NCBI GenBank assembly: GCA_945882615.1
Contig: CAMCWK010000009.1
Span: 1 to 64,000 of the forward strand
From: Rhizobium sp. Q54
GTDB taxonomy: Bacteria > Pseudomonadota > Alphaproteobacteria > Micropepsales > Micropepsaceae
Reading direction: 5' to 3'
DNA: 64,000 nt
Shown here piece by piece: positions 1 to 64,000 of the stretch; positions within the stretch are counted from its first letter, which is position 1; every line of letters begins with the position of its first letter. The notes below the pieces were generated by a model. The model had not been told where the DNA came from. It saw nothing but the letters and a program-made list of their open reading frames with translations, and searched no databases. The translations under genes were made by a program, and so were the position numbers.

Positions 1-519
1 AATATCCACCGTCGCAAGATTTAGGCCGAACTTGGAAACAGTTGCGCGATTTCTGATGGTGCCGTTACGCTCCAAGAACATTATGTCGCGGAACCGTGTG
101 CGTATCCTGCCCAGCGCGGTGTCGAGCATGACCTCGTAATCAAGACGGATGGCATCGCCATCCTGGCGCACGGCGGCTGTGCCGATCACATCTTCTCGCG
201 TGCCGCGATATTGCCCCGGCGCGATCCTGGACAGATGCCAGGTTTTGCGCTCCGTCTCGCCATCCTCGTATCGGAAATCCTCGACCAGCGTCAGCATGTC
301 TCCATCCCAGCGCCCCGCGATGGTGACGGCAAAGCGGGTCTTGTCGCCAAACAAAGTGGTGACGGTACCGTTGCCTTGCGTGCGCCCGGCCAACGCGTTC
401 TCCAGTACTAGGGGAGTAGCCGGCGTTTCCGTGGCTTGTAATTGTGGTGCTGTCGCACAACCTGCCAGGGACAGTGCAAACATCAGGAGGGCCGGCGTCG
501 TGAAAAACTTCTGTTTCAT
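1..519 (-). CDS. DUF3833 family lipoprotein (partial, runs off left edge)
   Basis: An open frame of 173 codons begins at the ATG at 519-517 and reaches base 1 with no stop, so the C-terminus lies outside the window. The N-terminus is a lipoprotein signal: basic start, hydrophobic stretch and lipobox LAGC with Cys at about residue 21. The body has the DUF3833 pattern: a GRWDGDMLTLVEDFRYEDGE stretch, then Y-R-G-T-R-E-D-V-I-G, and a late NRATVSKFGL stretch. The function of DUF3833 is unknown; from memory it recurs beside photolyase, cyclopropane-fatty-acid-synthase-like and SDR genes under RpoE/ChrR control. It is divergent from folE. An ECF-like promoter lies just upstream, close enough that the message could be leaderless. 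Confidence 0.82.
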   Translation of the reverse strand, partial: MKQKFFTTPALLMFALSLAGCATAPQLQATETPATPLVLENALAGRTQGNGTVTTLFGDKTRFAVTIAGRWDGDMLTLVEDFRYEDGETERKTWHLSRIAPGQYRGTREDVIGTAAVRQDGDAIRLDYEVMLDTALGRIRTRFRDIMFLERNGTIRNRATVSKFGLNLATVDI

Positions 520-523
520 CACC

Positions 524-552
524 TATATACGCACTGGCGAACCACCGGATCA
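524..552 (-). promoter_or_regulatory. Putative RpoE(ChrR)-type promoter of the DUF3833 gene
   Basis: On the minus strand TGATCC (552-547) is followed after 17 bases by TATATA (529-524). TGATCC is, as I recall, the -35 consensus of RpoE/ChrR-type ECF sigma factors. The -10 ends only 4 bases before the ATG, so transcription would start at or beside the start codon. Motif match only. Confidence 0.45.
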
Positions 553-750
553 TAGAAGGATGGGCTTCTTTGCAGTTTTATGAAGGCGCAGGAGCCTGCA
601 GGAGCATTGCCGGCAGGCTGACCACCAGTACCCGGATCCGGTTTCTGGTCGCCGGGACGGTATGTGTAAGCGATTGCGTAAGAAGGAGACCTAGCGGTCA
701 GATCGCGGACTTTGGCTTCAAGAACATCGACCGCAGAGGCGCATTTTTCC

Positions 751-780
751 TGATCTGATGCCGCTTGCCCATCGTAGATA
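751..780 (+). promoter_or_regulatory. Putative RpoE(ChrR)-type promoter of folE
   Basis: TGATCT (751-756), an 18-base spacer and TAGATA (775-780) precede folE. The predicted transcription start near 787 leaves a short leader with GAGG about 6 bases before the ATG at 802. It mirrors the divergent site at 524-552. The -35 differs from TGATCC at one base. Confidence 0.4.
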
Positions 781-801
781 ATAATTATTGCAGAGGTCTA
801 A

Positions 802-1422
802 ATGCTCAACAAGCCAATCTCGGCAGTCGTATCCGTGCCGGAATACCGACCCTCTAAACCCCAACGTCACGAGGCTGAAGCGGCTGTCGAGTTGCTTTTG
901 CGCTGGGCCGGCGACGATCCACAGCGCGAAGGGCTGCGCGACACGCCCGCGCGCGTCGTGCGCGCCTTCGAGGACTGGTTCTCGGGCTATGCCACTGACC
1001 CGTCTGCCTTTCTGGCCCGCACTTTCGAGGAGGTAGAAGGTTATGACGAAATGATCGTCCTGCAGGGCATATCGTTCGAATCCCATTGCGAGCATCATCT
1101 GGCGCCCATCATCGGGCAGGCACATGTCGGTTATCTCCCATCCAACCGGGTGGTAGGTATTTCTAAACTGGCGCGCGTGGTGGAAGCCTATGCGCGGCGC
1201 CTGCAGGTGCAGGAAAAGATGACCGCGCAGATCGCACAGTGCATCCAGACCGTCCTGCAGCCGCGTGGCGTTGGTGTTGTCATCGAATCCTCACACCAGT
1301 GCATGACCACGCGGGGCGTCCACAAGACTGGCGTTCGAATGGTCACCAGCACCATGCTGGGCGCGTTCCGCAATGGGTCCGACACGCGCCGCGAGTTTCT
1401 CTCCGCGATCCGGTGTGGATAG
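802..1422 (+). CDS. folE: GTP cyclohydrolase I (FolE)
   Basis: This 206-residue protein converts GTP to 7,8-dihydroneopterin triphosphate, the first step of folate/pterin synthesis in the cytoplasm. The zinc site is intact: SHCEHHL around residues 94-100 (Cys96, His98/99) and HQCMTTRGV with Cys167, matching Cys110, His113 and Cys181 of the E. coli enzyme. The [20 protein letters not shown] helix is also typical. The ATG at 802 has GAGG upstream and a possible ECF promoter at 751-780. The SDR gene follows 11 bases later. In this setting an extra FolE could supply folate for the methenyltetrahydrofolate antenna of photolyase; that is inference, since no photolyase gene is in view. Confidence 0.95.
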
Positions 1423-1433
1423 CGGCGGAGCTC

Positions 1434-2102
1434 ATGCAATCTGTTGTGTTTGGCGCGTCCGGCGCGATAGGCGGCGCCCTAGCCCGCAAACTCAAAGCCC
1501 GTGGCGACACGGTCTGGGAATTTTCTAGGTCTGGCCCTGACCATACCGATATATGTAACGAGAACATGATCGCCGCCGCCGCCCAGCAGGCGGGCAACCA
1601 GCTTGACCTTGTCATTGTCGCAACGGGTTTCTTGCATAATCAGTCTCATCAGCCGGAAAAGTCGCTTCGGCAGATCGAGCCGGGCCACCTGATACAAAGT
1701 TTCATGATCAACGCCATGGGCCCAACGTTGGTGATGAAGCATTTCCTGCCCCGTCTGGCCAGGCGCCGGCGCAGCATCTTCGCTGTTCTCTCGGCCCGCG
1801 TCGGCAGCATCGCCGACAACCAGCTTGGCGGCTGGTACAGCTATCGCGCCTCAAAGGCGGCGTTGAACCAGTTGGTCAAGACCGCATCGGTCGAACTGGC
1901 CCGGACAAATCCATCGGCGATTTGCCTGGCGCTGCATCCCGGCACGGTGGAAACACCGCTTTCAGCGCCGTTTCATAAGCCCAGCCTTCAGGTAAGATCG
2001 CCCGACGAGGCCGCACGTGATCTTCTGGCCGTGCTGGAAAACGCAGGGCCAGGCGCGAGCGGCACCTTCCTAGATTACGCCGGAACTCCCATCCCATTTT
2101 AG
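1434..2102 (+). CDS. SDR family oxidoreductase (C-factor-like)
   Basis: A 222-residue short-chain dehydrogenase. The N-terminal dinucleotide motif is GASGAIGG (about residues 6-13), and the catalytic Tyr-x3-Lys is YRASK with the usual upstream Ser (LSARVGS). It is shorter than classical 250-residue SDRs and resembles the C-factor/CsgA-like subgroup often found with photolyase and CFA-synthase genes. The ATG at 1434 was chosen because GGCGGAG lies just upstream and the Rossmann fold begins directly after it; a longer in-frame extension upstream only shadows folE. It is probably co-transcribed with folE. Substrate unknown. Confidence 0.85.
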   Translation: MQSVVFGASGAIGGALARKLKARGDTVWEFSRSGPDHTDICNENMIAAAAQQAGNQLDLVIVATGFLHNQSHQPEKSLRQIEPGHLIQSFMINAMGPTLVMKHFLPRLARRRRSIFAVLSARVGSIADNQLGGWYSYRASKAALNQLVKTASVELARTNPSAICLALHPGTVETPLSAPFHKPSLQVRSPDEAARDLLAVLENAGPGASGTFLDYAGTPIPF

Positions 2103-2414
2103 TAATTGCCCGGCAAGTGACGACCTATCCGCTTGTGACTGCCAGAGCCGGTCAAAGTATTCCGGCACCATGGGCGGACGGACATAGCCGAAAAATGTGT
2201 CCACGCCGCTGTGCTGAGATTGAAGAGCGAGGTCAGTCCCTCCGGTACCGTCCACCAAGACCAGGAGCAATCTGCTGGCCGCCTAGACAGTCCGCTGGCG
2301 GCCAGCTAGCGCAAACGTCGCTCATAAACTAACATCACAGTCAGACCACTCTATAGTAAGCGGTCACGTCGAAGTCTGCTTGCGTGTGAAATATTTCTTT
2401 CCGGCAGGAGTTAA
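2103..2414. other. Intergenic stretch without a recognised gene
   Basis: About 310 bases between the SDR and the MFS gene. A minus-strand open frame (2070-2270) overlaps the SDR end and resembles nothing I know. I see no TGATC-type -35 site here, so the MFS gene may be read through from folE or use another promoter. GGCAGGAG at 2402-2409 is a good ribosome binding site for the ATG at 2415. Confidence 0.5.
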
Positions 2415-3719
2415 ATGAACGTTCCAATACAGGGCCTGCCAAAATCGCACTTGGCGCAATATTCAGCACTCGGTATGCCACTCGCCTTTGCGAGCTTGCC
2501 GCTTTATGTCCATGTGCCCAGTTTCTATTCCACCGTTTCACCGCTTAACCTTGCCACAATTGGTATCATTCTCCTGGCAGTACGTGGCCTAGACATGGTC
2601 TCCGATCCCTTGATCGGCGCCATAAGTGACGCATTTCAGGAGCGTCGGCGAACAATAATGGGCCTAGCCGTGCCGGTATTGGGCTTAGGTTATTTTGCTC
2701 TGTTTTTCCCGCCCGGGCTTTCAGAGGGCGGCCCTGCAGCTGTCTGGCTCTCTGCCAGCCTTATAATAACCTACGCAGGGTTCTCGATTCTCATGATCAA
2801 CTACTATGCCATGGGTATTGGGCTTGCCAATTCTTCGCACGAACATACCAGCGTCGCTCTTTGGCGCGAAGGCGCCATGCTTATTGGTGTATTGGCCGCT
2901 TCGATATTGCCATCATCGCTCATGGGGACACTTACTGTCAAAAATTCCTACGGCGTATTGGCAGTGATGCTGCCGATACTGCTTATTGTGGCAAGCTGTA
3001 TCACCCTGAGGGTGAAAACTGGCCCTGCGCGGTCTCCTGAATCGCGTTTCGTCCCATTCCAATTGCTTCAAAATCATCGCTTGCGCTGGATATTATTTGT
3101 GATTTTTGTCAACGCGCTTCCTATGGCTATCACATCGACACTCTTTATTTTCTTTGTGGAAGACATACTTGGTGTTCCAAAACAGGCTGGGCTGATGCTC
3201 GGTCTATACTTTTTCAGCGCGGTGATCGGAATGCCAGTATGGTCGCGCCTAAGCGTACTAATCGGAAAAACTAATACCCTTTTGATTTCCATTTTGGCAT
3301 CGATAGGGTGCTTCATTTGGGCGGCACTTCTAGGACCGGGCGATGCATACGCATTCTATGCCATTTGTTTTCTGTCCGGCACAACATTGGGGGCAGATAT
3401 GGTATTGCTGCCATCTCTATTCTCCGAGGAACTCGTCAAAGCGCGCGCCCAGTTGGGAACAGGTTTTGGTTGGTGGAGCTTTCTCAACAAGGCTGCGCTG
3501 GCATTGGCCGCCGGTATCACACTTCCATTGCTGACCGCTGGCGGTTACCAGCCCGGCACCGCCAACAACGTCCATGCTCTGGCGCTATTGTCGTTTACTT
3601 ATGCGCTGTTGCCATGTGGATGCAAATTGGCTGCCGCTGCTGCGCTGTATTTTGGCCCCCTTATGCAAGGCCGGGCAATCCAGCTCGTAGCAACCGAGAG
3701 TTCTGGCAAGCCCCAATGA
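2415..3719 (+). CDS. MFS transporter, GPH (MelB-like) type
   Basis: A 434-residue inner-membrane protein with about 12 hydrophobic segments. The loop after helix 2 carries RGLDMVSDPLIGAISDAFQE followed by RRR, the signature of the glycoside-pentoside-hexuronide/MelB branch (MFS_2). The substrate cannot be told; relatives in RpoE/ChrR gene groups are annotated as sugar:cation symporters without experimental proof, as far as I recall. GGCAGGAG precedes the ATG. Its last codons overlap the next SDR gene in an ATGA junction, so the two are translationally coupled. Base composition is clearly lower in GC than the genes after 6410, which agrees with foreign origin. Confidence 0.85.
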   Translation: MNVPIQGLPKSHLAQYSALGMPLAFASLPLYVHVPSFYSTVSPLNLATIGIILLAVRGLDMVSDPLIGAISDAFQERRRTIMGLAVPVLGLGYFALFFPPGLSEGGPAAVWLSASLIITYAGFSILMINYYAMGIGLANSSHEHTSVALWREGAMLIGVLAASILPSSLMGTLTVKNSYGVLAVMLPILLIVASCITLRVKTGPARSPESRFVPFQLLQNHRLRWILFVIFVNALPMAITSTLFIFFVEDILGVPKQAGLMLGLYFFSAVIGMPVWSRLSVLIGKTNTLLISILASIGCFIWAALLGPGDAYAFYAICFLSGTTLGADMVLLPSLFSEELVKARAQLGTGFGWWSFLNKAALALAAGITLPLLTAGGYQPGTANNVHALALLSFTYALLPCGCKLAAAAALYFGPLMQGRAIQLVATESSGKPQ

Positions 3720-4468
3720 TACAGCATGTTTGGCTAATTGGAGCCAGCGATGGAATAGGTGCGTCACTAGCCCGGCGGCTCGCCAAAGATGGCTATACAC
3801 TCGCGCTTAGCGCGCGGAATGCGGAAAAACTTCAGGCCTTATCACTCGAACTTGCCGGCAAAGGTCACCTGGTTATTCCACTCGACGTGCAAAAACCGGC
3901 GTCAGTTATGGCCGCATGGGCTTTAGTCAAAAAGAGCTGGAACGATACGGGTGGCAACCAAATGTTTATCTACAATGCCGGCGCGTATGAACCAATGAAC
4001 GCCCAGACATTCATTCTTGAATCCGTCGAAACAATGATAGACGTCAACCTAACTGGCGCATTTCGCACGCTTGCTTGCGTATTACCGGAGTTTTTGGAGC
4101 GCAATGCGGGACATATTGTTATTGTCGGAAGTGTTGCCGGCTATAGAGGACTACCCAACGCTATCGGTTACGGTGCCAGCAAAGCGGCAATAAACCATCT
4201 TGCTGAAAATCTAAAGCTCGACCTTAGTGCTACCAAAATCAAAGTCCAGCTTGTAACGCCAGGATTTGTGCAGACACGGTTGACCGACAAGAATGATTTT
4301 CCCATGCCGTTTCTAATTTCATCTGACTCGGCAGCCAACTATATCGCTGATGGAATTAGAAATGACCGGTTTGAGATATGTTTTCCTTGGCAAATGGCTC
4401 TGATATTCAAAATTCTTTATGTTTTACCAAACCGACTATACTTTGGTCTGGTGAAGTATTTTGGCTGA
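3716..4468 (+). CDS. SDR family oxidoreductase
   Basis: A 250-residue short-chain dehydrogenase. Visible motifs are GASDGIGA (residues ~8-15), YNAGAYEP as the NNAG-equivalent, Ser in VGSVAGYRG, and catalytic YGASK. The C-terminus has a hydrophobic tail, which suggests membrane association, as in SDRs that act on lipid substrates. The start is the ATG overlapping the MFS stop (ATGA); the much longer upstream extension of the frame only shadows the MFS gene. From its neighbours it may take part in membrane-lipid modification under oxidative stress, but the substrate is not deducible. Confidence 0.87.
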   Translation: MIQHVWLIGASDGIGASLARRLAKDGYTLALSARNAEKLQALSLELAGKGHLVIPLDVQKPASVMAAWALVKKSWNDTGGNQMFIYNAGAYEPMNAQTFILESVETMIDVNLTGAFRTLACVLPEFLERNAGHIVIVGSVAGYRGLPNAIGYGASKAAINHLAENLKLDLSATKIKVQLVTPGFVQTRLTDKNDFPMPFLISSDSAANYIADGIRNDRFEICFPWQMALIFKILYVLPNRLYFGLVKYFG

Positions 4469-4735
4469 ATGAATTTTCACAGACACCCCTTCAGAAAAAC
4501 TTATCCGGGGGCGTTGTGACCAGAAAACAAATCGGACCATTGACCTGTCTCGTTTGAGGTGGCCGGTAAAGGCCAGACTGCTGCTGTTGCTACGAAATGC
4601 CAGTTGGTGAAATTTACTAAATTCAAATAGTAGCCGCTGTTGCAGACCAGTGTTGCTGGTCAATGCAAGTGACGTACTTGCTTCCTTTGATGCTAACGGT
4701 CGTTCAAAACTATCATGCATGCTTCTGATGACGCT
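4469..4735. other. AT-rich intergenic stretch with two small hairpins
   Basis: No gene is recognised. GACCAG-TGTTG-CTGGTC (4645-4661) and CAAGT-GACGT-ACTTG (4666-4680) are adjacent inverted repeats. Neither is followed by a T-run, so a terminator role is uncertain. The stretch separates the SDR from the recombinase remnant. Confidence 0.4.
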
Positions 4736-4912
4736 CTAATCGAAGCGGCCACGCGCGACACCGAGCCGACATCCCCCATCGTCATAGAAGGCCTGAACCA
4801 GGCGCCAGCCCTCAAGGGCCTGGCTCTTTATGTAGGCCTCGCAAGCCTGCCGCTGGGCGCCCAAGGAATTGAACTCCAGGTCCAGGTTGCGGACGAAATC
4901 TGAGGTTTTTGT
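4736..4912 (-). pseudogene. Serine recombinase remnant (N-terminal fragment)
   Basis: A minus-strand open frame of about 58 codons reads ...[26 protein letters not shown], then [18 protein letters not shown] and a stop. It matches the stretch just after the catalytic serine region of large serine site-specific recombinases, typically FNSL-x-AQR-x-AC-x-AY-I-x-SQ followed by W and YDDGG. The segment with the catalytic Ser and everything after YDDGG are missing. It has no start codon of its own and is flanked by imperfect direct repeats, so it is a decayed fragment of a phage- or transposon-type recombinase. Confidence 0.72.
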
Positions 4913-5018
4913 GCGATTGCGAATGTCCGCTTTGGGTCAAAAGCGGTCATTCGACCCCGGCCAGACGAATGGCTGCTTTCGGGGGTAAAGCGGTCATTAA
5001 AGCGGCCACGCACGGCAC
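4742..5018. repeat. Imperfect direct repeats flanking the recombinase remnant
   Basis: AAGCGGCCACGCGCGACAC (4743-4761) recurs as AAGCGGCCACGCACGGCAC (5000-5018), 17 of 19 bases identical. The two copies bracket the recombinase fragment and the palindromes. They may record an insertion or recombination event. Confidence 0.5.
4921..4998. repeat. Pair of palindromic repeats (REP-like)
   Basis: Two related hairpins in tandem: GAATGTCCGCTTT (4921-4933) with AAAGCGGTCATTC (4940-4952), and GAATGGCTGCTTT (4967-4979) with AAAGCGGTCATT (4987-4998). Similar GTCCGCTTT/AAAGCGGAC palindromes are, from memory, scattered through many alphaproteobacterial genomes. Here they form the 3' end of the adjacent HUH-protein gene, including its stop codon. 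Confidence 0.7.
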
Positions 5019-5648
5019 TTCCCGTCGCGCATGATGGACCGTCACGCTGTTGGCCCCAAGGCGGGCACCGCGGCCGAGGGCCTGGGAGATCAGAAGGCGC
5101 TTGCCGTAAATGACGCCCTGGCTAGCCTTTTCCTTGGTGCCCTCTAGGAATTTATTGCGCTCATATTCTGTGTCGAACATTGCTGTGAGCAGATCGCGTG
5201 CCGGGGGCGTGGAGCCCTTGAGAATATAGGCAAGCTTGCCGTCGTTGTAGGTCGCAGCCCACGCCAGCGCTCTTTTCCGGTGCCGCCTGGTGCCGCGAAG
5301 GAAGTCCTTAGTGTGTTGAAGGAAGTCCTCTTGGAGATCGGACGGGACATGGACGAGCAGGTGCAGATGTTCACCCTCGGTCGATGAGGGCGGGCACTCA
5401 CGGACGGCGATGCTGAAAAACCCGACCCCATAATAGGCAAGCCAGTGGCGTAGGCTTTCGAGCAGGGCAGGGGCGGCCTTGCGGCGATTCCAAACCCCTT
5501 CCTTTGCGAACCGCGTCCAATGCCAGTGGATGTCCACCGTGAAGTTCAAGGGGCACCCAATAGCCTTGGCGTGGTCATGGGCCGCGATGGCCTCACGTAC
5601 CCTAGCCAGGGAAAGGGCGTTGGAACGGTAGTCTGACCTTCTAGGCAT
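4947..5648 (-). CDS. HUH-type replication-initiator/endonuclease-like protein
   Basis: A 233-residue protein with an HUH-like metal motif, GEHLHLLVHVP at about residues 112-122, and a later Tyr in KLAYILKG, the order expected for a single-tyrosine HUH endonuclease (rolling-circle Rep, inovirus Gp2-like or transposase). Such enzymes nick single-stranded DNA at an origin or terminus and stay 5'-linked through Tyr. The last 20 or so residues (AALMTALPPKAAIRLAGVE) are encoded by the palindromic repeat, so the natural C-terminus was probably replaced. It lies about 720 bases from the tRNA scar, where small integrative elements often carry replication genes. A relaxase-like or REP-associated transposase role is possible. 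The exact family is not certain. Confidence 0.6.
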   Translation of the reverse strand: MPRRSDYRSNALSLARVREAIAAHDHAKAIGCPLNFTVDIHWHWTRFAKEGVWNRRKAAPALLESLRHWLAYYGVGFFSIAVRECPPSSTEGEHLHLLVHVPSDLQEDFLQHTKDFLRGTRRHRKRALAWAATYNDGKLAYILKGSTPPARDLLTAMFDTEYERNKFLEGTKEKASQGVIYGKRLLISQALGRGARLGANSVTVHHARREVPCVAALMTALPPKAAIRLAGVE

Positions 5649-5960
5649 CAGTCCACCCCCAACGATGTAAGGCAGCGGCGCTGCGCGCCGTAGCAGTACA
5701 AGGTCTGAGATTGCTCTTTGGCACCGGGCACCGCCCCGGCGCGCTTTGCCAGCGCCTTGGAGGGGCTCGCTTGCAGGGCTGTATTACTGCTGAGGAGAAC
5801 GCAGTAGAAACTAATAGAAGTGGTGTGCGTCTGAGCCTGGAATACACAAGGCCCCGATTAATTACGTGTTTCAATCGGTTGGCGGGGGCAGTCGATATTA
5901 GCTGCGTTGAGGTTTTTCCAAGAATAGGCAGGGGCCGTTTTGTTCTCGTGACTGCCACAG
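5649..5960. other. Intergenic stretch upstream of the HUH protein gene
   Basis: About 310 bases with no recognisable gene; a minus-strand open frame (5641-5964) has no family features. It holds the inverted repeat TACTGC (5785-5790)/GCAGTA (5801-5806). If the HUH protein is a rolling-circle initiator its origin could lie here, but I see no conserved nick-site motif. Confidence 0.35.
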
Positions 5961-6281
5961 TCATGAGGAAGCGCCGTCCGCAAGGGGTGGCGTGTGCACA
6001 TGCCCAGACAAAGCATGCACGCTTTGCTCGCCGCCTTTCAGCATTGCGAGGGTAAGTACACCGGCCTCGAAATCAGCCAGCGCACGACGGCGCAGGGCCG
6101 CCCAGAAGGCGAGGCGATGGCTGGAAGAGCAGAACTTGGCGGCGCTGCCGTGTCGACGCTCGGTCTGGATAGCGTTCCGGCACCAGAGGCATTCCCGAGG
6201 ATCGGGTGGTTGATCGTCACTGGGCACGCAAGTGAAGACGCTGCGGAACTGTTTGTTGCTTTTGCCTTCGTATTCCGACAT
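5961..6281 (-). CDS. Small zinc-ribbon-like protein of an integrative element
   Basis: A 106-residue protein with a Cys4-like motif: ECLWC (C-x2-C), then about 18 residues later KFCSSSHR (C-x3-H), followed by a helix rich in Ala and Arg. Proteins of this pattern (CxWC...FCS..CR.AFW) recur in alphaproteobacterial mobile elements next to replication genes; their function is not established. The ATG at 6281 is preferred because GGAAAGGG precedes it; the longer frame to 6305 would need a TTG start. It sits between the HUH gene and the tRNA scar, on the same strand as the HUH gene. Confidence 0.6.
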   Translation of the reverse strand: MSEYEGKSNKQFRSVFTCVPSDDQPPDPRECLWCRNAIQTERRHGSAAKFCSSSHRLAFWAALRRRALADFEAGVLTLAMLKGGEQSVHALSGHVHTPPLADGASS

Positions 6282-6365
6282 TTCGATAAAACCCTTTCCG
6301 TTCAATCCGTGAACGAAAGGAGCCTTTGTCGGAATTGCTATTGATTATGCGGACTTAGCCGATGC

Positions 6366-6410
6366 CTCTTAATCAGCTTGTCGTAGGTTCGATCCCTACA
6401 TCACCCACCA
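6366..6410 (+). other. 3' half of tRNA-Lys(CTT): attachment-site scar
   Basis: Bases 6366-6410 read from the anticodon loop (CTCTTAA, anticodon CTT) through the T arm (GTAGGTTCGATCCCTAC) to the acceptor strand and CCA. The 5' half is absent: no GGGTGA acceptor partner or D arm occurs in the 35 bases upstream. A 45-nt 3'-half copy is the classic product of integration into a tRNA gene by a tyrosine integrase. Because the fragment is on the plus strand, the element should lie to its left, with the intact tRNA gene beyond the left edge of the window. Confidence 0.75.
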
Positions 6411-6447
6411 CTTTACCCCCTGAAATCAGTGTCTTACAGTGTCTGCC

Positions 6448-7149
6448 ATGAAGCAGGTCCTGATCACGGGCGGCGCAAGGGGCATTGGCTGGGGCATTGC
6501 CCAGGCCATGCTGGGCGCCGGCTATGGCGTGACCGTCACCGGACTGACGTCCGAGGAAGTGGCCGCGGTCCCGCAGCAAGCCAACCTCAAAGCCATCACC
6601 CTGGACGTCACCAGCGATGCGCAGGTCGCCGATTGCGTGGGTGGCCTGACGCGGCTGGATGCGCTGGTGAACAGCGCCGGCATGGTCCTGCGGGACGGCA
6701 AGGAATTCACGATTTCCGGTTTCCAGAAAGTGATCGACGTCAATCTCACCGGCACCATGCGCATGTGCCTGGCGGCCAAGCCGTTGCTGGACAGGCAGGG
6801 CGGCGTGATCGTCAACATCGCGTCGGTCTGGTCCTTTTTCGGCGGCCCCCTGGTACCGGCCTATACGGCCTCCAAGGGCGGTGTGGCGCAACTGACAAAA
6901 TCCCTGGCGGTGGCCTGGGCGCCCGCCATTCGCGTCAATGCCGTCGCACCGGGCTGGATCGAAACCGACCTCACCAGGGCGGCGCAGGCGGACAAGGCGC
7001 GCAGCGACGCCATCATCGCCCGCACGCCCTTCGGGCGCTGGGGCAAGCCCGAGGATATTGGCGGGGCGGCGGTGTTCCTGTGTTCCGACGCCGCCGGCTT
7101 CATCACAGGAACGGTGCTGCCGGTCGATGGCGGCTATACCGCAAAATAA
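6448..7149 (+). CDS. SDR family oxidoreductase (FabG-like)
   Basis: A 233-residue classical short-chain dehydrogenase. Motifs are TGGARGIG (residues ~8-15), NSAG, Ser in NIASVWS, catalytic YTASK, and the PGWIETDLT loop. The C-terminal GGxxVFLxSDAAGFITG and VDGGYT pattern is typical of the tetrameric FabG-like group. The ATG at 6448 is preferred over a GTG at 6439 because the Rossmann motif follows at the usual distance. The gene lies 38 bases after the tRNA scar, so it is the first chromosomal gene beyond the element. It is followed by a cupin dioxygenase and the two may form an operon. Substrate unknown. Confidence 0.88.
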   Translation: MKQVLITGGARGIGWGIAQAMLGAGYGVTVTGLTSEEVAAVPQQANLKAITLDVTSDAQVADCVGGLTRLDALVNSAGMVLRDGKEFTISGFQKVIDVNLTGTMRMCLAAKPLLDRQGGVIVNIASVWSFFGGPLVPAYTASKGGVAQLTKSLAVAWAPAIRVNAVAPGWIETDLTRAAQADKARSDAIIARTPFGRWGKPEDIGGAAVFLCSDAAGFITGTVLPVDGGYTAK

Positions 7150-7158
7150 GGCCCCGGC

Positions 7159-7221
7159 GGCGGATGCCGCCAAAAGAAAGATCGGCGGATGCCGCCAAAA
7201 GAAAGATCGGCGGATGCCGCC
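7159..7221 (+). repeat. 25-bp tandem repeat with hairpins, about 2.5 copies
   Basis: GGCGGATGCCGCC recurs at exact 25-base intervals (around 7159, 7184 and 7209), separated by AAAAGAAAGATC. Each GGCGG-ATG-CCGCC can fold as a small hairpin. The array lies between the SDR and cupin genes and ends at the cupin ribosome binding site (AAGAGGAAA). Confidence 0.8.
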
Positions 7222-7236
7222 AAGAGGAAAAAAGAC

Positions 7237-7752
7237 ATGGCCCAGGACAATTCCCGCACGCCCTATCGTCATCCCCAGCCCAAGGAGTCGCCGCCGGAAC
7301 TGGTGATCCCTTCGGTGATCCCCGAGGATGATCGCATCTGGGTGCCGCAGGCCGAGAATGTCTGGTTCCGGCCCCTGTGCCTGTGCACCTCGCGCGGCTA
7401 CTGGATGAATTTGCTCAAGGTGCGCAAGTCCGGCGTGCTGTCGCGCCATCGCCATCCCCAGCCGGTGCATGGCTATGTCATCAAGGGCCGCTGGCGTTAT
7501 CTGGAGCATGACTGGGAAGCGCAGGAAGGCGGCTATGTCTATGAAGCGCCGGGCGAGACCCACACGCTGGTGGTGGACGAGGGGGTGGAAGAGATGATCA
7601 CCCTGTTCCAGGTCAATGGCGTGATGCTCTATGTCGATCCCGACGGTGCGGTGCTGGGCTATGAGGACGTCTTCACCAAGATTGACCTGTGCCGCGCCCA
7701 TTACACCAAGGTGGGGCTGGGCGCCGATTATGTGGACCAGTTCATCCGCTAA
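7237..7752 (+). CDS. Cupin dioxygenase, 2,4'-dihydroxyacetophenone dioxygenase-like
   Basis: A 171-residue cupin. The metal site is visible: SRHRHPQPVHGYVIKG gives the HxH...H set, and GETHTLVVDE supplies the second cupin motif. Its layout resembles the 2,4'-dihydroxyacetophenone dioxygenase/ChrR-like cupin family, iron enzymes that cleave the C-C bond of aromatic hydroxyketones, though many members have unknown substrates. The ATG at 7237 has AAGAGGAAA upstream; a longer frame would run into the 25-bp tandem repeats. The preceding SDR could reduce or oxidise a ketone or alcohol in the same pathway (inference). Confidence 0.75.
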   Translation: MAQDNSRTPYRHPQPKESPPELVIPSVIPEDDRIWVPQAENVWFRPLCLCTSRGYWMNLLKVRKSGVLSRHRHPQPVHGYVIKGRWRYLEHDWEAQEGGYVYEAPGETHTLVVDEGVEEMITLFQVNGVMLYVDPDGAVLGYEDVFTKIDLCRAHYTKVGLGADYVDQFIR

Positions 7753-7780
7753 GCCGTAGCGGCTTGCCGCGAAGGCGCAT

Positions 7781-9763
7781 CTAAAGAGCAGGAACCGCAA
7801 AATGCGCAGGCGCTTCGCCGCGCCGGTTCCGCGCCGCCATCTCCTGATAGGCCGCTTCCATGTGGCGGGCGAAGCGCACCGTGTCGAACAGCGGGGTGGT
7901 CAGCCGGTGCTTTTCCAGCCGACCCTTGATCGCTTTCAACTGGGCGGGGTTCTGCGCCAGCATCACCGCCAGCGCCTCATAGGCCGGCAGATCATCGCAG
8001 ATCAGATCGTCCAGTCCGATGGCGGTCAGCAGGCTGGCGGCGACGCGGCCCGGCCATGTGGTGCCGCGGCAGGTGATGATCGGCACCCCGGCCCACAAGA
8101 CGTCGGCTGCCGTGGTGTGGGCATTGTAGGGCAGGTTATCCAGCGACAGGTCGGCCAGCTTCAGCCGCGCCAGATGCTGGGCGGATGATACCGGGTCCGC
8201 AAAGATCAGCCGCTGCGGATCAATCCCGGCGGCGCCGGCCTCGCGGCGCAGATTTCCGGCATAGGCGGGATTGTTGCCCGCCAGCAGCCATAAGACACTG
8301 CCCGGCGTCTGATCCAGAATCCGCATCCAGGACGCAAAGGTGGCGGGCGTCAGCTTGTAGCTGCTGTTGAAATTGCAGAAGACGAACGCATCGCCTGGCA
8401 AGCCGCATTCGGCGCGGCTGGGTGTTTCATCCGCGATGGTGCGCTCGGAATCGTTGACCCAGTAAGTCTCCGGCAGCCACACCACCTTTTCGTCGTAGAA
8501 GTCCCGCTCGCCGTCCGGTATCACGATGCGGTCGGCCAGAATGTAATCGATATAGGCGAGGCCCAGCGTGGCAGGAAAGCCCATATAGCTGACCTGCACC
8601 GGGGCAGGGCGATGCGCGAAAATGCCAAGCCGCTCGGCGCCGAAATAGCCATTCAGGGTCACCAGAACGTCGATGCCTTCGCGGCGGATGCGCTCGGCCG
8701 CGGCGGTGTCGGACAGATGGGTGATGTCGATGAAGCGGTCGAAGACGGCCAGCGCCCGCTGGCGGATATGGTCATTGCTGGCATCGCCGGTGTTGAAGGC
8801 GAAAATCTCGAACCGGCTTTTGTCATGCTGCTCGTACAGCCCCGCCAGCAACAGGCCTACCGCCTGTTCGCGAAAGTCGCCCGAGACATAGCCGATGCGA
8901 ATTTTGTCCCGCCTTGACGGCGCATGGGGCTGAAAAGCCTGGGCCGGATAGCGGCTCTGGCCATAGGTACGCGAACAGGATTGCGAGTGTGCGGGGCTTT
9001 CCACGATCGCCTGATAGGCGAAGGGGTGAATGACCAGCTTGCCGGCACGGACCTCCTGATGGACCAGTGCGGTCTGGTGTTCGAAATCCCGCCAGTCGGC
9101 AGCGAACATCTTCAGATGCAGAAGACTGCCGCGCAGCAGCGCCCGCCCGGGCTCCAGAATGAGCGCCTTTTCCAGGTCCGCCGTCGCGGCAAGGTTGTCG
9201 AGCTTTTCGCTCCACAGCAGGTCGCCACGGTTCTGCAGCGCGTCCGCAAAGTCGGGTGTCAGCGCCAGGGCCCGGTTGAAACTGTCCAGTGCCTCGTCGA
9301 TCCGCCGCAGGCTGCGCAGCAACAGTCCGCGCCCGTTCCAGGCATCGGCATTGCGCGGGTCCACCGCCAGTACCGATTCATAATCGGCCAGCGCGGCAGC
9401 AAAGCGGCCCAGCGCCTTCAGCGCCGTGCCCCGGCCCATCAGCGCGGTCGGCTCGCCCGGCTGGAAGGCCAGCAGGCGGTCGAAACGGGCGACCGCTTCG
9501 CCAAAGCGGCTTTGTCCCAACAGGGCCAGGCCATAATGGGCCAGCGCGGCGGGGTCGTTCGGATTGATCGCCAGCGCCCGTTCAATCAGCTGGGCAGCCT
9601 CGCCGCTATCGCCCTGCTGCAAGCGCAGCATGCCCAGCAGATAGAGCGCGGGGAAAACGCGCGGATCGAGCGCCAGTATCTGCCGGTACAGCGTCTCCGC
9701 TTCGTTCAGCCGACCCTGCTGATGCAACTGGGTGGCTTGCCGGCCGAGGGCGTGGAGGTCCAT
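7781..9763 (-). CDS. TPR and GT41 (OGT/SPINDLY-like) glycosyltransferase, copy 3
   Basis: A 660-residue protein. Residues 1-205 form six 34-residue TPR units, a spacer follows, and residues ~285-645 form a GT41 catalytic domain (RIGYVSGDF, RPAPVQVSYMGFPATLG, FCNFNSSYKLTP, YNAHTTAADVLWAGVPI). GT41 enzymes transfer sugar from a nucleotide donor to Ser/Thr of proteins held by the TPRs. The position of the conserved catalytic His (human OGT His498) is Gln300 here (GDFREQAV). It is last of three tandem paralogs. The ATG at 9763 lies 3 bases after the preceding stop, and AAGGA at the end of that gene serves as its ribosome binding site. A FlmG-like flagellin glycosyltransferase role is possible, but no flagellar gene is in view. 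Confidence 0.88.
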   Translation of the reverse strand: MDLHALGRQATQLHQQGRLNEAETLYRQILALDPRVFPALYLLGMLRLQQGDSGEAAQLIERALAINPNDPAALAHYGLALLGQSRFGEAVARFDRLLAFQPGEPTALMGRGTALKALGRFAAALADYESVLAVDPRNADAWNGRGLLLRSLRRIDEALDSFNRALALTPDFADALQNRGDLLWSEKLDNLAATADLEKALILEPGRALLRGSLLHLKMFAADWRDFEHQTALVHQEVRAGKLVIHPFAYQAIVESPAHSQSCSRTYGQSRYPAQAFQPHAPSRRDKIRIGYVSGDFREQAVGLLLAGLYEQHDKSRFEIFAFNTGDASNDHIRQRALAVFDRFIDITHLSDTAAAERIRREGIDVLVTLNGYFGAERLGIFAHRPAPVQVSYMGFPATLGLAYIDYILADRIVIPDGERDFYDEKVVWLPETYWVNDSERTIADETPSRAECGLPGDAFVFCNFNSSYKLTPATFASWMRILDQTPGSVLWLLAGNNPAYAGNLRREAGAAGIDPQRLIFADPVSSAQHLARLKLADLSLDNLPYNAHTTAADVLWAGVPIITCRGTTWPGRVAASLLTAIGLDDLICDDLPAYEALAVMLAQNPAQLKAIKGRLEKHRLTTPLFDTVRFARHMEAAYQEMAARNRRGEAPAHFAVPAL

Positions 9764-9766
9764 GTC

Positions 9767-11857
9767 TCAGTCCTTCACGGCAAAAGCTTGTGGCGCGTCA
9801 CCCGCCAGCCAGCGCTGCCACATCTGGTCATAGGCGGACTCGATGCGGCGGCGAAACAGGTCGGTGTCGAACAGTTCGCATGTCATGCGGGTATTCTTCA
9901 GCCGGTCGCGCAGGGTCTGGAGCACTTTGGCCTCGCGCGCCAGCTGAACCGCCATGGCTTCGTATTCGGCCGGGCTTTCGGTCACCAGCTCGGGAAGGCC
10001 AGCCGCGTGCAGCAAGCTGGCGGCGACGCGCCCCGCAAAGGCATGGCCGCGCCGGGTGAGCAGCGGTACGCCGGCCCACAAGGCGTCGCTGGCGGTGGTG
10101 TGGGCGTTGTAGGGCAAGCTGTCGAGGAACAGGTCGGCGAGTGTGAGGCGGGCCAGATGATCCGCCGGGGCGCGGTCGGGCGCGAAGATGATGCGGGCGC
10201 CGTCCACGCCATGCTTCTGGGCCTGCTTGCGGATATTGTCGGCAAACGGCGCCGGGCTTTCCAGCAGCCACAACACACTGCCCTCCACCTGCCGCAAGAT
10301 CCGCATCCAGCCGGCAAAGGTGTCGGGCGTCAGCTTGTAGGCATTGTTGAAATTGCAGAAGACGAAACCCTTGTCCGGCAGGCCGGCGTCGATCCGGCTG
10401 GGCGGATTTGCGATGGGGCGGCCCTTATTGTCATTGGCCTGATAGCTGCCGGGCAGGGTGACAACCTTTTCGTCATAGAAACGCTGCTCGTCTTCGGGAA
10501 TCACCACTTTGTCGGCGATGATATAGTCCATATAGGGCGCGCCCAGCGTGGCGGGGAAGCCCAGATAATTGACCTGGACCGGCGCGGGCCGGCACGCGAA
10601 CACGCCCATGCGCGGCTTGCCGAAATAGCCGTTGAGATTGACCAGTATGTCGATTTCCTCGGCGCGGATCGCCGCTGCTGCATCTTCGTCCGACAGCTGC
10701 GAAATATCGATCCACTTGTCGAACGCCTTCTCGAGCCGGCTGCGCATGGCGCTGGCGTCGCTATAGCCATTGTCCAGCGCGATCAGCTCGAACCTGCCGC
10801 GGTCATGGGCTTCGTACAGCCCAGCCAACAAGATCTGCGTGGCCTGTTGGCGAAATTCGCCCGACACATAGCCCAGGCGAATCTTCTTGTGGTTCTTGCG
10901 CGCCGCGCGGTCATGCGGCGCGAGGGGACTTTCCAGATACATGTCCCGAGCCCAGATGCGCGAGCAGGCCTGAATAGTCGCCGGACTGTCCGACACGGCC
11001 TGGAATATGAAAGGCCGGGCCGAGCGCTTGCCGGAATGCACATCAGCCTCCAGCCGCGCCTTGTCCGCTTCAAATCCGCTCCAGTCCGCCACGCACATTT
11101 TCAAATGCAGAATTTCCCCGACGGCATAGGGATGGTCGGGGTCCAGTTCCAGCGCCCGCTCCAGATCGGCGAGCGCCGGCGCATACTGCTGCTTGTCGGA
11201 CCACCAGGTATAGCCGCGATTGTTCAGCGCCTCGCTGTAACCTGGATGGATGGCGATGGCCTGGCCATAGCTTTCAATGGCTTCGTCGAAGCGCCCCATC
11301 TCGCGCAGGACGTTGCCACGGCTGTTCCAGGCGACGGCGCTTTGCGGTGCGATGGCCAGAACCCGGTCAAAGCTGGCAAGGGCTTCACTGTGTCGTGCCA
11401 GATCATGCAGCGCCAGGCCACGATTGCCCCAGGCTTCCGCCGATTGCGGTTCAAGCGCCAAAGCGTCGTCGAAACTGGCCAGCGCCTCGGCGGGCCGTTT
11501 CAGGTTCCACAGCGCCACGCCCCGATGGTTGAAGAGTCTAGGGTCCCGCGCGCCGGTGGACATCACGGCGTCGAATGCGGCCAGAGCCCGGTCCGCGCGC
11601 CTGAGGGCCATCAAGGCGATACCAAGGCTGTAACGCGCGCCGGCATTGTCGGGGGAAATCCGCAGCGCTTCTTGCAGATGGTTCACCCCTTCGTCGTTGC
11701 GGCCCTGCTGCATCCGCATCAGGCCGAGATAATAGTGCGGACCGAAAAGCTGCGGATCGGCATCCAGGATCTGCAGGTAGAGTGTTTCGGCACCCGTCAG
11801 ATCGCCTTGTTGATGGCTGCGGACGGCCTGTTCGGCCAAGGCCTTGAGGTCCGTCAC
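9767..11857 (-). CDS. TPR and GT41 (OGT/SPINDLY-like) glycosyltransferase, copy 2
   Basis: A 696-residue paralog: seven TPR units (residues ~1-245) and a GT41 domain (~325-685) with RLGYVSGEF, RPAPVQVNYLGFPATLG, NFNNAYKLTP and YNAHTTASDALWAGVPL. Gln338 replaces the catalytic-His position and Glu replaces Asp in SGEF. The start is GTG at 11857, chosen because MTDLKALAEQAVRSHQQGDL aligns with the start of copy 1 and AAGGA in the tail of copy 1 lies 8 bases upstream. Parts of the DNA are identical to copy 1 (84 bases at 10509-10592), so they are recent duplicates or undergo gene conversion. The C-terminus QAFAVKD is shared with copy 1. Confidence 0.88.
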   Translation of the reverse strand: MTDLKALAEQAVRSHQQGDLTGAETLYLQILDADPQLFGPHYYLGLMRMQQGRNDEGVNHLQEALRISPDNAGARYSLGIALMALRRADRALAAFDAVMSTGARDPRLFNHRGVALWNLKRPAEALASFDDALALEPQSAEAWGNRGLALHDLARHSEALASFDRVLAIAPQSAVAWNSRGNVLREMGRFDEAIESYGQAIAIHPGYSEALNNRGYTWWSDKQQYAPALADLERALELDPDHPYAVGEILHLKMCVADWSGFEADKARLEADVHSGKRSARPFIFQAVSDSPATIQACSRIWARDMYLESPLAPHDRAARKNHKKIRLGYVSGEFRQQATQILLAGLYEAHDRGRFELIALDNGYSDASAMRSRLEKAFDKWIDISQLSDEDAAAAIRAEEIDILVNLNGYFGKPRMGVFACRPAPVQVNYLGFPATLGAPYMDYIIADKVVIPEDEQRFYDEKVVTLPGSYQANDNKGRPIANPPSRIDAGLPDKGFVFCNFNNAYKLTPDTFAGWMRILRQVEGSVLWLLESPAPFADNIRKQAQKHGVDGARIIFAPDRAPADHLARLTLADLFLDSLPYNAHTTASDALWAGVPLLTRRGHAFAGRVAASLLHAAGLPELVTESPAEYEAMAVQLAREAKVLQTLRDRLKNTRMTCELFDTDLFRRRIESAYDQMWQRWLAGDAPQAFAVKD

Positions 11858-11861
11858 CCGG

Positions 11862-14366
11862 TCAGTCCTTTACGGCGAACGCCTGTGGTTCTTCCCCCGC
11901 CAGCCAGCGCTGCCACATCTGCTGATAGGCAGCTTCCATGTGGCGCGTGAAACGCGCGGTGTCGAACAGTTCGCCCTTGTCCCGCTTGGCCATCAGTTTG
12001 TCGCGCAAGGCTTTCAGCAGCTTGGCGTCGCTTGCCAGCTTGACCGCCTGCGCCTCGTATTCTTCCTGGCTTTCGGTCACCAGTTCGGGAAGGCCGGCAT
12101 TGAGCAACAGGCTGGCGGCAACCCGGCCGACAAAGGTGCTGCCGCGGCGCGTCAGCAGGGGTACGCCGGCCCACAGGGCATCGCCCGCGGTGGTGTGGGC
12201 GTTGTAGGGCAGGGTGTCGAGCGACAGATCGGCCAGCGCCGTGCGCGCCAGATGTTCCTGCGGCGGCTTGTTGGGCGCAAAGACAATGCGTTCGCCGGCC
12301 ACGCCATGCCTTTGCGCTTCCTTGCGGATATTCTCGGCGAAGGGCGCGTGGCTTTCCAGCAGCCAGAGCAGGCTGCCGTCCACCTGCTTCAGAATGCGCA
12401 TCCAGCCCGCGAAAGTGTCGGGGGTCAGCTTGTAGGCATTGTTGAAATTGCAGAAGACAAAGCCCTTGTCCGGCAGGCCCGCCTCGGTGCGGCTGGGGAT
12501 GGCGCCCAGCGCGCGGCCCTTATCATCATTGGCCAGGTAGCAGCCGGGCAGGATCGCGACTTTCTCGTCATAGAAGCGCTGCTCGTCGTCCGCAATCACC
12601 ACCTTGTCGGCGATGATATAGTCCATATAGGGCGCGCCCAGCGTGGCGGGGAAGCCCAGATAATTGACCTGGACCGGCGCGGGCCGGCGGGCGAACACGC
12701 CCATGCGGGTGCGGCCGAAATAGCCGTTGAGATTGACCAGTATGTCGATCTCCTCGGCGCGGATCCGTGCCGCCGCGTCTTCATCCGACAGGCCGGAGAT
12801 GTCGATCCACTTGTCGAAGGCCTTTTCCAGCCGGCTGCGCATGGCGGTACCATCGCTGACGCCATTGTCCAGGGCGACAAGCTCGAACCGGTCCTTGTCG
12901 TGGGCGTCGTACAGCCCTGCCATCAGGATTTGCACCGCCTGCTCGCGGAATTCGCCGGATGCATAGCCGATGCGGATTTTTTTGCGGTCCTTGCGCGCGG
13001 CACGGTCGTGCGGCGCGCCGGGATTTTCCGGATACATGTGCCGCGCCCAGATGCGCGAACAGGCCTGCATGTCGGCCGGGCTTTCCGCCACCGCCTGATA
13101 CATGAAGGGCCGCGCCACGCGCTGGCCGAAACGCACGCCTTCGTCCAGCTCTGTCTTCTGCGCGGCATAATTGGCCCAGTCCGCGCCATACATGTTCAGG
13201 TGCAGGATTTCACCCTGGATATAGGGATGGTCCGGGTCCAGCAGCTGCACGCGCTTCATGTCGGCCAGGGCCCGCGCATAGTCCTGTTTGTCAGCCCACC
13301 AGCTATAGCCGCGATTGTTGGCGGCTTCCGTATAATCGGGCCGGATGGCGAGCGCCTTGCCATAGCTTTCGATGGCCTCGTCGAAACGCCGCATGTCGCG
13401 CAGAACGTTGCCGCGGCTGTTCCAGGTGACGGGATCGCGGGGCGTTATGGTCAGCAGCATGTCAAAGCTGGCCAGGGCTTCCTCAAAGCGGGCCATGTCC
13501 CGCAGCGCGAGGCCCCGGTTGCCCCAGGCTTCGGCGAAATGCGGCTCGATCGCCAGGGTGCGTTCAAGACTGGCCAGGGCTTCGGTCGGGCGCTTCAGGT
13601 TCCACAGCGCCACGCCGCGATTGTTGAACAGTTCGGCGTCATTGCCGCGCGTTCCCATGACGGCCTCGAACGCCGCCAGGGCCTCGCCCGCGCGCTCAAG
13701 GTCGAGTAGCGCCACGGCAAGATTGTAGCGGGCATCGGCATAGTCGGGCTGCAACGACAGCGCCTGCTCATAGGCCGCCACTGCTTCGGGCAGGCGCCGC
13801 ATTGCCCGCAGCGTCAATCCGCGATTGTTCAGCGCCATGACATTGCCGGGCTGCATCGCCAGCACCCGGTCATGGCTGGCCAGCGCGTCGTCCAGCTGGT
13901 TCATCGCCGCCAGCGCCACGCCCCGGTTGACCAGGGCGGAAATCATTTCAGGCCGTAGCACCAGCGCGCGGTCATAACTTTCCACGGCCATCTCGAAACG
14001 GTGCATGTCGACCAGCGACACACCGCGATTGTAATGGGCCTCGGGCAGGTTGGGATCGATCGCCAGCGCCTTGTCGAAACTCTCCAGCGCTTCGCCGGGG
14101 CGCCCGGCGCCCTGCAGCGCCATGCCGTGATTCATCAGCGCGCCCAGATTGTCGGGAGAAATCTGCAAGGCTTCGCCCAGATAGGTCGCCGCTTCACTGT
14201 TGCGGCCCTGCTGCAGCCGCATCAGCCCCATGTAATAGCGCGGCCCGAACAGGCCGGGATCGGCCTGCAGAATCTGCAGATAAATCTTCTCCGCGCCCGC
14301 AAGGTCGCCCTGCTGGTGCGTGCGGACGGCCTGTTCGGCCATGGCTTTGAGGTCCAGAACTTCCAT
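11862..14366 (-). CDS. TPR and GT41 (OGT/SPINDLY-like) glycosyltransferase, copy 1
   Basis: An 834-residue paralog and first of the tandem set. Eleven TPR units occupy residues ~1-385; the extra four relative to copy 2 sit in the middle of the array, so it looks like internal expansion. The GT41 domain follows with YASGEFREQAV (Gln at the catalytic-His site), RPAPVQVNYLGFPATLG, NFNNAYKLTP and YNAHTTAGDALWAGVPL. The ATG at 14366 (MEVLDLKAMAEQ) is preferred over a start 15 codons earlier because GAAAGAAAAGAAGAA precedes it and the longer form would overlap the end of maeB. TPR number probably sets which protein partners are held. Confidence 0.88.
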   Translation of the reverse strand: MEVLDLKAMAEQAVRTHQQGDLAGAEKIYLQILQADPGLFGPRYYMGLMRLQQGRNSEAATYLGEALQISPDNLGALMNHGMALQGAGRPGEALESFDKALAIDPNLPEAHYNRGVSLVDMHRFEMAVESYDRALVLRPEMISALVNRGVALAAMNQLDDALASHDRVLAMQPGNVMALNNRGLTLRAMRRLPEAVAAYEQALSLQPDYADARYNLAVALLDLERAGEALAAFEAVMGTRGNDAELFNNRGVALWNLKRPTEALASLERTLAIEPHFAEAWGNRGLALRDMARFEEALASFDMLLTITPRDPVTWNSRGNVLRDMRRFDEAIESYGKALAIRPDYTEAANNRGYSWWADKQDYARALADMKRVQLLDPDHPYIQGEILHLNMYGADWANYAAQKTELDEGVRFGQRVARPFMYQAVAESPADMQACSRIWARHMYPENPGAPHDRAARKDRKKIRIGYASGEFREQAVQILMAGLYDAHDKDRFELVALDNGVSDGTAMRSRLEKAFDKWIDISGLSDEDAAARIRAEEIDILVNLNGYFGRTRMGVFARRPAPVQVNYLGFPATLGAPYMDYIIADKVVIADDEQRFYDEKVAILPGCYLANDDKGRALGAIPSRTEAGLPDKGFVFCNFNNAYKLTPDTFAGWMRILKQVDGSLLWLLESHAPFAENIRKEAQRHGVAGERIVFAPNKPPQEHLARTALADLSLDTLPYNAHTTAGDALWAGVPLLTRRGSTFVGRVAASLLLNAGLPELVTESQEEYEAQAVKLASDAKLLKALRDKLMAKRDKGELFDTARFTRHMEAAYQQMWQRWLAGEEPQAFAVKD

Positions 14367-14385
14367 CGTTTCTTCTTTTCTTTCT

Positions 14386-16659
14386 TCAGGACTGGGAGGC
14401 GGCCTGGGCAACGGCCAGCGCCGTCATGTTCACGATACCGCGCGCCGTCACCGACGGCACCATCACATGCACCGGCTTGGCGACGCCCAGCAGCAAGGGA
14501 CCCACCAGCAAGCCTTCGGTGGCGGCGGACAATAGCGTCAGCGCGATATTGGCGGCATCCAGCGACGGCATCACCAGCAGATTGGCCGAGCCGGTGAGGG
14601 GACTGGAAGACACATAGCGGCCACGCAGCACGTCGCTCAGCGCGGCATCGGCATGCATTTCACCGTCCAGTTCGAAATCCGGCTCGGACAGGCGCAGCAG
14701 GGCCATGGCGGCGCGCATCTTGCGGGCGCTGGGTGAATCCGAACTGCCGAAACTGGAATGCGACAGCAGCGCCGCCTTGGGCGCGAGGCCGAAGCGGCGC
14801 ACGCTCTTGGCCGCCAAGAGGGTCATTTCGGCGATCTGCTCGGCGCTCGGGTCCAGATTCAAGTGGGTGTCGCAGAAGAACAGCGCGCCGTTGGGCAGGA
14901 TCAGCGCCGACATCGAATAAAGCCGGCTGACGCTGGGCTGGCGCGGAATGATGGGCAGGATATTGGCCAGTTGCCGGGTCCAGTCGCCCAGCCCACCGCA
15001 CAGGGCGGCATCGACATGGCCGGCTTCCAGCAGCATGGCGGCGGCGATGCCATGGCGGCTGACGATCCAGCGCGCCGCGGACTCCGGCTGTACGCCGCGC
15101 CGCTCGACCAGCCGCTGATAGCGTTCGATCAGGGGGCCGATGATTTCATGATCGAGCTGGGGATCGACGATCCGCACCTGGTTGCTGAAATCCAGCCTGA
15201 GGCCAAGCTTTTTGGTCTTTTCGATGATCACGTCGCGGCGGCCGATCAGGGTCGGCTGGGCCAGGCCTTCATCCACCACCGTCTGTACTGCACGCAACAC
15301 GCGTTCTTCCTCGGCCTCGGCATAGACCACGCGGGCAGGGCTCTGGCGCGCCACTTCGAAAACCGGCCGCATCAGCTGGCCGGAACGATAGACGAATTTC
15401 TCCAGCTCGTTCTCGTAAGCGTCGAAATCGGCGATGGGCCGGCGGGCGACACCCGATTCCATGGCGGCGCGCGCCACGGCGGGGGCGATGGACAGGATCA
15501 GGCGCGGATCGAACGGCTTGGGAATGATGTATTCGCTGCCGAAGCCCGGCGCATGGCCGCCATAGGCGGCGGCCACCACGTCGCTGGTCTCGGCCCGGGC
15601 CAGGGCGGCGATGGCTTCGACCGCCGCCACCTTCATCGGCTCGTTGATGGTGGTGGCATCGACATCCAGCGCGCCGCGGAACACGAAGGGGAAGCACAGG
15701 ACATTGTTGACCTGGTTGGCATAGTCCGAGCGCCCGGTGGCGATGATGGCGTCGGGCCGCGCCGCCTTGGCCAATTCGGGCAGGATTTCCGGATCGGGAT
15801 TGGCCAGCGCCAGGATCAGCGGCTTTGGCGCCATCTGCGGCAGCCATTCGGCTTTCAGCACATTGGGCGCCGAAAGGCCCAGGAACACATCGGCGCCGAC
15901 CAGCACATCGCCCAGGGTGCGGGCGTCGGTCTGCCTCGCAAAACGCGCCATGTTGGGCGGCATCTCGTCGCCGCGATCCTTGTGCACCACGCCCTTGATG
16001 TCGGTGAGGGTGACATTGTCGATGGGAAGGCCCATCGCCACCAGCAGGTCGACGCAGGCCAGCGCCGCGGCGCCGGCGCCGCTGGTCACCAGCTTCACAT
16101 CGGCCAACTGCTTGCCCTGCAGCACCAGACCGTTGCGGATGGCGGCGGCGCAGACAATGGCGGTGCCGTGCTGATCGTCATGGAAGACCGGAATCTTCAT
16201 GCGCTCGCGCAGCTTCTTCTCGATGACGAAGCATTCGGGCGCCTTGATGTCTTCCAGATTGATGCCGCCAAAGGTCGGCTCGAGCGCAGCGACGATGTCG
16301 ACAAAGCGGTCGATATCGTGTTCGGCCACTTCCAGGTCGAACACATCGATGCCGGCGAATTTCTTGAAGAGGACGGCCTTGCCTTCCATCACCGGCTTGG
16401 AGGCCAAGGGGCCGATATTGCCCAGCCCCAGCACGGCGGTGCCGTTGGTGATGACCGCCACCAGATTGCCCCGCGCCGTCAGCTCACGCGCCTGGGCCGG
16501 ATCGGCCACGATGGCCTCGCAGGCCGCCGCCACGCCGGGGGAATAGGCCAGCGCCAGGTCGCGCTGATTCGCCATGCGCTTGGTCGCTTCCACCGACAAT
16601 TTGCCGGGGCGCGGGAGGCGGTGATAGGCGAGGGCTGCCTTGCGAAAATCGTCGTCCAT
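14386..16659 (-). CDS. maeB: NADP-dependent malic enzyme with phosphotransacetylase-like domain
   Basis: A 757-residue MaeB-type protein. Residues ~1-420 form the malic enzyme: [45 protein letters not shown] and the Rossmann motif [10 protein letters not shown]. Residues ~430-757 form a phosphotransacetylase-like domain, thought to be regulatory (acetyl-CoA binding) rather than catalytic in this family. It decarboxylates malate to pyruvate with NADP+ in the cytoplasm. The length is normal. It is divergent from gnd, across a 256-base spacer, and upstream of the three glycosyltransferase genes on the same strand, with 19 bases between its stop and their first ATG. Confidence 0.95.
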
Positions 16660-16915
16660 GAAAGGCCTTTGTAGAAAGCGGGTAATTGGCAGGTAAGGGG
16701 GGCTAAAATCAATCCTTCCCTCCTGTTTTTGCCCGGTTTTCCGCCCTTTTTACCGGAACCGGCCCAGGGCGCGGACGTTCCCGTCACGGGCCCGGCGCAA
16801 GGATGCGGAGAAGCGATTTCATGCCCCTGCCGATAGGCTAGTTTGGCGGCGATTGATTTGGACGATTCTTGCCTTCGCCATTACGCGCCAGGCGCGAGCC
16901 ACCCTAGGAGTTTTC

Positions 16916-17917
16916 ATGCAGATCGGAATAGTCGGACTGGGCCGCATGGGGGCCAATATCGCCCGCCGGCTGATGAAGAACGGCCACGCCGTGGTTGGCT
17001 ATGACGCCAGTCCCGCGGCCGTAAAGGGCCTGGAAGGGGCGAGCGGGGCCAGTTCGCTGGAAGATGTGGTTGCGAAGCTGACGAGCCCTCGCACCGTCTG
17101 GGTGATGCTGCCGTCCGGCAAGATCACCGAGGAAACCATCGCCGCGCTGGGCGACCTCCTGTCCAAGGGCGACACCATCATTGACGGCGGCAACGCCTTC
17201 TTCAAAGACGATATCCGCCGCGCCAAGGCCTTGCGCGAACGCGGCATCGGTTATGTCGATGTCGGCACCTCGGGCGGGGTATGGGGGCTGGATCGCGGCT
17301 ATTGCATGATGATCGGCGGCGACAAGGCGATTGTGGAGCGCCTCGATCCCATCTTCAAGGCGCTGGCGCCCGGGGCGGGCGACATTGCCAGGACACCGGG
17401 CCGTGACAAGAATGATCCCCGCGTCACCGAAGGTTATATGCATGCGGGCCCGGCCGGCGCCGGCCATTTCGTCAAGATGGTTCACAATGGCATCGAATAC
17501 GGCTTGATGCAGGCCTATGCCGAAGGCTTCGACATCATGCGCGGCCGGGGCAGTGAGAAGCTGCCGGAAGACGAGCGTTTCGACATCAATGTCGCGGATG
17601 TTGCTGAAGTGTGGCGGCGTGGCAGCGTGGTGGCCTCATGGCTGCTGGATCTGACGGCGATCGCGCTGGCCAAATCGGAAAAGCTCGATGAGTTCAGCGG
17701 CAAGGTGGAAGACAGCGGCGAGGGCCGCTGGACTGTCCAGGCGGCGGTGGACGAAGCGGTGGCGGCCCCGGTGATCACGGCGGCGCTGTTCGCCCGTTTC
17801 CGGTCGCGCAGCGACAATAGCTTTGGCGAAAAGCTGCTGTCGGCGATGCGCAAGGAATTCGGCGGCCATATCGAAAGTGTGGTGCCGGAACGCAAGGCGA
17901 AGGATCAAGACAAATGA
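16916..17917 (+). CDS. gnd: 6-phosphogluconate dehydrogenase, decarboxylating (short GndA type)
   Basis: A 333-residue enzyme of the short class (about 300-335 residues, against 470 for the E. coli type). It oxidises 6-phosphogluconate to ribulose 5-phosphate and CO2. Motifs are [16 protein letters not shown] at the N-terminus, [31 protein letters not shown] and [19 protein letters not shown], which holds the catalytic Lys. Strand 2 ends in GYDASP with Asp where NADP enzymes usually have Asn-Arg, so NAD+ preference is likely (inference). The ATG at 16916 follows CTAGGAG. It starts the long pentose-phosphate/trehalose gene string and overlaps zwf by 4 bases. Confidence 0.93.
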
Positions 17918-19440
17918 GCACCCAGTCGCATAATCCCCCGCCGCCACCCTGTGCCATCGTGATCTTTGGCGCCAATGGTGATCTGACCAAGCGCCTGATC
18001 GTGCCGGCGCTGTATAATCTGGCCCGCACCGGGCTGTTGCCGGAGCGCCTGACCCTGATCGGCGTGGACCATAACAAGAAGACCGATGCGGAGTGGCAGG
18101 GGGCGGTCAAGGAATTCCTGCTGGGCATTCTGAAGAAGAACGGCGAGGCGCTGGATGAAAAGCTCTGGGGCCAGGTCGCGCGCCGGATGATCTTTCTCAG
18201 CGGCGGCGATTTTGAAAAGACCGAGACCTATCAGCGCCTCTGCGAATGCCTCGAAGCCGAAGACAAGAAGGATAGTCTTGGCGGGAACGTGCTGTTTTAC
18301 ATGGCGGTTGCCGACCGCTTCTTCGCCACCATCGCCAAGATGCTGGGCGAGGCCGGGCTGGTCTCATCCGAAGCCAAAGGCTTTCGCCGCGTGATCGTGG
18401 AAAAGCCGTTCGGGCACGATCTGCACTCGGCCAAGGCGCTCAATGCCTGCCTGCTGAAATATCTCAAGGAAGAGCAGATCTACCGCATCGACCATTTTCT
18501 GGGAAAAGAGACGGTGCAGAACATCATGGCGCTTCGCTTCGCCAACGGATTGTTCGAGCCGATCTGGAACCGCGACCGCATCGACCACATCCAGATCACG
18601 GTGGCCGAAAGCATCGGCATCGAGGGGCGCGGCAATTTCTATGAGAAGACCGGCGCCCTGCGCGACATGGTGCCCAATCACCTCTTTCAGCTGGTCGCCA
18701 TGACGGCGATGGAGCCGCCGGTGAGCTTCGACGCCGAGGACATCCGCGCCAAGAAGGCGGAACTGTTCAAGGCCATGCCGACGCTCGCCGTGACCGACGT
18801 GGTGCGCGGCCAGTATGACGCCGGCACGGTACAGAGCGAGCAGGTGGTAGCCTATCGCCGCGAGCCCAATGTTGCGCCCGATTCCAATATCGAAACCTAT
18901 GTCGCCATGCGGCTGAAAATCGACAATTGGCGCTGGGCGGGCGTGCCTTTCTATCTGCGCACCGGCAAGCGATTGAACATCCGCTCCAGCGAGATCGCGA
19001 TCCGCTTCAAGCAGGCGCCTTTTGCCCTGTTCCGCAACACGCCGGTGGACGAGCTGGATGCCGACTGGCTGATCCTGCGTATTCAACCGGACGAAGGCAT
19101 CCGCCTGCGCTTCAACGCCAAACGACCCGGCCCGGCGATGACGCTGGAAAGTGTCTCGATGCGCTTCAACTACAAAGACTATTTCCACCAGGCGCCGGCG
19201 GTCGGCTACGAAACGCTGATCTATGACTGCTTGACGGGTGACGCTACCTTGTTCCAGCGCGCCGACCAGGTGGAAGCCGCCTGGGCGCTGGTCGAACCGG
19301 TGCTCAAGGGCTGGGCCCACACCACGCCGCGCCATTTTCCCAACTATGCGGCGGGCACCGAAGGGCCCAGCGCGGCCAACGACCTCCTGGCCAAGGACGG
19401 CCGCTCCTGGCGCGACATCCGCATCCTGGGTGGCAAATGA
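17914..19440 (+). CDS. zwf: Glucose-6-phosphate 1-dehydrogenase
   Basis: A 508-residue enzyme that oxidises glucose 6-phosphate to 6-phosphogluconolactone. The N-terminal cofactor motif is [11 protein letters not shown] (~residues 12-22), the substrate site is [13 protein letters not shown] with the catalytic His and Lys, and [20 protein letters not shown] and [14 protein letters not shown] are conserved. The length is typical. The start overlaps the gnd stop (ATGA), and its stop overlaps the pgl start the same way, so the three oxidative pentose phosphate genes are translationally coupled. Confidence 0.97.
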
Positions 19441-20177
19441 GTGACCGGTCTGACAATCGGATCGCCGGCACGATGGAAGTGATGAAGGATGCACACGCGC
19501 TGGCGGCGCGGGCCGCGCAGATCATCGGCGGCCGGGTGCAAACGGCGAAAGCGCCGTACCGGGTGGTGCTGTCGGGTGGTTCGACCCCGCGCGCCGCCTA
19601 TCAGTTGCTCGCAGCCGCGGATGTGGACTGGAGCTGCGCCGAACTTTTCTTCAGCGACGAGCGGTTCGTGCCGCCGGACCACAAGGATTCCAATTACCGC
19701 ATGGTGCGCGAGAGCTTGCTGGCCTCCGGCACCGTCAACCCGCGCAAGCTGTTCGCCGTTCCCACCGATGGAAGTCTCCAAAGCGCCGCCGACCGCTATG
19801 AAGAGGCGTTGCGCCAGCAGTATGGCGCCGGCACGTTGGAAGCGGGCGTGCCGCTGTTTCATCTGACACTGCTGGGCCTGGGCGATGACGGCCATACCGC
19901 CTCGCTGCTGCCGGGCCAGCCGGTTCTGGAAGAACGCACCCGCTGGACGGCGGCGGTGCCGCAAGGGCGCGGCGAGCCGCGCGTCACCCTTACCTATCCA
20001 GCGCTGGAAGCCAGCGCACTGGTCATTTTCCTGGTTTCGGGCGCGGCCAAGCGCGACGCGCTGGCCCAGGCGCGCGGCGGCGCGCTGCCCGCGGGCGCCC
20101 TCAAGCCGCAGGGCGAGGTGTTGTGGCTGGTGGATGAAGCCGCCAGCGGCGCGCAAGATCAAGGCTACGGATTCTGA
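19437..20177 (+). CDS. pgl: 6-phosphogluconolactonase
   Basis: A 246-residue DevB-type lactonase that hydrolyses 6-phosphogluconolactone. Family marks are VVLSGGSTPRAAYQLLA, FFSDERFVPPDHKDSNYRM and LLGLGDDGHTASLLPG, in the usual order. The start overlaps the zwf stop and its stop shares one base with the next ATG. The order gnd-zwf-pgl places all three steps from glucose 6-phosphate to ribulose 5-phosphate in one transcript. Confidence 0.95.
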   Translation: MSDRSDNRIAGTMEVMKDAHALAARAAQIIGGRVQTAKAPYRVVLSGGSTPRAAYQLLAAADVDWSCAELFFSDERFVPPDHKDSNYRMVRESLLASGTVNPRKLFAVPTDGSLQSAADRYEEALRQQYGAGTLEAGVPLFHLTLLGLGDDGHTASLLPGQPVLEERTRWTAAVPQGRGEPRVTLTYPALEASALVIFLVSGAAKRDALAQARGGALPAGALKPQGEVLWLVDEAASGAQDQGYGF

Positions 20178-21979
20178 TGCCCGGACGGATCGAAGATTAC
20201 GCCATGATCGGGGATTGCCGCACGGCGGCGATCGTCTGCAAGAACGGCTCGATCGATTGGCTGTGCTTGCCGCGCTTCGATTCGTCCGCCTGCTTTGCGG
20301 CACTGCTGGGCAACAAGGATAATGGCCGCTGGCTGATTGCGCCGACGGCAAAGAAATTCAAGACGACACGGCGCTATCGCGGCGACAGCCTGATCCTGGA
20401 AACCATCTTCGTGACGCGCACCGGCAAAGTAATGGTGGTGGATTTCATGCCGCCGGGCACACCTGACAGCTGCATTGTGCGTCATGTTCAGTGTCTGGAA
20501 GGGCATGTGGACATGCGCACAGAACTGGTGATCCGTTTCGATTACGGCGCAACCATCCCCTGGGTATCCCGCCGCGATCGCCGCACCCTGACGGCGGTGG
20601 CGGGGCCGCATCTGCTGACGTTCCGTACCCGCGCGATGATACATGGCGAGGACATGCATTCGGTCGCCAATTTCACGCTGCGAAAGGGCGAAGCGATGCC
20701 CTTCGTGCTGGCCTATGGCGAATCTTTCAAGCCGATACCGTCCAGCATTGACGCCGTCATTGCCATGGATGAGACGGAACTTTTTTGGCGCAAATGGTCT
20801 GATGCCTGCAAGATCAAGGGCAAGTGGCGAACGGCCATCATGCGCTCGCTGCTGACGCTCAAGGGGCTCAGCTATGCGCCGACGGGCGGCATTGTCGCCG
20901 CGGTGACAACCTCCCTGCCGGAAAAGATCGGCGGCACCCGAAATTGGGACTATCGCTATTGCTGGCTGCGCGACGCCACCTTCACCCTGCTGGCCTTCCT
21001 CAATGCGGGTCATACCGAAGAGGCTACGGCATGGGAGCAGTGGCTGATGCGGGTGATCGCCGGTGCCCCGGATCAGTTGCAGACGATGTACAACGTGCTG
21101 GGCGAAAAGCGGCTGGATGAGGTGGAGCTTGCGCATCTGTCCGGCTTTGAAGCATCGCGTCCGGTGCGCATTGGCAATGCTGCCTATACCCAGCTCCAGC
21201 TTGATATTTATGGCGAAGTCGCCGATGTGCTGGCCCATGCGCGGCGCGGCGGGCTGTCGCTGGACCCGCGCGCCCTTGAGCTGCGGGGGGTCTTTATGGA
21301 GCACCTTGAAAAGAGCTGGTCGCTGCCGGATGAAGGCATCTGGGAAATACGTGGAGACCGCCAGCACTTTGTTCATTCCAAGGTGATGACCTGGGTGGCG
21401 TTTGACCGCGCCGCGCGATCCCCCGACGCGACAGGGCGGCAGCGGGCGCACTGGAAGCGCATTGCGCAGAAAATACACAAGGATGTCTGCCGGCATGGCG
21501 TGGACAGGAAGCGCCGCTGTTTCGTGCAGGCTTACGGCTCCACAAACCTGGACGCCAGCCTGTTGCTGTTGCCGCTGGTGGGATTTCTTCCTGCTTCTGA
21601 TCCACGCATCAAAGCCACGGTGCGGGAGATTGAGAAACACCTGACCTTCAAAGGGTTGGTGGCGCGCTATAATACCAGCAGCGGGGTGGATGGCTTGCCG
21701 CCGGGCGAAGGCGCCTTTCTGGCCTGCAGCTTCTGGCTTGCGGACAATTACATCCTGATGGGGCAACGTACCAAGGCGGTGCGGTTGTTCGGAAAACTGC
21801 AGCGGCTGGCCAATGATGTGGGTCTGTATGCCGAAGAGTATGATCCGCGGGAAAAACGCATGCTGGGCAATTTTCCACAGGCATTTTCCCATGTTGCCTT
21901 GATCAACACGGCATTGAGCCTGATGGCGGACGGGGAAAAACGCAAACAGGAGCGCAGGCATGCCCACCGCAAAAGCTGA
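20177..21979 (+). CDS. Glycoside hydrolase family 15 protein (trehalase/glucoamylase-like), first copy
   Basis: A 600-residue GH15 enzyme. The N-terminal beta-sandwich starts IEDYAMIGDCRTAAIV...GSIDWLCLPRFDS, typical of bacterial GH15. The (alpha/alpha)6 barrel has TRNWDYRYCWLRDATF, a probable general-acid Glu in EGIWEIRGDRQHFVHSK, and a probable base Glu in YAEEYDPREKRMLGNFPQAFSH. No signal peptide is seen, so it is cytoplasmic. Cytoplasmic bacterial GH15 proteins include trehalases; with otsA and otsB nearby, trehalose is the likeliest substrate, though alpha-glucan cannot be excluded. The ATG shares a base with the pgl stop, and the 3' end overlaps the ROK kinase gene by 20 bases. Confidence 0.88.
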   Translation: MPGRIEDYAMIGDCRTAAIVCKNGSIDWLCLPRFDSSACFAALLGNKDNGRWLIAPTAKKFKTTRRYRGDSLILETIFVTRTGKVMVVDFMPPGTPDSCIVRHVQCLEGHVDMRTELVIRFDYGATIPWVSRRDRRTLTAVAGPHLLTFRTRAMIHGEDMHSVANFTLRKGEAMPFVLAYGESFKPIPSSIDAVIAMDETELFWRKWSDACKIKGKWRTAIMRSLLTLKGLSYAPTGGIVAAVTTSLPEKIGGTRNWDYRYCWLRDATFTLLAFLNAGHTEEATAWEQWLMRVIAGAPDQLQTMYNVLGEKRLDEVELAHLSGFEASRPVRIGNAAYTQLQLDIYGEVADVLAHARRGGLSLDPRALELRGVFMEHLEKSWSLPDEGIWEIRGDRQHFVHSKVMTWVAFDRAARSPDATGRQRAHWKRIAQKIHKDVCRHGVDRKRRCFVQAYGSTNLDASLLLLPLVGFLPASDPRIKATVREIEKHLTFKGLVARYNTSSGVDGLPPGEGAFLACSFWLADNYILMGQRTKAVRLFGKLQRLANDVGLYAEEYDPREKRMLGNFPQAFSHVALINTALSLMADGEKRKQERRHAHRKS

Positions 21980-22676
21980 GCGCATCCTTTGCATCGATAT
22001 CGGTGCCAGCGGACTGAAGGCGGCCATTGTCGGCCGCACCGGAAAATTTCTCAAAGACCGGGTGCGCGTCAAGACGCCAGTCGAGCGTGCGCCGCGACAG
22101 GTCGTGCCGTTGCTGATCGAGTTGGTCCGGCCGCTGGGCAGGTTCGATCACGTCACCATCGGGTTTCCCGGCATGGTCAAGGCGGGAAAGGTGGTGACGG
22201 CGCCAAACTTCGGCACGCAGGACTGGGCGAATTTTCCGCTGGCGGCGGTGATGCGCAAGAAGCTGAAGAAGCCGGTCAAGCTGCTGAACGATGCCGATGT
22301 CCAGGGCCTGGCGGTCATCAAGGGCAGGGGGCTCGAGCTGGTTTGCACGCTGGGCACGGGTTTTGGTACCGCCTGGTTTCGCGACGGCACTTTGATGCCG
22401 CATATGGACCTGGCGCATCTCACCTTGCAGCGGAAGAATGATTTCGACGTCCTGGTGGGCGACAGGACACGCCGCAAGATCGGCAACCGTCGCTGGGCCA
22501 AGCGCATCAAAAAGCTGATCGGCGTGCTGGACACCGTGTTCAATTATGACCATCTCTATCTGGGTGGCGGCAACTCGCGCTGGGTCGATTTCAAGCTGCC
22601 ACGCAATGTGACCATCGTTGACAATGATGCGGGAATGGAGGGCGGTGCGTTTGCCTGGACGCGTCACACGACCTGA
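21960..22676 (+). CDS. ppgK: ROK-family kinase, polyphosphate-glucokinase-like
   Basis: A 238-residue sugar kinase. The phosphate-1 motif is LCIDIGASGLKAAIV (~residues 10-24), catalytic Asp is in LLNDADVQGLA, and the phosphate-2 loop is TLGTGFGTAWFRDG followed by P-H-M-D-L-A-H. The zinc motif of classical ROK repressors and kinases is absent. Size and these motifs fit polyphosphate/ATP glucokinase (PpgK). It would phosphorylate glucose released by the GH15 enzymes to glucose 6-phosphate, the Zwf substrate made in the same operon. The start overlaps the upstream GH15 gene by 20 bases. Confidence 0.78.
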   Translation: MPTAKAERILCIDIGASGLKAAIVGRTGKFLKDRVRVKTPVERAPRQVVPLLIELVRPLGRFDHVTIGFPGMVKAGKVVTAPNFGTQDWANFPLAAVMRKKLKKPVKLLNDADVQGLAVIKGRGLELVCTLGTGFGTAWFRDGTLMPHMDLAHLTLQRKNDFDVLVGDRTRRKIGNRRWAKRIKKLIGVLDTVFNYDHLYLGGGNSRWVDFKLPRNVTIVDNDAGMEGGAFAWTRHTT

Positions 22677-22685
22677 AAAACACAA

Positions 22686-22775
22686 CCTCGCACGAGGGAA
22701 CCCATTGATGGGTTCAAGCGTTTCGATCCCATTGGATCGAAGCCCATTTCAATTTTTGCCTTAAAAATTGCGGGC
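22686..22775 (+). promoter_or_regulatory. Array of four consecutive hairpins between ppgK and otsB
   Basis: Four back-to-back inverted repeats: CCTCG/CGAGG (22686-22697), GAACCCAT/ATGGGTTC (22698-22715), TTCGATCC/GGATCGAA (22722-22741) and CAATTTTT/AAAAATTG (22750-22770), the last enclosed by GCCC/GGGC (22742-22775). This is the only gap in an otherwise overlapping gene string. It could be an attenuator, RNA-processing site or partial terminator separating the kinase from the trehalose synthesis genes. Confidence 0.6.
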
Positions 22776-22794
22776 CACAACGACGGAAGCGTAG

Positions 22795-23523
22795 ATGATG
22801 CCGCCGGTCAGTGGAAACACGGCTCTTTTGCTCGATATTGATGGCACCTTGCTGGATTTGGCGCGTACGCCCGACCGGGTCAGGGTCCCGGGCGAATTGT
22901 TGCGGGCTCTGGAAAAGCTCACCCATCAGCTGCACGGCGCGCTGGCCTTTGTCAGCGGTCGCTCGCTGGAAAGCATCGACACGCTGTTCGCGCCATTCCG
23001 ACCGGCGGCCATCGGCGCGCATGGCGGTGAAATTCGTGGCGTGCAAGGCGATGTCACCCGCATCGCGCCTTTGCCAGATTCCATCCGCGAAATCTTTACC
23101 GGCCTGGCCGGGCATGTTCCCGGCCTGCTGCTTGAGGACAAGAAATGCGCCATGGCACTGCATTATCGTCTGGCGCCGGAGGCCAGACAGGTTCTGATGT
23201 CCGCGATGGAAAAGCACGCCAAGCTCTTTGAAGCGGAAAAAGTGCGTATCCTCGACGGCAAGGCGGTAATCGAGGTGCAGCAACTGGGTATCGACAAGGG
23301 CTCGGCTGTCCTCAAGCTGGCACGGCAAAAGCCGTTCAAGGGCCGCACTGTTCTGTTCGGCGGTGACGACACCACCGACCTGGACGTGTTTCGCATCCTG
23401 CCGCGGCTGGGCGGGCGCGGTTTTTCGGTTGGCCGGCGTTTTCCCGGCGCCGAGCATGTCTTCGAGACGCCCCGCGCGGTGCGCCAATGGCTGGCCCGCC
23501 TGGCCGAAGGCGGTGTGCGATGA
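22795..23523 (+). CDS. otsB: Trehalose-6-phosphate phosphatase
   Basis: A 242-residue HAD-superfamily phosphatase that releases trehalose from trehalose 6-phosphate. HAD motif I is LLLDIDGTLLDLA (nucleophile and acid Asp, ~residues 13-17), motif II is FVSGRS, GAHGGEIRG is the cap-region signature of OtsB, and motif IV is FGGDDTTDLDVFR. Length is normal. Two adjacent ATGs (22795 and 22798) are equally possible. Its stop overlaps the next GH15 start (ATGA). It lies just after the four-hairpin spacer. Confidence 0.93.
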   Translation: MMPPVSGNTALLLDIDGTLLDLARTPDRVRVPGELLRALEKLTHQLHGALAFVSGRSLESIDTLFAPFRPAAIGAHGGEIRGVQGDVTRIAPLPDSIREIFTGLAGHVPGLLLEDKKCAMALHYRLAPEARQVLMSAMEKHAKLFEAEKVRILDGKAVIEVQQLGIDKGSAVLKLARQKPFKGRTVLFGGDDTTDLDVFRILPRLGGRGFSVGRRFPGAEHVFETPRAVRQWLARLAEGGVR

Positions 23524-25307
23524 ACTGTCCCGCCGATCTGGCCATCATCGGCAACGGCAATATTGCCGCGCTGGTCAACGCCCGGGGGCAACTGGTGTGG
23601 TGGTGCTTCCCGCGTTTCGACAGCGATCCGGTGTTCAGCCGGCTGATCGCCGGCGACGAGGAAAAAGGCTTCGCCGATGTGGTGCTCGACCGGCAGGTGA
23701 ACTGCCAGTCCTCCTATGACCGCAACACCGCCATCGTGGTCACCGTCCTGACCGCCGAGGATGGATCGCAGGTCAGGATCACAGACTTCGCGCCCCGCCT
23801 GCGCAATTATGAACGCATGTTGCGCCCGCCGCAGCTGATGCGCATCATCGAGCCCATTGCCGGCCTGCCGCGCATTACCATCCGGGTGCGGCCCACACAG
23901 TTCTACGGCAACCCCATGAAGCGGCGGGTGGCGGGCTCCAGCCATGTGACCTATGGCGAGCCGGCCCTGATGCGGCTGACCACCGATGCGGCGCTGTCCT
24001 ATATTCAGCAGGAAACCCCGTTCGTCCTGACCCGGCCGGTGCATCTGGTGTTTGGTCCCGACGAGCCTTTCCAGGGCGACATTGCCACCACGGTGCGCGA
24101 TTTCCGTGCACGGACCTGTGAATATTGGCGCGAATGGGTGCGCCGGCTCTCCATTGCCTATGAGTGGCAGGAGGCATCGATCCGCGCCGCCATCACGCTG
24201 AAATTGTGCAGCTTCGAGGAAACCGGCGGCATTGTCGCGGCGCTCACCACTTCGCTGCCCGAGGCGCCGCATTCCGGGCGCAACTGGGACTATCGCTATT
24301 GCTGGCTGCGCGACGCCTATTTCGTGGTCAAGGCGCTGAACGCCATCGGCGCCACCCAGACCATGGAGCAGTATATCGCCTATATCCTGTCCATCGCCGG
24401 CAACGAGGACACGCTCAAGCCCTGTTACGGCATCGTGCCATCGGACGACCTGACCGAATGGATCGCACCCGACCTTAAGGGCTTTGAGGGCCATGGCCCG
24501 GTCCGGATCGGCAATGCCGCGGTGGATCAGGTTCAGCATGATGCCTATGGCAGCGTGATCCTGGCGGCGACGCCGATGTTCTTCGACAAGCGTTTGCCGG
24601 TGCCGGGCGACGAGCCGCTGTTCCGCCTGTTGGAAAAGATGGCGCAGCAATGCGCCAACCTGGCTCTGGAGCCCGATGCCGGTATCTGGGAATATCGTGG
24701 CCGCAAGCGGGTGCATACCCATAGCGGCGCCATGTGCTGGGCGGGCATCAGCCGCACCGCCGCCATCGCCGCAAGGCTGGGGCTGACTGATCGGATGCAT
24801 CACTGGCAGGGATTGGCCGATTCCATCGGCCAGGAATTGCTCAAGCGGGTGTGGAACGAGAAACGCCAGGCCTTTACCGCCGCCGAAGGCATCACCGACA
24901 TGGATGCCAGTGTGCTGCTGCTGCCCGAGCTGGGCCTGATCGATCCGAAGGATCCGCGGTTTGCATCCACGGTCGTCGCCATCGAGCAGGATCTGGTACG
25001 CGGCCGCCATGTGATGCGCTATGCGGCGGAGGATGATTTCGGCCTGCCGGAAACCGAATTCCTGGTCTGTCGCTTCTGGCTGATCGACGCGCTGGCGGCG
25101 CTGGGGCGGCGCGAAGAGGCGCGCGAGCGCTATCAGGACGCCCTCGCCCTGCGCAACAGCTATGGCTTGCTGGCCGAAGACATTCATCCGCAGACCGGCG
25201 CCTTGTGGGGCAATTTCCCCCAGACCTATTCGATGGCGGGTGTGATCCTCAGCGCCATGCGGCTGAGCCAGAGTTGGGAGGAGCGGTATTGGCGCGCATC
25301 TTCATAA
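23520..25307 (+). CDS. Glycoside hydrolase family 15 protein, second copy
   Basis: A 595-residue GH15 protein, diverged from the copy at 20177. The N-terminus has DLAIIGNGNIAALVNARGQL; the barrel has GRNWDYRYCWLRDAYF, EPDAGIWEYRGRKRVHTHSG with the likely acid Glu, and LLAEDIHPQTGALWGNFPQT with the likely base Glu. No signal peptide. GH15 genes wedged between otsB and otsA are, from memory, common in proteobacteria and often annotated as glucoamylase; a trehalase-like or glucan-hydrolysing role is plausible. It is coupled to otsB by ATGA and to otsA by a 19-base overlap. Confidence 0.88.
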   Translation: MNCPADLAIIGNGNIAALVNARGQLVWWCFPRFDSDPVFSRLIAGDEEKGFADVVLDRQVNCQSSYDRNTAIVVTVLTAEDGSQVRITDFAPRLRNYERMLRPPQLMRIIEPIAGLPRITIRVRPTQFYGNPMKRRVAGSSHVTYGEPALMRLTTDAALSYIQQETPFVLTRPVHLVFGPDEPFQGDIATTVRDFRARTCEYWREWVRRLSIAYEWQEASIRAAITLKLCSFEETGGIVAALTTSLPEAPHSGRNWDYRYCWLRDAYFVVKALNAIGATQTMEQYIAYILSIAGNEDTLKPCYGIVPSDDLTEWIAPDLKGFEGHGPVRIGNAAVDQVQHDAYGSVILAATPMFFDKRLPVPGDEPLFRLLEKMAQQCANLALEPDAGIWEYRGRKRVHTHSGAMCWAGISRTAAIAARLGLTDRMHHWQGLADSIGQELLKRVWNEKRQAFTAAEGITDMDASVLLLPELGLIDPKDPRFASTVVAIEQDLVRGRHVMRYAAEDDFGLPETEFLVCRFWLIDALAALGRREEARERYQDALALRNSYGLLAEDIHPQTGALWGNFPQTYSMAGVILSAMRLSQSWEERYWRASS

Positions 25308-26704
25308 TCTCCAACCGTGTCGCCATTCCCAAGGCGGGCATCCAGCCGGGCGGGCTGGAGGTGGTGCTGAAATCCACGCTGAAGAAGAATCCGTGTGTCT
25401 GGCTGGGCTGGAGCGGCGAGGTCAATGATACGCCGCGTACGCACACCATCAAGAAAGGCAGGAACAGCTATATCGTGCTGGACCTGCGCACCGAGGATTT
25501 CGAGGAGTATTACAACGGCTTCGCCAACCGCGTGTTATGGCCGATTTTTCATTATCGCATCGACCTGGCGGAGTTTTCGCGCCGCGACCTGTCCGGCTAT
25601 CGGCGCGTCAACGAGCAGTTCGCCGACGAATTGGCCAAGGTGCTCAAGCCCGACGACATTATCTGGGTGCATGACTATCACCTGATCCCGCTGGCGCAGG
25701 CATTGCAGTCCCGGGGGCTGAACAACCGCATCGGCTTTTTCCTGCACATTCCGCTACCGCCGCCGGAAATCCTCACGGCGATGCCCCATCACGACACGCT
25801 GATCCCGGCACTGGGCGCCTATGACCTTGTGGGCTTTCAGACCGACGGCGACGCGGCCAATTTCGCGCGCTACCTGGCCAAGGAGCTGGGCACCGGGTCC
25901 CATATGTCGCTGACACTGGGCAGCGGCAGGCGGGCCATGCGCCTTGGGACGTTCCCGGTCGGAATCGAAACCCGGCAGTTCACCCGCCTTGCCGGCCGGT
26001 CCGTGCGCACGAAGTTCGTCCGCAAGGTAATCAATTCCATTCCCGGAAAACTGATCATCGGCGTCGATCGCCTGGATTATTCCAAGGGTATTGCGCAGCG
26101 GATGGAAGGCTATGAGCGGTTTCTGCTGGGCCATCCGGAATGGCTTGGCAAGGTCACCTATCTGCAAATTACGCCAAAAAGCCGAAGCCAGATCAAAGAG
26201 TATGCCGAGATGGAACAGGCGGTCAGTTCCGCCGCCGGCCGGATCAACGGCGCTTTCAGTGAAGCGGCCTGGACTCCGGTGCGCTACGTCAACCGCCCCT
26301 ACAGCCGCACGGCGCTGGCGGGCTTGTACCGCGCGTCCCGTGTCGGATTGGTGACGCCGATGCGCGACGGCATGAATCTGGTGGCCAAGGAATATGTCGC
26401 CGCCCAGGATCCGGACGATCCGGGCGTGTTGATCCTGTCACGCTTTGCCGGCGCCGCGGATGAGTTTCGCGCCGCGCTCCTGGTCAACCCCTACGACCCC
26501 GATGCGGTGGGCGCAGCCATCGGCCGCGCCATGGCAATGCCCCAGGATGAGCGCAAGCAGCGTCACGCCGAACTCTATGCCAGCTTGCTGCGCAACGACA
26601 TTTCGGATTGGGGCGATCGCTTCCTCGCCGCTCTGGCAGGTCCTCAAAAAGGGCGATCGTCGCGGACGGTTCAGGATCTGAGCGATTTTATCACGCCGTC
26701 CTGA
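25289..26704 (+). CDS. otsA: Trehalose-6-phosphate synthase
   Basis: A 471-residue GT20 enzyme joining UDP-glucose (or another NDP-glucose) and glucose 6-phosphate to trehalose 6-phosphate. Motifs are IISNRVAIP, the Gly-Gly donor loop in [49 protein letters not shown] with the phosphate-binding Arg/Lys, and [16 protein letters not shown]. The start is taken as TTG at 25289: GGAGGAGC lies 5-12 bases upstream, the fold begins at once (ARIFIISNR), and no in-frame ATG is placed sensibly. It ends the operon and converges on DUF423. Confidence 0.93.
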
Positions 26705-26708
26705 CGGC

Positions 26709-27086
26709 TTATTCGGGGCTTTCCAGTTTCAGGGCCGCCAGCGCCAGCGCCGCCCATCCGGCGATCAAGCTCAGGCCCCCAACCGGCGTGATCATCCCCA
26801 AGGATGTTGCCCCGGTGAAGGCCAGCAGATAGAGCGAGCCGGAAAACAGCAGGGTGCCGGTGAGAAAGAGCGCGGCGGCGATATTGGCAAGCCGGGCCGC
26901 CCGGCCGCGTATGGCAAACGCCGCCAGCCCGATGGCAAGGGCGTGATACATCTGATACCGCGCGCCGGTTTCAAACGTCGACAGCATCCGTTCACTCAGC
27001 ACCGGACGCAGGCCATGGGCGGCAAAAGCGCCCATCACCACCGCCAGGCCGCCCATCAGGGCGGCGACCACAAGCCAGTGCTTCAT
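26709..27086 (-). CDS. DUF423 family membrane protein
   Basis: A 125-residue protein with four hydrophobic segments, the standard DUF423 (YgdD-like) length and start MKHWLVVAALMGGLAVVMGAF. The AAHGL and ETGARYQMYHALA stretches are conserved in this family. It is an inner-membrane protein of unknown function. The ATG at 27086 is preferred; an ATG six codons upstream is possible, while the much longer frame is an artefact. It converges on otsA with 4 bases between the stops. Confidence 0.88.
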   Translation of the reverse strand: MKHWLVVAALMGGLAVVMGAFAAHGLRPVLSERMLSTFETGARYQMYHALAIGLAAFAIRGRAARLANIAAALFLTGTLLFSGSLYLLAFTGATSLGMITPVGGLSLIAGWAALALAALKLESPE

Positions 27087-27152
27087 GGCTGGCGTTATAG
27101 ACATACTGGCGCGTCTTTGCGAGTTTGACGCCTGCAATATTGAGTCAAAGTC

Positions 27153-27917
27153 ATGCCGGAATTTGCCACCGCCAGCGACGGCACCATCCTGGCGTTCGAG
27201 CGTCATGGTGAAGGCCCGGCGATTGTGCTGGTGCATGGCTTTGGCTCCAGCCGGTCGCAGAATTGGAAGTCCACAGGTTGGTATCGGGGGCTCGCCGAAG
27301 CGGGTTTTTCGATCATGGCGATGGACTGCCGCGGCCATGGCGACAGCGCAAAGCCTCATGACGAAAGCGCCTACGGCCATGATCGCATGGCCGAAGATGT
27401 GCTCTCGGTGATGGACGCGGCGGATCTGGGGCAGGCCCTGGTCTGCGGCTATTCGATGGGCGGCTTTATCGGCCTGAGGCTGCTGGCAGCGCATCCCGAG
27501 CGCGTGATCAAGCTGGCGCTGGCCGGGGTTGGCGAGAATTACCTGAAGGATGCCATCACCGCGCCTGAGGCCCGCGCGGCACTGGCCGATGCGCTGCTGA
27601 CGCCCGACAAGAACAGCATCACCGATCCCAGGGCCAAGATGTTTCGCACTTTTGCCGATCAGCCCGGCAAGGACCGGTTTGCGCTGGCGGCCTGCATGCG
27701 GGCCATGTCGCCGCGCCTTGCTCCCGCCACACTTGCGGCGCTGACACGGCCGATCCTTGTCGTGTGCGGTGCGCTGGATGACACCGCCGGCCGCCCCGAA
27801 CCCCTGGCGCAGATGTTTGCCGACGGCAAGGCGATGATAATTCCAGGGCGCGATCACATGTCGGCGGTGGGCGATCCACATACGCGCCAGGCCGTGATCG
27901 ACTTTTTCCGCGGCTGA
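27153..27917 (+). CDS. Alpha/beta hydrolase
   Basis: A 254-residue alpha/beta-hydrolase fold protein. VLVHGFGSS is the oxyanion-hole region, GYSMGGFIG holds the nucleophile Ser (~residue 97), Asp is likely in GALDDTAGRPE and His in GRDHMSAVGD near the C-terminus, giving a complete triad. No signal peptide. Esterase, lactonase or carbon-carbon hydrolase activity is possible; the substrate cannot be told. It stands alone between DUF423, which is divergent, and a Crp/Fnr regulator. Confidence 0.88.
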   Translation: MPEFATASDGTILAFERHGEGPAIVLVHGFGSSRSQNWKSTGWYRGLAEAGFSIMAMDCRGHGDSAKPHDESAYGHDRMAEDVLSVMDAADLGQALVCGYSMGGFIGLRLLAAHPERVIKLALAGVGENYLKDAITAPEARAALADALLTPDKNSITDPRAKMFRTFADQPGKDRFALAACMRAMSPRLAPATLAALTRPILVVCGALDDTAGRPEPLAQMFADGKAMIIPGRDHMSAVGDPHTRQAVIDFFRG

Positions 27918-28064
27918 CGCAACCGATCCCTTCGTACATTCGTTTCATTTTGTACGCGCTCGCATGCCTTATTTTTGCGGGCGTGAGGAAAAATTGTCTG
28001 TGTACTGATGAGTATATTGATGGGTGCGATTCATGCGGTGCAATCTTTCAAACTTCGCCCAACA

Positions 28065-28080
28065 AGTACGTTTTCGTACT
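28065..28080. promoter_or_regulatory. Perfect inverted repeat upstream of the Crp/Fnr gene
   Basis: AGTACG-TTTT-CGTACT lies in the 264-base gap before the Crp/Fnr regulator gene, about 100 bases upstream of its start. It could be an operator, perhaps autoregulatory. The rest of the gap is AT-rich with nothing recognised. Confidence 0.35.
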
Positions 28081-28181
28081 GAAAAAGCCGTATGTTTTCC
28101 GCGACATACCGGTATTTTCGCAAGGCCGCCGCACGATTCAGGGGGCGCCGCGGAACGGCTTGAGGGGCCGTTTCGCACATC

Positions 28182-28916
28182 ATGTTTGGGCTGGTTTCAA
28201 TGCTAGAAGCGCATGCACGCGCCGGAATTCGCAACCGGCTTCTGCAAAAGATTTCGCTTGAGGATTGGGACCTGATCGGACCCCATCTTGAAGCCCTGAC
28301 ACTCAAGGAGCGTCAGGTGATCGAGGTACCGGGCAAGCCGATCACCCATGCCTATTTTCTCGACATCGGCGTCGCCTCCGTCGTGGCGGTGGATGCCGAA
28401 GATCATCGCATCGAAGTCGGCGTAATCGGGTATGAGGGCGTTACCGGTGTGCCACTGATCATGGGCGATGCCCGGGCGCAGCATTCCACCTATATGCAGA
28501 TCGGCGGCAGCGGCCATCGCATTCCGCAGGACGTATTTTGTGGGGCCCTTGCCCAAAGCGAAAGCCTGCGCGCCTTGTTCCTGAAATCGGCCCAGGGCTT
28601 CATGATCCAGACCGCGCACACGGCGCTGGCCAATGGCCGGGCCAAACTGGAGCAGCGCCTGGCCCGCTGGCTGCTGATGGCCCATGACCGCACCACCAGC
28701 GATGCGGTGCCGCTGACCCATGAATTCCTGGCGGTGATGCTGGGGGTGCGCCGCGCAGGCGTCACGGTGGCGATCCATGGCTTTGAACGGCGCGGGCTGG
28801 TGACGACCCGTCGCGGCCAGCTCACCATCGTCAATCGCGCGGGTATCGAGCAGGTGGCCGGCAGTTTCTACGGAACCCCAGAAGCCGAATTGAAGCGGCT
28901 GCTCGACGGCAAATAA
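28182..28916 (+). CDS. Crp/Fnr family transcriptional regulator
   Basis: A 244-residue regulator. The N-terminal beta-barrel effector domain carries GKPITHAYFLDIGVASVV and GVIGYEGVTGVPLIMG, and the C-terminal winged helix carries THEFLAVMLGVRRAGVTVAI then FERRGLVTTRRGQLTIVNR. No Cys cluster of the FNR kind is present, and the residues that contact cAMP are not conserved, so the effector is unknown. It resembles the alphaproteobacterial Crp/Fnr subgroup with a YEG-TG loop. Start at 28182 or 28200. Confidence 0.85.
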   Translation: MFGLVSMLEAHARAGIRNRLLQKISLEDWDLIGPHLEALTLKERQVIEVPGKPITHAYFLDIGVASVVAVDAEDHRIEVGVIGYEGVTGVPLIMGDARAQHSTYMQIGGSGHRIPQDVFCGALAQSESLRALFLKSAQGFMIQTAHTALANGRAKLEQRLARWLLMAHDRTTSDAVPLTHEFLAVMLGVRRAGVTVAIHGFERRGLVTTRRGQLTIVNRAGIEQVAGSFYGTPEAELKRLLDGK

Positions 28917-28962
28917 GAATCTTCTCGCATTTTGCGAGGCGCCTGTGTTCTGTGGGCGCCCC

Positions 28963-31446
28963 ATGCTGCCCACCCGCTTTCAGGACTGGTTTACGCTGCG
29001 CGGCTGGCAGCCGCGCGCCCATCAGCTGGCGCTGGTGGATCATGCCGCACGGGGGCACAGTGTGCTCCTGGTGGCGCCGACCGGCGGCGGCAAGACCCTG
29101 GCAGGTTTTCTGCCCAGCCTGATCGATCTGGCGGGCTCTTCTGATTTGACCGCTTCGCGGTCGGGGCCGCCGAAGCGCGCGCGCAAAAGCGCCCTGCACA
29201 CCCTTTATATCTCGCCGCTCAAGGCGCTGGCAGTGGACGTGGCGCGCAATCTCGACGCGCCGATCGCCGAGATGGCGCTGCCGGTGACGGTGGAAACCCG
29301 CACCGGCGACACGCCCACCGCCCGCCGCCAGCGCCAGCGCCACGCCCCGCCCGACATCATGCTGACCACGCCCGAACAGCTGGGCCTGCTGCTGGCGCAT
29401 CCCCGGGCGCCGCAGATGTTCGAAACTTTAAAGACTGTGGTGCTGGACGAATTGCATGCCCTGTACAACTCCAAGCGCGGCGATCTTCTGGCGCTGGGGC
29501 TGGCGCGGCTGTCCACCTTGGCGCCCGCGCATCGCCGGGTCGGACTGTCCGCCACCGTGAAGGACCCCGTGCCGCTGCAACGCTTTTTGCTGCCACAGCC
29601 TCTCGATGGCGAAGCATTGTCCGAGCTGGTGATCGCCCAGGGCGGCGCCCGGCCACAAATCGAGATCAGCGCTTCGGATTCCTATGTCCCCTGGGCCGGA
29701 CATCTGGCGCGTCACGCCATGCTGGACGTGATGGCCGCGATCCACACCGCCAAGACCGCGCTGGTCTTTGTCAACACCCGCAGCCAGGCCGAACGCACCT
29801 TCCAGGAATTGTGGGCGATCAACGATTCCAACCTTGCCATCGCCCTGCATCACGGCAGCCTGGCGCCGGAACAGCGGCGCAAGGTGGAAGCGGCGATGGC
29901 CAAGGGGGCCTTGCGCGCCGTGGTCTGCACCTCGACCCTCGATCTTGGCATCGACTGGGGGGCGGTCGACAAAGTGATCTGCATCGGCGCGCCCAAGGGC
30001 GCCGCCAGGCTGGTGCAGCGCATCGGCCGCGCCAATCACCGGCTGGACGAGCCCAGCGCCGCCCTGTTGGTGCCCGCCAACCGCTTCGAGGTTCTGGAAT
30101 GCAATGCCGCGCGTGATGCCGTCCTGGCGGGCGAACTGGATGGCGAGCGGCTGAAGGCCGGCGGCCTGGACGTGCTGGCGCAGCATGTGCTGGGCACCGC
30201 CTGCGCCGCGCCTTTCGATGCCGATGCCCTGTTCGCGGAAGTGCGCGGCGCATCGCCTTATGCCGCCCTGACGCGCAAGGATTTCGACGCGGTGGTGGAG
30301 TTCGTCGCCACTGGGGGGTATGCGCTGCGCTCCTATGACCGTTACGCGCGGCTGCGCAAAACCCCGGACGGGAAATTCCGCCTTGCCCATCCCAGGCTGG
30401 CGCAGGAATACCGCCTCAATGCCGGGGTGATCGTGGAAGACCCGATGGTGGAGGTGCGGCTGCAATCGCGTGGGCGTCCGGCGGGTGCGGGCGGCCGCAA
30501 GCTGGGCGAATTGGAGGAATATTTCATCGAGCAGCTTTCGCCCGGCGATACCTTTGTCTTTGCCGGCACGGTGCTGCGCTTTGAGGGCCTGCGCGAGAAT
30601 GGCGCCTTCGTCACCCGTTCCAGCGACACCGAAGCGGAAATTCCCAGCTACAATGGCGGCAAGTTTCCGCTCTCCACCTTCCTGGCGCAGCGGGTGCGCG
30701 AGATGGTGAGCAACCCGGAGAGCTGGGCGCACCTGCCCGAACCGGTGCAGGAATGGCTGAAGATCCAGGAATGGCGCAGCGTGCTGCCCAAGCCCGGCCA
30801 GTTGCTGGTGGAAACCTTCCCCCGCGCCAAGCGCCACTATCTGGTCTGCTATCCGTTCGAAGGACGTCTGGCGCACCAGACCCTGGGCATGTTGCTGACG
30901 CGCCGGCTGGAGCGGGCAGGGCTGCACCCCTTGGGCTTTGTCGCCAATGAGTATGCCCTTGCGGTGTGGGCGGCCAAGGACATGAGCGCCGCCGATATGG
31001 ATGCGCTGTTCGACGAGGACATGCTGGGTGACGATCTGGATGCCTGGCTGGCGGATTCCAACATGTACAAGCGCACCTTTCGCAACTGCGCCATCATCGC
31101 GGGCCTGATCCAGCGCCGCTTTCCCGGCAAGGAGAAAAGCGGAAGACAGGTGACATTTTCGTCAGACCTTATTTACGACGTGCTGAGGGAACATGAGCCC
31201 GACCATGTGTTGCTGCGCGCGACCTATGCCGATGCGGGGACCGGCCTGTTGGACATCGCCCGGCTGGGCGACATGCTGACCCGCGTGAAGCGGCGGATCG
31301 TGACCCGCAGGCTGGACCGGGTGTCGCCCCTGGCGGTGCCGGCGCTGCTGGAAATCGACGTTCACATGGTTGCGGGCGAGGCGGACGAAGCTATTCTGCG
31401 CGAAAATGAAGACGCCCTGATACGGGATGCGATGCGTGTTGACTGA
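28963..31446 (+). CDS. Ligase-associated DEXH-box DNA helicase (Lhr-like)
   Basis: An 827-residue superfamily 2 helicase. Walker A is APTGGGKTLAG (~residues 37-47), the Walker B/DEXH box is LDELHALYNSKRGD, motif III is LSATV, motif V/VI lies in STLDLGIDWGAVD and QRIGRANHRL, and a long C-terminal Lhr-type region follows. It belongs to the ligase-associated DNA damage response family, which normally travels with an ATP-dependent DNA ligase, an exonuclease and PdeM; here only PdeM follows. The ATG at 28963 is preferred; a GTG at 28945 is also in frame. Its end overlaps pdeM. Confidence 0.92.
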   Translation: MLPTRFQDWFTLRGWQPRAHQLALVDHAARGHSVLLVAPTGGGKTLAGFLPSLIDLAGSSDLTASRSGPPKRARKSALHTLYISPLKALAVDVARNLDAPIAEMALPVTVETRTGDTPTARRQRQRHAPPDIMLTTPEQLGLLLAHPRAPQMFETLKTVVLDELHALYNSKRGDLLALGLARLSTLAPAHRRVGLSATVKDPVPLQRFLLPQPLDGEALSELVIAQGGARPQIEISASDSYVPWAGHLARHAMLDVMAAIHTAKTALVFVNTRSQAERTFQELWAINDSNLAIALHHGSLAPEQRRKVEAAMAKGALRAVVCTSTLDLGIDWGAVDKVICIGAPKGAARLVQRIGRANHRLDEPSAALLVPANRFEVLECNAARDAVLAGELDGERLKAGGLDVLAQHVLGTACAAPFDADALFAEVRGASPYAALTRKDFDAVVEFVATGGYALRSYDRYARLRKTPDGKFRLAHPRLAQEYRLNAGVIVEDPMVEVRLQSRGRPAGAGGRKLGELEEYFIEQLSPGDTFVFAGTVLRFEGLRENGAFVTRSSDTEAEIPSYNGGKFPLSTFLAQRVREMVSNPESWAHLPEPVQEWLKIQEWRSVLPKPGQLLVETFPRAKRHYLVCYPFEGRLAHQTLGMLLTRRLERAGLHPLGFVANEYALAVWAAKDMSAADMDALFDEDMLGDDLDAWLADSNMYKRTFRNCAIIAGLIQRRFPGKEKSGRQVTFSSDLIYDVLREHEPDHVLLRATYADAGTGLLDIARLGDMLTRVKRRIVTRRLDRVSPLAVPALLEIDVHMVAGEADEAILRENEDALIRDAMRVD

Positions 31447-32128
31447 TTCGGCTTCGGGCGACCTTCTGATCGACGTGAATGGCGAGACGCTGCTGCTGGA
31501 CGCTTGCGGCGCAGCCTATTCCAGCGCCCATGACACGCTGATCTTCTCGGACCTGCATTTCGAGAAGGGCAGTTCCTATGCGAGGCGCCGCCAGTTCCTG
31601 CCGCCCTATGACACCACCAGCACGCTGCTGCGCATGACGCGCGCCATCGCCCGCCACAAGCCGGCGCGGGTGATCGCGCTGGGCGATTCCTTTCACGATG
31701 CGGGGGCTGGCGACCGGCTGGGGCCCGAAGAGCGCGGCATGCTGGAAGCACTGGGTGCGGCGGCGCGCTTTGTCTGGATCACGGGCAACCACGATCCCCA
31801 TCCCCCAGCCTGGCTGGCGGGCGAGATCGCCGAGACCTTTCGCATGGGCGGGCTGACCCTCCGCCACGAACCGCTCGCCAACTTCGAGCCTGGCGAGGTG
31901 GCGGGACACCTGCATCCTTGCGCCAGCGTCGCCAAATGGGGCCGCAGCGTCCGGCGCCGATGCTTTGTCAGCGACGGCCTGAGGCTGATCCTGCCGTCCT
32001 TCGGGGCTTATACCGGGGGGCTGGATGTGGGCGATGCCGCCATTGCCGGACTGTTTGCCGGCCCGTTCCACGCCTACATGCTGGGACACGCCCGCGTCTA
32101 TGCGATACCGCGGCGCGCGGTTGTTTGA
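31427..32128 (+). CDS. pdeM: Ligase-associated endonuclease PdeM
   Basis: A 233-residue calcineurin-like metallophosphoesterase of the ligase-associated DNA repair set. Metal-binding motifs appear in order: SDLHFEKG, GDSFHD, GNHDPHPP and GHLHP. The family is known as PdeM or ligase-associated DNA damage response endonuclease. The start lies inside the helicase gene (20-base overlap); GTG 31436 or TTG 31439 are alternatives. The ligase and exonuclease partners are not in this window. Confidence 0.9.
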   Translation: MRCVLTDSASGDLLIDVNGETLLLDACGAAYSSAHDTLIFSDLHFEKGSSYARRRQFLPPYDTTSTLLRMTRAIARHKPARVIALGDSFHDAGAGDRLGPEERGMLEALGAAARFVWITGNHDPHPPAWLAGEIAETFRMGGLTLRHEPLANFEPGEVAGHLHPCASVAKWGRSVRRRCFVSDGLRLILPSFGAYTGGLDVGDAAIAGLFAGPFHAYMLGHARVYAIPRRAVV

Positions 32129-32264
32129 TTCGGCCGCTTGGCGTCAGGATGTGCATCGCTCCACACCTCGCCCGTCGCCAGGGCTTAATCGTTTAAATCT
32201 ATCTGGTTGCGTGTTGCCGGATCGAGATGTGGATTATTTTCCGGCGCTGTGATATTCATTTCAT

Positions 32265-33266
32265 ATGCATCCGAATACGCGGACGGCCTTGCGAGTTGCA
32301 GTCGTCCCGTTTGAGAACCCCAGCCTCGCGCTCGGCGTTCTGCAACTCGGCACGTCCATAGGACTTTATCTGGCAACCATCGCAGCGATGTATTGGTCGC
32401 TTCAGGTTTCCTATTGGCTGACACTTGCCCTTGCCTTTCCCGCCAGCGGCTTTCTTGTGCGAACTTTCATCGTACAACATGACTGCGGGCATGGCTCGTT
32501 CCTGAGATCGCCGCTGGCCAATAACGTCATTGGCGCAGTGTGTGGTGTCCTGACCCTTGCACCCTATTGGAGCTGGCGGCGTCAGCACGCGCAGCACCAT
32601 GCCAACTGGAACAATCTTGATCGTCGCGAGTCGGGCGCTGACATCTATTCCACCTGTCTCACCGTGAAGGAGTATCGCGCCTATACGCCGTGGCAGCGCC
32701 TGCTTTATCGGCTGCCGCGACACCCGGCGCTCGCGCACATTGTATTCCCGCCACTGATATTCGCGCTTCTGTACCGTTTCCCCTTTGATATGCCGAGCAG
32801 TTGGACGGCCGAGCGGCGCTCCGTCGTCATGACCAATATCGCCATCCTTTTCTGGGTGGTTGGGCTTGGTCTGTTGTTGGGCTTCACCTCGGTATTGCTT
32901 GTGCATTTACCGGTCATCGCGATCACGACGATCTGCGGCGTTTGGCTATTCTCGGTGCAGCACCGTTTCGACACGGCGCGCTGGCTGCGCCAGGGAGACT
33001 GGAGCTTTCACGAAGCGTCCCTGCGGGGCACTTCATATCTGAGACTGCCCAGGGTGCTGCAATGGCTTACCGGCAATATCGGCTTCCATCATATTCATCA
33101 TCTGGCGCCACGAGTTCCGAACTACCGCCTGGAGGCGTGCTACGCCAGCGATTCTCTTTTACAGGTGGGAAACCCGCAGTCGCTGAGAAGCGGCTTGGGT
33201 GCGACACGCCTCACCCTTTGGGATGAAGAACGCCAACAGCTGGTGCCCTTCAAGGCCGCGCAATAG
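32265..33266 (+). CDS. Membrane fatty acid desaturase
   Basis: A 333-residue di-iron membrane desaturase. All three His boxes are present: HDCGHGS (~residue 71), HAQHHANWN (~residue 108) and HHIHH (~residue 275). Four or more hydrophobic segments surround them. It resembles the DesA/delta-12-type acyl-lipid or acyl-CoA desaturases. It introduces a cis double bond in membrane fatty acids using electrons from a ferredoxin or similar donor. The gene stands alone; GC content is slightly lower than its neighbours. Regioselectivity is not deducible. Confidence 0.9.
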   Translation: MHPNTRTALRVAVVPFENPSLALGVLQLGTSIGLYLATIAAMYWSLQVSYWLTLALAFPASGFLVRTFIVQHDCGHGSFLRSPLANNVIGAVCGVLTLAPYWSWRRQHAQHHANWNNLDRRESGADIYSTCLTVKEYRAYTPWQRLLYRLPRHPALAHIVFPPLIFALLYRFPFDMPSSWTAERRSVVMTNIAILFWVVGLGLLLGFTSVLLVHLPVIAITTICGVWLFSVQHRFDTARWLRQGDWSFHEASLRGTSYLRLPRVLQWLTGNIGFHHIHHLAPRVPNYRLEACYASDSLLQVGNPQSLRSGLGATRLTLWDEERQQLVPFKAAQ

Positions 33267-33350
33267 CTATTCTAAATCTTGCGGAAGCCGTGGCTGTTGC
33301 GGATGCAGTGACACGCAAAACCCCTCGGCAGCACGCTGAGGCCGCCGGGA

Positions 33351-34112
33351 TCACGCCGGCCGTCTGAACAGTACCGACGATATCCAGCCCAGCAGCATTG
33401 CCATGAAAACGCAGATCAGGCCGTAGGCCAGCGGGGCGTTGTTCGCCAGATTGAACAGCCGCCGCTCGATCCCGGTCTGGTCGATGAAGAGCGGCGTGGA
33501 CTGGGCGCTCACCACCTCGCCATCGCGGAACAGATAGACTTCCACATTATACTGTCCGCGCGCCACGGCGGCGGGCACCGGCACACGGGTGCGAAACAGC
33601 GTCTCGCTGAGGAAATCGATGGTGCCGGGTGCTTCCTTGTACAGCCCGTCCTCTTGCAGGTGCCGCAAGGCTGCCTCGCGGAAAGGGCGGGCATCGTGAT
33701 GACTGCCGACGGCGCCAGGCTGGAGATGCTCGATGCCCACGCCATGGCGGGTCAGGACCCGGGGCGGGGCGATGCGGTCCACCGGTTCGGTGCTGGCGAG
33801 ATAATAGTAGCTGGGCATGCCATCGAACTTGGCGGAATCCCGGTTGACCCAGATGCCCGCGACGCGGTCACGGCGGCGCACGGTCAGGAGCGTGTTCGGA
33901 CCGCGCACCACCACCGCGATGGCGCGTCCCTCGGCTTTCTCGGCCCGCTCGATGGCGCCGAACACCACGATGTCGGTGCCGGTATAATTGGAGGTGATCT
34001 CGATGATGTCCTGGCTGATGCCGGACACCAGGTCTTCGGCCCGGGCGGCGCCGGCCATTCCCGTCACACCGAGTCCCATTGACACCAGCAAACCGAAAAG
34101 GGCGCGCTTCAT
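33351..34112 (-). CDS. TIGR02186 family exported transmembrane protein
   Basis: A 253-residue protein with a Sec signal peptide ending AARAED and one C-terminal transmembrane helix (~residues 225-247, followed by RRPA). The periplasmic part begins DLVSGISQDIIEITSNYTGTDIVVFGAIE in two blocks, the hallmark of the TIGR02186 family. Members nearly always follow a TauE/SafE exporter gene, as here, with the start overlapping the exporter stop (ATGA). A periplasmic accessory role for the exporter is inferred. Confidence 0.85.
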   Translation of the reverse strand: MKRALFGLLVSMGLGVTGMAGAARAEDLVSGISQDIIEITSNYTGTDIVVFGAIERAEKAEGRAIAVVVRGPNTLLTVRRRDRVAGIWVNRDSAKFDGMPSYYYLASTEPVDRIAPPRVLTRHGVGIEHLQPGAVGSHHDARPFREAALRHLQEDGLYKEAPGTIDFLSETLFRTRVPVPAAVARGQYNVEVYLFRDGEVVSAQSTPLFIDQTGIERRLFNLANNAPLAYGLICVFMAMLLGWISSVLFRRPA

Positions 34113-35026
34113 GGCGCCCCCAGGGTCAGGCTGTAGACGTCACGCGGATTGGCGACCAGCCCCCACAGAAGTCCCAGGCACACGCTCAGCACCACCACCG
34201 CCAGCAGCAGGCGCAGCTGTTCGCCGCGCAACTTGGAACCGGCCCGCACGCCCAATTGCGCCCCCACCACGCCGCCAATCACCAGCAGCAGCGCCAGCAC
34301 AATGTCGACCGAATGGTTGCTGGTGGCCTGCAGCACGGTGGTGACGGCGGTCAGCGCGATGATCTGGACCAGCGAGGTGCCCATCACCACATTGGTGGGC
34401 ATGCGCAGCAGATAGATCATCGCCGGCACGATAATGAAGCCGCCGCCGATGCCCATGATGGCGCCCAGCGCGCCCACGAAGAAGCCCAGCGCGATCGGCG
34501 GGATGACGCTGATATAGAGACGCGACTGGCGGAACCGCATCTTCAGCGGCAGCCGGTGAATCCAGACATGATTGACGGGGCGGGAGGAGGGCGCCACGCC
34601 GCTGCGATAGGCTTTGAGCGTCGTCAGGCTCTCGCGCAGCATGATGGTGCCGATGCTGCCCAGCATGATCACATAGGTCAGCGACACGATCAGGTCCATC
34701 TGGCCCTGGCGGCGCATCAGCGCGAACAGCCACACGCCCAGCACCGTGCCGACCAGGCCGCCCGCCACCATGACGCCCGCCATGGTGAAATCGATCGCCC
34801 CCTTTCGCCATTGCGCCAGCGCCCCCGACATGGACGAGGCGGTGACATGGCTGAGGGTGGTGGCGACCGCCACGGTGGAGGGAATGCCGGAAAAGACCAG
34901 CAGCGGCGTCATCAGGAAGCCGCCGCCCACGCCGAACATGCCGGACAGGAAGCCCACGCCCAGTCCCAGCCCGATCATCACGAGCCAGTAGACGGACATC
35001 TCGGCGACAGGAAGGTAGATTTCCAT
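34109..35026 (-). CDS. TauE/SafE family sulfite/organosulfonate exporter
   Basis: A 305-residue inner-membrane protein with about eight hydrophobic segments in two repeats, each starting with a Gly-rich motif: GVGFLSGMFGVGGGFLMTP and GALGAIMGIGGGFIIVPAM. This is the TauE/SafE/YfcA signature. Export of sulfite, sulfoacetate or another small anion is the family role; the actual substrate is not evident. It is the first gene of a pair with TIGR02186. Confidence 0.9.
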   Translation of the reverse strand: MEIYLPVAEMSVYWLVMIGLGLGVGFLSGMFGVGGGFLMTPLLVFSGIPSTVAVATTLSHVTASSMSGALAQWRKGAIDFTMAGVMVAGGLVGTVLGVWLFALMRRQGQMDLIVSLTYVIMLGSIGTIMLRESLTTLKAYRSGVAPSSRPVNHVWIHRLPLKMRFRQSRLYISVIPPIALGFFVGALGAIMGIGGGFIIVPAMIYLLRMPTNVVMGTSLVQIIALTAVTTVLQATSNHSVDIVLALLLVIGGVVGAQLGVRAGSKLRGEQLRLLLAVVVLSVCLGLLWGLVANPRDVYSLTLGAP

Positions 35027-35138
35027 CTAACGCTTGTCTTGGGCTTGCGGAGGCGTGGCGGGGCGTTCAGGGGACTATAAGCCCACATCACGCGCTGCCG
35101 CTACGCTGTCGCCACGGAGCTAAAACACTGCTTGCGTG

Positions 35139-37532
35139 TTAGCCGAGATCGGCGGGCTCGGGCGGCACATTGGCGCTGCGGTTGAGCGCTGCGGCATGGA
35201 AGGTGCCGGCGGACTTGGTCGCCGTTGCCCGGTCGCTGTCGCTGAGCTGGGTTTGCAGCACCGCGATGCGCGACTTGGATTCGGCGTCGCCCGAGGCGGC
35301 GGCGATGGAATACCACTTGTAGGCGTCCAGCAGGCTCTGGGGCACGCCGTCGCCGCGTTCATACAGGACCGCCAGGTTGAACTGGGAATCCGACAGGCCC
35401 AGCGCGGCGGCCTTGGCGAACCAGCGCGCCGCTTCGGCCATGTTCTTCTTGCCCGGCGCGCCGCTGGCGTGCGCAACGGCCAGATTGTGCATCGCCTTGC
35501 GGTTGCCCTGGTTGGCGGACCGTTCATACCATTGCGCCGCGCGGGCGCCATCGGCCGGAACACCCTGGCCGCGTTCATACATGGTGCCGAGCCGATACTG
35601 CGCCACCGCCTGACCCTTTTCCGATGCCTGGGTCAGGAAGCGCACGGCGTCGGGCAGGTTGATGGGCGAGCCGTTGGTGCCGTCCAGCGCCCGAAGGCCC
35701 AGGATGGTCAGGGCGACCGGATTGCCGGCATTGGCCATCTGGATGACGCGTTCGACGCCGGGGGCGCGCGCGCCTTGCGGCGCGTCGGGCACCCGATTGA
35801 CCGGCGCGTCGCGCACGTCGCGCTGCTGCATCGGCGGGGCGGCGTTCGGCGGGCCTTCCGGTTCGGAGCGCGCCGAGGTGAAGTCTTCGGCATTGCCCGG
35901 GGCATCGGCCTGGGGCGCGACCACGAACTGGGTGTCGTCGCTGCTGGGTGGTTCGGGCACCGAATAGGTCGGGCCGGTATCGCCAGCGGGGCGGGTGGCG
36001 GTCTGGTCCCCCGCAGGAGTGCCGCGCTGGGTCATCATCAGGCCGACGGCCAGCGCCAGCACGGTGATCAGCGCCAGGGCGGCGGGAATGATGTAGCGCG
36101 GGCGCGGCTTTTCTTCGCCTTCGGCAGCGGGGGCGCGGTTCCAGCGCAGGCCGGCAAAACGGCCGCGGCGTTCGGTTTCAGCCTGTTCCGAGGCGGCGCG
36201 GGCCGAGCGGCGGGCCTGGGTGAGGAAATTGTCAGCTTCCGGCGTTTCGAACGTGTCGGCGAATTCGGGGCTGAATTCCTGTGCCGGCGCGAAGGGATCG
36301 GGGGAGCCAGGTTCCGGGGGAATGTCAAAAGCAAAGCCGGGCGGCGCCTGGGGCGGCGCAAACGCGTCCTGATAGGGGGCTTCCGCAAAGGGCGGGGCTT
36401 CAAAGGCGCTGGGCGCGGGGGGCGGGGCTTCGAAGGCAGGCGGCTCCGGCGAGCGCAGCTTGGTGCGCATTTCGGCCACCAGATCGGTGTGATCCTTCTC
36501 CAGCGACTCCAGCCGGTGCGACAAGGCCTGCATCGAGGCGTCGAACTGGGCCTTGGGATCGTAATTCTCCAGCCGCTCGGCGATGCCGCTGACCGAATGT
36601 TCGATGGAATCCAGCCGACGCTCGAAGGCGGCGTCGGGCAGGCGCATTTCCAGCCGGGCGATGGAATCTTCCAGCCGGTTGATGGATTCCTCGGTCTGGC
36701 CAAAGCGGCGCTGGTTCTCGACCTGGTCGGTGGCGCGCTGGTTGGCGGACGCCTCGATCTTTTCCAGCGCATGGTCGAGGGCGTTGGTGTTGAACTGGGC
36801 GGTCTTTTCGGCCGCCGCCAGGCGCTGTTCGGCGGCTTCGGTGCGCACGATCAGCAACTTGTGATTGTCTTCGGCGTCCACCCGGCCCTGGCCGACGCGC
36901 GCCGCCAGCTGTTCCAGATTGCCGGTGAGCTGGGTGACCTGGTCGGCCGAATTGTTGGCGGTGGCGGTGATCTGGTCGGCCAGGCGCGACAGGCCCTGAT
37001 GCAGCGCCTTGACGGCTTCCTTGATGCCGGTGTCGGCGTTGCTGCGCTCCAGCCGTTCCAGCCGCTCGTTCAGCGCCATCACATTCAGGCCCAGCTGGTC
37101 GAAGGCCTGGGCCTGCTCGCGGGCGGAGATGTTGATCTCCTGGGCGGTGCGGGAAATGACGCGGTTGCTTTCGCTGTGGGTGCGCTCGCTGGAATCGATG
37201 CGGCGGCCCAGGCCCCGGAGCTGGTCCTCGATACGGCGCCAGGCGTCGTTTGATTCGTGCTCGCTGCGGTTGACCCGCGCCATCATGTCTTCGGTATCGC
37301 GCCGGCTGTTGGCGGATGGAGGCAGGCCCCAGCTGTCCAGGGGCGCCCCGGTCGGAGCCCGGTTCTCATAGGCCATGGGGGGGATTTCCTCCTCCATGCC
37401 TGAAAAACTGCGCAAAATGCGGCGGGTGAGCCATTCCCCGACCGATAGGCCCTCGCGCCGGGCAGCCGCACGGGCAGCTTCCCGCGCTTCTGGCGGGATA
37501 CCGGCAACATTCCAGGGAAGCTCTGCGCGCAT
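35139..37532 (-). CDS. PodJ-like polar localisation protein with SEL1 repeats
   Basis: A 797-residue bitopic membrane protein. The N-terminus (PWNVAGIPPEAREAARAAAR, then EGLSVGEWL) is shared by alphaproteobacterial PodJ-like proteins. A long coiled coil (~residues 75-370) and a Pro/Ala-rich linker follow, one transmembrane helix lies at about 478-498 (YIIPAALALITVLALAVGLM), and SEL1/TPR-like repeats (AQYRLGTMYERGQGVPAD pattern) fill about 590-780 in the periplasm. PodJ organises the old cell pole in Caulobacter; this protein has the same architecture but a shorter periplasmic end and no evident peptidoglycan-binding domain. Confidence 0.8.
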   Translation of the reverse strand: MRAELPWNVAGIPPEAREAARAAARREGLSVGEWLTRRILRSFSGMEEEIPPMAYENRAPTGAPLDSWGLPPSANSRRDTEDMMARVNRSEHESNDAWRRIEDQLRGLGRRIDSSERTHSESNRVISRTAQEINISAREQAQAFDQLGLNVMALNERLERLERSNADTGIKEAVKALHQGLSRLADQITATANNSADQVTQLTGNLEQLAARVGQGRVDAEDNHKLLIVRTEAAEQRLAAAEKTAQFNTNALDHALEKIEASANQRATDQVENQRRFGQTEESINRLEDSIARLEMRLPDAAFERRLDSIEHSVSGIAERLENYDPKAQFDASMQALSHRLESLEKDHTDLVAEMRTKLRSPEPPAFEAPPPAPSAFEAPPFAEAPYQDAFAPPQAPPGFAFDIPPEPGSPDPFAPAQEFSPEFADTFETPEADNFLTQARRSARAASEQAETERRGRFAGLRWNRAPAAEGEEKPRPRYIIPAALALITVLALAVGLMMTQRGTPAGDQTATRPAGDTGPTYSVPEPPSSDDTQFVVAPQADAPGNAEDFTSARSEPEGPPNAAPPMQQRDVRDAPVNRVPDAPQGARAPGVERVIQMANAGNPVALTILGLRALDGTNGSPINLPDAVRFLTQASEKGQAVAQYRLGTMYERGQGVPADGARAAQWYERSANQGNRKAMHNLAVAHASGAPGKKNMAEAARWFAKAAALGLSDSQFNLAVLYERGDGVPQSLLDAYKWYSIAAASGDAESKSRIAVLQTQLSDSDRATATKSAGTFHAAALNRSANVPPEPADLG

Positions 37533-37678
37533 TTCGACTCACTGGCACCACGCACCCGCTATAGAAGGTACCGGGGGCAAGATATAGTGTAAAGGAATGT
37601 TGACGATGCGAGCGGCGGGGGCGCCATTTCTGTGTTCAATCATACACAGATACTTGGACCTATACGCTTAACCGGGTG

Positions 37679-38335
37679 TTACCGGGCCCCGGTCGCACCG
37701 CGCAGGCGCAAGGGGTCTGGCGCGGGCGGCTGCGGCACGGCGCTCGCGGCGGCCGGGCTCTCAAATGGCGTGGCTGTGGTGGCCGGACCTTCCGGCTTGG
37801 GCGGCGGCAGTCCCAGATCGGTGGAGAAAAGCAGGGCGACATAGACCGTGTCGGCATTCACCGCGGCGCCCACCCCGGCATGATCATAGTTGGCAAAGGC
37901 CATATTCTCCCGGTGGGGCGTGCTTTTCATCCATTCGTCCAGGAAGCGCTTGGCGAAGTCGTTGACCACCACGCCCCCCTGCTTGGTGTAATGCTGCGCC
38001 GCAAGATTTTCGCCCAGCAAGCCCTGCCACATCGCATCCTGTTTCATCAGGATCGTGGCGCTGGTGGCGCCATCGGGCGCGGTATGGGCGAGATAGTTCT
38101 TGGCGGCCATGTCAGCGGCACGGGCGCGGGCGACCTGGGTCAGCGCCGGATCGATCGCCAGCTTCTTGGCCTTGGGGTCCAGTCTCTGACGCTGCTCTTC
38201 CACCAGGATGGCGATGCGCATTTCCAGTGCCGCCATCTGGGTCTTCGGATCGGGCGGCGGCGGAACTTTCGGCACGGTGGCGCAAGCGCCAAGCGCCAGC
38301 AAAGCCACAAAGAAAACAAGAGCGCGATTGAGCAT
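37679..38335 (-). CDS. CAP-domain (SCP-like) lipoprotein
   Basis: A 218-residue exported protein with a lipobox, LLALGACAT (Cys ~residue 18). The CAP fold is seen in ARARAADMAAKNYLAHTAPD, GENLAAQ and WMKSTPHRENMAFANYDHAGVG. CAP proteins of bacteria are periplasmic or surface proteins, mostly of unknown activity. The ATG overlaps the thiolase stop by one base, so it may be translated from the thiolase message. The C-terminal 40 residues are Pro/Ala-rich and probably disordered. Confidence 0.85.
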   Translation of the reverse strand: MLNRALVFFVALLALGACATVPKVPPPPDPKTQMAALEMRIAILVEEQRQRLDPKAKKLAIDPALTQVARARAADMAAKNYLAHTAPDGATSATILMKQDAMWQGLLGENLAAQHYTKQGGVVVNDFAKRFLDEWMKSTPHRENMAFANYDHAGVGAAVNADTVYVALLFSTDLGLPPPKPEGPATTATPFESPAAASAVPQPPAPDPLRLRGATGAR

Positions 38336-39543
38336 CAGGCGGGCAGAATCTCGAACAGGCCGGCCGCGCCCATGCCGCCGCCGATGCACATGGTCACCAC
38401 ACCATACTTGGCGCCGCGCCGCCGGCCTTCCAGCAGCAGATGGCCGGTCAGGCGCGCGCCCGTCATGCCATAGGGATGGCCGATGGAAATGGCGCCGCCG
38501 TTCACGTTGGTCTTTTCCGGGTCGAGCCCAAGCTTGTCCATGCAATAAAGCGTCTGGCTGGCAAAGGCTTCGTTCAGCTCCCACAGGTCGATGTCGCTGA
38601 CCTGCAAGCCGTGGCGTGACAGAAGACGCGGCACCGCGATCACCGGGCCGATGCCCATTTCGTCCGGCTCCACCCCCGCCACCGCGAAGCCGCGGAAGAT
38701 ACCCAGTGGCTTGATGCCCCTCTTCGCCGCCGCATCGCCGCTCATCACCACACAGGCGCTGGCGCCGTCGGCGAACTGCGAGGCGTTGCCGGCGGTGATG
38801 TACTTGCCCTGCGCCACCTGCTGGCCGCCGGCATGCACGGGCCTCAGCGCCGACAATCCTTCCAGCGTGGTGTCGGCGCGGTTGCATTCGTCGCGATCCA
38901 CCGTGACATCGACCATGCTTTCGGCGCCGCTGGCCTTGTCGATCTTTTTCATCTTGGTGGCGAGAGGGACGATCTCGTCGGCATATTTTCCGCTCGCCTG
39001 CGCGGCGGCCGTGCGCTGCTGGCTTTGCAGCGCATATTGGTCCTGACGCGCCCGGCCGATGCCATAGCGTTCGGCCACGATTTCGGCGGTCTCGATCATG
39101 GTCATCCACAGCGCCGGATGGGTCCCCAGCAGATGCTCTTCGGTGAAATTCTTCAGATTGATGCCGCCCATCTGCACCAGCGAGATGGATTCCACGCCCG
39201 CGCCGATCGCGACATCCGTGCCGTCGGTCATGATCTGCTGCGCGGCGCAGGCAATCGCATTCAGGCCGCTGGAACAATAGCGGTTGATGGTGACGCCGGC
39301 GGTGGTGACCGGACATTCCGCCCAAAGGGCGCTTTCGCGCGCGATATTGTTGCCGGTGGCGCCTTCGGGAAAGCCGCAGCCCATATAGACGTCTTCCACT
39401 TCGCCCGGCGCGATGCCAGCACGCGCAATGGCGTGCTTGACGGCATGGCCGCCCATCACCGCGCCATGGGTCTGGTTGAAGCCGCCGCGCACGGATTTGG
39501 CGAGGCCGGTTCGTGCGGTGGAAACGATGACTGCCTGTTTCAT
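38335..39543 (-). CDS. Acetyl-CoA C-acyltransferase (thiolase)
   Basis: A 402-residue thiolase. The acyl-accepting Cys is in [12 protein letters not shown] (~residue 90), NEAFA is present, the His is in [16 protein letters not shown] and the second Cys in [11 protein letters not shown]. It cleaves or forms 3-ketoacyl-CoA. The motifs fit FadA/PcaF-type enzymes; chain length cannot be told and no partner beta-oxidation genes are adjacent. The ATG at 39543 starts [17 protein letters not shown], the normal thiolase beginning. Confidence 0.93.
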
Positions 39544-39595
39544 GGAAAAAGCGCCTTTGGTCTGTCGGGCTGACGCCCAGCGAAGCGGACCGAAC

Positions 39596-40141
39596 CTAGC
39601 GCTTCGCCCGTTTGGCTGCCAGTGTCGGGTAGCGCAGCGTGAAGGTGATGGCTCCGGCCAACGCCACGACGCTGACGGCGATACTGGCATAAAGCGGCAA
39701 TTCGGGGGCGAAGGTCACGGCGCCATCGGCGATGGCCATCATCGCGAAGGCGGCGACCCACACGCCCGATACAAGATAATTGACCTCGAGGAACAGGCTC
39801 TGCGGCCAGCCGGCCTCCTTGGGGTCCAGCCGCGCATAGTCCACCGAGAAGGGACGTTTCAGCACCAGCGGCACCGCCAGCAGAAGAAACAGCGACACGG
39901 CCGCGATAAAGCGCACGGCCGCCAGCGACAGGTTGGGATCCAGGAACCCGCGCACCAGAGCCAGCAGGCCGAACAGCACAAGACAGCCGATATCTAGCAG
40001 CCGCAGCGATGGGCTTTCGACGAAATCGCGGATGGTGACGACAAAAGCGGCGGCGAACGCCACCCACAGCGCCAGGTCGGCCGACAGGCGCGACAGCAGC
40101 GCAAACAGGATGAAGGGCGCGAAACCGACGATCAGGTTCAT
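39596..40141 (-). CDS. Predicted multi-spanning membrane protein of unknown function
   Basis: A 181-residue protein with about five hydrophobic segments and a basic C-terminus (AAKRAKR). I recognise no family; the arrangement faintly recalls septation or DUF-type inner-membrane proteins. It lies 52 bases upstream of the thiolase on the same strand and 34 bases downstream of a strong terminator, so it probably starts its own transcript. No catalytic motif is visible. Confidence 0.65.
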
Positions 40142-40175
40142 GGGGAACTTATAAAAGAAAAGGCCAGATAAAGGA

Positions 40176-40207
40176 AAAGGCCGGCGCGCGAACGCGCACC
40201 GGCCTTT
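40176..40207 (-). terminator. Rho-independent-type terminator of the exported TPR gene
   Basis: AAAGGCCGG (40176-40184) pairs with CCGGCCTTT (40199-40207), with an inner GCGCG/CGCGC stem. On the minus strand the stem is followed by TTTTCC and TTTA. It lies 15 bases after the stop of the gene at 40223-41437. Confidence 0.75.
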
Positions 40208-40222
40208 ATCTGACGCCTCTTA

Positions 40223-41437
40223 TTACTGCGCGGCGGCGGTGGCCGGCGTGGCCTTGGCCTTGGCGTGATAGCTCCACAGGCGCAGCACGCGGGCCGATGC
40301 CGGGCTCGGCGCCTTGATGGCGTCGAAGGTGGCGGCGGCTTCGCTGGCCTTGCCCTGGGCGAGCTGGGACATGCCGATCACCATGTCGGCTTCGGTCGGA
40401 TCCTTGGCGCCGCCCTTGGTCTTTGCCAGATTCGCGGCCGCTTCGGCTTCGGCATACATGCCATAGCCATACAGCGCCTGGGCCAGCTTGACGTTATATT
40501 CGCCGCCCTGCTTGGGACCCGCCGCGATCTGTTCGGGGATGGACTTGCGGTCCGCGCCCATGCGCGCGTCCGGCGCCGGACCGCCCAGCTTCTGGGCTTG
40601 TTCGGCATCGCCATAGAAGCCCTGCTTGTTGGCGTTGGAGCCGACCAGCTGCATGTCGGTGGCCTGCATCGGCGCCTTGGTCGAGAACATCAGGCGGCCG
40701 AGATAGACATAGTCGATGTCGCGCATGCCCTTGACGCCCAGCGACACGCCCAGGAACTGCGCCCAGTCCTTGGGATCGTCATAGGTGGCGACCATCTGTT
40801 CCAGCGTCTGCTCGGCGGCGCCCTGGTTGTTCATCTGAACTTGCGCGCTCATGATGATTTCAAAGTCGCTGCGCTGGGGCAACTTGCCCGCGGCCTTGGC
40901 GGCGGCGATGTTTTTCTGCGCCAGTTCCATCGCGCCGGTAAAGTCCTTGCCCAGATACATGGCCTGGGCCGCCATCGCCAGGACGCTTTCATCCGGCGGC
41001 GGCGTGGTGGTCTGGATCAGCTTGGCGTACTTGGCCGCCTTGTCGTAATGCTTGGCGGTCAGTGCCAGCTGCAGGCCAGCGGTGTAGACCATGGGCTTTT
41101 CATCTTCGGGGATGATCGCCGGATCCATGTCGGCGGCGGCTTCGCCTTCGACAGTGGCGGCGGCCATGTCCTTGTTCTGCACGTTCAGGGACATGGCATA
41201 GCGGGTGATCTGCAGATCGTCATAAGGCGTGCGGCCGGACACCGCGCGCGCCTTGGTGATGGCGGCCAGGGCGGTGGGATAATCCTGTTTCTTGGAAGCC
41301 GTCTGCGCTTCGACCAGCGCCTTCTGGACAGCGACGGTCAACCGGGGCTTGGGGGCTGGCTTCTGGGCATAGGCGGCGCCCATGGCGCCGAACACGAAGA
41401 GCGCCGTCAGGGCGGCGCGAACCGATTTGCTGATCAT
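40223..41437 (-). CDS. Exported TPR-like protein of unknown function
   Basis: A 404-residue protein with a clear Sec signal (MISKSVRAALTALFVFGAMG, cleavage after AYAQ). The mature part is helical and repeat-rich, with degenerate TPR-like units (KALVEAQTASKKQDYPTALA, AQAMYLGKDFTGAMELAQKN and AQALYGYGMYAEAEAAANLA). Such periplasmic repeat proteins usually scaffold other proteins. The final residues are Ala/Thr-rich. A strong terminator follows, and it is divergent from an SDR gene across 221 bases. No specific family is recognised. Confidence 0.75.
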   Translation of the reverse strand: MISKSVRAALTALFVFGAMGAAYAQKPAPKPRLTVAVQKALVEAQTASKKQDYPTALAAITKARAVSGRTPYDDLQITRYAMSLNVQNKDMAAATVEGEAAADMDPAIIPEDEKPMVYTAGLQLALTAKHYDKAAKYAKLIQTTTPPPDESVLAMAAQAMYLGKDFTGAMELAQKNIAAAKAAGKLPQRSDFEIIMSAQVQMNNQGAAEQTLEQMVATYDDPKDWAQFLGVSLGVKGMRDIDYVYLGRLMFSTKAPMQATDMQLVGSNANKQGFYGDAEQAQKLGGPAPDARMGADRKSIPEQIAAGPKQGGEYNVKLAQALYGYGMYAEAEAAANLAKTKGGAKDPTEADMVIGMSQLAQGKASEAAATFDAIKAPSPASARVLRLWSYHAKAKATPATAAAQ

Positions 41438-41658
41438 TGAAAAGTCGTCCCTTTGTAACTGGCCGAAAACGGCCGAGAAGAAAGCCCCTGTTGACGTGCA
41501 GTATGAGCGTGTTTGCTACTTTACTGTGGCGATGTGCTGTTTCCAATAAGGCGGAACTTATGTTGCATCGCAGCAAATTCCGTCCGTTTGGCGCGGTGCT
41601 GTAATACCTTGTTTACCATGCGGTGTCAGCGTGTTCCCAAGGCTTGGGCACCGGCAAA

Positions 41659-42435
41659 ATGGCGCAGCATCTCTTTCGTCTGGACGGCAGGACCGCCTAT
41701 GTTTCGGGTGGCCGCGGTCATCTGGGCCGGGCCATGGTCCAGACCCTGTGCGAAGCGGGCGCCCATGTCATCCTCAATGGCCGTGACGATGCCGCGCTGG
41801 CCGCATTTGAGGCTGAGCTGAAACAGCAGAAATTCTCCGTCTCCCGCGCCGCTTTCGATGTCGCGGACGTGGGCGCCGCGCGCGCCTTCTTCGCCAGCCT
41901 CAAGCGCCTGGACATACTGGTCAACAATGCGGTGGCAATGCAGGTGAAAAGCTTTGCAAATCTGAGCGCCGAAGACTTCGCCGCCACTTATGCCAGCGCC
42001 GTCACCGCCGCCTTTGAAGCGGTGCGCGCCGCGCTGCCCGCGCTGAAAGCCGGCGTGGCGGCGGCAGGTGAAGCCAGCGTCATCAATATCGCATCCATGT
42101 ATGGCCAGGTTTCACCCGACCGCCGGCTGTATGACGACCCGGCGCAGCAAAGTCCTTTTCACTATGGGCCCGCCAAGGCGGGCCTGCTTCAGCTGACCCG
42201 CCATCTCGCCGGCGAGCTGGGTGCGCAAAACATCCGCGTCAATGCCCTGGTGCCCGGGCCCTTTCCCGCCAAGGCGGCACCCGACTTCGCGCAAGCCCTG
42301 GCCGCACGCACCATGCTGGGGCGACTGGGCCGGGCAGAGGAAATCGCCGGGCCTCTGCTGTTCCTGGCGTCACCGGCTTCCAGTTTCGTGACCGGGGCGG
42401 CCCTCAATGTCGATGGCGGCTGGACCGCCTGGTGA
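41659..42435 (+). CDS. SDR family oxidoreductase (gluconate 5-dehydrogenase-like)
   Basis: A 258-residue short-chain dehydrogenase. GGRGHLGRAM is the cofactor loop (normally TGxxxGIG, here SGGRGHLG), NNAV replaces NNAG, Ser is in NIASMYGQV, and the catalytic pair is YGPAK. The stretch MYGQVSPDRRLYDDPAQQSP, an extended loop before YGPAK, is typical of the gluconate dehydrogenase-like group in which a hydroxy sugar acid is oxidised. The ATG at 41659 begins MAQHLFRLDGRTAYVSGG. It lies 8 bases before the patatin gene and is probably in operon with it. Confidence 0.85.
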   Translation: MAQHLFRLDGRTAYVSGGRGHLGRAMVQTLCEAGAHVILNGRDDAALAAFEAELKQQKFSVSRAAFDVADVGAARAFFASLKRLDILVNNAVAMQVKSFANLSAEDFAATYASAVTAAFEAVRAALPALKAGVAAAGEASVINIASMYGQVSPDRRLYDDPAQQSPFHYGPAKAGLLQLTRHLAGELGAQNIRVNALVPGPFPAKAAPDFAQALAARTMLGRLGRAEEIAGPLLFLASPASSFVTGAALNVDGGWTAW

Positions 42436-42443
42436 GGTAAACC

Positions 42444-44282
42444 ATGCAGATGGCGTTCCTGTCGTCCTTCCGCATCGGTCAGCAAACCGTCTATCCCGAA
42501 GAGCTGCTTGAGCGGCTCAAGAGCTTTGCGCTGCTGGAGAATGTCGGTGATGGCGCGCTGCGCAATCTGCTGGCCGAAGCCAACTGGTTCGCGCTGCCCG
42601 GCGGCACCTTGCTGGAGCGCGACGGCGAGAACAATGCGGCCCTTTTCCTGGTTATTACCGGCAGCCTGGGCGTATTCGTCTGCGACGAGCAGGGCCAGCG
42701 CCAAATGGTGGCGCTTGTCCCGGCGGGCGAGACGGTGGGCGAAATGTCCCTGATCCAGCCCAGCGGGGATCATTCCGCCCAACTGGTGGCGCTGCGCGAC
42801 ACCGAACTGCTGCGCATCAGCCCCGATGGTTTCGAAGCATTGGTGGGCCGTCATCCCCGCGTGATGATGAATCTGATGCAGATGCTGGTGAAGCGTCTGA
42901 AGGATGCCAACCGCGGCCGCGACAAGCCCCGGCCCAAGACATTCGCCATCGTGCCGCTGCAGGAAGGCCTGGCCGAAGCCCCCATCGCCCACCGCCTGGC
43001 CCAGGCGCTGGGCAAGATGGGCAGCCGCGCGGCGGTGCTGGATATTGCGGCGTCCGAACAGACGGCGGAATGGTTCAACACCTTCGAAGCCACCCATGAC
43101 GTGGTGTTCTATCGCGGCGATGCGCCGGAAAGCTCCTGGACCAACCAATGTCTTCGCCAGGCCGACCGCATTTTTCTCCTGGCGCGCGCCGACCGCGCGC
43201 TGCCGCTGGCGCCGCTTGACCTGCCGGCCTTCAAGGCGCGCGCCTCGGGCCTGCCGGAACTGTTGCTGCTGCATCCCGATGGCGCCTCCGCCGTGCTGCC
43301 CGAGCATTTCTCCACCCGCAGCGGGCTTTTTTCCAACCACCACCATTTGCGTGCGGGCCATCCCGGCGATATTGCGCGGGTGGCGCGCTTCATCGCCGGG
43401 CGCGCGGTTGGGCTGGTGCTGGCCGGCGGCGGCGCGCGGGGCTTTGCCCATATCGGCATCATCCGGGCCCTCAAAGAGGCTGGCGTGCCGTTCGATCAGC
43501 TGGGCGGCACCTCCATGGGCGCGATCATCGCCGCGGGGCTGGCGCATGAATGGGGGCTGGAGGAATTGCGCGAGCGCATGCGCGCGGTGTTCGTCAGCGA
43601 CAATCCCCTGTCGGACTTTACCCTGCCGCTAATCGCGCTGGTGCGAGGCAAAAAAGTTTCGGCCAAGCTGCGCGAGCATTTCGGCGAGATCTGTATCGAG
43701 GAATTGCCGCTGCCTTTTTTCGCGGTGTCGTCGGATCTCACCGCGGGGCGCATCCATATCCACCGCGAGGGCGTGCTGTGGCGGGCCTTGCGCGCCAGCG
43801 TGGCGCTGCCTGGCATCCTGCCGCCCGTCACCCATCACGGCCATCTGCTGGTGGATGGCGGGGTGATGAACAACCTGCCGGTGGATGTGATGCGCGAACA
43901 GGCCATGGATGCCGGTCCCATCATCGCCTGCGACGTCACCGGCGAGGTGGACCTGCAGGCGCAGGATGCGCGCTATGGCGAGCGCCCCTGGTGGTGGCTT
44001 CTGGGTCAGCGGATGCAGGGCAATCCCAGCATCGTTTCCATCCTGATGCGCTCGGGCACCGTCGGATCGGAAGCCCAGCGCCGGGTGGTGCGCGAGCAAT
44101 GCGACTTCCTGATCGAGCCGCCCATGCCCGACATCGGACTGCGCGAATGGAAGAAATTCGACCAGGCCATCCAGGAAGGCTATGACGCGGCTCGCGCCTG
44201 CATCGACAAGAACGGCATTCCGCTGACGCATGTCATGAGCGAAGGTCCGGGCATGCCCCTGCCGCACACGGTGGTTTCCTAG
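42444..44282 (+). CDS. Patatin-like phospholipase with cyclic-nucleotide-binding domain (NTE-like)
   Basis: A 612-residue protein resembling a bacterial neuropathy-target-esterase/RssA relative. Residues ~20-150 form a cNMP-binding beta-barrel (GENNAALFLVITGSLGVFV, PAGETVGEMSLIQPSGDHSA). A middle region (~165-310) resembles an ATPase-like Rossmann domain without a Walker A. Residues ~320-500 form the patatin domain: oxyanion loop AGGGARGFAHIG, nucleophile Ser in GGTSMGAIIA, and Asp in DGGVMNNLPVD. Such enzymes deacylate (lyso)phospholipids. No signal peptide is seen. The ligand site lacks an evident RTA motif, so nucleotide binding is uncertain. Confidence 0.88.
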   Translation: MQMAFLSSFRIGQQTVYPEELLERLKSFALLENVGDGALRNLLAEANWFALPGGTLLERDGENNAALFLVITGSLGVFVCDEQGQRQMVALVPAGETVGEMSLIQPSGDHSAQLVALRDTELLRISPDGFEALVGRHPRVMMNLMQMLVKRLKDANRGRDKPRPKTFAIVPLQEGLAEAPIAHRLAQALGKMGSRAAVLDIAASEQTAEWFNTFEATHDVVFYRGDAPESSWTNQCLRQADRIFLLARADRALPLAPLDLPAFKARASGLPELLLLHPDGASAVLPEHFSTRSGLFSNHHHLRAGHPGDIARVARFIAGRAVGLVLAGGGARGFAHIGIIRALKEAGVPFDQLGGTSMGAIIAAGLAHEWGLEELRERMRAVFVSDNPLSDFTLPLIALVRGKKVSAKLREHFGEICIEELPLPFFAVSSDLTAGRIHIHREGVLWRALRASVALPGILPPVTHHGHLLVDGGVMNNLPVDVMREQAMDAGPIIACDVTGEVDLQAQDARYGERPWWWLLGQRMQGNPSIVSILMRSGTVGSEAQRRVVREQCDFLIEPPMPDIGLREWKKFDQAIQEGYDAARACIDKNGIPLTHVMSEGPGMPLPHTVVS

Positions 44283-44283
44283 C

Positions 44284-45537
44284 TCAGCCCCACCAGCTTT
44301 CGCCGGTCGCCATGCTGGCGCGGACAAAGTCCGGATCGGGTTCCGCGCCCAGCCCCGGCAGCTTCGACACGGTCATCTTGCCGTTCTTCACCACCAGCGG
44401 ATTGGTCTTGGCCCATTTCAGCCCGGTGGCGCGGCGCGAGCATTCGATACGCGGACAGTTGAACAGGGCTGCGGCAAGCTGCTGCGACGCCAAATTCAGG
44501 AACAGCCCGCTGACATTGTGCAGGGCGATGGGAATGCGCCAGCGCGCGGCGGTGTCGGCGATCATCTTGGTGCCGGAGATGCCCCCCGAGTTGATGATGT
44601 CGGGCTGGAAAATGTCCACCGCCTGGTTCTCCAGGAAGGGGATGGCCCATTCCGCCAGTTCCATATTCTCCCCGGTCATCAGCGGCACGGTGGTGGCGCG
44701 GCGCAGTGCGTTCCATCCTTCCGACCAGCCGGGCTGCAGCGCGTCTTCAAAATAGAGAGGCCTGATCGGTTCGATGGCACGCGCAATGCCGATGGCGCTG
44801 GGTACGTCGAACTCGCAATGGCAATGCACCAATATGTCGATATCGTCGCCCAGCGCCTCGCGGGCCAGGGCATAGGCGCGCGCCATCTTGCTGAAATCCT
44901 GTGGCCCCAGGCTAGGCGTATATTGCTGCATCGGAACACCCAGCACGTGATGGGTGTCGACCTTGAAGGCCTTGAAGCCGTGCGGATCAGCCTTCAGTTC
45001 CGCGGCGCGTGTGCGCCATGCGCCCTTGTCCAGGAAATCGCCGCCGGGGCAGTGGGAATACAGATCGATCTCGTCGCGGAAATTGCCGCCCAGCAGTTTT
45101 GACACCGGCTGATTCAGCAGCTTGCCCGCCAGGTCCCACAGCGCCATATCGATGCCGCTGAGCACCCGAATGGCGCGATCGCGCTGCTCATATGCATAGA
45201 ACATGTTGTGGAAGTGGACCTGGATTGCCAGCGGGTCCTTGCCGATCAGGCCCAGATGCGGCAGCCGCCCTTCGCCATTGTAATTGGCGATGACGCGCCG
45301 CGCGACCGGGCCGTCGGCGCCGCATTCGCCATAGCCGCTGATGCCGGCATCGGTATCGATGCGGATAAGCGATTGCTGCTTGATCAGGGTGCTGCCCGGG
45401 TCCTTGAGCCCGATCGCCTTGATGCCGGTGATCTTGACCAGTCCGCGGCTGGACTGGGCCAGCGCGTTCAGCGGCGCGAACAGCGCGGCTGCGGGCAGGG
45501 CGGCGGCGTATTTTAGAAAGTCGCGGCGTTGCATCAT
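44284..45537 (-). CDS. Exported mandelate racemase/muconate lactonising family protein
   Basis: A 417-residue enolase-superfamily protein with a Tat-like signal (QRRDFLKYAAALPAAALFAP, cleavage after ALAQ). Metal ligands in the barrel would be at 238, 264 (FED) and 290 (TGEN), but the first is His238 (VHCHCEFD) where the family has Asp, and the K-x-K base motif is K192-V-D194. Asp313 (QPDIINSGGISG) and His (ALHNVSG) are kept. It probably dehydrates or epimerises a sugar acid in the periplasm. It follows the exported bicupin gene by 8 bases and converges on the patatin gene with one base between. Confidence 0.82.
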   Translation of the reverse strand: MMQRRDFLKYAAALPAAALFAPLNALAQSSRGLVKITGIKAIGLKDPGSTLIKQQSLIRIDTDAGISGYGECGADGPVARRVIANYNGEGRLPHLGLIGKDPLAIQVHFHNMFYAYEQRDRAIRVLSGIDMALWDLAGKLLNQPVSKLLGGNFRDEIDLYSHCPGGDFLDKGAWRTRAAELKADPHGFKAFKVDTHHVLGVPMQQYTPSLGPQDFSKMARAYALAREALGDDIDILVHCHCEFDVPSAIGIARAIEPIRPLYFEDALQPGWSEGWNALRRATTVPLMTGENMELAEWAIPFLENQAVDIFQPDIINSGGISGTKMIADTAARWRIPIALHNVSGLFLNLASQQLAAALFNCPRIECSRRATGLKWAKTNPLVVKNGKMTVSKLPGLGAEPDPDFVRASMATGESWWG

Positions 45538-45545
45538 GTGGCTCC

Positions 45546-46412
45546 TCAGCGGTCGCGCAGGCCAATGACCAAGGGCGCGGTGTTGCGCAGCGCAAGAATG
45601 CGTGCGGGCTTGTCCTTGGCGTTGTAGAAGCCGACCGTCGCATTGGCGCGATAGAAATAAGCGTCGCCTGGTTTGGCCGGGTACTTGCCTTCGATGCCGT
45701 TCATGCCGCTGCCCGCCACCATCTCACCGCTCCCGTCCAGCAGCAGGTAGATTTCTTCCTGCAGCTCATGGTGATGGGGCGCGTTGGTGCCGCCGGGCGC
45801 CAGTTCCAGGATGTAGAGGCTCACCATGGTATGCGCCACGGCCAACCGGTCGCGTTTGCTCGTGGTATCGCCCATCAGCAGGCGGTAGCGCGCCGAATTG
45901 GGATGGCCCGCGACCTCAGTGAGATTGACTTCGGCAATATTGGCCACCGGCATTTTCTCCGGCATCTGGATTTTGACGCCTGTGGGAATCCTGAAACCGG
46001 TGATGATCGCCTTCAGCGGCTTTGCACCGCCCTGAAAGGAAAACTCCACGCCCGGCGGGATATAGACAAAGTCGTTGGCTTTGACCGGATTGGCCTGGCC
46101 GCCATACACGATGCTGCCTTCGCCTTCGCGGATGACGATCACATTCTCTTCGCGGTCATGTTTGACGCGCGCGCTGTTGCCGCCGGGCGTTACGGTCAGT
46201 TCGCCGAAGCGCGAGACGCCCTTGAGGATGCCGGAATTGGCGTCGCCTTCACCGAACATCGGGCGCCAGGCGGCCGTTGCACTGCTGAGGCCGGCCTTTG
46301 CAGGCGCCACCTGGGGCAGATGGCGATAAAGAAAGGTGGGATCGACATGGAAGTCCTGCGCCAGGGCCGGCGCGGCCGATATCAATGCCAGCGCCATCCA
46401 GATATATCGCAT
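45546..46412 (-). CDS. Exported bicupin-domain protein
   Basis: A 288-residue protein with a Sec signal (cleavage after APALAQ). Two cupin domains: residues ~70-130 (VKHDREENVIVIREGEGSIV, PPGVEF), which is degenerate in metal ligands, and ~190-270 (APHHHELQEEIYLLLDGSGE, KPGDAYF), which keeps His-His-His and Glu. It may isomerise or bind a sugar or sugar acid in the periplasm. It is the first gene of a pair with the exported enolase-superfamily protein. Confidence 0.82.
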   Translation of the reverse strand: MRYIWMALALISAAPALAQDFHVDPTFLYRHLPQVAPAKAGLSSATAAWRPMFGEGDANSGILKGVSRFGELTVTPGGNSARVKHDREENVIVIREGEGSIVYGGQANPVKANDFVYIPPGVEFSFQGGAKPLKAIITGFRIPTGVKIQMPEKMPVANIAEVNLTEVAGHPNSARYRLLMGDTTSKRDRLAVAHTMVSLYILELAPGGTNAPHHHELQEEIYLLLDGSGEMVAGSGMNGIEGKYPAKPGDAYFYRANATVGFYNAKDKPARILALRNTAPLVIGLRDR

Positions 46413-46480
46413 GCGATCCCCACCCTTGTTCTTGTTGGGGCCAAGGCTAGCGGTCTTGCGGCCATGCGGCTAGAGGCGGT

Positions 46481-46963
46481 TCAGATCGAGTTGTCGATCA
46501 CGTTGCTGCGCTCGTCCGGCAGCAACTGGCGCTTGAGCAGATCGTAGCGCCGCCCGTCCGGCCCGGTGAGAATGGCGCTGTCGATTTTCGCGCCGCCAGG
46601 ACCGGTATGGCCGCTCACGGCCAGCTGACCCTGGCCCTTGGGGCCGTCCAGAGTCACGATATAGGCATTGTCCGCCCGGCCCGGCATCCAGGAGAAATAG
46701 TTGCCATCCACGCCGGTGATCACCGCGCCCCGGCCCAGCACCTGCTGCGCCATGCCATCCTCGCGCACCAGCTCGCCGACCAGCCGCAGCACCGGATCGC
46801 GCTTGTAACCGTCCCACAAAAACCAGGCGCCATAGCCCCCGGCCAGCAGAACCGGCGTGGCCAGCAGCAACAGCGCGATCAGGCAACCCCATAGGCAGCC
46901 GTTGCGGCGGCGCAAGGGCGGCGCATAGGGCGAAGACGGAGAGGCAGGTGCGGGCATGACCAT
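46481..46963 (-). CDS. Single-pass membrane protein, Coa1-like
   Basis: A 160-residue protein: Pro-rich cytoplasmic N-terminus, one transmembrane helix (~residues 24-48), then a periplasmic domain with LVGELVREDGMAQQVLG, VTLDGPKGQGQLAVSG and a final I-D-S-A-I-L...RYDLL stretch. The V-x-GPKG-x-G-x-x-x-V core resembles the Coa1 family, linked to cytochrome c oxidase assembly in mitochondria; bacterial members are uncharacterised. No oxidase genes are adjacent. It is divergent from the MaoC gene, 45 bases apart. Confidence 0.6.
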   Translation of the reverse strand: MVMPAPASPSSPYAPPLRRRNGCLWGCLIALLLLATPVLLAGGYGAWFLWDGYKRDPVLRLVGELVREDGMAQQVLGRGAVITGVDGNYFSWMPGRADNAYIVTLDGPKGQGQLAVSGHTGPGGAKIDSAILTGPDGRRYDLLKRQLLPDERSNVIDNSI

Positions 46964-47008
46964 GGCGCCAGCAGACCACAGCGACTAGATTGCCGCCAGA
47001 GGTGATCT

Positions 47009-47890
47009 ATGCCCATTGATTATGACGACATGATGCAGTCCGGCGCGAACGGACTGGTGTCGCGCTATGATGAGAAAGACGTGATGCTCTACGCCTTGGG
47101 CGTGGGCTTCGGACGCGACCCGCTGAACGAAAGGGAATTGCCCTTCGTCTACGAGAATAACGGGCTGAAGGTGGTGCCGACTTTCGCCAGCGTGATTTCC
47201 CGCGGCGAGGCGCCGCCGCAGCAGCAGCGCATGCCGCAGAAGTCCAACATCAATTTCATGATGGTGGTGGATGGTGAGCGCCGCATCACCATTCACAAAC
47301 CCTTGCCCCCGAAATGCGAAGTGGTGTCGGACGAACGCACTCTCGACATACTGGACAAGGGTGAAGGCAAGGGCGCGGTGCTTATCCAGGAACGGATCAG
47401 CCGCGACGCCGCCTCGGGCGAAAAGCTGTTCACCATTGTCACTTCGATCTTCGCACGCGGCGATGGCGGTTTTGGCGGCAAGCCGCAGGGTGGGCCGCAG
47501 CCGCACGACATTCCCGAGCGCGCCGCCGATCTGGTGCGCGAATGCGATACCCGGCCCGACCAGGCGTTTGTCTATGCCCTGTCGGGCGACCGCAATCCGC
47601 TGCACCGCGATCCGGCTTTTGCCAAAATGGTCGGCTTTCCCCGTCCCATCCTGCACGGGCTGTGCTCCTATGGCACGGCCTGCCGCGCGGTTCTTTCGAC
47701 GGTTGCGGAATACCAGCCCGAGCGCATCCGCCAGTTCGATGTGCGATTCTCCAAGCCGGTCTTCCCGGGCGAGACGCTGGTGGTGGAGCTGTGGCAGGAC
47801 GGCGCCACGATCTCCTACCGCGCCTCGGTCAAGGAACGGCCTGGCACGGTGGTTCTCAACAACGGTCTTTGTCTCCTTGCCGATTCTTGA
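47009..47890 (+). CDS. MaoC-like enoyl-CoA hydratase (double hot-dog)
   Basis: A 293-residue protein with two hot-dog halves. The N-terminal half (~1-150) lacks catalytic residues, and the C-terminal half carries the hydratase-2 motif YALSGDRNPLHRDPAFAK, then GFPRPILHGLCSYG, with the catalytic Asp and His. This is the layout of eukaryotic-like MaoC/MFE-2 hydratases acting on long or bulky 2-enoyl-CoA with (R)-specificity. It may serve beta-oxidation or polyhydroxyalkanoate supply. The next gene follows after about 20 bases. Confidence 0.9.
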   Translation: MPIDYDDMMQSGANGLVSRYDEKDVMLYALGVGFGRDPLNERELPFVYENNGLKVVPTFASVISRGEAPPQQQRMPQKSNINFMMVVDGERRITIHKPLPPKCEVVSDERTLDILDKGEGKGAVLIQERISRDAASGEKLFTIVTSIFARGDGGFGGKPQGGPQPHDIPERAADLVRECDTRPDQAFVYALSGDRNPLHRDPAFAKMVGFPRPILHGLCSYGTACRAVLSTVAEYQPERIRQFDVRFSKPVFPGETLVVELWQDGATISYRASVKERPGTVVLNNGLCLLADS

Positions 47891-47909
47891 ATTGAAGGCG
47901 GGTCTTGAA

Positions 47910-48977
47910 TTGGAAGACGGGGGCGATCCGATCGAAGCGGCCGAGGCGCTGATCGCTGCCGGCAAAGGGGATGAGGCCGCGCGGAATTTGCGCGCGCGTC
48001 TGGCGGCGGGACGTGGCGGCCTCTTGGCGCGGCTGACTTTGGTCAAGGCTTTGCTGGCCGCAGGCGATATCCAGGGCGGGCTGGAAGAAGCGCGCGAAGC
48101 GGTGTCGCTCAACCCCAATGTCGCGCCCGCGGTGCTGGCGCTGGGCGAAGCCCTGCTGGCAGCGGAACTGCTGCCCACGGCCATCGCCGAATTGCAGCGG
48201 GCGCTGCGGATCGATCCCCAATTGCCGCGCGCCCGCGAACTGATCGCGATGGCCTGGCTAAAGGCCGGGGAGGCCGACAAGGCGCTGGAGAATTTGCGGG
48301 AGCTGGAGCCGTCGCCGCAAACCGCAGCGATGATCGCCAGCGCGCAGCGCATCAAAACCGCCGCGCGCTCCGATGCCGGCTATGTGCGCCACCTCTTCGA
48401 CCAGTTTTCCGCCGATTACGACGCCCGCATGATCAGCCAGCTGGCCTACGCCGCGCCGCAAATCCTGCGGGAGCTGGCGGCGATGGTGATGCCGGGACGA
48501 GAAAATCTTGCGATCCTGGACTTGGGCTGCGGCACCGGCCTGGCGGGATTGGCCTTCAAGCCGCTGGCCGCAAAGCTGGACGGTGTCGACCTGTCACCAG
48601 CCATGATCGAAAAGGCGCGGGCGCGGCACATATATGACGGGCTGGCCGTCGCCGATCTGGAAAGCGCACTGGCGGCGCCGGGTCCCACCTATGACCTGAT
48701 CCTGGCGGCCGACACGCTGGTCTATCTGGGGGATCTTCGCGTCGTGTTCGAAGGCGTACGCAAGAGGCTGGCGCCGGATGGTTATTTTCTGTTCACCACC
48801 GAGGCGGCGGGCGAGGGGTTTGAGCTTGGGCCCAAGCGGCGCTGGCGGCACAGCGATGCTTACTTGCGCGCCACCGCGAGGGATACCGGTCTGTCGGTTG
48901 CCGGGTTGGTGGCGGCGGCGCCACGCCATGAAGCCAATCAGCCGGTGGATGGCTTCGCGGTCGCTTTAACGGCCTGA
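47910..48977 (+). CDS. TPR-containing class I methyltransferase
   Basis: About 355 residues: N-terminal TPR units (~1-130, e.g. AVSLNPNVAPAVLALGEALL) followed by a class I SAM-dependent methyltransferase (ILDLGCGTGLAG as motif I, VDLSPAMIEKA, then DLILAADTLVYLGDL). The substrate is unknown; similar TPR-methyltransferases are common in alphaproteobacteria. No ATG lies near the domain start. TTG at 47910 is chosen because GAAGGCGGG lies upstream; TTG at 47892 is the alternative. The far longer frame to 47271 shadows the MaoC gene. Confidence 0.8.
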   Translation: MEDGGDPIEAAEALIAAGKGDEAARNLRARLAAGRGGLLARLTLVKALLAAGDIQGGLEEAREAVSLNPNVAPAVLALGEALLAAELLPTAIAELQRALRIDPQLPRARELIAMAWLKAGEADKALENLRELEPSPQTAAMIASAQRIKTAARSDAGYVRHLFDQFSADYDARMISQLAYAAPQILRELAAMVMPGRENLAILDLGCGTGLAGLAFKPLAAKLDGVDLSPAMIEKARARHIYDGLAVADLESALAAPGPTYDLILAADTLVYLGDLRVVFEGVRKRLAPDGYFLFTTEAAGEGFELGPKRRWRHSDAYLRATARDTGLSVAGLVAAAPRHEANQPVDGFAVALTA

Positions 48978-49033
48978 AACCCGCATCTTTTTCCCCAACG
49001 GTGCGTTGCATTCTACAACAAGCCTGGTGGGAC

Positions 49034-49702
49034 ATGGTCGCGCTCGACAACAATGCAATTTTCGGTTCCGTGCCGCGGCTGCGCCTGAGCCTGGCGCCGC
49101 TGGTGTCGGCCATCGCCTTGGTAACCATCGCGCTGGTGCTGGGCGCCATTCTGGCCCGCGGCTTTTCCGAGAATGGCTTTCGCCTGGGCAGCCAGCTGGC
49201 ATGGCGCTTCACTTTCTTTGTGTTCTTCGCGGCCATGATGGCGGAGCCGCTGGGCCGCTTGGCCGCCCGCTTTACCGGGTTCACCTGGCCGGAAAGCCTG
49301 GGACGCAAGCTGATCTGGGGCTTTTGCGCCAGTTACGGCGTCTATCTGCTTTCGGTCTTCCTGCCCCATGTCATCCGCCTGTCGGGCGGCGCCACCCTGA
49401 TGGTGCTGTTCGGCGCCACGGTGGCGCTGGTGATGGCGCTGACCGCTGCACCCTTGAAGCGGCTGGGCGGCAAGGTACTGATCGGCGAACGCACCCGTCG
49501 CACCATGCTGGGGACCGCCTTTATCTATTTCTGGTCCTGCTACTCGGTGATGGCGCTGGCGCGCATCTCCGGTCCCCATCGTCCCGACGCCTTTTACGAA
49601 ATCAGCCTGTCGCTGATGATGATCGCCTTGCTGGTTCGCTATGCCGATCACTGGTTGCGTCTGCACAGGCCTGGGCAGAATTCGCAAGCCGAGGCCGTCT
49701 GA
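49034..49702 (+). CDS. Six-helix membrane protein, possibly ferric-reductase-like
   Basis: A 222-residue protein with about six hydrophobic segments. His residues occur in FLPHVIRLSGG and near the end in YADHWLRLHR, and the arrangement is loosely like YedZ/ferric-reductase transmembrane domains, but the paired heme histidines are not clear. The start is taken as ATG 49034; a GTG at 49001 is also in frame. It follows the methyltransferase by about 60 bases. The family is not certain. Confidence 0.6.
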   Translation: MVALDNNAIFGSVPRLRLSLAPLVSAIALVTIALVLGAILARGFSENGFRLGSQLAWRFTFFVFFAAMMAEPLGRLAARFTGFTWPESLGRKLIWGFCASYGVYLLSVFLPHVIRLSGGATLMVLFGATVALVMALTAAPLKRLGGKVLIGERTRRTMLGTAFIYFWSCYSVMALARISGPHRPDAFYEISLSLMMIALLVRYADHWLRLHRPGQNSQAEAV

Positions 49703-49835
49703 CATTTTAAACGTGACGCTTGTCTGACGATTTTGCGGCATTTTTTCGCGCATTTCTGTACCAAACCGGTCCGAGTATGCGGCTGGTTCCTACCTGCCCG
49801 ATGTGAGATAATCGTGCATTCAACGAGGATCTCCT

Positions 49836-50192
49836 GTGCGCAGTGTCATCGCCTTTGCGATACTGATCGGCAGCGTTTCGGCAGGCGTCGCGCAGGACAT
49901 GTGCGTCGAGCCGGCCGCGCCGGCAAAGCTGGACGGCGCGCCGAGCGCCGATCGGATGCGCGCCGCATTGGCGGATGCGCGTCACTTCATCGCCCAGTCG
50001 AGCCTCTATCAGGACTGCCTGCTCAAGGAAGTGGAGGCCGCCAAGCTTCAGGCCGCATCCAGCGGTCAGCCCTTCGAGCCGATGATCGAGACCAGTGCCC
50101 GGCTCAAGATCGCCAGCAGCCGCAAGGCGCAAGAACGGGTCGGGGATGCGGTGAACGGCGCCATTACCGCCGCCAGGTCGCCTCCGAACTAG
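49836..50192 (+). CDS. Small exported protein of unknown function
   Basis: A 118-residue protein with a Sec signal (cleavage after GVAQ). The mature part is mostly helical with a Cys pair (DMCVEP and QDCLLKE), perhaps a disulfide. The start is GTG at 49836, with GAGGATC upstream. I recognise no family. A structured repeat follows at 50195-50281. Confidence 0.6.
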   Translation: MRSVIAFAILIGSVSAGVAQDMCVEPAAPAKLDGAPSADRMRAALADARHFIAQSSLYQDCLLKEVEAAKLQAASSGQPFEPMIETSARLKIASSRKAQERVGDAVNGAITAARSPPN

Positions 50193-50194
50193 GT

Positions 50195-50281
50195 TTTCCC
50201 CTCCCGGCCTTTCGCTGGCCTAAAGGCCAGCTTTGGCCACCCTCCCCAATGCAAGCGCGCTTCGCGCGCGCCGGGGGAGGA
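50195..50281. repeat. Structured intergenic repeat element
   Basis: GCTGGCCT-AA-AGGCCAGC (50214-50231) is a perfect hairpin. CCTCCCC (50241-50247) and GGGGAGG (50274-50280) bracket an inner GCGCGC-rich stem. It may terminate the preceding gene or be a dispersed palindromic repeat; no T-run is present. Confidence 0.5.
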
Positions 50282-50366
50282 TTCTGATTCCTTTTGCCGC
50301 GCCGGACCCCGATTATTTGCCGGTGGGGCGGTGCGGGGTTTCGCACGAATCACCTATGATTCCGCC

Positions 50367-50951
50367 ATGGCTGAGACGGCGATTCGCATTCCCACGCAGC
50401 GGCGTCAGGCGTCCAAGGCGGCGTCGCGCGCCGCGATCCTGGAAGCGGCCCGCCGCGTGGCGACCCGCGATGGCGCCCGCGATCTTTCCCTGCGCGGGGT
50501 TGCGGCGGAAGCCGGTTTCGCCCCGGCTGCGCTCTATGGCTATTTCCGCAACAAGGACGAATTGCTGCTGGCCCTGGCGGCGGATGATCTCACCGCGCTG
50601 GCGCGCGCCATGCGCGATGCGCCCGCATCGGGCGGCCTTGCCGGCGCCGGCACGGTGGCGCTGGATCTGCTGCGCAGCGCCGAAACCATGGCGGCGGCTT
50701 CGGCCGCGCTTCCCGGTGCGCAGGGCGGAGATGCCGAACGTCTTTTCAACGGCAGGTTGATCGCGGCGCTCAAGGCGCTCTCCGATGCCAGCGGCTTGTC
50801 CACCAAGGGCCGCGAGGGACAGCGCGATGTGCTGTTGCTGGCCGCCGCGCTGTCGGGACTGGCGCTGTTTTCGCGTTCCGGGCGTCTCGACGCTCTGGGT
50901 TTCACGCCCGAAGAGATGATCGCCCGTCTTGACGGACGCTTCCGCGCCTAA
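50367..50951 (+). CDS. TetR family transcriptional regulator
   Basis: A 194-residue regulator. The N-terminal HTH is visible in AILEAARRVATRDGARDLSL, RGVAAEAGFAPAALYGYF and RNKDELLLALA (~residues 20-70). The C-terminal ligand domain is not assignable. It faces the SDR gene convergently and stands alone, so its target is unclear. The ATG at 50367 gives a normal TetR length; an earlier in-frame start at 50331 is less likely. Confidence 0.88.
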   Translation: MAETAIRIPTQRRQASKAASRAAILEAARRVATRDGARDLSLRGVAAEAGFAPAALYGYFRNKDELLLALAADDLTALARAMRDAPASGGLAGAGTVALDLLRSAETMAAASAALPGAQGGDAERLFNGRLIAALKALSDASGLSTKGREGQRDVLLLAAALSGLALFSRSGRLDALGFTPEEMIARLDGRFRA

Positions 50952-51019
50952 GCGCCTCTGTAATACTGCATCACCGTCCAGGCGCCGATCATCATGAAAC
51001 ATCGCGGCAGGTCGCGCGT

Positions 51020-51748
51020 CTAGATCGTTATTCCGCCATCGACGATGAAGTTCTGACCCGTGGCGAAGACGGAGTCGTCGCTGGCCAGCCACAGCACGAT
51101 GCTGGCGATCTCCTCGGCGGTGCCCAGGCGGCCCATCGGCTGGCGGGCGGTGAAGGCCTTGCGCGCAGCGTCATAGTCACCGGTGTCCTTCAGCCGCTGC
51201 TGCAACGAGGGCGAATCCACCGTGCCGGGACAGACTGTGTTGCAGCGGATGCCCCTGGTGACGAAATCGATCGCCACCGATTTGGTCAGGCCGATCACCG
51301 CGGCCTTGCTGGCGCCATAGACGCAGCGGTTGGGCACGCCCTTGATCGAACCGGCCACCGAGGCGACGTTGATGATCGAGCCGCCGCCGCCTTCGATCAT
51401 GGCGGGCAAAAAAGCGCGGATCATCCGCGCCATGGCAAAGACATTAATGTCGAACGACTTCTCCCACTGGGCATCGTCATTATCCAGGATGGTGCCGTTC
51501 TCCACGAACCCGGCACAGTTGAACAGGATGTCCAGGCGGCCCACATCCGCGGCCAATGCCTTGATGGCGGCGGCATCGGTGACATCGAGCGGACGCTTGT
51601 CACCCGCAAGGCCATCCAGGCCTTTCACATCGCGGTCGGTGACGATCAGCCTGGCGCCCTCGGCGGCAAACAGTTCGGCCGTGGCGCGGCCGATTCCGGC
51701 CGCTGCGCCGGTGATCAGCGCGGTTTTTCCATCAAGTTTCCTGGGCAT
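51020..51748 (-). CDS. SDR family oxidoreductase (keto-deoxy-fuconate dehydrogenase-like)
   Basis: A 242-residue short-chain dehydrogenase: ALITGAAAGIGRA (residues ~10-22), TDRD at the end of strand 2 (Asp, so NAD+ is likely), FNCAG, NVASVAGSIKG, catalytic YGASK and PGTVDSPSLQQRL. The last pattern is that of the DHRS6/2-keto-3-deoxy-L-fuconate dehydrogenase group. The ATG at 51748 has AGGAAGAAA upstream; an extension eight codons longer is less likely. It is divergent from an MFS carrier of the anion:cation symporter type, which suggests a sugar-acid uptake and oxidation pair. Confidence 0.87.
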   Translation of the reverse strand: MPRKLDGKTALITGAAAGIGRATAELFAAEGARLIVTDRDVKGLDGLAGDKRPLDVTDAAAIKALAADVGRLDILFNCAGFVENGTILDNDDAQWEKSFDINVFAMARMIRAFLPAMIEGGGGSIINVASVAGSIKGVPNRCVYGASKAAVIGLTKSVAIDFVTRGIRCNTVCPGTVDSPSLQQRLKDTGDYDAARKAFTARQPMGRLGTAEEIASIVLWLASDDSVFATGQNFIVDGGITI

Positions 51749-51807
51749 TTTCTTCCTGTGACAAATTTTCAAAAGCGGCGGTCATCATGCGGGATCGGTG
51801 GGGCCGT

Positions 51808-51849
51808 TTCCAGTGTACTCATCTGCGCGTTTTGCGGCGCACACTGGAA
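51808..51849. promoter_or_regulatory. Spaced inverted repeat between divergent SDR and MFS genes
   Basis: TTCCAGTGT (51808-51816) and ACACTGGAA (51841-51849) are perfect 9-bp arms 24 bases apart, so equivalent bases are about three helical turns apart. The position between divergent genes suits an operator for both. No regulator gene is adjacent on this side. Confidence 0.45.
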
Positions 51850-51949
51850 TTCCTTGGCCGCTTTGACGAAAGCCGCGAACTAGGCTTTGCTGCCCTGCAA
51901 TGGGCTGCGGGCCTGACAGCCGCGAAAACATTGTGGGGGTTTGCCGGAA

Positions 51950-53233
51950 ATGATGACGAACAAGGTCCGTTACCTGCTGATCATGCTGATCTTCCTGGTC
52001 AGCGCGGTGGTCTATATTGACCGCAGCAACATCTCCATCGCCGGTCCCTATCTTGCCCAGGACTATGGCATCGACAAGATCCAGCTGGGCTGGGTCTTCT
52101 CCGCCTTCCTGCTCGGCTATGCCGCCTTCCAGATTCCCGCCGGCTGGGTGGTCGGCAAGCTGGGTCCGCGCCGCACGCTGACCTATGGCCTGATCTGGTG
52201 GAGCGTGCTGTCCGTCATCACCGCGCTGGTACCGCCCACCATGGGCGGGGCGCTGTGGGTGCTGATCGCCGTGCGCTTCATTCTGGGCCTGGGCGAAGCG
52301 GTCGCGTATCCATCAACCAACCAGTTCATCGCGGCCTGGTTTCCTTCACACGAACGCGGCAAGGCCAATGGCTGGGTGTTCGGCGGCGTCGGCTTCGGTT
52401 CGGGCACAGCGCCGCCGCTAGTCGCGGCGATCATAGCCTTTTCCGGTTGGCATGAAGTCTTCTATTTCTCCGCCGCCATCGGCCTGATCGTGGCCGCGAT
52501 CTGGTGGTATGTGGCCCGCGACACGCCGGCCGAGCATCCCAGCGTCACCGCCGAGGAAAAAGCGCATATCGCCGCCGGCCAGCCGGTCAAGATCGAAGGT
52601 CCGATCGGCAAGGTGCCGTGGCTGCGCATCTTCACCAGCATCGATGTGATGGGAACGGCAATCGCCTATCTGGCCTTCTGCTATGTCGCCTTCATCTTCC
52701 ACACATGGTTCTTCATTTACTTGCGCGACGGCCGCGGCCTGGACCTCAAGAGCAGCGCGCTGCTGGGCACGCTGCCCTTCATCGCCATGACGCTGTGCTG
52801 CCTGCTCGGCGGCGTGATCAGCGACTGGCTGGTCAAGCATTACGGCCAGTATGTCGGCCGCAGCCTGTTTGGCGCAGCCACGCTGTTCGCGGCGGGCGTG
52901 TTCCTGGTCATCGGCAGCCAGGCGCAGGACACCACTGTCGCGGTGCTGGTGCTGGCGGGCGGCGCGGGCGTGCTCTATCTCGGCCAGGCGACCTATTGGG
53001 CGGTGGCCGCCGATTATGGCGGGCCGTTCACCGGGGTGGTGTCGGGCATGATCAATATGGGCGGACAGATCGCTGGTGCGACGACGGCTTCGCTGACGCC
53101 GTGGCTTGCCACCTATTATGGTTGGGAAACCGCCTTCTATGTCGCGGCCGGCATGTGCTTCGTCTGCATGTTCGCCTGGTTCTTCGTGAACCCCAACCGT
53201 CGCTTGCAGGTCGCTGAACAGGTCACCGCGTGA
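51950..53233 (+). CDS. MFS transporter, anion:cation symporter (ACS) type
   Basis: A 427-residue inner-membrane carrier with 12 predicted helices. YIDRSNISIAGPYLAQDYGI after helix 1 and GRGEA-like GLGEAVAYPSTNQFIAAWFP in helix 4 mark the ACS family (hexuronate, galactonate, glucarate, phthalate). The start is one of two adjacent ATGs (51950 or 51953) after a purine-rich stretch. It is divergent from an SDR of the sugar-acid type. Its stop overlaps the next gene (GTGA). Confidence 0.9.
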   Translation: MMTNKVRYLLIMLIFLVSAVVYIDRSNISIAGPYLAQDYGIDKIQLGWVFSAFLLGYAAFQIPAGWVVGKLGPRRTLTYGLIWWSVLSVITALVPPTMGGALWVLIAVRFILGLGEAVAYPSTNQFIAAWFPSHERGKANGWVFGGVGFGSGTAPPLVAAIIAFSGWHEVFYFSAAIGLIVAAIWWYVARDTPAEHPSVTAEEKAHIAAGQPVKIEGPIGKVPWLRIFTSIDVMGTAIAYLAFCYVAFIFHTWFFIYLRDGRGLDLKSSALLGTLPFIAMTLCCLLGGVISDWLVKHYGQYVGRSLFGAATLFAAGVFLVIGSQAQDTTVAVLVLAGGAGVLYLGQATYWAVAADYGGPFTGVVSGMINMGGQIAGATTASLTPWLATYYGWETAFYVAAGMCFVCMFAWFFVNPNRRLQVAEQVTA

Positions 53234-53832
53234 AATCAGCCGCTTTCTGCTGTGGGCTGCTGCTGCTGACAAGCAGTGGCGCCCGCGCGCAGGAGGCCGC
53301 GCCTGGTCCAACGCCGTCCGACGAGTTCATCCGCCTGTTCTCATCCTATTGCCTGGACAGGTTTCCCGACGATGCGGCGGTGGCGACCGCGACCACCGAC
53401 AACAAGCTGACAAAGCTGTCGTCCGAGGAAGCCAGCCTGTTCGTGCGCAGCAAGGCGGGCGGCGAGGGCTGGCTGATCCAGGGCGTGGGTGGCCGCTATG
53501 TGCTGACCGCCGAGCGGCCGCCTTACCACGCCTGCACCATCCGCCATGCCGTGCTGACGCCGTTCTCGACGGAGGCCCTGAATGCGATGGCGGACAAGTT
53601 CGTCGCCGCCAAGGGCAACAGGCTGGTGGACGGCGCCTCGACCGAGCGGCCGATGGGCGATGGCATCGCCAGCGCCATGTCCTATCGCAACGAGGTGAAC
53701 GCCAAAGGTGTGCCCACCGGTGAAATCTTCATGTTCGCAGTGGTCGGCTATCCCGGCAGCGCCGGCGAAGGCCAGCCCAAGCAGTTCTGGGAAGTCCGCT
53801 TCTCGCGCGTGATCCTGCGCAACGCCGCCTGA
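53230..53832 (+). CDS. Exported protein of unknown function
   Basis: A 200-residue protein with a Sec signal (KSAAFCCGLLLLTSSGARAQ). The mature part has a mixed alpha/beta pattern with two Cys (YCLDRF, YHACTIRH) that may pair. I recognise no family with confidence. The GTG start overlaps the MFS stop, so it is translationally coupled to the transporter. It converges on the GlcG-like gene with 4 bases between. Confidence 0.7.
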   Translation: MKSAAFCCGLLLLTSSGARAQEAAPGPTPSDEFIRLFSSYCLDRFPDDAAVATATTDNKLTKLSSEEASLFVRSKAGGEGWLIQGVGGRYVLTAERPPYHACTIRHAVLTPFSTEALNAMADKFVAAKGNRLVDGASTERPMGDGIASAMSYRNEVNAKGVPTGEIFMFAVVGYPGSAGEGQPKQFWEVRFSRVILRNAA

Positions 53833-53836
53833 TGCA

Positions 53837-54268
53837 TTATTGGGGCGTAAGCCCGGCCGCCGAAATGCCGGCCAGAGCGGCGATCTCGTCATTGTCGGAT
53901 GTGTCGCCGGTCACGCCCACCGCACCGATCGGATAGCCGTCGGCGCCCTTGACGATCACCCCGCCTGCCACCGGCAGCAAGCCGCCCGGTGCGAGATGCG
54001 CCAGTGCGCCGACGAATGCGGGACGCTCCGCCGCCATCTCGCCCAGCTTGCGCGACGACACGCCGATGGACAGGGCGCCGGCCGCCTTGGCGCGGGCAAT
54101 ATCCAGCCGCAGGGAGCTGGTGCCGTCCTGGCGCTGGAAGGCGATGACGTGTCCGCCCGCATCGGTCACCACGCAGGACAGGGGCTTCATGCCCGCATCC
54201 TTGCCCTTGGCGAAGGTCGCCGTGATGATGGTGTTGGCCTTTTCCAGGCTGATGCGCGTGTCGGACAT
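53837..54268 (-). CDS. GlcG/HbpS-family protein
   Basis: A 143-residue protein matching the GlcG/HbpS fold: ISLEKANTIITATFAKGKDA, then VVTDAGGHVIAFQRQDGTSS, PVAGGVIVKGADGYPIGAVG, and GDTSDNDEIAALAGI at the end. Family members bind heme or corrinoids or act in glycolate and diol metabolism as accessory proteins. No signal peptide is seen. The ATG at 54268 gives the normal length. It is divergent from ndh. Confidence 0.88.
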   Translation of the reverse strand: MSDTRISLEKANTIITATFAKGKDAGMKPLSCVVTDAGGHVIAFQRQDGTSSLRLDIARAKAAGALSIGVSSRKLGEMAAERPAFVGALAHLAPGGLLPVAGGVIVKGADGYPIGAVGVTGDTSDNDEIAALAGISAAGLTPQ

Positions 54269-54331
54269 GGCGGATAGCTCGCTTGTGAGTTTCGTGCCGG
54301 ACAAACTGACGCAAAAACCTCTGTCTGGAAA

Positions 54332-54360
54332 GCCGTGCGGGTGCAGCGCACGGCGATAAT
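54332..54360 (+). promoter_or_regulatory. Inverted repeat beside a -10-like element upstream of ndh
   Basis: GCCGTGCG (54332-54339) pairs with CGCACGGC (54347-54354), and GATAAT (54355-54360) follows directly, 17 bases before the ndh ATG. A protein bound at the palindrome would cover the -10 region. Motif-based only. Confidence 0.4.
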
Positions 54361-54377
54361 ATGCTATTCGTGATCCC

Positions 54378-55709
54378 ATGAGCGAAACGACTTCCAAACC
54401 GCGCAAAACCCAAATCGTTGTCGTGGGCGGCGGGGCCGGCGGGCTGGAGCTGGCGACGAAGCTGGGCGGTCGGCTGGGGCGCGAGAAGTTCGACATCATC
54501 CTGGTCGAAAAAAACCGCACCCATATCTGGAAGCCCTTGCTGCACGAAGTGGCGGCCGGTTCGCTGGACGCCAATCTGGACGAGGTCGGCTATCGCAGTC
54601 ATGGCCATGCCTGGGGCTACCGCTTTTTCTATGGCGCGATGGAGGGCATCGACCGCGACACGCGCCATCTGCTGATCGCGCCGATCAAGGGTGAGGATGG
54701 CCGCGAGATCATGGGCAGCCATCGCATCCGCTACGACTATCTGGTGCTGGCGGTGGGATCGGTCAGCAACGATTTCGGCACCAAAGGCGTGGCCGAGCAT
54801 TGCATCTTCCTGGACAGCCGGCTGCAGGCCGACCGCTTCCGCTCCAAGCTGTTGGATCATTGCCTCCGGGTGTCGCGCACCCTGCAGGCAGATCCCTCCG
54901 CCGATGTCCATGTGCGGGTGGATATTGTCGGCGGCGGCGCCACCGGCGTCGAGCTGGCGGCTGAGCTGTACAACTCGGCCTCCGAACTACGCCATTACGG
55001 GCTGGAAGTGTTCGATGAGAGCCGGCTCAAGGTCACGCTGATCGAGGCGGGGCCGCGCATCCTGCCGGCATTGCCCGAAACACTGGCCGAGGCCGCGCAC
55101 AAGGAGCTGGAAGCGTTGGGGGTGCGGGTTCTGACCAACACGGCGGTGGTGGAAGCCACCGGCGAAGGCATGCTCACCAAGGGCGGCGAGTTCATCGCCG
55201 CCGACCTGCGGGTATGGGCGGCGGGCGTCAAGGGGCCCGACATTCTGAAAGAGGTTGCCGGGCTGGAAACCACCCGCGCCAACCAGCTGGTAGTGAAACC
55301 AACGCTGCAGACCACGCACGATGAGCGCATCTTTGCCATTGGCGACTGTGCTTATTTTGTGCCCGAGGGTGCCACCCGTCCGGTGCCGCCGCGCGCCCAG
55401 TCAGCGCACCAGATGGCATCAACCGCCTTCCACAATATCTGCGCGCTGATAAAAGGCAGGTCCCTGAAGCCCTTCGTCTACAAGGATCATGGCTCGCTGG
55501 TGTCGCTGAGCCATTTTTCCACGGTCGGTTCCTTGATGGGCAATCTGATCGGCGGACGCATGGCGATCGAGGGACGGCTGGCGCGTTTTGTCTATGTCTC
55601 GCTCTACCGCATGCATCTGATCGCCATTCACGGCTGGCTGAAAGGCCTGGCGTTGATCGCGGTGGGCCACGTCAACCACATCATCCGGCCGCGCCTGAAG
55701 CTGCATTGA
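54378..55709 (+). CDS. ndh: Type II NADH:quinone dehydrogenase (NDH-2)
   Basis: A 443-residue flavoprotein that passes electrons from NADH to quinone without pumping protons. The FAD motif is VVVGGGAGGLELATKLG (~residues 14-30), the NADH motif is DIVGGGATGVELAAEL, and the C-terminal flavin contact is AIGDCAYFVPEGATRPVPPR followed by AQSAHQMA. The C-terminus has amphipathic/hydrophobic stretches for membrane attachment. Length is typical. It converges on the M20 peptidase gene with no bases between the stops. Confidence 0.92.
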   Translation: MSETTSKPRKTQIVVVGGGAGGLELATKLGGRLGREKFDIILVEKNRTHIWKPLLHEVAAGSLDANLDEVGYRSHGHAWGYRFFYGAMEGIDRDTRHLLIAPIKGEDGREIMGSHRIRYDYLVLAVGSVSNDFGTKGVAEHCIFLDSRLQADRFRSKLLDHCLRVSRTLQADPSADVHVRVDIVGGGATGVELAAELYNSASELRHYGLEVFDESRLKVTLIEAGPRILPALPETLAEAAHKELEALGVRVLTNTAVVEATGEGMLTKGGEFIAADLRVWAAGVKGPDILKEVAGLETTRANQLVVKPTLQTTHDERIFAIGDCAYFVPEGATRPVPPRAQSAHQMASTAFHNICALIKGRSLKPFVYKDHGSLVSLSHFSTVGSLMGNLIGGRMAIEGRLARFVYVSLYRMHLIAIHGWLKGLALIAVGHVNHIIRPRLKLH

Positions 55710-57116
55710 TTATTTCACGTAATCTCGTACCACCTCGGTGATCAGGTCGCGGCCCTCATAGACCGCGCGTACGCGCACCCGTTCGTTCAGCCCATGCAGG
55801 CGGCTGCCATCGGGTTCGAAGAAGATGCCGGTGAATCCATAGGTGGGGATTCCCGCCGGGGTAAGATAGGAGGCGTCGGTGGCCCCGATTTCCAGCATCG
55901 GCACCACCGGTACGCCGGGCCAGTGCCGGGCCGCCGCCGCAATGATCGGCTTCATGACCGCGTCTGTCAGCGGCGGCGCCGCGCCGCCGGCATTGCGGCC
56001 CTTGGCTGTCGTGACCTTGATCTCAGGATCGTCCATCAGTTCCGAAAGCTGCGTGCCAACCTGCTCGGGTGTGCCGCCGGGGAAGATGCGGCAATTGACA
56101 TTGGCGCCGGCGCGCTGGGGCAGGGCGTTGTTGGCATGGCCCGCATCCAGAAGCGTCGTGACGCAGGTGGTGCGCAGCATGGCATTGAAGGCGGGGTCGG
56201 CAGCGATGATCGCGGCGGCCTGCATGTCCGTCCGATTTTTGGCGAAAGCGGTCATGGCCGCGCCCATCGCCCCGCCCAGTTCAGGACCCATCTTGGCGAA
56301 AAAGCCCAGGCTGGAATCGGTGGTCTGGACCGGAAAATCATGCGCCCCGATCTTCAGCAGCCCTGCCGCCAGCCGGTAGATCGCATTGTCCTTTACCGGC
56401 CGCATGGAATGGCCGCCTGGATTGGTCACTTCCAGCCGGTAGTTAACCGGCGTTTTCTCACCCGCATTGATGCCGACATAGATGCGCTTGCCGCTTTCGT
56501 CCATGCGGCCCCAGCCGCCTTCATTCAGGGCGAATTCGGCGTCGATCAGCGCACGGTGGTCGTTCATCAGGTGGCGGGCACCGTTGAAGGGCGCACCTTC
56601 CTCGCCGCAGGTCAGCGCCATCTTCAAGGTGCGGCGCGGCTTGAAACCTTCCTTCTTGAAGCGGGCCAGCATGTCGACCCAGATGGCGGCCTGGGCTTTG
56701 TCGTCGGCAGTGCCGCGGCCGTAGAAATAACCGTCCTCCTCGATGAAGCGGAAGGGATCGCGGCTCCAGTCCTCGCGCCTGGCTTCCACCACATCCAGAT
56801 GCGCCAGCACCAGCACTGCCTTGGCCTTGGGATCACTGCCCGGCAGCACCGCCACCAGGCTGCCTTCCTTCGGGTTGGCCGGGGTCACGATCAGATGCAG
56901 GTCGGACGCGGGATAGCCCGCGCTGCGCAGCCGCGCCGCCATCTTTTCCGCCGCCAAGGTGCAGCTTCCCGACGCCAGGGTGGTGTTGATTTCCACCAGT
57001 TCCTTGAAGATGTCGCGATACTGCGCCTGATCGGGACGCGGACTTTGCGCGACCGCTGGAAGGGCCAGCAGCGCGGCCATTGCCGCGCCGACAATCATGC
57101 GCATGGGAACCATCAT
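55710..57116 (-). CDS. Exported M20 family metallopeptidase, copy 2
   Basis: A 468-residue protein with a Sec signal (cleavage after PAVAQ). The M20 dizinc site is intact: LAHLDVVEARREDW (His and Asp), YGRGTADDKAQAA (bridging Asp), TCGEEG (catalytic Glu and Glu), Asp in IGATDASYLTPAG, and a late HGLNERV (His). The NPGGHSMRP dimerisation lid is present. It would cleave dipeptides or acylated amino acids in the periplasm. It overlaps the upstream paralog (ATGA) and arose by tandem duplication. Start at 57116 or one of the next Mets. Confidence 0.9.
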   Translation of the reverse strand: MMVPMRMIVGAAMAALLALPAVAQSPRPDQAQYRDIFKELVEINTTLASGSCTLAAEKMAARLRSAGYPASDLHLIVTPANPKEGSLVAVLPGSDPKAKAVLVLAHLDVVEARREDWSRDPFRFIEEDGYFYGRGTADDKAQAAIWVDMLARFKKEGFKPRRTLKMALTCGEEGAPFNGARHLMNDHRALIDAEFALNEGGWGRMDESGKRIYVGINAGEKTPVNYRLEVTNPGGHSMRPVKDNAIYRLAAGLLKIGAHDFPVQTTDSSLGFFAKMGPELGGAMGAAMTAFAKNRTDMQAAAIIAADPAFNAMLRTTCVTTLLDAGHANNALPQRAGANVNCRIFPGGTPEQVGTQLSELMDDPEIKVTTAKGRNAGGAAPPLTDAVMKPIIAAAARHWPGVPVVPMLEIGATDASYLTPAGIPTYGFTGIFFEPDGSRLHGLNERVRVRAVYEGRDLITEVVRDYVK

Positions 57117-58531
57117 TTCTGGTTGGCGTAGGCCCTGACCACTTCGGTGAGGAAATCGCGGCCCTCATAGAGCGAGCGCACCCGGATGCGCTCGTTCAGT
57201 CCATGCGCGCCGTTACCATCATGTTCGCCGAATATGCCAGTGATGCCATAGGTCGGGATCCCGACCGGATTGAGAAAGGTGGCGTCGGTGGCGCCCGCCA
57301 GCATCACGGGGGCGACCGGTACCCCCGGCCAGATTTTCGCGGCGGCGGCTTTGACCGGCCCCATCACCTCCGGCGTCAAGGGCGGCGGCTTGGCCACTTC
57401 GTTGCGCTTTTCCAGGGTCGTGACCTTGACCTGGGGATCGGCGACCAGCTGGGCCAGCTTCAACCGCACCTGCTCCACGCTGGTGCCAGGGAAGATGCGG
57501 CAGTTGATGTTGGCGCGCGCCCGCTGCGGCAGGGCGTTGTTGGCATGGCCGGCCTCCAGCAGGGTGGCGACGCAGGTGGTGCGCAGGATCGCGTTATGGC
57601 TGGGATCGGCGGCGAGGGTCGCGGCGGCCTGCGCATCGGTCGGATTTTTCGCGAACGTGGTCATCGCCGCGCCCATCTTGCCGCCCACCTGCGGGCCCAT
57701 GGCGGCAAAGAAGGCGCGCGTTGCCTCGTTCGTCGTCACCGGAAATTGATAGGCGCTGATCCGGGTCAGCCCTTGGGCAAGGCGATAGATCGCGTTGTTG
57801 GGCGTGGGACGAGAGGAATGGCCGCCGATATTGGTCACTTCCAGCCGGTAGTTCTGGAAGTGCTTCTCGCCCGCCTGGATGGTGAGAAGCAGCCGCTTGC
57901 CCGACGGATCCAGCCGCCCGCCGCCGCCTTCGTTGAGGGCGATGCCGGCATCGATCAACGGACGGCGGTTTTTCGCCAGCCAGCTCGCGCCGTTAAAGGC
58001 ATCGGAGGTTTCCTCGCCGCAGGTCATTGCGAGTTTCAGTGTGCGGCGGGGCTTGAAGCCTTCCTGCTTGAAGCGGATCAGCATGTCCACCCACACGGCA
58101 GCCTGGCCCTTCATGTCGGCGGTGCCGCGGCCGTAGAAAAAGCCGCCTTGCTCAATCAGCTTGAAGGGATCGCGGGTCCAATCCTCGCGCCGGGCTTCGA
58201 CCACATCCAGATGTGCCAGCAGCAGCACTGCCTTGGCCTGGGGATCGCTGCCGGGATAGATGGCGACCAGGCCGCCTTCCTTGGGATTTTCGGGGACGGC
58301 GAAGTAATGCAGGTCGCTGCCTGCAAAGCCCGCCGCCTTCAACCGCGCGCCCATCCTTTGTGCCGCCAGGGTGCAGCTTCCCGATGACAGGGTGGTGTTG
58401 GTCTCGACCAGCTCCTGGTAGATCTCGCGGAATTTTATCTGGTCGGGACGCGTCTGGGCTGCTGCCGGCAGGATCAGAACCGCGCCCAATGCTGTGCCAA
58501 GTGCCGCGCCGAGAAATGTCCGCATCGCCAA
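57113..58531 (-). CDS. Exported M20 family metallopeptidase, copy 1
   Basis: A 472-residue paralog of the downstream gene with the same layout: Sec signal (after PAAAQ), LAHLDVVEARREDW, YGRGTADMKGQAA, TCGEETSD, NIGGHSSRP, AGATDATFLNPVG and HGLNERIRVRSLYEGRDFL. The metal set is complete. Substrate preference may differ since the residue after the GEE pair and the lid differ between copies. It is the first gene of the pair, 29 bases upstream of the DUF486 stop. Confidence 0.9.
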   Translation of the reverse strand: MAMRTFLGAALGTALGAVLILPAAAQTRPDQIKFREIYQELVETNTTLSSGSCTLAAQRMGARLKAAGFAGSDLHYFAVPENPKEGGLVAIYPGSDPQAKAVLLLAHLDVVEARREDWTRDPFKLIEQGGFFYGRGTADMKGQAAVWVDMLIRFKQEGFKPRRTLKLAMTCGEETSDAFNGASWLAKNRRPLIDAGIALNEGGGGRLDPSGKRLLLTIQAGEKHFQNYRLEVTNIGGHSSRPTPNNAIYRLAQGLTRISAYQFPVTTNEATRAFFAAMGPQVGGKMGAAMTTFAKNPTDAQAAATLAADPSHNAILRTTCVATLLEAGHANNALPQRARANINCRIFPGTSVEQVRLKLAQLVADPQVKVTTLEKRNEVAKPPPLTPEVMGPVKAAAAKIWPGVPVAPVMLAGATDATFLNPVGIPTYGITGIFGEHDGNGAHGLNERIRVRSLYEGRDFLTEVVRAYANQK

Positions 58532-58560
58532 CCCCCGTTAAGCCCGTGGCAGCGTAACCC

Positions 58561-58905
58561 TCATGTCCATTTATGAAAGGAGAAAAAGGCGGCAGCGCAC
58601 AAGAAAAGGAAAGCCACCATGTGGTTCCAGCGCAGCGCTTCGCCCAGATAGAGAACGGAAAAGACGCCGAACACCAACAGGGTGATGATCTCCTGCATGG
58701 TCTTGAGCTGGGCCGCCGAATAGACCTGATGACCGATGCGGTTGGCCGGCACCGCCAGGCAGTATTCAAAAAAAGCGATGCCCCAGCTGATCAGCACCAC
58801 CTGCCACAGGATGGCGTTGGGAAAGCGCATGTGCCCGTACCAGGCAAAGGTCATGAAGATGTTGGAGACGAACAGAAGCGCGATGGGTGCGACGAGCGCG
58901 GTCAT
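58561..58905 (-). CDS. DUF486/DMT-like small membrane protein
   Basis: A 114-residue protein with four hydrophobic segments. SNIFMTFAWYGHMRF near the N-terminus, WGIAFFEYCLAVPANRIG in the middle and the late GEALRWNHMVAFLFL are marks of DUF486, a small relative of drug/metabolite transporters of unknown substrate. The ATG at 58905 gives the normal length; the longer frame shadows the TetR gene. It lies upstream of the M20 pair on the same strand. Confidence 0.85.
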   Translation of the reverse strand: MTALVAPIALLFVSNIFMTFAWYGHMRFPNAILWQVVLISWGIAFFEYCLAVPANRIGHQVYSAAQLKTMQEIITLLVFGVFSVLYLGEALRWNHMVAFLFLCAAAFFSFHKWT

Positions 58906-59019
58906 GGGGGGCCCTGGCGAGTGCGATTTGCGTACGGCCAAGAATAGGAGTCTTGCTGAATGCCGTCGCGCCGCCTGTTTGGCTAACCCGCTGATTTCCC
59001 GAGATATCTTCCCCCTTGA

Positions 59020-59041
59020 AATAACTGACCAGTTAGTTATT
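59020..59041. promoter_or_regulatory. Palindromic TetR operator
   Basis: AATAACT (59020-59026) and AGTTATT (59035-59041) are perfect 7-bp arms with 8 bases between; the centre (ACTGACCAGT) is itself nearly palindromic. The site ends 9 bases before the GTG of the TetR gene, so autoregulation and control of the whole efflux operon are likely. Confidence 0.65.
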
Positions 59042-59050
59042 AATTCCGCT

Positions 59051-59683
59051 GTGAGAACCCAACGCTGGAATCGCCGCAAGGACGAACGCGCCCCCGAGAT
59101 ATTGGAGGCGGCGCTGGCCTGTTTCGCGCAGAAGGGTTTTGCCGCCACCCGGATGGACGATATCGCGGCGCGCGCCGGCATCACCAAGGGCACCATCTAT
59201 CTCTATTTCGACAGCAAGGAGGCGGTGTTCAAGGCGCTGGCCCGCCAGTCCATCGGGGCGCGGATCGACGCGCTCGTCGAGCAGGTCAAGGCGTCCGAGG
59301 CGCCGTCCGCCGAACTGTTGCGCCTTATCCTGAGCACGATGGGACAATTCGCCTCCACCAGCGACCGTGTCGTGCTGCCGCGCGTGCTGCTGTCCGAGGC
59401 AGGCAATTTCCCCGAACTGGCGGAATTCTGGCGGCGCGAGATCATCGATCGCGGACTGGGTCTTTTTGAAACCGTGATCGCGCGCGGCGTGGCGCGCGGC
59501 GAATTGCGTGACGTGCCGCCGCATCATGCGGCGCGGCTGTGCGTGGCGCCGATCCTGATCATGATTTTCTGGCGCACCGTCTTCGGCAAGTTCGATGTCG
59601 TGCCCTACGACTATGACGGTCTGATCCAGACCCATGTCGATACACTGTTGCGGGGCCTGGCCGTGGATGGAGAAAAACAGTGA
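59051..59683 (+). CDS. TetR family repressor of the efflux operon
   Basis: A 210-residue regulator. The HTH lies in EILEAALACFAQKGFAATRM, DDIAARAGITKGTIYLYF and DSKEAVFKALAR (residues ~18-65), and the C-terminal domain with FASTSDRVVLPRVLLSEAGN is of the AcrR/TetR_C type. The start is taken as GTG 59051, directly after the palindromic operator; a longer frame would run through the operator. Its stop overlaps the HlyD start (GTGA). It probably represses itself and the three transport genes. Confidence 0.88.
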   Translation: MRTQRWNRRKDERAPEILEAALACFAQKGFAATRMDDIAARAGITKGTIYLYFDSKEAVFKALARQSIGARIDALVEQVKASEAPSAELLRLILSTMGQFASTSDRVVLPRVLLSEAGNFPELAEFWRREIIDRGLGLFETVIARGVARGELRDVPPHHAARLCVAPILIMIFWRTVFGKFDVVPYDYDGLIQTHVDTLLRGLAVDGEKQ

Positions 59684-60501
59684 CTTTGCGCATCGGACTT
59701 TGCTTTTTGCTGCTGTTGGGCGCCTGCGGCAAGCCGCCCGACGAAGGCTGGCTGGGTTATGGCGAAGGCGATAGCGCCATGATCTCCGCCCCGCAGCCGG
59801 GCTGGGTGACGGAGCTGAAGGTGGAGCGCGGGCAGGTGGTGCGCCGCGGTGATCTGCTGTTTGTGCTCGACAGCACCCAGCAGCAGGCCAGCCGCGACCA
59901 GGCGCAGGCCTCGCTGGCGCAGGCCCGCGCCTCCTTGCAGCAGGAACAGGCCAACCTTGTCTATGCGCGCACCGAACTGACCCGGCAGAATCGTCTCGCG
60001 GCGGCCGGCGCCGGCACCCCCACCCAGCGCGACCTGGCCCAGAACAACGCCCGCCAGTCGGCGGCGCGCATCGCCCAGCTTCAGGCGCAGATCAGTCAGA
60101 TGGAAGCGGGCCTTTCCGGCGCCACTTATGGTCTGTCGCAGCGCCAGATCGTGTCGCAAACCTCGGGTCCCGTGCAGGACATCTATTTCCGGCCCGGCGA
60201 ATATATTCCCGCCTCCACACCGGTGGTCGCGATCCTGCCGCCGGCCAATATCTATGTGCGCTTCTTCGTGCCGCAGTCCCAGATGGCGCAGCTGCGGCTG
60301 GGGCAGAAAGTCCAGATCGCCTGTGACGGCTGCAAACCCATGACCGCGACCGTCACGTTCATCGCTGCCCAAGTGGAATTCACCCCGCCGGTGATTTTCA
60401 GCACCGACAATCGTGAAAAGCTGGTGTTCAAGCTGGAAGCGCGCAGCCCGGACGGACTGAACATTCATCCCGGCCAGCCGGTGACGGTCCGCCCGCTGTG
60501 A
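59680..60501 (+). CDS. HlyD-family membrane fusion lipoprotein
   Basis: A 273-residue periplasmic adaptor with a lipobox (LLLLGACG, Cys ~residue 16). The split biotinyl-lipoyl half-motifs are SAPQPGWVTELKVERGQVVR and SQTSGPVQDIYFRPGEYIP; the hairpin between them is a coiled coil (~residues 65-145) rich in Gln and Ala. It would link the ABC permease to an outer-membrane channel. It resembles YbhG/HlyD proteins of ABC exporters. The GTG start overlaps the TetR stop. Confidence 0.9.
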   Translation: MTLRIGLCFLLLLGACGKPPDEGWLGYGEGDSAMISAPQPGWVTELKVERGQVVRRGDLLFVLDSTQQQASRDQAQASLAQARASLQQEQANLVYARTELTRQNRLAAAGAGTPTQRDLAQNNARQSAARIAQLQAQISQMEAGLSGATYGLSQRQIVSQTSGPVQDIYFRPGEYIPASTPVVAILPPANIYVRFFVPQSQMAQLRLGQKVQIACDGCKPMTATVTFIAAQVEFTPPVIFSTDNREKLVFKLEARSPDGLNIHPGQPVTVRPL

Positions 60502-60508
60502 GCAAGCT

Positions 60509-61420
60509 GTGACCAATCTGGCCATAGACGTCAAAGGCCTGACCAAGCGCTTCGGCAAGAAGGTGGCGGTGGATCATGTCGATATCGCCATACCCGAAGG
60601 CGAAGTGTGGGGCTTTCTGGGCCCCAACGGTTCGGGCAAGACCACCACCATCCGGATGCTGTGCGGGCTGCTGCGCGCCGATGAGGGGCAGGGCACCTGC
60701 CTGGGGCTGGACTTCCGCACCCAGTCCGAAGCGATCAAGCGGCAGGTCGGCTACATGACTCAGAAGTTCAGTTTCTGGGAAGACCTGTCCATCCGCGAAA
60801 ATCTGGAATTCGTGGCGCGGGTCTATGGCGTCGAAGCGCCAAAGCAAAAGGTGGAAGCCACGCTGGAACGGCTGGGACTGACCGCGCGCCAGGACCAGCT
60901 GGCGGGGCAATTGTCCGGCGGCTGGAAACAGCGCATGGCGCTTGCTGCCTGCATGCTGCACGACCCGCAGCTGCTGTTGCTGGACGAGCCGACGGCGGGC
61001 GTCGACCCCAAGGCGCGGCGCGATTTCTGGGAGGAAATTCATGCCCTCAGCGCCCAGGGCCTCACTGTTCTGGTCTCCACCCATTACATGGACGAGGCGG
61101 AACGCTGCGACCGCATCGTCTATATCCTGAACGGCAAGCTGGTCACGCGCGGTTCGGTCGCCGACGTGATCGCGGAATCCGGTCTTTCCACCTTCACCAT
61201 CGAAGGCCAGGCGGTTCGCCATCTGGTGCAGGAATTCGAGGGCAAGCCCGGCGTGGACTATGCCGGCTTCTTCGGCGCGGCCCTGCATGTCAGCGGGCGC
61301 GACCGCGCCGCGCTGGAGAGCACCATCGCGCCCTATCGCGCCCGCGCCGATCTGACCGTGGCCGAAGCCAAGCCCAGCCTGGAAGACGTCTTCATCCATC
61401 TGCAGGAAGACGCGCGATGA
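60509..61420 (+). CDS. ABC transporter ATP-binding protein
   Basis: A 303-residue ATPase. Walker A is GPNGSGKTTTIRM (~residues 38-50), Q-loop TQKFSFWEDLSI, signature LSGGWKQR (W in place of the usual Q), Walker B LLLLDEPTAGVDP and switch His in VSTHYMDEAE. A C-terminal extension (~residues 220-303) follows, typical of the YbhF/NatA-type exporters. The GTG at 60509 lies 7 bases after the HlyD stop. It pairs with the permease that overlaps its end by 4 bases. Confidence 0.93.
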   Translation: MTNLAIDVKGLTKRFGKKVAVDHVDIAIPEGEVWGFLGPNGSGKTTTIRMLCGLLRADEGQGTCLGLDFRTQSEAIKRQVGYMTQKFSFWEDLSIRENLEFVARVYGVEAPKQKVEATLERLGLTARQDQLAGQLSGGWKQRMALAACMLHDPQLLLLDEPTAGVDPKARRDFWEEIHALSAQGLTVLVSTHYMDEAERCDRIVYILNGKLVTRGSVADVIAESGLSTFTIEGQAVRHLVQEFEGKPGVDYAGFFGAALHVSGRDRAALESTIAPYRARADLTVAEAKPSLEDVFIHLQEDAR

Positions 61421-62547
61421 ATTTCTCGCTACGCCGGGTATGGGCGATTCTGGTCAAGGAATTCCTGCAAATGCGCCGCGACCGGCTGACGCTGGGCATG
61501 GTGGTGGTGGTGCCGCTGATGCAGCTGTTCATGTTCGGCTTTGCGATCAACCTGAACCCCAAGGACCTGCCGGCCGCCATCGTGATCAACGATCCGGGCC
61601 CCTTCGCCCGCTCGATTGTCGCCGCGTTGCAGAACTCGACCTATTTCGACATCATCGCGCAGACCAATGATCCCAAACAGGCCCGCCAGCTGCTGCAGCG
61701 GGGCAAGGTGGTGTTCGTGGTGGAAATCCCGCCCAATTTCTCGCGCGACATTGTGCGCGGGACACGGCCGGATCTTCTGATCGAAGCCGACGCCACCGAT
61801 CCGGCGGCCGGCTCCTTCGCGCTGGCGGCGTTCAACACACTGGCGGCCAGTGCCTTGCGTGACGATCTGGTGGGGCCTTTGGCGGCGCGCGCCCAGGGGC
61901 CGCCGCCTTTCAACACCGTGTCGCACCTTCTCTACAATCCGGAATCCAACACCCAGTACAATATCGTGCCGGGCTTGTTGGCCATCATCCTGACCATGAC
62001 CATGGTGCTGATGACCTGCCTGGCGCTGACGCGCGAGCGCGAACGCGGCACCTATGAAAACCTGATCGCCATGCCCGCCACGCCGCTGGAGATCATGCTG
62101 GGAAAGATCACGCCCAATATCGCGGTGGGCGCGGTGCAGAGCGCGATCATCCTGCTGTTGGCCCGCTTCATGTTCCATGTGCCGATGAGCGGTTCGCTGG
62201 GCCTGTTGGGTGCGGCGCTGGCGATCTATGTCGTCGCCAATCTGGCGGTGGGATACGTCTTTTCGACGGTCGCCCAGAACCAGCTTCAGGCGATGCAGAT
62301 GACGACCTTTTTCCTGCTGCCGGCGATCTTGTTGTCGGGTTTCGCCTTTCCCTTCATGGGAATGCCGGTCTGGGCGCGTTGGATTGGCGAGGCGCTGCCC
62401 GCGACCCACTTCCTGCGCATCATCCGGGGCATCCTGCTGAAGGATAATGGGCTGCCGGAAATCTGGCCCGACATCTGGCCGCTGCTGCTGTTCACGCTGG
62501 TGATGGGCACCATCGCCCTGCTGCGCTTCCGCCGCACACTGGACTGA
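61417..62547 (+). CDS. ABC-2 type permease
   Basis: A 376-residue permease. One N-terminal helix (~residues 22-42), a large periplasmic domain, then five helices between ~180 and 370 form the ABC-2 (YhhJ/YbhS) layout. The ERERGTYENLIAMPATPLEI stretch is the conserved coupling region. It exports an unknown substrate, possibly a drug or lipid. Only one permease gene is present, unlike the ybhFSR set with two, so it may work as a homodimer. Confidence 0.92.
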   Translation: MNFSLRRVWAILVKEFLQMRRDRLTLGMVVVVPLMQLFMFGFAINLNPKDLPAAIVINDPGPFARSIVAALQNSTYFDIIAQTNDPKQARQLLQRGKVVFVVEIPPNFSRDIVRGTRPDLLIEADATDPAAGSFALAAFNTLAASALRDDLVGPLAARAQGPPPFNTVSHLLYNPESNTQYNIVPGLLAIILTMTMVLMTCLALTRERERGTYENLIAMPATPLEIMLGKITPNIAVGAVQSAIILLLARFMFHVPMSGSLGLLGAALAIYVVANLAVGYVFSTVAQNQLQAMQMTTFFLLPAILLSGFAFPFMGMPVWARWIGEALPATHFLRIIRGILLKDNGLPEIWPDIWPLLLFTLVMGTIALLRFRRTLD

Positions 62548-62649
62548 ATTGGCCCGGACGCGTGCCCGGGCGCCCGACCCTATGGCGCGGAGGGATTTAA
62601 TCGGCTACCGCGTGGTCGGCAACCTGTTGCATCTCCCGATGGAAAGACC

Positions 62650-62958
62650 ATGACCGACAGCACGGACGATTACGTATATGACGAGGCCTCCGGCGAGTGG
62701 ATTCCCGCCGCCGAGGCCGCCAGGCGGACCGCGCTGGCGGCACGGATCGAGGTTCGCGATTCGGCCGGCAACCTGCTGGCCGACGGGGACAGCGTTGTTA
62801 CCATCAAGGACCTCAAGGTGAAGGGTGCGGGTCAAACCTTGCGCCGAGGCACGGTCATCAAGGCAATCCGGCTCACGGGCGATCCGCAGGAGATCGACTG
62901 CCGCTATGAGGGCATCAAGGGGCTTGTCCTGCGGGCGGAGTTCGTCCGCAAGCATTGA
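62650..62958 (+). CDS. PhnA-domain protein lacking the zinc ribbon
   Basis: A 102-residue protein. The C-terminal 70 residues match the PhnA/YjdM domain: EVRDSAGNLLADGDSVVTIK, DLKVKGAGQTLRRGTVIKAI and the IDCRYEGIKGLVLRAEFVRK end. The usual N-terminal zinc ribbon with its four Cys is missing; only one Cys is present. The family name is historical and no phosphonate role is proven. GGAAAGACC precedes the ATG. A GCCCGG/CCGGGC stem at 62552-62571 lies in the gap before it. Confidence 0.85.
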   Translation: MTDSTDDYVYDEASGEWIPAAEAARRTALAARIEVRDSAGNLLADGDSVVTIKDLKVKGAGQTLRRGTVIKAIRLTGDPQEIDCRYEGIKGLVLRAEFVRKH

Positions 62959-62964
62959 ATGCCG

Positions 62965-64000
62965 TTACGGCTCGATCACGCGAACCGTCCCATCGGCCTT
63001 GTTGAGCAGGAAGATTTGTCCCGCCGCATTGCCATAAAAGCGCATGTCGGCGCGCGGCGCGACCGCTTTGCCCTGGGCGCGGTTCTTTTCCTGAATGATC
63101 GCCAGGAAGGTGCGCGGCGCCGCACCCGCACCCGTCACGAAGAGGACGCGGCGGATCGCATCCTGACCGCCCTTGGGCAGATTGTCGGCATTGACGTGAA
63201 ACAGCTCGCCGCTGGGCATGTCCCCGAACAGCAGCCGGCCCTGAAGCTGGGGGACCTTGGCGCCGCGATAGGCGATCACCCCGACCGAGGCGGATGAGTT
63301 GTTGGGCAGCATCACCGGATCAAGCTGGCTCCATTCGACGATCGGCCAGGTCATCTTGGGGTCGCTGCGCTGCCCTTCCATGATCACCGCCTGCCGGCTG
63401 ACATAGCGGTAACTGCCCTCCCAGATATTCCAGCCCAGATTTGCCCCCGCCGTCACCGGGCTCACTTCCTCGACAATGTTCTGCCCGATATCGGACATGT
63501 ACATCGCGCCGTCCTTGGAATCCCAGCCCAGGCCCTGCGGATTGCGCACGCCATAGGCGTAGATTTCGGGCAGGGCGCCTTTGGTCGACACAAACGGATT
63601 TGTCGCGGGGATGCCGTACTTGCCGTTGCGGGCGTTCCTGCCCAGCGGATCGATCCGGAAGATCTTGCCGAAAGCGGAGCCGAGATTCTGCGCCAGATTC
63701 ATCGGGTCGCCGCCGCTGCCGCCATCCCCGATTCCGATGTACAGGAGCCCGAAGCCGGCAGCGCCGGGGCGGGCGGTCGGGTTGAACGCGATCATGCCGC
63801 CATTGTGACTGCCGAAGGGCTGACGCAGCCGGATCATCTCGCGCGGCGCCTGGCCGTCATAGCGTGCCGCGTTCGGATTTTTCGCGGTCCATTCGTGCAG
63901 CACTGTGTCGTGGGTGCTGGTGGCGTTCGGCGTGGTGAAGTCCGGCGCGGGCGCCTGGTTCGATATGTCCGTATAGGTATAGAATTTTCCGAAGCCCGGC
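62965..64000 (-). CDS. PQQ-dependent sugar dehydrogenase-like protein (partial)
   Basis: The frame is open from the right edge to a stop at 62965, about 345 residues, with the N-terminus outside the window. It shows the six-bladed propeller of soluble glucose/sorbosone dehydrogenase: SHNGGMIAFNP, LLYIGIGDGGSGGDP, NLGSAFGKIFRIDPLG, IYAYGVRNPQGLGWD, AGANLGWNIWEGSYRY and GRLLFGDMPSGELFHV. These calcium- and PQQ-binding regions appear intact. It would oxidise an aldose in the periplasm. The start and any signal peptide cannot be seen. Confidence 0.87.
   Translation of the reverse strand, partial: PGFGKFYTYTDISNQAPAPDFTTPNATSTHDTVLHEWTAKNPNAARYDGQAPREMIRLRQPFGSHNGGMIAFNPTARPGAAGFGLLYIGIGDGGSGGDPMNLAQNLGSAFGKIFRIDPLGRNARNGKYGIPATNPFVSTKGALPEIYAYGVRNPQGLGWDSKDGAMYMSDIGQNIVEEVSPVTAGANLGWNIWEGSYRYVSRQAVIMEGQRSDPKMTWPIVEWSQLDPVMLPNNSSASVGVIAYRGAKVPQLQGRLLFGDMPSGELFHVNADNLPKGGQDAIRRVLFVTGAGAAPRTFLAIIQEKNRAQGKAVAPRADMRFYGNAAGQIFLLNKADGTVRVIEP

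Follow-up and report, generated by a model that had tools for sequence, protein, structure and literature searches.

How TPR-GT41 enzymes select their proteins is an open question, and a hard one to approach with a single essential human OGT. A feature of OGT is the Asn ladder along its TPR lumen. To our knowledge, a natural protein acceptor has not been proven for any bacterial TPR-GT41.

The active site of human OGT has been probed by mutation. As given in excerpts of the published work, D554A or H558A reduces glycosylation and the double mutant lowers it still further, while swapping Asp554 and His558 abolishes glycosylation and leaves HCF-1 proteolysis in place (PMC4840301). For the plant enzyme SPINDLY (SPY), the available sections of a related study report that H495A and H495F are dead and D491A is active, and favour the donor alpha-phosphate as base (PMC9715652). 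The same sections tie the Tyr that SPY, XcOGT and TtOGT carry at the position of OGT Cys917 to donors smaller than GlcNAc, and describe little or no activity of XcOGT and TtOGT on bacterial proteins (PMC9715652). In Caulobacter FlmG, the TPR part is N-terminal and binds the flagellin acceptor in a cytoplasmic O-glycosylation, according to the part of the report drawn on here (PMC7591256). Among titles and the beginnings of abstracts in the open-access literature, we found no paper on GT41 proteins with Gln in place of His558 or on bacterial GT41 tandem arrays.

Here we describe three TPR-GT41 genes in a window of 64,000 nucleotides from Rhizobium sp. Q54 (G000). With ten paralogues in a 2.85-Mb genome, three of them side by side, acceptor choice would become comparable array by array.

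Architecture of the three-gene array

The window contains three genes of the GT41 family (OGT/SPINDLY kind) with TPRs, which lie head to tail on the minus strand downstream of maeB and are transcribed in the order copy 1, copy 2, copy 3. The genes and their TPR arrays are as follows.

14386..16659, minus strand: maeB-type malic enzyme / phosphotransacetylase gene (Pfam malic, Malic_M, PTA_PTB)
11862..14366, minus strand: copy 1, TPR-GT41 of 834 aa with 11 TPRs and a Glu/Gln pair (Pfam, alignment, model)
13236..14357, minus strand: copy 1 TPR array, 11 units of 34; ladder Asn in 8 of 11
9767..11857, minus strand: copy 2, TPR-GT41 of 696 aa with 7 TPRs and a Glu/Gln pair (Pfam, alignment)
11141..11854, minus strand: copy 2 TPR array, 7 units (copy 1 units 3-6 deleted); ladder Asn in 2 of 7
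7781..9763, minus strand: copy 3, TPR-GT41 of 660 aa with 6 TPRs and an Asp/Gln pair, the older paralogue (Pfam, alignment, tree)
9152..9763, minus strand: copy 3 TPR array, 6 units; ladder R-L-H-G-G-N, Asn in 1 of 6

The genes are separated by 3-19 bases, with 19 between maeB and copy 1, 4 between copies 1 and 2, and 3 between copies 2 and 3. Copy 1 starts with ATG at 14366 and copy 2 with GTG. Each copy matches PF13844 (Glyco_transf_41) with E-values of 4e-85 to 5e-89 and scores of 287-299 bits against a cut-off of 25, in two stretches that correspond to both catalytic lobes, together with many TPR models of Pfam. Counted in steps of 34 residues, the arrays have 11, 7 and 6 units, as an earlier note on this DNA had described. 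NCBIfam gave no match above cut-off in the three copies (for copy 1, among the matches listed). More specifically, NF049992 (UDP-glucose:protein N-glucosyltransferase) reached 23-24 bits against a cut-off of 1000 in copies 1 and 2 and had no match at E 0.001 in copy 3, which places none of the three among the HMW1C/NGT-type GT41 proteins.

Between 7600 and 17000, no promoter- or terminator-like sites were found; this absence fits a single transcript that probably carries maeB and all three copies. The genes zwf, gnd and pgl, named by eye from their translations, lie near the array on the opposite strand, and no evident acceptor or donor gene stands beside the three genes. A search of plasmid DNA returned a single weak Azospirillum match over 3% of the query.

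The fold of copy 1 was modeled with AlphaFold2 (mean pLDDT 91.2, pTM 0.78) and is predicted to be an OGT-like superhelix plus a GT-B domain. The best solved match to this model is XcOGT (2jlb) with a Z-score of 49.1 and 2.8 Å over 543 aligned residues, followed by TtOGT and by Drosophila and human OGT (Z 40-42), SPY (about 40) and NGT (28-29). Model and structural matches cover copy 1 only.

Evolution of the locus

The gene order maeB - GT41 - cupin - SDR is conserved (cupin and SDR named by eye from translations), and maeB likewise lies 5' of copy 1 in L057-L062 and L064. The triple recurs in the same order and place in three relatives, with 77-86% protein identity: in L057 (taken as contig C17 of G015), in L060, and in L058/L063, two contigs of one record between which copy 1 is split. 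An assembly artefact, which the earlier note had kept in view, is therefore unlikely, since the same triple stands on contigs of other records. Other relatives carry a single copy-1-like gene at the locus, which is full length in L059, L061, L062 and L064 and cut by the contig end in L065. The zwf-gnd-pgl block is a fixed neighbour throughout, single-gene loci included.

An array of 11 units is present in all four full-length single genes. In 4/4 triple-bearing genomes, copy 2 is short of exactly 136 aa (4 x 34, corresponding to copy 1 units 3-6), at one place. Because the single genes all have 11 units and every copy 2 has the same gap, the difference goes back to a deletion: 11 units are the ancestral state at this locus, and copy 2 was shortened by four TPRs, most simply in one event. 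This reverses the direction proposed in the earlier note, which had read the extra units as an internal expansion of copy 1.

A careful tree built from 30 GT domains, without the incomplete copy 1 of L058, unites copy 1 of three species (100/100). Copies 1 and 2 combine into a larger group (91/86), which has the single gene of L064 as its neighbour (94/97); the branching order among the copy 2 rows is not resolved. Since the copy 1 rows of three species group apart from those of copy 2, the split between these two copies is older than the species, and the idea that they are recent duplicates falls away. Copy 3 forms a separate branch (100/100). Its grouping with copies 1 and 2 was rejected at p-AU 0.0003, or 0.0014 when single genes were added, in AU tests whose groups were chosen after the first tree. 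Copy 3 is the older paralogue.

Copies 1 and 2 also share an identical stretch of DNA, previously reported as 84 bases. The identity is exact and its true length is 85 bases.

12604..12688, minus strand: copy 1 end of the 85-base identity (conversion tract)
10509..10593, minus strand: copy 2 end of the 85-base identity (conversion tract)

None of 5000 codon-column shuffles reached 85 bases, the maximum being 64. The longest identity between copies 1 and 2 in relatives is 30 bases in L060 and 38 in G015, both ordinary by shuffles. The synonymous difference between the two copies is 0.05-0.12 in the tract against 0.43 over the GT domains, and 0.39-0.52 at the tract position in the L060 and G015 species. 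The simplest reading is one recent conversion tract in this lineage, which upholds the conversion that had been suspected. A milder synonymous dip in G015 (0.17-0.20, two windows near residue 500) may be another, older tract.

Eight ortholog pairs (two of copy 1, three of copy 2 and three of copy 3; synonymous differences 0.37-0.51 per site) were compared in the style of Nei-Gojobori and gave dN/dS values of 0.158-0.249 across the TPRs and of 0.115-0.247 across the GT domains. All three copies are under purifying selection, and none resembles a decaying gene. The triple is real, conserved and selected, and its products are probably enzymatic.

A replaced active-site pair marks a GT41 subclade

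To compare the catalytic residues, 71 distinct GT41 reading frames were collected, and the 62 with a length of 540 aa or more entered an alignment with two pieces of human OGT. The alignment places the following residues in the three copies.

12939..12953, minus strand: copy 1 active-site pair Glu472 / Gln476 (human OGT Asp554 / His558)
12429..12431, minus strand: copy 1 Lys646 (OGT Lys842)
12204..12206, minus strand: copy 1 Tyr721, at the position of OGT Cys917 / SPY Tyr744
10844..10858, minus strand: copy 2 active-site pair Glu334 / Gln338
10334-10336, minus strand: copy 2 Lys508 (OGT Lys842 equivalent)
10109-10111, minus strand: copy 2 Tyr at the OGT Cys917 position
8864..8878, minus strand: copy 3 active-site pair Asp296 / Gln300
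8354-8356, minus strand: copy 3 Lys470 (OGT Lys842 equivalent)
8126-8128, minus strand: copy 3 Tyr at the OGT Cys917 position

All three copies and their orthologs have Gln where OGT/SPY-like GT41 proteins have His (OGT His558). The catalytic Lys of GT41 (OGT Lys842) is present in all three, as are the equivalents of OGT His901, His920, Thr922 and Asp925. What is new here, as judged by alignment, is that these proteins are GT41 by family tests but have a key active-site residue replaced.

The same replacement defines a wider Q subclade, with Gln for OGT His558 and mostly Glu for Asp554. Five of the ten GT41 genes in this genome are of Q type (copies 1-3, the gene on C36 and one of those on C24), and five are Asp/His. 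Among the 27 Q rows that span the positions, Lys842, His920 and Asp925 equivalents are present in 27/27 and that of His901 in 25/27, with Gln in L018 and L034. Both trait residues (the Asp554 and His558 positions) were excluded from the trees of this clade. In the first tree, from which 8/64 rows had been left out beforehand (near-copies, fragments and the OGT pieces), the Q rows make up one side of a branch with 26/56 rows and an SH-aLRT of 99. In an extended tree, with 19 chosen loci added and six long-branch rows dropped, they again make up one side (32/69 rows, SH-aLRT 96).

The Tyr at the Cys917 position also occurs in most Asp/His-type rows and is therefore not special to the Q type. For the three copies, it fits a donor smaller than GlcNAc, and Tyr in place of Cys917 argues against GlcNAc transfer from UDP-GlcNAc to Ser/Thr.

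Distribution of GT41 genes and of the Q type

PF13844 matches 20 pieces in this genome, which belong to ten genes: three in the window, two on C24 and one each on C36, C1, C20, C6 and C27. GT41 is present in 19 of 41 genomes searched (its own, 24 of the genus and 16 of the class). Across 60 genus genomes, the number of GT-domain matches ranges from 0 to 14, with the maximum in G428 and 11 in G015, and 28 genomes have no GT41 match at 1e-30. The best loci read in 30 genus genomes comprise 19 Q and 11 His, the weak matches of G019 and G420 standing outside this count.

Beyond the genus, a class scan covered 385 genomes (106 matching, 27 best loci read) and a phylum scan 398 genomes (70 matching, 29 best loci read). 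The resulting 56 best loci are 52 Asp/His, one Glu/His, one Asp/Phe and two Glu/Gln; as these are the best loci of the top genomes only, the Q-type count is a lower bound. The two Glu/Gln loci, L140 (from G702, in a different family of the same class) and L141 (from G618, in a different class of the same phylum), join the Q clade in the extended tree. Judged from these aligned residues, the Q state extends beyond the genus, and it may have spread by lateral transfer. A restriction to the genus had been considered, with 0/27 Q in the class scan (26 His, 1 Phe), and was overturned by L140 and L141.

Several unusual GT41 arrangements were seen in these genomes. L098 (G104) encodes a GT41 with Phe at the His558 position, the sole case among the 56 outside loci. 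An open frame of 3767 aa in another class of the phylum (L169:1251-12554, G529 C92) contains four GT41 domains, at residues 374-813, 1196-1632, 1875-2309 and 2728-3168, and other phylum-scan genomes, among them G550, G494 and G514, have two or three GT41 matches within single open frames of about 2300-3200 aa. In the same genus, L170:1814-4558 (G012 C187) has two GT41 matches in one open frame of about 1175-1243 aa, possibly a fused pair. At L037:4619-9693 and L044:4034-9165, two GT41 genes, one of Asp/His type and one of Q type, converge so that their 3' ends overlap; the pair adjoins a gene for a TonB-dependent receptor and is kept in two genomes. Finally, genes for a HAD phosphatase, a nucleotidyltransferase and a GalE-like epimerase lie 3' of the Asp/His-type GT41 gene on C1 (L039:10922-13162), forming a possible donor pathway for this paralogue.

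Flagellin, donor and companion genes

Both flagellin matches of this genome lie on C19, a contig other than that of the array, in agreement with the earlier note that no flagellin genes are adjacent. Of two NeuB matches, NeuB is found on C19 with the flagellins. The flagellin locus has a separate 591-aa TPR protein (L135) whose C-terminal part has no Pfam match; by place and build, it is a candidate FlmG-like protein.

Among 16 genus genomes (G000-G015) sorted by their best GT41 locus, seven are Q-type carriers (G000, G001, G006, G008, G009, G012 and G015). Flagellin is found in 5/7 of these carriers against 7/9 of the others, NeuB in 4/7 against 6/9, gmd above cut-off in 2/7 against 2/9, and GH84 in 0/7 against 4/9. 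With such counts, a nonulosonic acid donor, a GDP-fucose donor and GH84-based cycling were each rejected as general companions of Q-type genes.

G015, rated 100% complete, has no flagellin and no NeuB match, and its triple is intact. Its best gmd match scores 24.6 bits against a cut-off of 415. The FlmG-like gene of this genome is a frame-broken remnant, in two pieces in different frames (L173:2376-2915, C2), flanked by a small gene that also flanks the FlmG-like gene in G000. In G006, which likewise has Q-type genes, flagellin gave no match and the FlmG-like stretch is interrupted by 3 stops. Against this tidy pattern, G014 has no flagellin match and yet a full FlmG-like match. The dependence on flagellin and nonulosonic acid synthesis that marks the FlmG type is absent, as G015 keeps the triple without either, and a flagellin link of the window genes was abandoned on these grounds and on the placement of the flagellins on another contig. 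Since G015 keeps the triple without a NeuB match and without gmd above cut-off, neither a nonulosonic acid nor GDP-fucose is likely as a general donor. In G004, G025 and G026, a GT41 gene lies about 2-4 kb from a flagellin gene, and these genes (L019, L022, L024) are of Asp/His type. Some GT41s, other than those of the window, may thus serve flagellin.

The neighbours of Q-type loci vary. A TonB-dependent receptor gene lies by the C24 pair and its G015 counterpart, and another near the L046 gene of G015; as neighbours differ between loci, they name no acceptor. A Q-type GT41 gene of G009 shares its last four bases with a GT7 (galactosyltransferase-type) gene that follows it (L052:4022-7323). 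GT7 as a general sugar-extending partner was rejected, PF02709 being found in 1/7 Q-type carriers among G000-G015.

TPR lumens, proposed function and alternatives

The three TPR lumens differ in length and lining. Of the 11 units, 7-9 have Asn at the ladder position in copy 1, in its orthologs and in relatives with a single gene; for the copy 2 orthologs the figure is 2-4 of 7. The four units missing from copy 2 have ladder Asn in 4/4 of their copy 1 counterparts. In the copy 3 orthologs, the ladder letters R-L-H-G-G-N are identical in 4/4 species, with Asn in 1/6. Of the evidence gathered, these differences point most clearly, though indirectly, to different acceptors. The multi-target glycosylation that the earlier note had proposed is accordingly plausible, with indirect support from lumen divergence.

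For the three copies, we infer catalytic activity, protein acceptors, a division of labour, co-transcription and a donor. We consider it rather likely, from sequence comparison, that they are cytosolic protein glycosyltransferases with an ordinary nucleotide sugar as donor, and that their diverged TPR lumens select acceptors other than flagellin. The TPR superhelix of each copy would hold acceptor proteins and feed them into the C-terminal GT-B domain, which would transfer a single sugar. The base would be the alpha-phosphate of the donor, a role put forward for it in OGT and SPY, so that an altered Asp554/His558 pair would be tolerable. Copy 1, with the ancestral 11-unit Asn-lined array, would bind extended or disordered segments broadly, while copy 2, with four units deleted, and copy 3, with almost no Asn ladder, would take other or narrower acceptor sets. 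The natural replacement of Asp/His bears on the dispute between that pair and the donor phosphate as catalytic base; if active, Q-type enzymes would mean that His558 is dispensable in nature.

The counterpoint is that the Asp/His pair matters in the OGT and SPY enzymes tested, so that a Glu/Gln enzyme could be inactive or work differently. One such difference, which we regard as unlikely, would be a shift of Q-type GT41 by the Glu/Gln pair to a nucleophile other than the Ser/Thr hydroxyl or to another sugar. The Q rows, two of them from outside the genus, fall on one side of a branch as if the state had arisen once and been kept; the rest of the donor site is conserved; and in human OGT the pair mainly affects Ser/Thr glycosylation and not HCF-1 proteolysis, according to the published excerpts (PMC4840301). 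However, positive evidence for another nucleophile is lacking, and Gln could retain the hydrogen bonding of His. A wider form of the idea, in which the Q-type clade would be a separate catalytic class with a Glu/Gln pair, a different residue or sugar, and paralogue lumens that read different protein sets, is doubtful and yet deserves some weight. Were the enzymes inactive, the copies would be TPR adaptors with a degenerate GT domain. The lost residue is essential in SPY (PMC9715652, in part) and important in OGT (PMC4840301, in part), but the constraint on the GT domains (dN/dS 0.115-0.247) is about equal to that on the TPRs (0.158-0.249) and the Lys842, His920, Asp925 and His901 equivalents are retained as described above, which makes silent scaffolds improbable.

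The acceptor could also be of another kind. That a polysaccharide, lipid or small molecule is the substrate would be compatible with the fact that no protein acceptor is known and with the sugar-metabolism genes zwf, gnd and pgl nearby on the other strand. This block, however, adjoins single-gene loci too, and the proteins are built like OGT, a TPR superhelix being linked to the catalytic domain and, in copy 1, lined by an Asn ladder; we find such a substrate quite improbable. FlmG-like enzymes that produce differently modified flagellins are very improbable. Such a role is suggested by the two flagellins and two NeuB matches of this genome, by the binding of flagellin through the TPR part of FlmG (PMC7591256, in the part drawn on here) and by the GT41 genes close to flagellin genes in three genomes. 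Those genes are of Asp/His type, however, and the flagellin locus here has its own TPR protein; moreover, the triple is intact in G015, which has neither flagellin nor an unbroken FlmG-like gene, G006 is comparable, and flagellin is no more frequent in Q-type carriers than in the others. Flagellin is thus probably not the target of the three copies, and we retain non-flagellin proteins as the favoured acceptors.

Comparison with known systems

The array can be set beside four described systems. FlmG puts pseudaminic acid on flagellins, whereas the window triple persists without flagellin; the FlmG-like candidate of this genome is the separate L135, likened by place and build, whose C-terminal part has no PF13844 match. 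SPINDLY, a plant protein O-fucosyltransferase of GT41, shares the fold with copy 1 (Z about 40, rmsd 11 over the whole protein), and its Tyr744-type residue is also found in the window copies. It needs His495, as stated in the sections cited (PMC9715652), where the window copies have Gln. Human OGT has the TPR superhelix, the GT-B domain, Lys842, His901, His920 and Asp925 in common with the window copies, and its Asn ladder is largely kept in copy 1. In contrast, its Asp554/His558 and Cys917 are replaced by Glu or Asp with Gln, and by Tyr, and its intervening region is absent from the window copies (alignment break at query 615-623 against chain 738-859). XcOGT (Xanthomonas campestris XCC0866, PDB 2jlb/2vsn) shares the TPR and GT-B architecture with copy 1 at 33% identity, although its TPR part is shorter (548-residue chain). 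Its residue at the OGT 558 position is His (His218). Both XcOGT and copy 1 carry Tyr at the position of OGT Cys917, the XcOGT residue being taken from the cited sections of PMC9715652.
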